Positions 1 to 34,740 of a stretch of 34,740 nt of DNA are shown here, in pieces. How positions within the stretch are numbered: position 1 is the stretch's first letter; each line of letters starts with the position of its first letter. Both the position numbers and the translations under genes were made by a program. Source of the DNA: Candidatus Peribacteria bacterium. GTDB taxonomy: Bacteria > Patescibacteriota > Gracilibacteria > Absconditabacterales > Absconditicoccaceae. Below the pieces are notes generated by a model. The model was given only the letters and a program-made list of their open reading frames with translations, searched no databases and was not told the origin of the DNA. The stretch lies in contig JAISMG010000019.1 of the NCBI GenBank assembly GCA_031276875.1, positions 1 through 34,740 of the forward strand, in the 5' to 3' direction.

Positions 1-153
1 ATAGTCAGGAATTCTTGTTAATTCTTTTAATATATTGCGAATATTAGACCATCCGAGTAAATCATTTTCTGTATCTCTATAAGAAGGATTTTTCTGAATA
101 ATGTTGAAGACATAAATTCTTACCCATTGGGCTATGGTTCAATACCTTTTCAT
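1..153 (-). CDS. Partial hypothetical protein running off the left edge
   Basis: Read with TGA as glycine, a minus-strand frame is open from an ATG at 153 to the window edge, giving 51 residues that begin MKRYGTIAQWVRIYVFNI and end LKELTRIPDY. The frame stays open upstream to about 270, so the true start could be earlier, but no better start codon is seen. A GAGAA stretch before the ATG is a weak ribosome-binding candidate. I do not recognise the family. The first residues recur in a broken copy at 19935-19983, which suggests a repeated gene or leader. It may equally be a decayed gene. Confidence 0.3.
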
Positions 154-320
154 TTTCTCGTAAAATAGGTAGTTCCAAACTGTTTCTTTGCATATTGCAT
201 ATGCAAGTTGAATGAAAAAGTTATAAGTTTGTTGCTCATAGAATAATGTTAGGTTGTAAACTAACTAAATTATTTTGTAATTTTTTTTTCAAGTGTTTTT
301 TTATTTGCAACAGAGCAAAT
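113..320 (-). repeat. Dispersed repeat, copy 1 (coding start plus upstream hairpin)
   Basis: Two blocks here match copy 2 at 19935-20021. One is the stretch around CCATTGGGCTATGGTTCAAT (113-152). The other is a small hairpin, ATTTGC / GCAAAT with a six-base loop, at 303-320, next to a T-run. In this copy the blocks lie about 150 bases apart; in copy 2 they are only about 20 apart, so copy 2 has lost the middle. On the minus strand the order is hairpin, A-run, short ORF. This is seen directly; the role is unknown. Confidence 0.5.
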
Positions 321-415
321 TTAAATTATATTCTGAGTAGTCAAAAAATTAGATGATTTATCTTTTTATTACTTATCATCGTCGAAATCACCATAATAAT
401 GTGATGATGGGTAGT

Positions 416-1972
416 TTATCCTTGTATCTCTATTTTAATTCTGGATTTAATCGTAGGGATACTGGTATATCGTAGAGGAGCTACCGTAATTTTTACACTT
501 CCAATTTCTTTAGGGAAGGTAGATAACATATAACTTCTGGCTTCTTCTACTCCTTTTCCTGCAATAGTAGTTTTGATTTCTGGGAGAATATTGTTGGTGT
601 CTTGGCTAAAATCATAGCCTTGGATACTGTTGATTTGTGTAGGAATAATCAGCGTAGTCCCATTTTTTTTGAGTTCTCCTTCTTCAAAGGACGAAGAGTC
701 TTTGATAAATTTGATACTGCTTTTGTCGATATTGAGGACTTGTATTTTTTCCGAAGGTCTTTCGTTAAGATAGGTGATGAAGGCTTTGGAAAGGTCTTTT
801 CGATAAATGTAATGAAAGGTATAGGTGATATAAGCGGTTCCTTTGATAGTAGGAGTATCTTTGACACCGCTTTGGTTGACGATGATGTCATTAAATTTCG
901 TCGTAGTGATACTTTCAAAGGGTAAGAGAATTCCATCAGGAATAGCGAAATTTTGACTTACGATATTCATTTTCTGTTTGTAAACCTGTTCTACCAGTTT
1001 GCCGGTGAGGGTTGCAATGTCTTTGTCCGTGATAGAACCGATGGATTGGGTACTTCCTCCTTGGAACTGTTCCATACTTTCGGCTCGAATTTCTTTCAAA
1101 TAATAGGATTCGTTGATGTTTCTAATTCGCATTTGAGTGTTCATCGGGATATTTCCTCTTACTCCAATGATTTGATTATGTTCATCTTTTTCGTCTGATT
1201 GTATGCGGATGACGGTTTCAGATGGGTATTTTTGGTTTCAAGTCTGGATAATGAAATCATCTACTGCTCTAAAAATCAGTCCATCTGCGGTAATAAATCT
1301 GGTGGTCGCGACAAGAGAATAGCTTTGTGGTTTGGTATTGTAGATTTTTATGTGTCCTTGGGAAGGATTAGTGATGTGTTTGATATTTGCGGTGGAAATG
1401 ACCAGATTATATTGGTAGTCAATACTTCCCGTATAATAAGGAATACTCAAATATCTGGACGTTTGGACAAATCCGCTTTCTTGGTGAGGATAATAGCGGA
1501 AATTGTAGATGAGGGTTTCGCTGTCTTCTGCTACTTGAATACTAATAGTAGCACTTGGGAGGATGAGAGAAATAATCAGCCAGAGGATGAGTCCGATAAG
1601 GAGTGCTTCAAAAAAGAAGATAAGTATCAAGAGATATTTTTTGCTTTCGTAGGTGTGGAGGTGAAATTTCTTGATATTAAAAAGAAAAAGATAAAAAATG
1701 TTGGCTGCTTTTTCGATATTTCTTTGTTGAATATGGTTTACTTGTAGTCCAACGGACTGAAAAAAGGCTCTATTTTGAGATTTTTTCGTCGTAAAAGTGG
1801 CGTCAATCTGCTTTCTTTCTAAAATTTCTTTAATTTGTTTTCCTCGCCATTCATTTTCAAACAGGGAGTGTTCAGGGTCAATAAAAACTTCCACGCTTCT
1901 TCCAGAAGGAATTTTTTCGAGGGTTTTGAATATTTTGTAGAGACTGTCTGTTTTGGCAAAGAAGAATTTCAT
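416..1972 (-). CDS. Baseplate-J-like single-pass membrane protein
   Basis: 518 residues once one in-frame TGA (residue 245, inside IIQTGNQKYP) is read as Gly; the stop is TAA. Residues 1-110 form a soluble N-terminal part, 113-138 are a strongly hydrophobic membrane segment, and the rest is predicted to be outside. The outer part has the pattern HIKIYNTKPQSYSLVATTRF..DGLIFR, followed by GVRGNIP. This resembles the baseplate J/gp47-type beta domain annotated in many CPR genomes; that match is from memory, not a search. It is the last gene of the rny - lgt-like - baseplate-like operon, 19 bases after its neighbour. Whether it belongs to a contractile apparatus or a CPR envelope structure cannot be told from the sequence; no other tail genes adjoin it. 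Confidence 0.55.
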
Positions 1973-1991
1973 TGAACATTAGGTATAGGGA

Positions 1992-2777
1992 TTAGTAAAA
2001 TCTTTTTTTATTCCATTTGATGATGGTGAGGAGGGTAAGTACAAAGATAGCTATAGAGAGATATTGCTTGATGTCTAGCACTATTCCAAATAGTGAGATG
2101 AGTCAATGTCTGGCATAATGTTGGAATAAAAAGCAGATATTGATGACGAGCAGAATTCCTAGAAATCCCCACATTCCTAGTCAGTTTTTTTTAAGGATAA
2201 TTTTTAGCAGATTGATGATGACGTTGACGACTAATGCTCCTAGCGAGAGAAAGAGTCCTACGGGATAGACTCCGTCAAATTTTGTTAATCCACTTTCTTC
2301 GTGTAAAGCTCTAATAGCAAAGATACTTTCTGTAGGTTTTCCAACGAAATTATCTCCAAGTGTGAGGAAAATCCCCAGAATGATGGTAGCATTACATATG
2401 CCCGAAAAGAGCATATCTGCTCGAATCTTTTTATTTTCTGTTCTTTTGATACTAGCAAAGAAATTTCCTAGACAGAGTGTAAGAGCAATAAGTATCCCTA
2501 CAAAATCAAAACGAAACTGATTGGGACGCAGGATATTCACTACTTCTGCAAATGAAGTAGGAAGTAATGAGCTAGTCTCGAGCACAAAGGAAGTATAGCG
2601 TCCCAAAAGGTAAGTGAGGATACATCGAAAGGGGAGTCTGTAAAAAAGTTTGAGAAAATCCTGATGATTTTTTTGACAAAGAAGATAGATGGTAATAATA
2701 AATGTGAATAATGCTAGGATAATGCCTATTGCGGTCATTGAAATTTTCGTCGTACCTATTACGATAAAAGGAAACAT
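1992..2777 (-). CDS. Lgt-like (prolipoprotein diacylglyceryl transferase family) membrane protein
   Basis: 261 residues with two TGA-encoded glycines (after KKN and in RHG); the stop is TAA. About seven hydrophobic segments are visible. Order and spacing recall Lgt: an N-terminal FPFIVIGTTKISMTAIGI, then LGRYTSF, FDFVGILIAL, LGDNFVGKPTES in the place of the GRxGNFINGE signature, and YPVGLFLSL where Lgt has PTQLYE. The signature is degenerate, so catalytic competence is uncertain. Lgt would attach diacylglyceryl to the lipobox Cys of lipoproteins in the cytoplasmic membrane. It lies 24 bases after rny and 19 before the next gene, so it is probably co-transcribed. It could also be an Lgt-derived protein with another role. 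Confidence 0.45.
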
Positions 2778-2801
2778 AGCAAAAGCGTAAAGGATAAAGT
2801 T

Positions 2802-4307
2802 TTATCTTAGATACTGGATAATTTTTGTTTCTCTGATACCGGAAATTCTGATGATACCCGGATAATCAAGTTGCTGTTCAATTTTAATTCAGATTTCTGC
2901 TAAAAGCTTTTCTATTTCTAGGTCATTGATAGTTTTTGGGTTTACGTATACCATAATTTCTCTTCCCGCTTGCATAATGTGGACTTTTTCTACGCCTTCC
3001 ACTTCAATAATGAGTTTTTCGAGTTCTCCCATTTTTTCTATGAAAAGCTCTTTCGTATCAAATCTTGCTCCCGGTCTAGATGCAGACATTGCATCTGCTG
3101 CTGCGATTACTCGTGAAATAGGATGCGTCATAGGTACGTCATAGTGATGAGATTCGGCTGCATTGATAATGACAGGGTCTAAACCTCGTTTTCTGAGCAA
3201 ATCTGCTCCGAGTTTGGTATGACTTTCTCCCGTTGTGGTGAGAATTTTCCCAACATCGTGAAGTAGTCCAGCTTTTTTAGCCAAAAGAGGGTCAAGTCAG
3301 AGTTCTATAGCGATTGCTTCGGCAATTTTTGCTACTTCCACACAGTGCGTTCGGAGGCTTTGTCCATAACTAAATCTCAAGAAAAATTGTCCGATGGTTT
3401 TTACTACTTCTGGTTTCATCATAGGAATATTAAGCAGATTGAGTGCTTCTTTTCCTTTGTCCATAAACGTGGTTTGGAGTTCATCTACGACTTGATGATA
3501 GATTTTTTCGATATACATTGGATTAATTCTGCCGTCTTTGATGAGGAGTTCCAGGGTTTGAGCTGCCAGAAACCTTTTTTCGTGGTCAAAGGAGGAAAGC
3601 TTCACAGTTCCGGGAGTATCATCCACAATCAATTCTACTCCTGTAGTTTTTTCAAAAAACGAAATATTTCTTCCTTCTCTTCCGATTAGCTTCCCTTTAA
3701 ATTCTTCATTTGGCAAATCTACCGTTTTGGTGGTAAATTCACTGATATTTTGGGTGGCGATTTTTTGGAGGGAATTTACGACGATTTTTGCAGCTTCGGT
3801 TTCAGCTTCTTCGGTTTTAATCATTTTGTATTTTTCTACAAATCTGTTGATTTCTTCTTGTTGCTCTTTTTCTACCATTGCAAAGATTTCTTCTTTGGCT
3901 TGTTTGGGAGTGAGCTCGGCAATTTCAGCAAGTTTTTGCATTTGCTGTTTGGCTACATCTTCTGCTTGTTGTCTGAGTTGGAGGATTTTCCCTTTTTCTT
4001 CTTCCAATTTTTCCAGTCTTTGCTCCATTTTTTCTTCTCTGTCGAGCAAACGATTTTGGATTTCTTCCATTTTTGCGAGTCTTTGCTCTTCAATTTTTTC
4101 AGCTTTTTTTTCTGCTGTGGCAATCAATTCGTCACATTTCTTTTTGGCTTCCGCGAAATGTTCTTCTTCAATTTCTTTGGCTTTTGCCATACGTTCTTTA
4201 AATTTTAATGCTTTAGCGGTGAGGGTTTTTTTGTACCCAAAAAATCCTGCGATACCTCCTAGGAGGAGTCCTCCTATGGTGAGGACAATACTAAGTCGAA
4301 GTGGCAT
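2802..4307 (-). CDS. rny: Ribonuclease Y
   Basis: 501 residues with TGA-encoded glycines in IELGLDP and AEIGIKI. Domain order is that of RNase Y. There is an N-terminal membrane helix (about 5-24), then a long charged coiled coil (about 30-160) rich in KAE/EE repeats. Next is a KH domain with GKLIGREGRN and VDDTPGTVKLSSFD, then an HD domain with LRTHCVEVA and GLLHDVGK supplying metal-binding His/Asp, and the C-terminal DYPGIIRISGIRETK. The family is a membrane-anchored endoribonuclease that starts mRNA decay. Length is close to the usual 510-520. First gene of a minus-strand operon with the Lgt-like and baseplate-like genes. Its upstream region holds one of the two 26-bp direct repeats flanking fic. 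Confidence 0.95.
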
Positions 4308-4400
4308 ATTTTCTAATATTTATGACTAAAAAATGTATGTAGATATACATGCTGGTAATGAGTGTAGGGAAATCTTCTTCAAATTCCAGTCGAAATTCAT

Positions 4401-4426
4401 TCATTGAAAAAAGCGAGGAAATGGGT
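4401..4426. repeat. 26-bp direct repeat flanking fic, copy A
   Basis: A 26-base sequence starting TCATTGAAAAAAGC is repeated without mismatch at 5558-5583. The two copies bracket the fic gene, one upstream of rny and the other upstream of ksgA. Weaker similarity (CAAATT..AG.TC..AAT) extends a further 20 bases or so on the outer left of each copy, while the right flanks differ. Confidence 0.85.
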
Positions 4427-4440
4427 GTTTTACAAGTATT

Positions 4441-5388
4441 TTAGTATGGTGTGCTAAAAGATATAAGTAATTCTATACTTTTGGCATATTGTTCTAGCAT
4501 AAATGAATAATATTTTTTAAGACCTACAGTACTTTCCAACCCTTTCTGGATACCGCTAAAATACGTAGCTTTATTCTCTTTGAAAACAATCATTGGAAGC
4601 ATTCAGTTTTGCATAAGGATTTTATTCATCAGAAGTCTGCCGGTTCTCCCGTTTCAATTAACAAAAGGGTGAATTTGTTCGTATTTGAGATGAAAGTGAA
4701 ATGCTAGTTCCAGAGGAGAAAGTCAGTTTTTTTTATCTTTTATAAAGGTTACGAGATTTTTAAGTTGAGTTTCCACATCTTCAGGGGCTGTTGTTGGTTC
4801 GTTATTTACTACAATAGGAATTTTTTTGAAACCTTTAGGATACGCATTTCAGGTTTCTTGTAGTAAGTTTTGTGTCAGGATGTGATAGAGTCTTTTGATG
4901 TTTGTGAGATTTCGAATAAAGTCAGTTTGAAGGAATTTCCGTGCTTTTTGACTATTTTTTACTTCAATGATTTCATTGGGGATGTGATAAGTAGATTTTT
5001 TACCTTCAAGGATTTTGCGGATTTCTGGTTCAGGAATTTTGCTTCCTTCAATATGGTTAGAATGTAAAATAAATTCTATAGGGAATTTGTTTTCTAATTG
5101 AGATTTGATATGTACTCATTGTTGGTATAAAGGATTTTTTGGTTCAAGTAAATTAGTTACTTCCATCATATTGATAAGAACTTTTGTTTGATAGATGAGG
5201 TTTGGCAGGAGATTTCAGTTATAAAGTTGTTTGGAGAAGGTTTGATATTGTGGATTTGCGAAAAGCAGAGTTGCTTCTTTCTTAGCGAGGTTTTGAAGAG
5301 ATTGTTGGGTGATTTCTCCATTTTTAAGTTGTGTTGAGAGTTTTGATTTCCCAACTTGCTTGATGAGGAGTTGCTTTTCAAGATACAT
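4441..5388 (-). CDS. Fic/DOC-family protein with N-terminal inhibitory motif
   Basis: 315 residues encoded with six TGA glycines, so a standard-code reading shatters it. The Fic core HPFVNGNGRTGR begins at His240; its first motif glycine is TGA. His240 would be the catalytic base for transfer of a nucleotide (usually AMP from ATP) to a protein hydroxyl. An autoinhibitory S/TxxxE(G/N) motif is present as SNHIEG (Ser110-Gly115), placing it with Fic proteins carrying the inhibitory helix before the Fic domain. The ATG at 5388 starts MYLEKQLLIKQ; an upstream ATG at 5463 would add a hydrophobic stretch and is less likely. The targets are unknown. The gene sits alone between divergent rny and ksgA, inside 26-bp direct repeats, as if inserted. 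Confidence 0.9.
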
Positions 5389-5557
5389 AGCACATAGAAG
5401 AAAGGTAAAATACGTTAGTGGGGGAAATAGTAAGCATTTTTTGTTAAAATACAAGAGAAACAATGTTGATTTTATTTATTTTTTGGCTTATGGATTGGTG
5501 AATTATTGGTGGGGGAAAAGGTGATGGTTTTTTGAAAGACTGCAAATTTTAGGTCAA

Positions 5558-5583
5558 TCATTGAAAAAAGCGAGGAAATGGGT
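5558..5583. repeat. 26-bp direct repeat flanking fic, copy B
   Basis: Perfect copy of 4401-4426, ending 41 bases before the chosen ksgA start. It contains GCGAGGAAATGGGT, in which GAGGA precedes an ATG in another frame than ksgA, so part of the conservation could reflect a leader or promoter rather than an insertion duplication. Confidence 0.85.
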
Positions 5584-5624
5584 ATAGTTTTGGTGGTAAA
5601 GGACGTTTTATTTTTTCTGAACAG

Positions 5625-6371
5625 ATGGGAGAAACGTATTTGGGACAAAATTTTTTGAAAGATAGTACTGTCAGACATTGGATAGCAGACCGTGTGGCAA
5701 AACTCTATCGTGAGTTAAATGCTCAAAGTTTGCTAGAAATCTGACCCTGAAAAGGAGCATTAACGAAATTGATTGCGTCTGTTTCTCCTCATTTTCTCGT
5801 CATTGAAAAAGATGAACAGCTGAAAGAGTATTTGACGGCACTTCTTGCACCTGAACAATTGATGTGGTGAGATGTATTGACGACTTCGTTTTCATTTATT
5901 GAGCCTACGTTAATCGTGGGAAATCTTCCGTATTATATTACTTCTCCCATTCTCAGGAAATTTTTTGAATGACCAGGAGAGCAGCAAGTAGTAGGTGGGC
6001 TTTTTATGGTCCAAGATGAAGTGGGCGAAAAAATTCGTTATGATGCGAAAAAAAAGTCATATTTGTATTGGCTGTTAAATTATGCTTATCAGGTAGAATA
6101 TCTCAAATCTGTTCCAGCAAAAGCGTTTAGTCCTGCTCCAAATGTGAGAAGTTGCTTACTTTCACTCGTCAAAAAGTCTCAGCTTCCTCAGCTTTCTTTT
6201 TCCCAGTTGGTAGCGTTTTTAAACGCAGTCGCTCCCTATAGTAGAAAGACGTTAGGAAAAATAGTTAAAATGCTGGAAAAAAAGGGGGTATCGTTTGCTC
6301 TTCCAGCAAGGCTTGCTTCCAAAAGATTGGAGGAATTGAGCTGGGAGGAAGTGGAAGAGATTATTATTTAG
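5625..6371 (+). CDS. ksgA: 16S rRNA dimethyladenosine transferase
   Basis: 248 residues. KsgA/RsmA dimethylates two adjacent adenines near the 3' end of 16S rRNA late in 30S assembly. Seen: GQNFLKD near the N-terminus; SAM-binding motif EIGPGKGAL (about residue 39) in which both glycines before the lysine are TGA; the VIEKD acidic motif; and catalytic GNLPYYIT (about residue 99). C-terminal AKAFSPAPNVRS and SRKTLGK are typical. Further TGA glycines are in WGD and EGPG. The ATG at 5625 (MGETYLGQNF) is the only ATG between the upstream in-frame TAG and the conserved core. Slightly shorter than usual (about 270) because of a short N-terminus. Confidence 0.95.
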
Positions 6372-6473
6372 AAAAAATATCAAATAAGTTACTTAGGTAC
6401 TTGTTGTTGATGTTGATAGAATATTATGGTGAATTGTAAATTTTATACATGGAAGTATTTTCTTAGCTTTTTT

Positions 6474-6501
6474 TTGCAAAATTCTTAAAAAAGAGTATAC
6501 T
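6474..6501 (+). promoter_or_regulatory. Sigma70-type promoter for the pilin-like gene
   Basis: TTGCAA (6474-6479), a 16-base spacer and TATACT (6496-6501), 36 bases before the ATG at 6537. The same -35/-10 pair with the same spacer stands before secD (8738-8765). Confidence 0.6.
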
Positions 6502-6536
6502 TAGAAGGTATATTTTATATAGGTAATCTAAATGTA

Positions 6537-6980
6537 ATGAAAAAAATAAGCATATATATATCTTTGGTGTTATGATTATGCATGCAAATGGGGACTTTTG
6601 TATTTGCAGATGCGGCCACAGAAACAGCTCAAAGCAAAATAGGAATTCATCTCACTACAGGATGTATGCAAGGAATTGGTTGTAAAATGGATGTTGCAGT
6701 AATGCTAGGGTTAAAACAACCAAATGTAAATGCTGAAGATGATAGAACTTCGGTACTTACGTTTGTGCAAGATATTGTGTTGGCGGCTACATTTTTTATT
6801 GGAACGGTGGTCACGTTAGCGTTGATTTTTAGTGGATTGTTGTTTATCTTTTCGGCAGCGGATAGTAGCAAGAGAAAACTTGCAACAACGTGAATGAAAA
6901 ATGCAGCAATTGGATTGGTATTGGTGGCAGGTTCGTATGCTATTATCAGATTTATTCAGTTTCTAGCATCTGGAGGATAA
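6537..6980 (+). CDS. Small secreted/membrane protein, TrbC/VirB2 pilin-like
   Basis: 147 residues with TGA glycines in the signal peptide (VLGLCMQ) and after ATT (TTGMKN). The N-terminus MKKISIYISL...FVFADA is a signal peptide with cleavage probably after FADA. The mature part has two hydrophobic helices: about residues 80-105 (VQDIVLAATFFIGTVVTLAL) and a C-terminal one (AAIGLVLVAGSYAIIRFIQF). They are joined by a short basic cytoplasmic loop, SSKRKLATTG. This two-helix, signal-peptide layout is that of TrbC/VirB2-type pilin-like proteins common in CPR genomes (inference from architecture). No type IV secretion ATPase lies nearby. A good promoter precedes it. Confidence 0.6.
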
Positions 6981-7061
6981 CAGTATCATCTTTGCGTCCT
7001 TTGCAACTTCGCGATGAACGTTATTCCTTGATAATTTTCTCACAATTCCTATACTCAGCGT

Positions 7062-8720
7062 ATGCAACTACCTCTTTCTCATCTTCCCAATGACCCGTGA
7101 GTCTACCTATTTAAAGACACCAAAGGCACCATTCTCTACATTGGAAAAGCAAAAAACCTCCAAAAAAGAGTAGCTCAATACTTTGCACCGGGTTCACTCC
7201 GAAAACAAGAAATGCTCCAAAAAGCAGCAAGTGTCGATTTTCTCGTTGTGAAAAATGAGAGTGAGTCGCTTTATTTGGAAAATAATCTCATCAAAAAACA
7301 CAAACCCTTTTACAATACTATGCTCAAAGGAGGAAACGGCTATACCTATATCAAATTTACTCCTCACGAGTTCCCACAAGTGCTATTAACGAGAATGAAA
7401 AAAGACGATAAAGCCACCTACATTGGTCCCAAACACAATACTCGCGAACTCAGAAAATTATTGCAATATCTCAGACAACTTTTGCAGTATAGAACTTGTC
7501 CTCTGACACAATTTCGCCAGCACAAACTTTGTTCAGATTATTATTTTCATTTGTGTAAAGGACGATGTGCAGGTTGTCCTCTGACTACTGGGGAACCGCG
7601 TTATTCTTCAGCACTAGAAGCAAAAGCTGATTACAAACAGTTGCTTCAGCTTCTTAGTTCTTTTTTTAAAGGAAATACCAAACCCATAGAAAAAGAACTG
7701 CTCCACCAAATCCAGCAAGCAGCAGAACGTCAGCATTTTGAACGGGCTGCAACGCTGAGAGATATGTATCACCACATTGAACAACTGGTCGAAAAACAGC
7801 ACGTAGAACTGCCTCAAAAGATTTCTGGCTATGTGTTGGGTATCAGGACGATAGGTGAATGGAATGTGTATGTGCTCTTGCATTTTTATGAAGGGAAATT
7901 GATAGACGTTATCCGTGATAAAGTTGCACTTGCTCAGGGAGACAAGTATCGGATGTTGGCGGGATTTGAAGCGGATTTGGGAGATATGCACCTTGCCTCA
8001 TCATCGCCAAATCTGTTGGCGTGGTCAAAAGAATTGACGCTACTCGTTTCACAGCAGCAAGCTTTGGAAGAAATGTTGCAAAATTTTTTCGATACATATA
8101 TGATTGTGGCGTCGTTTGAGGGGGAAGTATTTCACAATGACTTGCTTTCAATGCTTCAGCAGAGATATGGACTGCAACATTTCCCGTATCGTATCGAATG
8201 CGTGGATATTTCACATTTATCGGGAGGGCGAATAAGTGGCGGAATAAGCTGTATGCTAGGAGGCATACTAGAAAAAAAAGGCTATCGTAAATACAAAATC
8301 CGTTCCGTTCGTGGAGAAAGTGATGATTATGCGTCATTGAAAGAGGTAATAAGCAGGAGATTAAAATCCTGAGAAGAATATCCCAATCTCTTTATCCTAG
8401 ATGGAGGAAAAGGACAATTGGGAGTGGTAAAAGCATTGTATGAAGCAGATGAAACTTTTAGGCAGATTTTTTCAAGCATTGATTTTGTAGCTTTGGGGAA
8501 AGGAGAAGCCAGAAAAAAAGCTGCTATTGGTTCACGTTCTGTGCGTTCTTCTTCGGAAGTGGTAGGAGAAAAGGTGTATCGCTTCGATGAGCAGTGGAAT
8601 GTCATTGAAACTCCTCTTGTTTATGACCAAGCGGACAGATTTTTGGTGAAATTACGTGATGAAGCTCACAGATTTTCTAATGTCTACAGAAAGCAACAGA
8701 TGAAAAAAGAGATAAAGTAA
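7062..8720 (+). CDS. uvrC: Excinuclease ABC subunit C, lacking the C-terminal HhH domain
   Basis: 552 residues; TGA glycines in DPGVYLF and in LKSGEEYP. UvrC makes both incisions around a lesion marked by UvrAB. Visible: GIY-YIG nuclease from about residue 11 (VYLFKD..ILYIGKA); a Cys cluster CPL..CSDYYFHLCKGRCAGC; the UvrB-interacting UVR motif around residues 205-240 (AAERQHFERAATLRD); and the RNase H-like nuclease with CVDISHLSG (Asp about 381), LFILDGGKGQL (Asp about 446) and DEAHRF (His about 535). The protein stops 17 residues after DEAHRF, so the tandem helix-hairpin-helix domain found in E. coli UvrC (610 residues) is missing. The stop is a clean TAA. No Shine-Dalgarno is evident. Confidence 0.95.
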
Positions 8721-8737
8721 TTTTTCTTATTTCAATG

Positions 8738-8765
8738 TTGCAATTTCATTCCAAAAGTGTATACT
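8738..8765 (+). promoter_or_regulatory. Sigma70-type promoter for secD
   Basis: TTGCAA (8738-8743), a 16-base spacer, TATACT (8760-8765), 41 bases upstream of the secD ATG. Confidence 0.6.
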
Positions 8766-8806
8766 CCCCCTGAAAAATTCAGCTTTTTATTTTTCTTTAT
8801 AGTACA

Positions 8807-11044
8807 ATGCAACGTTTTTGGAACAACAGAAGACTTACCTTTGGAGGGATTATGCTCCTTTCCCTTTTTCTCGTGTTTTTCTTTGCTTACAGTTTTAATA
8901 GTGAAAAACTCAGAAGAGAAATCCGTTTGACTAGCAACGGGATTACTGCTTTTAGGAAAGGTTTGGATATTTCCGGAGGGACTAAACTCACCTATAGGAT
9001 AGCCTATGATAAATATGAAGATACCTATACCAATGCTCAAGAGCTCACCGACGTGAAACAAACCGTTGAAAATATTATTCTCAAAAATATCGATGGAAGG
9101 ATTTCCAAACTGGGAGTGAGTGATTATAAAGCCTATACTCAGCAGCTCAGCACAGAAACCCAAATCGTTGTAGAAATCTGAGGAGTAGCCGATTTGGACC
9201 AAGCCAAAGAAATTATTGGAAAAACGGTTGAACTTGAATTTAAACTGCCAAATCCTACCACGGGAGACAGTGCAGAGAGAAAAGCATTAGCAGAGAAACT
9301 CTATGAAGACCTCTCCGCAAATCCTGAAAAAATGGAAGGATTAACATCAAATAGAGCTTCAGAAAATATTTTTTATACCAAATATGACAACGTTGGACTT
9401 TCAGAGCTTCCGCCACTGTATCAGACCAACCTTGCTCCCTTGACGAGCGTTGCTACAGGACAGCTCAGCGAATTGATAGCGGGAGACTATGGAAATTCTC
9501 AATATTATGATGCAAATGGAGAAATTGCTACAGAAATGCTCAAGGGATTTACGTTTTTTCGTATCATTGGCACCCAAACCGGAGCAAGAGCCACCACAAC
9601 CCTTTCCGACCTTATCGAAGTAGCCACTCAGCTTTCTCTTCCTTATGCTACTACCTTAGATATTCAGCCTACTGACCAAGGCATTGCATCTGGAACCTAT
9701 CGTATTACTGATGGAACGTTGCTGTACAATAATGGCGAAATTTACAGCAATCAAGAAGCTTATCAAGCCAGAATTTTGGAACTTGCTCCCAAAAGTACGC
9801 TAGGATTGACAGGAGAAGCATTGACCGCTCAAACCGAAGCATTTCATCAGCAAGTAGAAGAGATAAAAGCTGCCCTTACCAATGATAGCAATGCTACATT
9901 TGAAAACGTAGGAGAAACGATGAGTGGAATGATAGGACTTCTGGAACTAAAACAAGCACTCCCAACCTTTGACAATACCTTGCCTTCACTGACGGGAACC
10001 GTACAAACCTATACTGATACCACCAGTGAGATTACCTATTTTGTGAAGATTTTGGAGAAAAAAGCTCCGAGCGACAAACGATATGGATTTGTAAAAATTG
10101 AGCAAGTGCCACCAACAGCATTTGAAGAAGCGTTGAAATCCAAGACTACCTATACTATTGAAGAAGTCTTTGTCCAAGACCAACTTACGTGGATTACTGC
10201 CCAAAGTAGCAATGGAAAAATCCTCAATGGTGCAAACTTTAACTATGCAGCAGTCAGTAATTCACAGATGGGAAAACCTGTCGTGGTACTCCATTTCAAT
10301 GAGGGAGGAAAAGAAATTTTCTGTGATATTACCGAACATAATATAGGAAAACAAATGGCGATTTTCATTGGTGGAGCAATGATTACTGCACCAACTATCC
10401 AAAGCAAAATCTGTGATGGACAGGCACAAATTGATGGACAATTTACTCCAGATAGTGCAAGAGAACTCACCAATTCTCTCAATGATGGAGCGTTGCCTGC
10501 TCCGCTTATCTTGATGCAAGAAGAAAAAGTGAGTCCTTCTCTGGGAGAAAATGCCTTTACGGGGGCAATTATTGCAATGCTTTCGGGATTGGGTCTGATT
10601 TATCTTTACATTACCCTGAGTTATGGCTTTAAAAAAGGGTTCATTACCTTGCTTTCTCTGACTGCGTTTACGTTAGTGCTGTTGGCGATTGTGAAGATAA
10701 TCGATTATGCGTTATCCTTGAGTGGAATTGCTGCAATTATTCTTTCAATTGGAATGGCGGTAGATGCGAATATTCTGATTTTTGAGAGAATGAAAGAAGA
10801 AAAAGCTGAAGGAAAAAATGATGATACTGCTATCAAAACCGCGTATGAAAGAAGCCGAGCCGCCATCAAAGACGCACAATTTTCTACCGGATTGATTGGA
10901 TTACTCCTATTTATGATGGGAATAAATATGTTCAAAGGATTTGGTTCAATGTTGGTGGTAGGAGTTGTCCTTACGCTGTTGATAAATGTGCCATTGATTA
11001 AAGAATTGCTCTTCATCTTTTATCCAACGAAAAAAGAGAAATAA
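8807..11044 (+). CDS. secD: Protein translocase subunit SecD
   Basis: 745 residues; one TGA glycine (VEIGGVADLDQAKEIIG). SecD works with SecF and SecYEG to pull proteins across the membrane using the proton gradient. Seen: membrane helix 1 (about 11-29); the canonical GLDISGGTKLTY after it; a periplasmic domain with the conserved GVADLDQAKEIIGKTVELEF-type motif; then five more membrane helices from about residue 580, with GMAVDANILIFERMKEE in the conserved position. At 745 residues it is longer than E. coli SecD (615), because the periplasmic region carries extra sequence (about residues 150-430). SecF is not fused and is not in this window. alaS starts one base after the stop, so the two are co-transcribed. 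Confidence 0.93.
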
Positions 11045-11045
11045 G

Positions 11046-12647
11046 ATGAAATCGCTTTCTTCTACTCAGCTCCGCCAAATCCGAACGAAATTCCGACTGT
11101 CTAAACAGCACGTGGAACTTCCAGAAGTTTCTCTGATTGCGGATAAAAGTTCTACAGCCCTGTTTAACGTTGCGGGAATGCAGCCTCTTATTCCTTATTT
11201 GCTGGGAAAACAACATCCCAAAGGAACGAGGCTTTTCGATATTCAGAAATGTATACGCACGGTGGATATTGCGGAAGTAGGAGATGCTTCTCATCTGACT
11301 TTCTTTGAGATGATGGGAAATTGGTCATTGGGCGATTATTTTAAAAAAGAAGCTGTCCAGCGGTCGTGGGAATTTCTCACGCAATGGTTAGAAATCGACC
11401 CGAGAAAGCTCGCTATAACCGTATTTGCAGGTGATGAAACTGCTCCTAGAGATGAAGAAACTGCCAACTATCGAAAAGAAGTCTGACTCCCTCCAGAGAA
11501 AGTTTCCTATTTGCCAGAAGAAAACAATCGATGGTCGCCGGGACCTGTGGGACCTTGTGGACCTGACACAGAAATTTATTATCGAGTGGGAGCGTCAGAA
11601 TTCCCGCCTGCTGAAAGCAATGTACAAAATGATGAAGACAACCGACTAGAAATCTGGAATAATGTCTTTATGGAATATTATAGAGACGAAAACGGACAAC
11701 TTACCAAACTCAGCAAACAAAATGTAGATACAGGAATGGGATTTGAAAGAATGTGCTGTGTCTTGCAACAGAAAGCCTCTGTTTACGATACTGACCTGTT
11801 TGAAAAAACGCTTCAGGTGATTGTGCAGACGCTTCAGCTTTCTCTTCCTTTTTCTCCTGCTCAGCAAAGAAGAGTGAGAATTATTGCAGACCACGCGAGA
11901 ACGGCTTTTATGCTGATAAATGATGGATTGGTGCCTTCCAATGTGGGTGCAGGCTATGTCCTGAGAATGATTATCAGAAGAATGGTGTATAACGTAATGC
12001 TACTTCATCCTTTGCAGTTGGAAGCATATGCTGATGTTCTTCACGAACTGCTGGCTTCGTTTCAGGGATTGAGAACCTTTGATGAAAAGGAGATTATCAG
12101 AGTTTTTACTGATGAAGTGAAACTCTTCCAAAAAACCTTACAAACAGGAAAAAAAATGCTGGAAGAAATGCTCAACGAACTTGCTCAAACCTGAACTTCT
12201 GCGGGAATATTACAAGGAGAGAACGTCTTTAAACTTTACGATACCTACGGATTTCCTGTAGAATTAACCAAAGAAATTGCACAGGAAAGAGGAGTGAATA
12301 TTGATGAAACAGGCTTTCAGCAAGCTTTGGAACAAGCCAAAGAAACCTCCAGACAAGCCACCAAGGAAATGTTTAAAAAAGGGATTGATTGGTCGAAATA
12401 TTTGGAAGGTATTCCTCAAACGGAATTTATCGGATATACTACGCTTACTTCAGACGAACCACGTCTCCTCAAAGAGATTGACTTGGAAGACCAGAAGGTA
12501 CTTATTTTCGACAAAACCCCCTTTTATCCAGAGATGGGAGGACAACTGGGAGATAACGGAGAAATTACGTTGTCAAATGGAGAAGTGAAAAAAGTGCATA
12601 CCGTGCAAAAATTTGCAGGAGTGATTTTGCATTTTATCTCAGCATAA
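11046..12647 (+). CDS. alaS: Alanyl-tRNA synthetase, truncated before the editing and C-Ala domains
   Basis: 533 residues with TGA glycines at EVGLPP and QTGTSAG. AlaS charges tRNA-Ala, recognised by its G3:U70 pair. Class II catalytic features are clear: GMQPLIPYLLG, CIRTVDIAEVGD, FFEMMGNWSLGDYF, PGPVGPCGPDTEI, and GYVLRMIIRRMV in the tRNA-recognition region. The sequence continues into TPFYPEMGGQLGDNG and then ends in ..AGVILHFISA with a double TAA. Canonical AlaS is about 875 residues; the editing site (HxxxH..CxxxH) and the C-Ala domain are missing, and the next 600 bases code for an unrelated protein. No frameshift can be seen that would restore them. It can probably still aminoacylate, since the E. 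coli N-terminal 461 residues suffice. Confidence 0.92.
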
Positions 12648-12655
12648 TAAGAAGT

Positions 12656-13240
12656 ATGAATGATGCAAGTAAGGACTTATTGCTTGTGCTTTCCAGACCG
12701 CCAGAAGGATTTCCTACGAGAAAAGCAGGAGCAATTGGAATGTGTGCGATGTACTCTCTCAAAGCCCTTATAGAAGGGAAATATCCTGAACATAAAACTC
12801 CAGTTTCTGCGTATGCTCAAGATATTTTTTCTAAAATTTCCGGCTTTATGTTGCCGTTTTCTATTGTAAGAGTTTTGAAAAAATATCACATTCCACACGA
12901 AATATTTTCAGGAAAAAATTTTCCGCCTGCTCAAAAAATAGCACTGCTCAAAAGAAGGCTGGCTAAATGACCCATTTTACTATTGATAGCAAATGCATAT
13001 GGTGAAGGGCAACGTCCTCTGTTCCTTCGTGCTCTTCATCATTGGCATTATATCACCTTACGAGGATATGATGAGAAAAAGCAGATTTTTTTTATCTATG
13101 ATTCCAATACCAGAAAAAGAGTATTTGCTCATCTGCCGATAGGCAATACAATTCTTACGTATAAGGAACTATTAAAGTATTGGTCAATTGGTGCCACGCG
13201 AATAATGAGATATTATGGAATTAATGTATTTTATAAATAA
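12656..13240 (+). CDS. C39/papain-like cysteine peptidase domain protein
   Basis: 194 residues, one TGA glycine (LAKGPILLL). The likely catalytic Cys is Cys30 in GAIGMCAMYSL at the start of a helix. A His lies in HHWHYITLRGYD (about 128-131), followed by an Asp/Asn region IFFIYDSN (about 149-151). This Cys...His...Asp order, with YITLRGYD..K..FFIYDSN, matches the C39-like peptidase fold (peptidase_C39_2 type), which cleaves after Gly-Gly in leader peptides or acts on other peptides. No signal peptide and no ABC transporter are attached. It starts 8 bases after alaS. Substrate unknown. Confidence 0.55.
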
Positions 13241-13300
13241 GTTTTCATCAATATAGAATGTTTATCCAAAGACTAATGCACCTAGAGGGGTAATTTTCTC

Positions 13301-13328
13301 TTGATAAACTACTCCAACTGGATATACA
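13301..13328 (+). promoter_or_regulatory. Probable promoter for the acyltransferase fusion gene
   Basis: TTGATA (13301-13306), a 16-base spacer and TATACA (13323-13328), 46 bases before the ATG at 13375. Confidence 0.45.
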
Positions 13329-13374
13329 GTATCTATCAAACAGACTTTTATATCTTTTATCTTCTCTACAACAT

Positions 13375-16023
13375 ATGCAACTCCTTACTAAATTTCTCAG
13401 ACGATTACTCTCGTTTCGTTATCGCCTTACGATTGAAGGGCTGGAACACTTGGACCCAAATTCGACCTACTTGGTAATGCCTGCTCACGTAGCATTAGTT
13501 GACCCGCTTTTGGTGTATACCTCCCTGAGAAAAAAAATTCCCCTCCATCCCGTGGCCACCAGAAAATATTACGATAGTGTCTTTTTCAAACCGTTTTTTA
13601 CATGGATGGGAGCTATCCCTGTAGATGAATTTGAAAAAGATAAAGGAAGCACTGAAGATGCAGGGAAAATGATGCAACAAGTCTCCGACGCACTAGCTAA
13701 AGGAGAAAATGTATTATTGTATCCACAAGGGGGACTCGCCAAACAAGGATACCAATCTATTATTGGGAAAAAAACAGCATTTTATGCCTGTCAGCACGCC
13801 CCAAAAACAACAAAATTAGTCATCGTAAATATTCGTGGATTGCGAGGTTCACGTTCTTCCACTGCTTGGAACGGGAAGTGACCCAGCTTTTTTCGCTTTT
13901 TGTGTAAAGGGATATGGTTTTTTCTCGCAAATCTTTTTGTCTTTACCCCCAAAAGAAACGTCACTCTACAAATCTTTGAAGTCAGCGAAACACTCCGTGC
14001 TGCACAAAAAAAAGGATTAGATATTTTTAATATCCAACTAGAACAATTGTATAATGCTCAAGGAGAAGAGCAAATCCATTATATTTCAGGATTGTGGCGG
14101 TACAATACCGTACTTCATCATCACGCTCCCAGCAAAATCGAAGGAGCCATCGATACCTTGAGAAAAAAAGTGGACTATTCCACGTTGAAATATCCCAAAG
14201 ACATACGGAAATTCATTGAAGAAAAAATTAAAACCATCAAACCGGACTATAGCGGAGCATTGAGTTTGGAGACGAATTTAGTGCTAGACCTCTATTTCGA
14301 TTCGCTCGATATGGCAGAGCTCAAAAGTGCTGTCGCAGTAGCTTTTCCCGCTGCGTCCAATCCTCCCTTGCTCGACCTGAAAGCGATTGGAGATGTCGTA
14401 CTGATGGCGATGGGAAAAAGTCCTTACGTTGAGGCATTGAAGCCCTGTGATTGGAAATTTGACGAAAATAAAGCGACCTTGTACCCATTTTTCAGAAAAG
14501 AAATAGATAAAGATGCAACTATCCTTTCGGTGTTAAAAATAAATTTCAAAAGGCTGAATAACCAATCCGTTTGTTATGACCAGCTTTTTGGAGTCCAATC
14601 GACCAAAGACTTTCTCATCAAAGCCTATCTCATCGCGGACATTCTCCGCACTTTCCCCGAAAAAAATATTGCCATTATGTTGCCCGCACTTTCCGCTACA
14701 GCATTATTGATTATCGCTTGTTATCTGGCAGAAAAAATCCCCGTAATGCTCAATCGAACCCAATCAGAAGAAGCATTTGCTCATTGTGTGGAAAGTCAGA
14801 ACGTTGCCGTAATATTGACCGCAGGTTCTTTTTACAAAAAAATCCAAACTCCACGACTGCAAAAGTATCAAATGACCTTTTTTGAAGAGCTGCTCAGAGG
14901 AGTTTCACTAGGCAAAAAGCTGAAAGCTCTCCGAAATGCAACTCTTTTCCGCTTGCCTAAACAGCTGGATGAAACCGCGGTAGTGCTTTTCACCTCTGGA
15001 AGTGAAGCCTTACCCAAAACCGTTATCCTCACTCATCAGAACATTTTACAAGACCTCAAAGGAGCCACCGGACGTCTGGAAATCAGAACCGATGAAATTT
15101 TGTTGGCGTTTTTACCGCCGTTTCATAGTTTCGGATTTACTATCAATACGATTTTGCCGTTGATAAGCGGAATTCGCACCGTTTATACACCTGACCCTAA
15201 CGACGCAGCTTTACTCACAAATCTCATTCAACACACCAAAGCTACCCTTTTGACCGCAACGCCAACCTTTCTCAAAGGAATTTGTGCTCTCGCCCATCGC
15301 GACCAGCTTTCTAGTCTCCGTTTAGCGGTGGTAGGAGCGGAAAAAGCTCCCGATGAACTCTTTCAGTTGCTCAAAGCCAAAGCCCCTCACATTGCCCTCG
15401 TAGAAGGGTATGGTATCACTGAATGTAGCCCCGTTATCGCAGTCAATCCCTATCATCCAAAATATAAAATCAAAAGAGGTTCAGTCTGACTTCCGATTGT
15501 GGGAGCGGACGTCCAAGTGAGAGACTTGACCACCGAGAAACCCTGCAAACCCAAACAAGAAGGAATGATTTATGTGAGGTGAGCATTTGTGTTTGGAGGA
15601 TACATTGACCCAGCCTTGGAAAATCCTTTTCATACGATAGAGAAGAAAAAGTATTATAAAACTGGTGACTTGGGATATTTGGACAGAGACGGGTATCTGT
15701 ATATTTCTGGAAGATTGAAAAGATTTGTAAAAATCGCCGGAGAAATGGTTTCTCTACCAGCGATAGAAAGTGTCCTTTTGGGAAAATACGGTAATGAAAA
15801 AGAAGTAGCTTTAGCACTGGAAGCCAAAGAATACGCAGATGGCAGTGTAAAATTTGTCGTATTTAGTGTCAATCCGTTGGAAGTGTCCCAAATCAATGCC
15901 TATTTACACCAGCAAGGAGTAGCAAATTTGGTGAAAATAAGTGAAGTGATTGTATTAGATGAAATTCCTCTCTTGTGAACAGGAAAAACGGATTTTATGG
16001 CATTAAGAAAAATGATTGTGTAA
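13375..16023 (+). CDS. Trimodular PlsC acyltransferase - acyl carrier protein - acyl-activating enzyme (Aas-like)
   Basis: 882 residues, four TGA glycines (NGKGPSF, GSVGLPI, VRGAF, LLGTGKTD). Residues about 10-200 are a PlsC-type acyltransferase with AHVALVD as the HxxxxD catalytic motif and LLYPQGGLA. Residues about 275-345 look like an acyl carrier protein; DSLD at about 307-310 supplies the phosphopantetheine Ser. Residues about 400-880 are an AMP-binding ligase with FTSGSEALPKTV (about 539), GYGITECSP, YKTGDLGYLDRDGYLY and C-terminal GTGKTDF holding the catalytic Lys. E. coli Aas joins acyltransferase and ligase to reacylate lysophospholipid but has no internal carrier domain. Inference: it activates scavenged fatty acid, loads it on its own carrier and transfers it to a lysolipid, which fits an organism that takes lipids from others. 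Confidence 0.85.
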
Positions 16024-16026
16024 GGG

Positions 16027-16067
16027 AAACAAAAAACACAATGTACAATCTCAAACAAAAAACACAA
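16027..16067. repeat. 15-bp direct repeat
   Basis: AAACAAAAAACACAA occurs at 16027-16041 and again at 16053-16067, immediately after the stop of the acyltransferase fusion gene. No function is evident; it is low-complexity sequence. Confidence 0.5.
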
Positions 16068-16171
16068 ATTCTTCGTAGGGACATCGCTTGTAGTATCTTT
16101 TGTATATAAATAATCAAAGATATCCTCTCGACAGATAGTTTTTCTTATGGTACCTCATAGTACCTCCACGG

Positions 16172-16177
16172 TATAAT
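16172..16177 (+). promoter_or_regulatory. Probable -10 box upstream of 16230 gene
   Basis: A perfect TATAAT at 16172-16177, preceded by a tandem TACCTC pair (in GGTACCTCATAGTACCTC) at 16150-16166, which could be an operator. No convincing -35 hexamer is present. Confidence 0.35.
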
Positions 16178-16229
16178 ATCAGTTCAATACTTATTGTTTA
16201 ACTCCTTTTATCTTTTATCTCTTCCCCCA

Positions 16230-16667
16230 ATGAAAAAAACGCTCGTATGGATTATTGGAACAGTAGTGGTCGTTTTGATTGCAATACTTGTTTCCTTTAT
16301 GATTACTAAATCCACCACTACCAACACAAGTAATTCAGATTTTTCATCTACTGAACCTATCCAATCGATGGAAGGTGAATATATTGTTGCTGGCGTTGGA
16401 CCAGAAATGAGTTTTCAACCTGAAGTAGCAGAAGATACTCTTGTGATGAATAGATATATTGATAACTCTGTTGACCATCTTTTTATAGATAATAGTTCTC
16501 AAACTCTCGCTCCTGATGACCTTTTGCCGTGAACTACGATAGCGTTTAGTGGACAAGTGCAACGTTTGGACGCCGCAGCAGGAAATCACTATTATCAAGT
16601 GATAAGCATTGACCATTGGCAGAAAATAAAAGAGCCAGGAAAAGCTGAAATCCAAGGGAACCCCTAG
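16230..16667 (+). CDS. Hypothetical N-terminally anchored protein
   Basis: 145 residues with one TGA glycine (LLPGTTIAF); stop TAG. The N-terminus MKKTLVWIIGTVVVVLIAIL is a signal anchor (about residues 5-25), followed by a Ser/Thr/Asn-rich linker and an acidic extracytoplasmic part ending in AFSGQVQRLDAAAGNHYYQVISIDHW. I do not recognise a family. The ATG at 16230 was chosen because upstream in-frame codons lack ATG and a TATAAT lies 53 bases before it. Confidence 0.6.
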
Positions 16668-16869
16668 AGGTGAACATTACCAATGCGTCGTAAAACTTCC
16701 TGTTGAACAGAGGAAGCACAAATTTTAAGTTGTTTATTTGTCGCTATGTTCGATGGATTGAGCAACAGAAAAAATAAAAAACTACTTTTTTGTCACAAAT
16801 CCTCTTTTCATTCGTATACCTAAATGAAAGCTAAAAAACTATATTTCTTTTGTTAATATTTCTTCTCAA

Positions 16870-18303
16870 ATGAACCTCTCTCACTACTTCCAGCATTACC
16901 AACACTTCCACCTTTCAGATGAAAAAAAGACTGAGATTTTTCAACGTATTCGTCAAAAGAGATTTGAACAAAGTGTGATGAGACAGCATTTTTTCTCCTA
17001 TAAAAAATTAGGATATAGTGTTATGGCGGTTGCTCTTGTATTGATGACGTTTGGGGGAGTAATGATAGAAAAAAATATTAGTATTGATAATCTACTCTTT
17101 TCGTCTACTGAAAAAAATCCGTCTGGCGTGTATGCTGATTATATTGCGGAAATCATTGAATTTAATGGAGAATATACTATCCAAAACGGCGATATTACCT
17201 TGTCATCTCAATATATTCACAATGGGGATATTATTCAGCTTAAATCTGGTGCTGAAATGCTCTTTACGCTCAATGACCATTCCCAAGCAAAAATTATTGG
17301 TCCCGCAAGCTTCTATCTTTCGATGTCCAAAGAGAATAATTACAAAATTTATCTCACCCAAGGAAATTTTTTCAAAATTTTTAACGAAACCGCTGACAAT
17401 ACGATTGAAATTATTGCAGATGATATTACTATCCAAACCAAAAAACATCAGCCTTTAGACCTTCAAATTGCCAAAGAAGGTAAAGAAATTCTGATCAAAA
17501 ATAACGGAGGGGCTACGAAACTTACTACCAAAACATCTAACGTCACCAAAGAAACTCAACTCGAAAAAGAAATTGTTAGTATCAAAAATAATGATATCAA
17601 TATCATCAAAGATGCAGAACAATTCACCAAATTATTGGCAAAATACAATATTTCTGAGACGCTTACGCTTTCAGCTCCATCTACGGTTTCATCTTCAGAA
17701 ATGTTAAGCGGGCAACTTCCAATCTCTGGAAGTCTCGCTCTACATACTCCTGACCCTATAGAAATTTTTGAGGCTTTACCGGTATTCACGGAAACGGGAA
17801 CTGTACAACCTTCCGTCATTACTCAGCAGCTCAAAACTGACCTTTGACTGGAAAATGACCTTCAAATTCCAAATCCTGCCCAAAATGAAGTTTTGAAAAC
17901 GACTTTAAACAGCTTTTTTCTTACCAATACTATGGAAAAGATTTACAAAGCTCTTTTAGGACAAGATACGTTTAAACTCACGGAAGGAAGCAAAGACCTT
18001 GCCGATAAACTTGTTACGTTGGCGGGAGCATTTGGAGAAGAAGTTAACTCTAGCTATGAACTTTCAGAAATTCGCACGGTGGCTCTGGCTCTCAAAGAGC
18101 AATTGGAAACCAAGTATTATATTGCACCTTCGTATCTTCTCCAACTTGAAAAGATTGCTCATTGGTGTGAGTATTTCCAAGAAATTGCTCAAACGTTCAC
18201 AGGACAACCATTCACGGGGCAGGAAGTTGAACATTCTGCTGGAGATGTAGATACCCAACGAAATGAATTTCAAGCAAATTTGCCTTCAGCGTTAAAATTG
18301 TAG
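16870..18303 (+). CDS. FecR-domain membrane protein
   Basis: 477 residues with one TGA glycine (KTDLGLENDL). A cytoplasmic N-terminus of about 45 residues (DEKKTEIFQRIRQKRFEQ) precedes one membrane helix (YSVMAVALVLMTFGGVMI). A FecR-like beta domain follows: GEYTIQNGDITLSSQYIHNG, LKSGAEMLFTLNDHSQAKI and GPASFYLS. The last 150 residues are helical. The N-terminal helix, TM and FecR order is that of FecR-type anti-sigma/sensor proteins, but no ECF sigma gene adjoins it, and in CPR such proteins may be structural. A weak TATACC box lies about 45 bases upstream. Confidence 0.65.
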
Positions 18304-18332
18304 GATAAAATATATTGTAGGATAAAATATAT
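18298..18332. repeat. 17-bp tandem duplication across the FecR stop codon
   Basis: TTGTAGGATAAAATATAT occurs at 18298-18315 and again, overlapping by one base, at 18315-18332. The duplication carries the TAG stop of the FecR gene, so a second copy of the stop follows in the 3' region. Confidence 0.6.
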
Positions 18333-18348
18333 AGATGATTTATACAAG

Positions 18349-18383
18349 TGTGAAAATTGTACCTAAATGTACAAATTTTCACA
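18349..18383 (+). terminator. Long AT-rich hairpin after the FecR gene
   Basis: TGTGAAAATTGTAC (18349-18362), loop CTAAAT, and GTACAAATTTTCACA (18369-18383) form a stem of 14 pairs with one bulged A. It sits 46 bases after the FecR stop and could end that transcript, though the following bases form only a broken T-run. Confidence 0.5.
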
Positions 18384-18415
18384 GAAGAATTTTCTTATTT
18401 TTGTTGGGTGTAATA

Positions 18416-18466
18416 TAAAAACCCCCTTTCGTACTGTGTTCCGCATTCACTGCGGAAAAGGGGGGA
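18416..18466 (-). terminator. GC-rich terminator hairpin on the recA strand
   Basis: Read on the minus strand, CCCCC-TTT pairs with AAA-GGGGG and is followed at once by TTTTT. A nested hairpin TTCCGC/GCGGAA sits inside. It would end transcription coming from recA, about 230 bases after its stop. Confidence 0.65.
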
Positions 18467-18495
18467 TTTGAAAATAAGGATTGGCGGATAATAAT

Positions 18496-18621
18496 ACCGT
18501 GATAGAGTCTACGGGCGGTGTCACATTCGTTTGATGGAGCCGATGGGCGAGAGTCCTCCGCTTCAGCGGAGTGCCCATTGCTCGGTTGTTTCAGGGCTTT
18601 GCCCTTTATTACGGGTTTTTG
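18496..18621 (+). ncRNA. Candidate structured RNA, unrecognised
   Basis: A GC-rich island (36 of 60 bases at 18541-18600) in AT-rich surroundings, with nested helices. A closing stem ACCGTGATA (18496-18504) pairs with TATTACGGGT (18607-18616, one bulge), followed by TTTTT. Inside, CGATGGGC (18541-18548) pairs with GCCCAT..CTCGG (18573-18585). A perfect CTCCGC-TTCA-GCGGAG hairpin lies at 18556-18571, and a GGGC-TTT-GCCC hairpin at 18594-18604. TTGAAA and an ATAATA-like box lie at promoter spacing before 18496, and a T-run follows, so I favour the plus strand; minus is possible. No tRNA, tmRNA, RNase P or SRP consensus is seen. A closed stem, bubble and extra 3' hairpin loosely recall 6S RNA. 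Confidence 0.5.
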
Positions 18622-18694
18622 TACTATAAATATGCTTACACTCATCATACCTGTTTGTATAGTATTTGTTCCTTTTTTTAGATGATATTAGAAA

Positions 18695-19768
18695 CTATTC
18701 TCCTCCTTCTACTCCTGTGACTTCTTCAGCAATCTCTTCTAAACTATCAAATACTTCATCATCCAATACTTTTTTTCCGGTTCTCATATCTTTGATAGCT
18801 CCTTCAATTTTTTTGGTCAATTCGTGGAGAATTTTTTCATCAGCTTCTAAATACTGAGCTAATTTTTCTTTCCCTTGCAATTTTTGTGTCCCTACTGTAT
18901 AAAATGCTCCCCCCTTGGTGATAAATTTTAAAAGCACTCCCGCCTCAATAATATCGGTAATACTATCATATCCCATTTTCCATTTCACGGGAAGTTCTGC
19001 GGTCTTGAACGGAGCAGCGATTTTGTTTTTTGCAATCTTTACTTTCGCGAAGTATCAGATTTGTTCTTTGTCTTCCATAATTTTTTCTCCTTTTCTGATT
19101 TCAATTCTCTGAGAAGCAAAGAATTTCAGTGCATTTCCTCCAGTAGTGGTTTCAGGATTACCAAACATTACGCCAATTTTCATTCTGATTTGATTGATGA
19201 AAATACAGGTAGTTCAAGTTTTGGCGAGAACAGAAGTCAGCTTTCTCAACCCTTGGGACATCATTCTGGCTTGTAATCCCATATAACTATCTCCCATATC
19301 ACCTTCCACTTCAGCTTTGGGGACTAACGCTGCCACCGAGTCAATCACAATCAATTTCACATTTCCGGACTTGGCGAGCTCTTCAGCAATTTGCAATGCT
19401 TGTTCTCCATAGTCAGGCTGAGACAAGAACAATTCATCAATATTTACGCCGAGCTTTCTCGCATAATGTGGGTCTAAAGCATGTTCCGCGTCAATCATTG
19501 CTGCAATCTCGCCTCTTTTTTGGATTTCTGCGATGGCGTGAAGAGCAATCGTTGTTTTTCCACTGCTTTCTGGTCCATAGATTTCTACAATTCTTCCTTC
19601 GGGATATCCTCCTCAGAGAATTAAATCTAGAATGTAAGAGCCACTATGAAAGGTATTGACCAGTCCAACATTGGAACTGTCGCCCATTCTGATAACTGCA
19701 CCTTTCCCAAATTGTTTTTCGATACTTGCCAAGGCATCTTTCAGTCCTTGAGGATTTTTTGTCGTCAT
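18695..19768 (-). CDS. recA: Recombinase RecA
   Basis: 357 residues with three TGA glycines: before GGYPEG, in [12 protein letters not shown] and in EQIGYFAKVK. RecA coats single-stranded DNA, drives strand exchange and triggers LexA-type autocleavage. Seen: [12 protein letters not shown] near the N-terminus; Walker [19 protein letters not shown]; Walker B-like [15 protein letters not shown]; the L1 region with [15 protein letters not shown]; and the L2 region [28 protein letters not shown]. An acidic C-terminal tail ends EVTGVEGGE. Full length for the family. ATG at 19768 gives [18 protein letters not shown], the usual RecA start. Inverted repeats that could be operators lie 80-145 bases upstream. 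Confidence 0.97.
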
Positions 19769-19847
19769 TTACGTAAGTATAAAGTATAAAAAGAGAGAAC
19801 AATCTTGTTTGTAAGTAAACAGAGTAAAAAATCAAGAGATTTTTCAT

Positions 19848-19860
19848 TAGGTAGTACCTA
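19848..19860. promoter_or_regulatory. 13-bp palindrome upstream of recA
   Basis: TAGGTA-G-TACCTA is a perfect palindrome about a central base, 80-92 bases before the recA ATG. Candidate operator; no known consensus is claimed. Confidence 0.4.
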
Positions 19861-19873
19861 GTATATTAAAATA

Positions 19874-19913
19874 TGTCAAAAATCAATAAAAGATTGTCAA
19901 AAATGATTTGACA
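19874..19913. promoter_or_regulatory. TGTCAAA inverted and direct repeats upstream of recA
   Basis: TGTCAAA occurs at 19874-19880 and 19895-19901, and its reverse complement TTTGACA at 19907-19913. The latter two form a perfect seven-base inverted repeat around AATGA. On the minus strand each TGTCAA reads TTGACA, so these may also act as -35 elements for recA. The rest of the 341-base gap (19769-20109) holds only AT-rich sequence, the palindrome at 19848 and repeat copy 2. Confidence 0.45.
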
Positions 19914-19934
19914 CAGTCAAGGAAATATAATTTT

Positions 19935-20021
19935 GAAGATATAAATTTCTATCCATTGGGCTATGGTTCAATATTTTTTTCATTTCTAAAGTGGTTTTTT
20001 TTTATTTGCAATAGAGCAAAT
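19935..20021 (-). repeat. Dispersed repeat, copy 2 (shortened)
   Basis: Shares with copy 1 (113-320) the stretch around CCATTGGGCTATGGTTCAAT and the ATTTGC/GCAAAT hairpin (20004-20021). On the minus strand the peptide KYGTIAQWIEIYIF is readable in the frame equivalent to copy 1 (RYGTIAQWVRIYVF). An extra base puts the nearby ATG out of frame and the frame soon diverges, so this copy looks decayed. Confidence 0.5.
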
Positions 20022-20109
20022 CAGCATTGTTAATTTTTTTTGTGAATATGGTTGCAATTGAATGGTAAAAGAGTATGCTCATAATTGTTCAAGCAGATTT
20101 ATCTTTCTA

Positions 20110-20469
20110 ATGATATCAATGCTAATGCAGACGAGAATGAAATGAAAACTCGGAGAACTTGTAGTTCAACAGCATTACATTGATGATGGATATACTCTGA
20201 TTGCAGCAAATTTTACTATTCGTGGAGGAGAGATTGATTTACTGATGAAAAAAGAGAGAAAGCTAGTTGCTATTGAAGTTAAGTATTTAGATACGATGAT
20301 GGATTTGAGTGAGTATCTTCATCCTAAAAAAATCAATGCTCTCAAAAAAACGTTAGCCTTTTTCCTTCAAAAGGTGGATGAAGGTCAATTTGACGAAATA
20401 AACCTAGATGTTGTCATTGTACGTAATGGTCATATCGTCGAAATGTATCACAATGTCACCAATACCTAA
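20110..20469 (+). CDS. yraN: YraN/UPF0102 family protein (nuclease-fold)
   Basis: 119 residues with one TGA glycine (MKGKLGELVV). The family pattern is clear: KLGELVVQQHYIDDGYTLIAAN, then GGEIDLLMKKERKLVAIEVKY, the ExD...ExK arrangement of an endonuclease-like fold, though cellular function is not settled. Several in-frame ATGs (20110, 20119, 20125, 20137) are possible; the first is given, but 20125 or 20137 would fit the usual N-terminus as well. It is 35 bases before the S41 protease gene and probably co-transcribed. Confidence 0.85.
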
Positions 20470-20504
20470 CTTCTCTTTCTTGTATTTTTATTCTTTCTAG
20501 TATT

Positions 20505-21749
20505 ATGAAACTCAAAACGCCTTTTTTCTTACATTCCTGTCTCATTTTATTGAGTGGGGTTATTTGTGGAGTACTGCTTACGTTCTTTGTGATAAAACCT
20601 GATGAATGGTGGAGAAATGTTCTTACTTCTTTTGCTCAGCAAGAACAAAAATTTACCAAATTTACGCTTATTGACCAGCTACTGGCTGATGAATATTGGG
20701 ATAAAGATAATTTAGCTTCTGCTCAGCCTCGTATGATAGACAATGCTTTGAGGTCGTATGTTGCTGGGATTGATGACCCGTATACCAATTATTTAACTGC
20801 AGAAGAAAATACGCAATTGGTGCAATCTCTTCATGAAGAAACGGGAATTGAAGGGATTGGAGCGGTGATAGAAAAAAGAGATAATTATATTCAAATCGCG
20901 GAAATTATCAAACATTGACCCGCTTACAAAGCAGGATTATTACCATTAGATAGGATTTTTTTCATTGAAACGGGGAGTACCCAGGATTTGAACGTCAATG
21001 AAGCAGTTGCTCAAATCAGAGGCGAAAAAGGAACAGAAGTCAGACTTTTTATTCAGAGAGTTGAAAAAGCTGGTACGACCAAAGAATTTTGGATTTCCAT
21101 TACGAGAGACCATATAGAGCTTCCTTCTGTGGTAGCTACACTATTAGAAGAAAAAGGAAAAAAAATCTGATTATTTGAGATTTCGAGTATTTCAGAGCAT
21201 ACGACGAAACTCTTTATCAATGAACTTACGGCGTTTATCCAACAAGGGATGAAAGGAATGATTTTGGACCTGAGGGGAAATGGAGGAGGATATTTAGAAG
21301 AAGCTGCTACGCTTTTGGGGCATTTTGTGCCCAAAGATGAAAGTGTAGTCAAAAGCGAATATCAAGCTTATCAATCTGTAGATTTCCTTTCCAAAGGAAG
21401 GGGGGAATTGGCTAATATTCCTACGGTAATTCTCATTGACCAATTGACGGCTTCTGCGGGAGAAATTATTGCGTTGACACTTCAAGAGAGAGGGGTTCCT
21501 ATCATTGGAATGCCGAGTTTTGGCAAAGGAAGTATCCAGACATTTTCTGAATTTTCTGATGGGTCAAGTTTGAAATATACGATTGGGAAATGGTATTCTC
21601 CACGTCATATTTCTGTGGATGGGACGGGAGTAGTTCCAAATATTGAAGTGAAGCGAGAGTATGAAGCGTATCAAGCAAGTGGGATAGATAATCAGTTGGA
21701 AGAAGGAAAAAAGGTATTGGGAGAGCTTTTGGTGAGGGATGAGAAATAG
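20505..21749 (+). CDS. C-terminal processing peptidase (S41 family, CtpA-like)
   Basis: 414 residues, two TGA glycines (IKHGPAYKAG in the PDZ domain and KKIGLFEI). The N-terminal hydrophobic segment (HSCLILLSGVICGVLLTFFV) is a signal anchor, so the enzyme acts outside the membrane. Next come the YVAGIDDPYTNYLTAEE motif, a PDZ domain (GIGAVIEKRDNYIQIAEI..PAYKAGLLPLDRI), and the catalytic core. The core has LDLRGNGGGYLEEA, nucleophile Ser in TASAGE (about residue 317) and the general-base Lys in SFGKGSIQ (about 340). It then has KWYSPRHISVDGTGVVPNIEV. Length is typical. Its role would be cleavage of C-termini of exported proteins. Confidence 0.92.
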
Positions 21750-21906
21750 GAAAATTCTTCAAGCTTATCAAACGGAAGAGATTTTCAAAGTATATAAAAA
21801 AGTATCTAATTTTTTCATTTGACTTTTAGGGGGAAAATCTGTTGACCATAAGTTTAGCAACTTCATCAATCGTAAGTTGCCTTTTTATTTTTTTTAATAA
21901 ACTCCA

Positions 21907-21926
21907 TCCGACCACAAGGGTCGGGA
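21907..21926. mobile_element. Subterminal hairpin of an IS200/IS605-type element
   Basis: CCGACC (21908-21913), loop ACAAG and GGTCGG (21919-21924) form a perfect six-pair stem, just outside the 3' end of the tnpA remnant. IS200/IS605 elements carry such palindromes near their ends, recognised by TnpA. Here it would mark the end on the tnpA side. Confidence 0.5.
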
Positions 21927-21933
21927 TATTAAA

Positions 21934-22182
21934 CTAAGCGGTAGTCCACAACAGCAATTTTCCCATATCTATTTGCTTTTGATATCGTACTTCATATCAA
22001 CTTGTTCCTTGGTTGCTAATATAATTTCTGATTGTTTGTTCTCCCACAAATGCTCATACGGTATTCACATAATAATCACTTGTCCATAATTTTCATCACC
22101 GTAATTGTTTCTTCAATTTTCATCAACATTTTTGTAAAAGATAATTGAATGATTTACTTTTTAGTATTGTAATAATCCTTGC
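21934..22182 (-). pseudogene. IS200/IS605 TnpA transposase, C-terminal fragment
   Basis: A minus-strand frame of 82 codons, closed upstream by TAG and ending TAG, gives (TGA = Gly) ILKSKSFNYLLQKCG, then LRGGKLWTSDYYVNTVGAFV and GEQTIRNYISNQG. This matches the end of IS200-like Y1 transposases (W..SYYV.TVG....E.I..YI.NQ), with the YYV and helix carrying the catalytic-Tyr region. The N-terminal half with the HUH motif is absent, so it is dead. Several of its glycines are TGA, so the element was expressed under, or adapted to, this genetic code. Confidence 0.65.
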
Positions 22183-22190
22183 CTAGCAGA

Positions 22191-22331
22191 ATGTATTGAG
22201 TACCTACATTAGAACGTCCACAAGGGATAGTAGCTAGAAATATACGGAGAATACTAGCACTCGCACAAATGGGACACACAGTCCTCCATCCAATAGACGG
22301 CATCCCTTCTGCAATCGGTACAAGTATCTAG
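22191..22331 (+). other. Orphan coding scrap, possibly the 3' end of an IS-linked gene
   Basis: A plus-strand frame from ATG 22191 to TAG 22331 (one TGA) gives 46 residues including ERPQGIVARNIRRI and LALAQMGHTVLHPIDG. It is followed by a small CCTC-CGT-GAGG hairpin at about 22332-22342. Its place, divergent from the tnpA remnant and ending at a hairpin, would suit the 3' end of a deleted tnpB, but I see no zinc-finger or RuvC motif to prove it. Nothing else is seen between 21750 and 22400. Confidence 0.25.
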
Positions 22332-22403
22332 CCTCCGTGAGGAACTATGGAAAAACTAATCTATGATAATTAATCATGACAATGTTATTTTCTCTTCAGA
22401 AAT

Positions 22404-22432
22404 TTGACAAAACTACCTTTTCTCAGTATACT
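22404..22432 (+). promoter_or_regulatory. Consensus promoter for the 22465 gene
   Basis: TTGACA (22404-22409), a 17-base spacer and TATACT (22427-22432), 32 bases before the ATG. This is the best sigma70-type promoter in the window. Its -10 context AGTATACTTA also occurs at 6494 and 26357. Confidence 0.75.
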
Positions 22433-22464
22433 TAGGAGAGTGTATTTTTTATCTCATATATGGT

Positions 22465-24690
22465 ATGATGGAAACAACCTCTCAATCTCCTGATACATTA
22501 CTTCCTTCCAAAGGAACCCAGAATGATTTAACTATTTTTTTCAATCAAGAACAATTTCACATTATCAAACAATATAGACGTTTACATCGTTTTCTCTTTA
22601 AATACGGGGTGTTTGTGTTGATGATAATATTGGGTGCAGTGGGACTGTATCTTTTATTAGCGTTTGGGGCAACTGATAGTCAATTGACCTACAAACATCC
22701 TTCTCCTCTCCTCAATACCTTGGTAGAAGAGGCTAAAATCCCTGCTCCTCAGGTAGATAATCTGGATTTGACTATTCCGTATGGGGTTCTTTCTTTGGAT
22801 AAGGGTGAATTTATGAGTGTGAGTAATTTATGAACTTATCAAGGTGTGGTACTTCCTAGACTATTTTCTTTTCCTGAGCAGACTTTTTTCTTTGATATGG
22901 AACAATTTCAGCAACACAAAACTTCTTCAGGAGATTTGAATGCTTTGATTGATAATTTGATAAAAAGACCGCTTGCTCTTTCTCCTACTTTGCCCGTTTC
23001 TCCAGTCTTATCGCTCAAGGAAGGCATTATTATGGATTTCAATTTGGGATGTCTATTGAAGATAAAGGTTTCCGATACCATTTGTAATATTTTTTTGGAA
23101 AGGTTTTACCAACAAGGGATGTTTTATCCATTAGCTAATTATGCCAATGATATGCAAATCTTGATGCAGAAACTCAAAGATACTACCAAACTGTGCAAAC
23201 TAATGTATGATACCACGCTGTATCAGAAAAAAGTATTTCCTTTGTTTGATACTTTGGTATCTCAATGTTTAACGGAACAAATCCAACAATATAGAACACT
23301 TACAAATTTTATTCAAGTGGAAAATGAACTTACGAACAGCATTCTTTCTTCTACGGTGTATCCTAGTGCGACCATCAACGCTTACAAGTTACTCTCATTT
23401 CAACAAATTTTATATAAAAGTTTGCTAGCTGGAACGTTTAATAAAAGTTATTTGACAAATTATTTGGAATATAGCCAAGAACTTATCAATAGAAATCAGA
23501 TAAATGATAGATATTTAGCTCCTCTTTACAAAGATATTTTGTATCAGGTGAACGCAACGCTTCTTTTGCCAAAATTGGAAAATCACGACAATAAAATTCT
23601 TTCAAAAGCTGAAGTCAATCAAATGGTCAATCAGATTACCTTATTGAACAAAGGAAATACAGCGTTGGGCGTTGTGGGATTGGAAAAACAACTTACCACT
23701 CCTCACTTGATACAACAAAGAACTATTAGTGAAGTTGAAACGACTACCAAAGACATTGAGGAACTGTTTAAATCTCTATTGGCTCTCACTAACAATTTGA
23801 AAGTGCAAAATTATGTTATTTCTTCTGGTAGAGATGAAATCTTTTTTCAGACAGAAATTTTTAGTCAGAAAATTGAGGCAGCTTTGGAAGACACGTTAAA
23901 AGCTAAAATAACACTCTTCAGACAGTACGAAAATTTGTATATTAAAGATATTGTTTTGGTGAATGAGCCTAATCTTACGCTATTTTTAGAATCGTATCTG
24001 AAAGATACCTTTACTTCATTTATGCAGTTGCTCAATATTATTGATGAAAATGTGTTGTTTTATCACGAGCCTCTCCAAGAAAACCAACAAGATTTTTGTG
24101 AAACAGTTAGCTCGAAAATAGGAGAATATGTGAATATTCTTTCTTGTACGGATACGGTGTTGGATGTGTTCAAAGAAGGCATCAATTATATGTTTACGTT
24201 ACGTAATGCAGTCATTACTGACATTACTGTTTCAGATAAGGCTTTGGAAGAACAAATCAAAACAACATTACAAGATACCTTCCTTAATGCTACAACGACG
24301 CTTTTATTGCTTCAAGAGATTTTGATACCAAAGTCTACCCCTACAGAAGTACAGTATGTAGAAGAAAGGCTTCGTATCAATGAAAGAATGAAGACCTATC
24401 TCAATACTATTCCGATTATTACAGATATTGATGCTGATACGTTTGAAGTGGTATTTAAGGTAGGAGAATTTACCTTGAAAGGAATATATACGCTTTCTAC
24501 GCATACGATTTCCAAAATTTATTATGTTATCTCTGATGAAAGTACGTTGTTAATTAGGGATTTTGTAATTCCTCTTCTTGAAGAAGAAAAAGAAGATTTG
24601 GCGTATTTCTCCAATAATCCCAGAGTATATTTAAAGCTATTTAATACGGCGGCGTTTGATAAATATGAAAGAATGTTGGAAGCACAATAG
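22465..24690 (+). CDS. Large single-pass membrane protein, unknown function
   Basis: 741 residues with one TGA glycine (SNLGTYQGV). The first 50 residues are cytoplasmic, one membrane helix follows (YGVFVLMIILGAVGLYLLLAFG, about 47-68), and some 670 residues lie outside. That part is mostly helical, with regularly spaced Leu and Ile, and few cysteines. I recognise no domain. It has its own strong promoter and a convergent neighbour 5 bases downstream, so it is a single-gene unit. Start: ATG ATG at 22465/22468; either is possible. Confidence 0.75.
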
Positions 24691-24695
24691 GGGGG

Positions 24696-25208
24696 TTATG
24701 CTTCCAATGCTTCGATAATCGTATGACCAAATGCTACACTTGCGTGAGGACCATTTGCAGTAATAATATTTTCATCACGTACTACGTCTTGTCCTACAAA
24801 TGTTGCTCAGCTTTTTTTTAGTAAGGTAATTTGGGTACCTTTTCCATCGTCTCGTCCTGTTAATTCTTTTCCCTGAAAAATGCCACTAGGAGCCAAAAGG
24901 CTGGGTGCAATACAAATTGCAGCAAGGAGTTTTGCTTGTTTGGCGAGGGTTTGATAGTGTTCGTTATGTTGATATTCTTCATAAGCTCCTCCTCCACCCA
25001 CAAAGACGAGGGCATCGTATTGGTCAGCTTTCACCTCATCGAAAGTCAGAGAATTTTCAATACATGTCCCAAAAGCTCAAATGCATATTCCGCCTTTCCC
25101 AGAGCAAATGTCCACAGTATATTTTTTCTCGAGAAAGAGCTGGTAAGGAGTAGCAAATTCGAGGTCTTGGAAGTCACGATTGGCGATAATCATCAGAATA
25201 TGTTTCAT
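24696..25208 (-). CDS. DJ-1/PfpI family protein
   Basis: 170 residues, two TGA glycines (GICIGAFG, KKSGATFVG). The family fold is evident: MKHILMIIANRDFQDLEFATPY at the N-terminus with the conserved Glu, YDALVFVGGGGA, the nucleophile elbow AAICIAPSLLA with the reactive Cys, LTGRD, and the C-terminal ITANGPHASVAFG. Members act as proteases, glyoxalases/deglycases or chaperones; this sequence does not decide which. It converges with the 22465 gene, their stops 5 bases apart. Confidence 0.88.
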
Positions 25209-25521
25209 AGATTTTGGTAGAAATAGTAAAAGTTTTTTACTAGTGTTATGTTTTGGAGAAATATTTCAAGAGAATTTCCTTGCAATTCTTGTGTAAATAG
25301 TTAAAGTGGAGGCCGTGTGGTACCCTATATAGTTGGTTTAGCATATCTGTGCAATTTCAAACGTGACTTTATTTTCTTCTGATTTATCAAAAATTTTTTA
25401 TCAAGTATGTTTTATTTCTCAGCAACTATGATGAGGTAGTAGATAAATATTTTGTATATGTCTTTTGGAGGCAGGGCACAATGAAAATGAAGTAGTACGT
25501 TTTATATTTTATGCTTATACG
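25209..25521. other. Intergenic region with a possible minileader
   Basis: 313 AT-rich bases between the divergent DJ-1 and collar-protein genes. The only notable signal is a strong Shine-Dalgarno GGAGG at 25467-25471, placed nine bases before ATG-AAA-ATG-AAG-TAG (25481-25495). This is a five-codon reading frame unusual in a genome where ribosome-binding sites are otherwise weak. No convincing promoter or hairpin is seen. Confidence 0.25.
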
Positions 25522-26298
25522 ATGAAACAACAATTTTGACATTTGACGCATTGGTGTGCAAAAATCTGGGTCTCTTTGGTAATAGTTATGGGAATAGGAA
25601 TAATCGGTGGTATCTGTATCACAGCAGCGTGGAGTAGTAATGTTTCCTCTCTAAAAAATCTCAAATCTGGAAACAATAACAATACATTGACTGCGGCAAA
25701 TTGGGACTTATTGATAGACTATCTTTCGGGAATGGATACAGAAGTACAAAAAACCTTACAGCTTCTCAATCAAAAAGTTTCTGAACTGAGTGGTAATCTG
25801 GTAGGGGTGACGAATAATTTTGCTAGCCTTACCAATTCGCTTACGACACTTACCAATACGGTTAATGTTGTGTCTGAAAAAAGTGTTCCAGCAGGAGCGG
25901 TGATGGCATTTGACCTTTCAGCTTGTCCGACTGGATGGACGAGATTTTCTGCGGCAGATAATAGATTTATTATGGGAGCAAGTAGTAATTTTAAAACAAC
26001 AGGTGGAAGTTCTTACATTTATCTTTCTGCTAATCAATTACCGTCTCATTCCCATTATCTATTTTATAGGGGGGAATTTAGAGGGAAAGGCGGTCGTCGA
26101 ATGACTAATGGTGCACATGCTAATGATACCGTTTATAGTAAAAATAAAGGTACCGACGGAGATAACAATCATCGATATGATACAGTAGGGATACAAAATC
26201 AAACAGCTAATGCAGGTAAATCAAGTAGTGTTGGTAATGGAGCAAGTATCAATATTCAAAATCCTTATATCAAACTCATTTATTGTAAAAAAAACTAG
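25522..26298 (+). CDS. Membrane-anchored protein with phage tail-collar-like domain
   Basis: 258 residues, one TGA glycine near the start (QQFGHLTHW). A signal-anchor helix (IWVSLVIVMGIGIIGGICIT) precedes NWDLLIDYLSGM. Next is a short coiled coil of heptad-like repeats (about residues 75-120, with LTNSLTTLTNTVNV). A collar-type domain follows: PAGAVMAFDLSACPTGWTRF, RFIMGASS, LPSHSHY and the C-terminal NPYIKLIYCKK. In phages such domains sit in tail-fibre tips; in CPR, anchored versions are likely surface-exposed adhesins or pseudopilin-like proteins (inference). A terminator follows directly. Confidence 0.7.
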
Positions 26299-26304
26299 AC
26301 CTGA

Positions 26305-26338
26305 AAATCTGACGCTGAAAAGTAGTCAGATTTTTTTT
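26305..26338 (+). terminator. Rho-independent terminator after the collar protein gene
   Basis: AAATCTGAC (26305-26313) pairs perfectly with GTCAGATTT (26325-26333) over an 11-base loop, continuing into a run of eight T. Confidence 0.85.
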
Positions 26339-26395
26339 GCTTTTTTTATTTTTTTAAGTATACTTAATAGTCTTTTTATTTTGTACTATGTTCTT

Positions 26396-26929
26396 ATGTC
26401 AAACGAACTTCTTGCTCCTCCGTTGGGGAGTATTCCAGACCACGGTCACCTTAAGCCTGAAGAAATCTCTCGAGATGAGTATTTTATGGATATTTGTAGA
26501 GTATTGGGAGAAAAAGCTACCTGTGATAGGGGGAAAAGCGGTTGTGTGATTACCAAAAATAATGTGATTATAGCGACAGCTTTTGTGGATGCTCCTTACG
26601 GTTCTCCAACGTGTGATGAAGTGGGACATCAAATGACTACCTTTATTCACGAGGATGGACATCATACTGAGCATTGTATGAGAAATGTGTGTGCAGAACA
26701 GGGAGCTATTGCCAATGCAACCAAAAGTGGCATTTCTCTGGAAGGAGCAACGCTTTATTCAACGATGACGCCGTGTTCAGTGAGACATTGTGCTCATTTG
26801 ATTGTAGCGTGTGGCATTCGTAAGGTAGTTTGTGATAAAAAATATCACGATGCTGCTGAAAGTGAAGCAATTTTTCAGAGAGCGGGAATAGCATTGGTGT
26901 ATTTACACCAAGAAGTAGAGCAATATTAG
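26396..26929 (+). CDS. dCMP/cytidine deaminase-like zinc enzyme
   Basis: 177 residues, no TGA codons; stop TAG. The layout resembles dCMP deaminase: an N-terminal YFMDICRVLGEKATCDRGKSGCVITKNNVIIAT, the substrate/allosteric region APYGSPTCDE..H, then zinc-site motifs and CGIRKVVC. The zinc motif is CAEQGAIANA (Cys99, catalytic Glu101), where dCMP deaminases normally have HAE; the second motif is PCSVRHC (Cys127, Cys132), with four residues between the cysteines instead of two. Cys in the first position is normal in cytidine deaminases. Expected reaction: dCMP to dUMP for thymidylate synthesis. A TATACT -10 box lies about 32 bases upstream. Confidence 0.75.
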   Translation: MSNELLAPPLGSIPDHGHLKPEEISRDEYFMDICRVLGEKATCDRGKSGCVITKNNVIIATAFVDAPYGSPTCDEVGHQMTTFIHEDGHHTEHCMRNVCAEQGAIANATKSGISLEGATLYSTMTPCSVRHCAHLIVACGIRKVVCDKKYHDAAESEAIFQRAGIALVYLHQEVEQY

Positions 26930-27052
26930 TCGATATAAAGTAGGAGTTCCATTTTGTAATATCCGCAGTTTTTCCTGTAGTGTAATTATAATTGCAAAAT
27001 GCACCATTGTAACTTTTACCCTTGAAAATACACAAGAAAAAACTATCTTGTA

Positions 27053-27058
27053 TATAAT
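27053..27058 (+). promoter_or_regulatory. Extended -10 box upstream of the DGR operon
   Basis: TATAAT preceded by TTGTA, 31 bases before the first gene of the retroelement (27090). The -35 region is weak; a TTGAAA lies 25 bases upstream, too far for a standard spacer. Confidence 0.45.
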
Positions 27059-27089
27059 ACATATGATTTTATATTTTAAAGAAAACCAA

Positions 27090-27515
27090 ATGAAAACCAA
27101 TTTTGAACATCGATTGGAACTAAAACGCCTAGCAGAAAACAAAGAAAGAATTCTGCTTTTTCATTCGTGAATTTTTTATAAAACCTTTGAATCCGATGCA
27201 GAATTTTTATCTGCTTTATTTGGATTTCAGGTATTGGAAAAATGAGGATATGAAACGGTAGGATTTCCTGTCAATACAGAAGAAAAATATTTGGAACAAC
27301 TTAAACAAGCGTGATACTCCTACCAAATCATCAAAAATATGGAAGGTGAACTAGGATTATTGGATGAATTTGATGGAAGTGAGGTTTTGGTCTATGAAAA
27401 AAACAAAGTAGTTTTTTGGGAAAAGAAAGAAGAGCCACTCCCAAAACCACTATATGATACAAGGTTTCAAGGATTTATCCAAGATTTGGAAAAATTAGTG
27501 CAGAAATATCTCTAA
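27090..27515 (+). CDS. MutS-N-terminus-like DGR accessory protein (MSL type)
   Basis: 141 residues with three TGA glycines (FHSGIF, EKGGYET, KQAGYSY); under the standard code no ORF longer than about 60 codons survives. The body ILLFHSGIFYKTFESDAEFL..LFGFQVLEKGG, then VGFPVNTEEKYLEQL and KQAGYSYQII, follows the plan of MutS domain I (G.FYE.F..DA......G, G.P......YL..L...GY). MutS-like accessory genes are known next to some DGR reverse transcriptases. Its place, first in a cluster with template repeat, avd and RT, supports that role. The rest of MutS is absent. Function in mutagenesis is unproven. Confidence 0.7.
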
Positions 27516-27668
27516 TATATCTCTAATTGGCCAGAATTTCCCATTGCTACGGTATGGTAGAGTGTGCCAATGATAGAGTTCAGTGATTCACTGTCCTGGT
27601 CTCAAGCGGGATAGTAATAAAAGATGTATCTCGTAGAAATGCGGAATACACAAATGAAGTAATCACTT

Positions 27669-27858
27669 GTGCCTTTAGCCGGTAACCGCAATCGTGAGTC
27701 TGGTGTGCTGAACAATCAGGGTAGCAACGCGAACTATTGGGCTTCTACGCCCAATGGCTCTAATGCCTTCAACCTGAACTTCAATTCGTCCATCGTCAAC
27801 CCCCAGAATACGAATAATCGCTCCAACGGCTTCTCCGTCCGCTGTTTTCAGCACTCTG
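27669..27858 (+). repeat. DGR template repeat (TR); boundaries approximate
   Basis: A non-genic stretch that nonetheless reads as protein: PLAGNRNRESGVLNNQG, SNANYWASTPNGSNAFN, LNFNSSIVNPQN and NGFSVRCF. This is the C-terminal lectin-fold (FISUMP/FGE-like) sequence typical of DGR variable regions. About 16 of 62 codons are AAC or AAT, the codons that adenine-specific mutagenesis turns into any residue without making stops. Half of 27721-27780 is G+C against about a third nearby, and all its glycines are GGT/GGC. It lies directly upstream of avd and RT and is preceded in frame by TAA, so it is a template, not a gene. A CAGTGA-T-TCACTG palindrome lies upstream at 27581-27593; nothing else is seen in 27516-27668. 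Confidence 0.85.
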
Positions 27859-27864
27859 TCTCTT

Positions 27865-27913
27865 GTCATGGAGTATGGAGCACATAGATACTATGTTCGC
27901 TCCTTCCTATGAC
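27865..27913 (+). other. Imperfect hairpin at the 3' end of the template repeat
   Basis: GTCATGG..A.GGAGC..ACATAG (27865-27887), loop ATA and CTATGT-TC-GCTCC..CC.ATGAC (27891-27913) form a long stem with small bulges. DGRs need a hairpin/cruciform near the repeat boundary for target recognition (known downstream of the VR in the Bordetella phage system); alternatively this stem folds the TR-containing RNA or limits read-through into avd. Confidence 0.55.
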
Positions 27914-27965
27914 AATAAACATTCATTCCACAGACTATAAATATTTTAGTTCTCTATATCTATCA

Positions 27966-28310
27966 ATGACCACGTATGATAATCTCCCTGTGTATAAGGC
28001 AAGTTATGACCTCTTAATTAAGATTTTTGTGGCAGTTAAAAATTTTAGTAAAGAATACAAATATACCCTAGGGGATGTAATCAAAAAAGAAGCAATAAGT
28101 CTGATTACTAATATTTATAAAGCGAATGGAAAAACAGAGAGAAATAAAAATATCGCTTTAGCCAGAGAAAAAACTGAACTTATCAGATTATACTTTAGAC
28201 TGTGTAAAGATATGAAAGTCATTTCGCTAAATAAATATATAGAAGTGAGTACTGTCCTAGAAGATATCTCTAAACAGCTTACTGCACGGGACAAATCAAC
28301 CAAAGAATAA
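27966..28310 (+). CDS. avd: Accessory variability determinant (Avd-like four-helix protein)
   Basis: 114 residues, no TGA. Four amphipathic helices are apparent: YKASYDLLIKIFVAVKNFSK, then YTLGDVIKKEAISLITNIYK, NKNIALAREKTELIRLYFRL and SLNKYIEVSTVLEDISKQL. This is the Avd / 23S-intervening-sequence four-helix-bundle pattern. Avd forms a barrel-shaped pentamer that binds the DGR reverse transcriptase and the TR-containing RNA, and is needed for mutagenic retrohoming. The ATG at 27966 (MTTYDNLPVYK) matches family starts; an in-frame ATG at 27909 would add 19 residues within the hairpin and is less likely. RT follows after 10 bases. Confidence 0.85.
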   Translation: MTTYDNLPVYKASYDLLIKIFVAVKNFSKEYKYTLGDVIKKEAISLITNIYKANGKTERNKNIALAREKTELIRLYFRLCKDMKVISLNKYIEVSTVLEDISKQLTARDKSTKE

Positions 28311-28320
28311 TCAGCTTTTT

Positions 28321-29535
28321 ATGTTTTATTTTTTTATAATGTCTTTAGTATGCGATATTTTTAAATCTTATTATGACGCTAGAATAAATAAAAGAAATAC
28401 TATTAGTCAGTTGGAGTTTGAATTTGATTTGGAAAGAAACCTTTTACACCTTTACCAAGAACTCCAAAATAATCGTTATGAAATAGGACCAAGTATCTTC
28501 TTTATACAAACGCATCCTGTAAAACGTGAAATTTTTGCAGGAGCCTTTCGTGATAGAATTGTCCATCATCTCATTTACAATTATCTCAACCCTCTCTGCG
28601 AAAAAACCTTCATTTATGATAGTTATAGCTGTAGAGTAGATAAAGGAACTAGTAAAGGAGTACAAAGAATGAGTACATTTATAAGAAGTTGTAGTCAAAA
28701 TTATACTAAAGACTGCTATATTCTCAAATTAGATATTCAAGGATACTTTATGTCCATCCACAAAGATATCCTCTATCATAGCATTCAATCGCTCATAGAC
28801 CAAAAAATATCCCTGCTCAAAATACCAATGACTACAGAATGGTTACTGCAACTAATTCATAAAGTCATCTATCACGATTGCACCCAAAATGGCATTTTTA
28901 AAGGGAAAAAAACAGACTATGAATGATTACCTCTGACTAAAAGTCTTTTTTATAGCAAACCAAATTGTGGACTCCCTATCGGAAATCTTACCAGTCAGCT
29001 TTTTTCAAATATTTATCTCCACGAGTTTGATGTGTATATGAAACATACCCTGAAACTTCCCTATTATGGGCGTTATGTAGATGATTTTGTGATTATCCAT
29101 CACGATAAAGCGTATTTGCAGAGCCTTATCCCACAAATTACTCTCTATTTGCAGTCTCATTTAGCATTAACTTTACATCCTCGCAAAATTTATCTTCAGC
29201 ATTATTCCAAAGGAGTATTATTTCTAGGTACTGTCATCAAACCGTATAGAACATACATCAGAAAAAGAACGTTAGGCTATTTTTACCAGAAAATCCAATT
29301 GCTCAACCAAAGCTTATTGGCGGTAGAACAGGAAACAAATCCTATAATTCAAGCAGAAATACTCAACTGACTCAAGAAAAATTTTGTAGGAGTAATGAAT
29401 GCATATTTGGGTTTTTTGCGTCCTACCAAAAGTTATAAAAAAAGAAAGCAGATGATAGATAAGCACGTCAACCCAAAATTTTGGGAATATGTATCTCTCG
29501 ATGAAGCGTATACCAAAGCAAAACTAAAAAAATAG
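28321..29535 (+). CDS. DGR reverse transcriptase
   Basis: 404 residues, two TGA glycines (DYEGLPLTK, ILNGLKKNF); stop TAG. RT motifs in order: FRDRIVHHLIYNYLNP and YDSYSCRVDKGTSKG (motifs 1-2 region), ILKLDIQGYFMSIHKDIL with the first catalytic Asp, GLPIGNLTSQLFSNIYL (the DGR-type IGxxxSQ motif 4), and YYGRYVDDFVIIHHD with the catalytic YVDD. KGVLFLGTVIKPYRTYI comes next, then the C-terminal helical end ..NAYLGFLRPTKSY. No maturase, endonuclease or RNase H domain is attached, as expected for DGRs. It copies TR RNA with adenine-specific errors. ATG 28339 (MSLVCDIFKSYYDAR) is an equally good start. Confidence 0.93.
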
Positions 29536-29618
29536 AAATACAAGCATACATTATTATCTGTTATTGCGAGGAAGAAACAGCATTTTGCGAGAAGTAGATG
29601 ATTTTTCTTGCAAAAAAT

Positions 29619-29646
29619 TTGCATTCTAAAAAAAATGGAATATAAT
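29619..29646 (+). promoter_or_regulatory. Promoter for the large surface protein
   Basis: TTGCAT (29619-29624), a 16-base spacer and a perfect TATAAT (29641-29646), 31 bases before ATG 29678. Confidence 0.65.
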
Positions 29647-29677
29647 CTATATTGTATTATTTATTCTTTATTTTTTT

Positions 29678-32600
29678 ATGAACAACGGTATGAAAACATT
29701 TGCTTATGTACTAGTAGCAGGTTTAGTCTCCATAGGAGGAGCTTTTTTGGTAGTTGAAAATACAGAAGAAAGTATCACTCTGCAGGGATGTGTAGAATGA
29801 ACACAAGAAATCTGCGACGCTGAAGAACCAGAGCTAGTAATTCCTACAGAGGAAGAAAAAACGGATTCAGCAATTCCTACAGAGGAAGAAACGGATTCAG
29901 CAATTCCTACAGAGGAAGAAACGGATTCAGCAATTCCTACAGAGGAAGAAACGGATTCAGCAATTCCTACAGAGGAAGAAAAAACGGATTCAGCAATTCC
30001 TACAGAGGAAGAAACGGATTCAGTAATTCCTACAGAAGAGGAAAAAACGGATTCAGCAATTCCTACAGAAGAGGAAAAAACGGATTCAGCAATTCCTACA
30101 GAAGAGGAAAAAACGGATTCAGTAATTCCTACAGAACAAGTGAAAATAGAGCCAGCAACTATTACTCCGTTTTCATTTGGGGCACCCATATCGCGATATT
30201 GGACTACCACCTGAGCAACTGCAGAAAAATGTATGACTATAGGAAGAAGTGAACTTCAGAGAAATATTGTGGTAGAGTGGTGAGATACTGATGTAGAAAC
30301 TTTTACAGGTATTGATGTGTATTCCCTGACAGGTGCACAGACCTATACTAAAGTATGTCATACGTATAGTGCAGCCAAAGAATATGCTGTACGTATTACT
30401 ACTCCAGAGAGAATTACTTATTTGGATTTGAGTTCTCAGAATGTAAATGAATTTGAGGCTGGAACAAATGGTACCAATTTAATATATATATCATTAGATG
30501 ACAATGCGTTAGATTCATTAGCTGGAGGTACATTTCGTGGGCTTACTCAGTTGAGAGAATTGTATCTTTCCAATAATGCTTTTGTATTTCTGCCACAGGA
30601 TATTTTTCAATGATTAACCAATTTACAGATATTGGAACTTTCGTGGAATGGGTTAGTTGTTTTGCCTGATACGATTTTTCAGTGACTGACCAATCTCTTG
30701 GCATTGGACTTGTCGTATAATGCGTTGGGTGCTTCGTCTTTGTCTCCAACGTTGTTTCAAAGTTTATCTAAGTTACAACTTTTATCTTTAGCAGGAAATG
30801 CTTTTAGTACATTACCATCTAATTTGCTGGCAGGACGTACTAATTTGACAGATTTTTATCTCTATGAAAATAATTTGTCGACGATGATTTCTTTGGCAAG
30901 TTTATCAAAGCTTAGCGTAGTATCTCTCTTTGATAATATCTTCAGTGTTTCTGGCTACAATGCATTTCTAGATAGCTTTAAAGCCGTTCCTTCGTCAACT
31001 GGTGCACTTTATGCTGCTCCTGCATCCTATGGAGGATGTATAGCAAATGCTTCTCTAGGGATTTCAGCACACAATACCTTGTCAGGTACCAAATGATGGA
31101 TGGTGCAGGATGCAGGATTAGCTGGATGTACGATTACAGGAACTGTATCATATACTCCTTCAGCAGGTACTTGGACCAATAGTGGGGTAGTTGCTACCCT
31201 GACTCTTACGACTACGGGGACGGTTACTTCTTCAGGCTGGACTCCTACAGGGGAAGGTACTATTTTTACCAAAACATATTTCACTAATGCCAATGAAACA
31301 GTGCTTTTCCAATCTCCATCGGGAGCGACAGGAAGTGTACAGGTAGTGATTAGTACGATTATCAATAGTGGAAGTCTGGGAGCAGTAGTAAACTATGAAC
31401 CTGCTCAGATTGCAAGTGGAACTATTACCGTGAGGGTTACGCTTTCAGCTACAGGAGGAACTGCTCCTGCTCATTGGACACTTTCGGGTACTCAAACCTA
31501 TGTGAGAGTGTATACTGGTAGTGTGATGCAGCAAGAACTTACTTTCTCAGATATTGCGGGAAATACCACAGATGTGCTTATTGATTTGACAATAGATACG
31601 ACAGCACCAGTAGCAACAAATGTATCTTACAATCCAAATACAGCGACCAATAGTCCTGTAGTTGTTACCTTGACGACCAATGAACCCATACAACAACCTA
31701 CTAATTGGAACTGAGCAGCAACAGGAACCGTCTTTACGAGAACCTATACTGGTAATGTGACTGAGACGGTGAACTTCTACGATATAGTGGGTAATGCTGG
31801 AAGTACAGGTATTAGTATTACACGAATAGATAAAGCTGCTGTTACAGGGACTGTACACTATTCTGTAGCGACACCGACCAAACACGATGTATTGGCTACC
31901 GTGACATTTGCCAAGACGTGAGTTGTGGTTACGTCTACAGGAGGAGCAAGTCATTTATTTACAGGAGATGGCAATTGGACATTCTTATTTGTAGATACAG
32001 CAGGAAATACTGGAAGTGCTGTAGCGGTAGTTAGTGGAATAGATAAACTATCGCCGGTAGCGACAAATGTATCTTATTCTCCGAGTACAGCGACCAATAA
32101 TGATGTAGTTGTTACCTTGATGACCAATGAACCCATACAACAACCTACTAATTGGAGCTGAGCAGCAACAGGAACCGTCTTTACGAGAACCTACTCCAAT
32201 AATATCACAGAGACAGTATTCTTTGAGGATTTGGTAGGAAATCAATGATATACAGGAGTGATGATTAGCTGGATAGATACCAATAATCCTACAGCAACGC
32301 TTACGTATAGTCCAGCAACTGCAACCTCTGGCTCAGTAGTAGTAACTCTTCAAGCAAATAAAATATTGAAAGCAACGCCTACTGGATGGACAAGTGCAGG
32401 AAATAATAGCTATACCAAAACCTATACTGGGATTACCACTGAACAGGTACTTCTGACAGATACTGCAAATAATACTGGAACAGTAGAGGTAAATATTCGG
32501 CGAATAGATACGACAGCACCAGTAGCAACAAATGTATCTTATACTCCTGATGCCCAGACTCCTACTAATGGAAGCGTGGAAGTAACATTAACGGTTAGTG

Positions 32601-34012
32601 AGTCAATTCAACCTCCTTTAGGCTGGAGTAAATTAAGTGATACGAGTTATGCCAAAGTCTTTTCTCACAATACTGGACTGACAGTGACCTTCTATGATTT
32701 GGTGGGGAATGAGTGATCGACAGGTATTACTATTGCAAATATTGATAACGATGCATTGACAGGAACTATTACCTATGATGTTTCTCTCCCAACGAGTGGT
32801 ACCGTACAGGCTACATTAACGACCAATAAACCTGTAGTACCCATTACTGGGTGGATAGGGGAGACAGGAACGGTCTTTACCAGAGTATTTACCGCAAATA
32901 CCCATGGAAATGTTGTATTTACAGATGCTGTAGGAAATCTAGGAACAGCTTTATATGCTATTGATTGGATAGATACGACAGCACCACAGGCACAGATAAC
33001 GTATACTCCAAATCAACAAACTACGTGAACTGTACTAGCGACTATTACCTTAAATGAGTCTGGAGTAGTGAAAGGATGGACATCTGTAGATGAGATGACC
33101 TATACCAAATCCTACGCTACCAATACTACAGAAAAAGTAAACTATGCTGATCTTCTGGGTAATAAAAGTATGATAGAGGTGGTTATTTCGTGGATTTCTC
33201 AGCCTTCAAATTGATGAGGTGGAGGTGGAGGATGAGGCAGTGCTCTAGCCAAGGATTATTGTCCAAATGGTGATCATTCAGGAAGTTATTATGATGGAGT
33301 ATGTGGAGTTTCTCCAGCAGAAAAAGAACAAATCGTTGGAGAAGTATTACAAGAGCTTGGACTGCCGGAAACAGCTCTCCCTTCATATGTTTCAGCAGGA
33401 GAAAATGCTGATAGCTCAGCACAGATGAATGTTTATACATGGGCAAAAGTAAATAAACTAACTTCAATGCTGAATGAAGAAGCTTTTAGACCTAATGCTA
33501 TGATGACGCGTGCTGAGATGGCAAAAGTGATTGTTTCCTTCGCACAGCTTATGGATGCTCCTCGTAGTCATTCTGAGGAAGTGAACGGAGTGAACTACGA
33601 AGAATCCAGTCAACAATCCATAGATTCTTCGCTACGCTCAGAATGACAGCTTGACTCAACATGACAGTGTACCGCATTCGTTGACTTAGACCAAGTCAAT
33701 CCTGAACTCCAATCCTTTATCATCAGAGCTTGTCAGCTCGGATTGATGGGACATACCGCTAATGGACAGGAAGTGCAGTTGTCCTTTCATCCTTATCAGG
33801 CGCTAAGCTTAGCAGAAGTGGCTACTATCATTTCTCGTCTGCTTCGAGGGGATATCTATGCAGGTAGTGAAGAATACTGGTATCATAGCCACATTCTTGC
33901 ACTTCAGAAAGCTGGTAGTATTCCAATAGAACTCAATCCTCTCAAAATAGAATCAAGAGAAGAAGTGTATACAATATTACGTAAGGTGCAGTGATACACA
34001 AAAACCAATTAA
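29678..34012 (+). CDS. Giant surface protein: acidic repeats, LRRs, Ig-like modules, poly-Gly, SLH-like C-terminus
   Basis: 1444 residues containing about 18 TGA glycines; stop TAA. A signal peptide (MKTFAYVLVAGLVSIGGAFL) leads to nine acidic IPTEEE(K)TDSA repeats (29840-30124). Leucine-rich repeats follow at about residues 245-445 (LRELYLSNNAFVFLPQDIFQG type). Then come about nine Ig-like modules of near 78 residues (VSYTPxTATxxxVVVTLTTNEPI..GW..YTKTYTxN..E.V.F.DxxGNxG). A nine-glycine linker (33212-33238) precedes CPNGDHSGSYYDGVCG. The C-terminus is SLH-like (FRPNAMMTRAEMAKVIVSFA; TAFVDLDQVNPELQSFI..ACQLGLMG), likely binding the cell wall or S-layer. Inference: a host-contact adhesin. ATG 29690 is an alternative start. 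A REP-like inverted repeat is embedded near the C-terminus. Confidence 0.85.
29840..30136 (+). repeat. Acidic 30/33-bp tandem repeats within the surface protein
   Basis: Nine units of IPTEEE(K)TDS(A/V), in the order of 11,10,10,10,11,10,11,11,11 codons, plus a partial IPTE. Units differ only by an optional AAA codon, GAG/GAA choice and A/V at the end. The near identity suggests recent slippage or recombination and likely length variation between strains. Confidence 0.9.
31610..31747 (+). repeat. Nearly identical Ig-like module segment, copy 1
   Basis: 138 bases closely matching 32057-32194, offset 447 bases (149 codons, two Ig-like modules). Both copies carry the same TGA glycine in NW(N/S)-G-AATGTVFTRTY. 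Indicates duplication of a two-module block. Confidence 0.8.
32057..32194 (+). repeat. Nearly identical Ig-like module segment, copy 2
   Basis: Second copy of the 31610-31747 segment; differences cluster at its two ends, with the central 70 bases or so almost identical. Confidence 0.8.
33567..33647. repeat. REP/BIME-like inverted pair inside the SLH region
   Basis: GTCATTCTGAG (33567-33577) and CGAAGAATC (33598-33606) are answered in reverse by GATTCTTCG (33623-33631) and CTCAGAATGAC (33637-33647), all perfect complements. The motif pair CATTCTGAG..CGAAGAATC is a widely scattered extragenic palindrome type in many bacteria (from memory). Here two opposed copies are translated in frame, giving SHSEEVNGVNYEESSQQS and IDSSLRSEGQLDSTGQ between two SLH-like halves. 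Confidence 0.75.
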
Positions 34013-34054
34013 ATAGTTACATTATATGTCTTTTATTCTTTATATCTATATACT

Positions 34055-34740
34055 ATGAAAAAATCTTTCTTTATGTTAGGGATACTGTTAGTAGCCCTCC
34101 TCTCTATCTCTTTATTCGCTATCTCTGCGGAAGCCAAAGACCAAAGTGGTAAAAGAACTCCACTCTTATCAGCTACCTGTGATGCATCGACAGTTGGAAA
34201 GCTGAAATACAGCAACGGATGTATGGCATACTGTGATGGTTCTCAGTGGGTATCCAAATATGGATGTAAGGCTCTTACATGAGTTATTGCTCCCTGTACG
34301 AGTAAACCAGCAGCAGCAATTTATAATGGTGATACACAGATAACTACTACATGGAATGGTTCTCAGTGGGTTCCTAGTACTACAGCAGTGTATAGTCTAA
34401 CTACGGGAGCCAATCAATGTACCTTTGAGTGTCAGTCTGGTACGGTATACAATAGTGATGTCCATAAGTGTATATCAGTTCTCCAGTATGATGGTTGTGA
34501 TACTCCAAATATTGTAGTAGGAAATTATATTCTCGCAGCGTGTAATGTAGGAGCGACGACAGCAGGGACAACTGCATCTTCGTATGGGTATCATTTTCAG
34601 CGAGGAAATAACTATGGATTTAATGCACAGCCTGGGAGTACGGTAGTGTCAGGAGCTTTAGAGCAACTTGTAGACGCTACAGGGTACTGACCAAATACTG
34701 CTAGTGGATACTATACGAGTGGTACCTTTATTAGGACCAA
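34055..34740 (+). CDS. Secreted DGR target-like protein, truncated by window end
   Basis: The first 228 residues; two TGA glycines (ALTGVIAP, GYGPNTAS), still open at the edge. A signal peptide (MKKSFFMLGILLVALLSISLFAISAEA) is followed by two Cys-containing short repeats (YSNGCMAYCDGSQWVSKYGC; WNGSQWVPS). Then comes CDTPNIVVGNYILAACNVGATTAG and YGYHFQRGNNYGF, the start of the FISUMP/FGE-like lectin domain found in many DGR variable proteins. The template repeat at 27669-27858 encodes exactly the C-terminal end expected for this domain type (..YW.S.PNG..A..LNF.S..VNP...N.R.NGFSVRC). Its variable repeat should therefore lie within about 500 bases beyond the window. Start chosen for the signal peptide. 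Confidence 0.75.

Follow-up and report, generated by a model that had tools for sequence, protein, structure and literature searches.

The region 27090-29535 of the DNA studied here is, about as certainly as sequence alone allows, a genuine diversity-generating retroelement (DGR), and directly 5′ of its template repeat (TR) lies a strongly covarying structured RNA that constitutes the main new point and is most worth following. In a DGR a template is copied with its A bases randomised, which gives an endless variety of surface proteins. The window, meaning the whole stretch of DNA analysed, is a contig of 34,740 bases (C13) from a 1.23-Mb genome of 38 contigs that is about 68% complete. Under table 25, in which UGA encodes Gly, the plus strand of the region specifies a stand-alone MutS domain I protein (MSL; 27090-27515, 141 aa), the four-helix accessory variability determinant Avd (27966-28310) and a DGR reverse transcriptase (RT; 28321-29535, 404 aa). 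The TR (27670-27860) lies in a non-coding gap, preceded by the structured RNA element (27527-27669) and followed by a strong hairpin (27863-27916), all likewise on the plus strand.

The original prediction had described a DGR in which MSL, TR, Avd and RT formed one plus-strand cluster with the TR upstream of avd, and all four were recovered where it had placed them, in an MSL-TR-Avd-RT order that is also found in three relatives (L061, L100 and L035). The promoter that it expected in front is a predicted one, a single sigma-70-like match at 27029-27058 made from the consensus alone. In the two tests set beforehand to refute the identification, A-biased variable repeats (VRs) were found in the genome and the RT was placed among DGR RTs. 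As judged from the loci compared, the cassette arrangement is a variant common to relatives and the family assignment passes the tests run. What the earlier reading missed was the structured RNA between MSL and the TR, together with the size of the target family.

UGA as a glycine codon

The host uses translation table 25, the Gracilibacteria/SR1-type code, and two DGR proteins had been expected to exist only if UGA is read through. This was borne out with three in-frame UGA codons in MSL and two in the RT, Avd having none. That UGA encodes Gly is supported by the conserved glycines at which these codons fall: at RT residue 202 (UGA) almost every near relative has Gly, those lacking an in-frame UGA among them (DWxGLP), and codon 27 of MSL aligns with the Gly of the MutS GDFYE motif. 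In addition, a 75-nt tRNA with a UCA anticodon (C7:24454-24527), labelled tRNA-SeC by the program on account of that anticodon, resembles the genome's tRNA-Gly in its acceptor stem (GCGG/CCGC). The use of UGA as a sense codon in the DGR follows from the host's code, with no special mechanism needed.

UGA is also read as Gly in the DGR genes of L061 (JAIRSX010000044.1), which is titled Rickettsiales bacterium Ct408_bin57 and whose contig start carries the 3′ end of a 16S rRNA; this contig is probably mis-binned, the MAG assignment being wrong for it. In L100 the TR itself (7771-7955) holds an in-frame UGA, at which A-mutagenesis under table 25 would give Gly, Trp or Cys.

Template repeat, variable repeats and target genes

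The TR was confirmed as rich in AAC and AAT codons in the frame of its target. A BLAST search with the TR against the window alone returned no VR, the VRs sitting on other contigs, and the search of the TR's own genome identified two close copies at contig ends, VR1 at C19:838-1029 (90% identity) and VR2 at C10:359-550 (84%). Counted over TR positions 27684 to 27834, VR1 differs from the TR at 11 of 40 A positions and 3 of 111 non-A positions (Fisher p 2.8e-5) and VR2 at 14 of 40 and 10 of 111 (Fisher p 3.1e-4), such that the genome-wide search for A-biased mismatches proposed as a check gave the expected result with both repeats. Direct comparison of VR1 with VR2 showed no A-bias (p 0.08). 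The same test gave 14/48 A against 2/134 non-A in L061 (p 1.3e-7), 23/50 against 5/145 and 19/50 against 2/145 in L035, and 20/59 against 1/126 in L100. It was used as a TR finder as well, recovering the annotated TR and VR of phage BPP-1 exactly as a positive control. Both VRs share two changes from the TR, at 27836 and 27839, and diverge from it after 27852; TR and VR 3′ ends that differ in this way near the gene ends are as would be expected for IMH and IMH*, the TR end being IMH*-like. When the flanks downstream of the VRs were checked for a hairpin or cruciform, that on C10 folded at -22.7 (z -1.3) and that on C19 had a z of +1.1.

VR1 ends at the stop codon of a complete 338-aa FISUMP-domain gene with a hydrophobic N-terminus, and VR2 likewise lies at the 3′ end of a gene for a FISUMP-domain protein. 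Positions 34622-34740 of the window are identical to C10:1-119 over all 119 bases, which occur on no other contig in the bin. Since the window end and the start of C10 overlap exactly, the plus-strand ORF at 34055-34740, the 5′ part of a target gene inside which the window ends, would run into VR2, and VR2's gene is probably this cut ORF about 5 kb behind the RT, the linkage of C13 to C10 resting on the contig overlap. C32 and C19 appear to join likewise, which would place the VR1 gene on C32/C19.

Elsewhere in the genome there are roughly a dozen more FISUMP-like genes or gene fragments at dispersed sites. In eight of these, 123 of the 128 codons aligned to AAC or AAT of the TR have C or T as their third base, compared to 235 of 375 in the remaining columns (p 1.3e-15), and these codons specify Y, N, D, S, G, R and other residues. 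On the codon evidence this pattern is the trace that A-to-N mutation of AAY codons leaves behind, and the AAY-to-NNY footprint reaches at least ten genes of the genome in all. The eight paralogs were rejected as current copies of the window TR, C37 and C28, the two detected at the DNA level, being only 66-68% identical to it. A search of the bin for a second TR that would serve the C9-type paralogs gave none, and among seven VR-like copies compared none acts as an A-biased template. The fold of the target is assigned from FISUMP family matches only, because its AF2 model had a pLDDT of 45 and gave meaningless Foldseek matches. A 783-aa FISUMP gene with a VR-like codon footprint precedes the genome's full-length mutS by about 137 bases, the two genes sharing a strand (L161:5989-11113, G000:C2).

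The RT, Avd and MSL are intact, the RT keeps its catalytic YVDD, the RNA element is conserved and the VR1 core has 3 non-A changes against 11 of 40 A positions, all of which makes it unlikely that the DGR is decaying, with the TR/VR homology a relic and the A-bias a product of past activity only. Decay would nonetheless accommodate the non-A mismatches, 3 in VR1 and 10 of 111 in VR2, as well as the eight VR-like paralogs that are without a matching TR in the bin; in VR2 these mismatches are mostly transitions, making recent homing into VR2 doubtful.

Genes flanking the cassette

Behind the RT, 29678-34012 (plus strand) encodes a large surface-type protein with LRR and Ig-like repeats (LRR_8 3e-37), a neighbour of the DGR without a shown role in it. 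The protein has 59% identity over 571 aa to a gene of L061 that likewise follows the RT, with the target of L061 lying before MSL. A tandem repeat of IPTEEEKTDSA units occupies 29835-30135 within the window protein, its L061 homologue having a different repeat, DQNIDQNV, in the same place. On the other side a ComEB-like dCMP/cytidine deaminase gene (26396-26929; PF00383 8.6e-18) adjoins the DGR, and directly upstream of this lies a gene with a phage tail-fibre/collar-like C-terminus (25465-26298; phrog_5717 7.6e-9, with a weak Gp10_C match). The deaminase was rejected as a part of the DGR, adjacency being the sole argument for it. Relative to the TR, C-to-T and G-to-A changes are in excess in VR2, without a shown link to the neighbouring deaminase.

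A structured RNA directly 5′ of the template repeat

The RNA element consists of the stem-loop P1 and, downstream of it, the long-range helix P4, within which lie the hairpins P2 and P3. P4 pairs about 27582-27588 with 27661-27667, its 3′ strand ending a few bases from the TR, and the window sequence folded singly gives the same shape. Alignment of 11 loci with MAFFT and RNAalifold gave 38 pairs, 32 of them with compensatory double changes. In this alignment 91.7% of cells pair compared to 65.3% in shuffles, with 111 double-change cells against 33.6 +/- 5.0 in shuffled alignments (0 of 500 as good) and 18-34 for slid structures. A covariance model, R1, scored 114.9 bits on the window element and located the element just 5′ of the TR in 23 loci at E <1e-4, 12 of these outside the seed; in a 25-row alignment, which leans to the model, 91.9% of pairing is kept. 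Across 288 genomes of the class there were 21 matches in 19 genomes, 20 of the 21 on contigs with a DGR RT match. The exception, a copy of 90.7 bits at G219:C123:18015-18161 (L148), has no RT in the 11 kb examined and may represent an orphan TR unit that depends on the RT on C84 acting in trans.

The order of the protein genes varies across the relatives. In addition to the MSL-TR-Avd-RT cassettes of the window, L061, L100 and L035, the orders MSL-Avd-TR-RT (L110), Avd-TR-RT (L099, L101, L105 and others) and TR-RT-Avd (L032, L033, L034, L102, L108 and L109) were identified, along with MSL-TR-RT-Avd in L114. The L114 RT (G163:C22) has lost the YVDD region to an internal deletion while MSL, the RNA element, TR, VR and Avd remain, which reflects either a decayed RT or an assembly join. 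Cassette order changes fast, since L099 and L100 have near-identical RTs in a different order, with MSL in L100 only. The element precedes the TR in MSL-TR-Avd-RT, Avd-TR-RT, TR-RT-Avd and MSL-Avd-TR-RT cassettes alike, and was rejected as specific to MSL cassettes as those lacking MSL carry it too. In about 23 related loci it stays beside the TR while avd, MSL and RT change places, and because its place is kept while the protein genes move, the element is a direct candidate for the RNA that binds RT-Avd.

Rfam RT-7 (RF03028) matches the window element over its full length and with the same topology at 44 bits (E 1.7e-9), short of the RT-7 gathering score of 116.8, and the element of L062 scores 65.5 bits. 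The class members tested, five loci and L061, had no Rfam match for the element. The window element appears to be a divergent relative of RT-7, outside its filed members. A search of 27380-28010 in the window for the BPP-1-like 3′ RNA (Phage_DGR, RF03022) gave no match. On the 3′ side of the TR, the hairpin at 27863-27916 lacks a T run and folds at -24.2 kcal/mol (z -5.1), a value that none of 200 shuffled sequences matched, and half of the loci (13 of 26) have a terminator-like hairpin and T run behind the TR (p ≤0.05 against shuffles). The 3′ flank is therefore partly structured too and may have a role of its own.

It could be argued that the cassette is a DGR in which the RNA at 27527-27669 acts as a regulatory leader, an attenuator or riboswitch standing outside the template RNA, given its 5′ untranslated position before avd and RT, its riboswitch-like hairpins and the terminator-like hairpins that follow half of the TRs. 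This is improbable, as the element lies directly before the TR whichever gene comes next, avd, RT or some other, and keeps that place when avd or MSL is upstream. Its P4 helix moreover has a 3′ strand that stops only a few bases short of the TR, and RT-15 also abuts the TR in three phages.

Reverse transcriptase and Avd

The RT, which contains the IGNLTSQ and YVDD motifs, matches RVT_1 (3.6e-11) and PHROG 1423 (RT; 4e-92). Its best PDB sequence match is 8ub7, 'Reverse transcriptase' (E 1.8e-29), which we take to be the DGR RT of the Bordetella phage BPP-1, with a group II maturase at 3.8e-7. A tree of 43 RTs was built from class relatives, genomes labelled otherwise, phage and plasmid DGRs and two group II maturases. 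In this tree the window RT pairs with that of L061 (100/99) inside a nine-member clade (99/96), the deep order being unsure owing to long branches, and placement of the RT in a tree, as had been advised, put it with DGR RTs and apart from the group II maturases, which split off at 100/100. A group II intron or retron RT beside repeats that merely reflect gene-family similarity is refuted by the tree and the A-bias of the VRs together, a match to TIGR04416 (106 bits, E 2.2e-30, below its cut-off of 300) being outweighed also by the 8ub7 match, by the Avd and TR beside the RT and by an Rfam search that found no group II RNA.

Such an RT was present in 34 of 288 genomes of the class and in none of seven other genomes searched from the same genus. 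The window's genome also encodes a second, retron-St85-like RT (G000:C22:45207-46704, L163:1208-2704; NF038233 9.6e-36, under the cut-off of 235), just before which lies an unknown ORF of 392 aa.

The Avd-like four-helix gene held up, with matches to bAvd (5e-13), the PHROG 'Avd protein of DGR' (phrog_3206, 7e-20) and NF033474 (1.5e-13, under that model's cut-off). The avd ORF opens at 27909, with relatives starting at MATYDNLPVYK, equal to 27966.

MSL, a stand-alone MutS domain I

The resemblance of the first gene to the N-terminus of MutS was substantiated by a match to MutS_I (PF01624, E 8.6e-11) and by a predicted MutS domain I fold, the AF2 model (pLDDT 76) giving Foldseek matches to MutS at a probability of 1.00 (E 1.4e-4); MSL was also aligned with the full-length MutS of this genome. 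In structures of MutS the FYE triplet stacks on and contacts the mismatch. MSL is present in six loci, and FYE is replaced by FYK (window) or FYR in five of the proteins and by FVR in the sixth, L110, so that the Phe is kept and the Glu is not. The patchy distribution of MSL on the RT tree led to its rejection as a clade marker, and a role as a substitute for a missing MutS was ruled out by the genome's own full-length MutS of 879 aa with GDFYE intact. A passage of PMC10053308, citing a 2018 DGR survey, already names MSL as a DGR accessory and ties it to PF01624; the MSL-bearing DGRs described there likewise have a small MutS domain I protein in the cassette. As MSL may read mismatches but lacks an ATPase and lies beside a machine that makes heteroduplex, shielding of the mismatch-rich heteroduplex from MutS is suggested, although this is a guess that is rather more doubtful than not.

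Proposed mechanism and significance

The region very probably represents the DGR of a table-25 bacterium, comprising MSL, a folded RNA, TR, avd and RT, in which the TR is copied with misincorporation at A into the ends of FISUMP genes. This best explanation draws directly on the parts themselves, the A-bias, the affiliation of the RT, the structure of the RNA and its constant place beside the TR. A single transcript would carry MSL, the folded RNA element, TR, avd and RT, with an RT-Avd complex copying the TR into cDNA and misincorporating opposite A. The cDNA would then replace the 3′ ends of genes for FISUMP-domain proteins whose N-terminus is signal-peptide-like, VR1 on C32/C19 being one such site and the gene cut at the window end probably being the VR2 target, and conversion of AAY codons to NNY would cause exposed residues to vary. 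The 5′ RNA may be a scaffold to which RT-Avd binds and/or a marker of where the template begins, taking over from the 5′ side some or all of the work of the BPP-1 3′ spacer. More speculatively, MSL could bind the mismatch-rich cDNA/VR heteroduplex and so keep host MutS away.

A tentative extension, somewhat less likely than not, is that many DGRs not of the BPP-1 type have an RT-7/RT-15-type scaffold 5′ of the template, with a P4-like helix ending at the TR border and a short 3′ hairpin or terminator. Scaffold and TR would form a single module able to move as one, with avd, MSL and RT reshuffled around it, the cDNA would be primed and bounded in a manner unlike BPP-1, and MSL would be a MutS-derived mismatch-reading domain protecting the heteroduplex. 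The 5′ RNA in a large set of cellular DGRs is a direct candidate for an RT-Avd-binding and template-boundary RNA, giving the Rfam families RT-7 and RT-15 a functional reading. Together, the element, TR, Avd and RT provide a parts list from which a DGR tool unlike BPP-1 could be built. The genome in addition shows the extent of diversification in a reduced bacterium of the host-dependent type.

Comparison with known systems

A clade of cellular DGRs restricted to Patescibacteria/CPR (clade 2) has been described (Roux et al., 2021; PMC8144416), which the window DGR resembles in host group; the main text of that paper leaves the genetic code, MutS and Avd unmentioned (Roux et al., 2021).

The window DGR shares with that of the Bordetella phage BPP-1 (mtd-avd-TR-brt) the RT, Avd and TR, an A-biased VR at the 3′ end of the target gene, and TR and VR 3′ ends that differ. 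Knowledge of the DGR mechanism rests largely on BPP-1, where the RNA scaffold lies 3′ of the template. In BPP-1 the avd stop abuts the TR, leaving no intergenic room for a 5′ element, the R1 covariance model finds no match, and the Rfam Phage_DGR RNA lies 3′ of the TR (2813-2945, 104.7 bits). In contrast, the window has the TR before avd, an RT-7-like RNA 5′ of the TR, MSL and code 25. Like the window element, Rfam RT-15 (RF03018) abuts the TR from the 5′ side in the phages Magia, QDWS and Haboob. With RT-15 5′ of the TR in these three phages and Phage_DGR 3′ of it in BPP-1, the side of the TR that holds the structured RNA therefore differs between DGR types.
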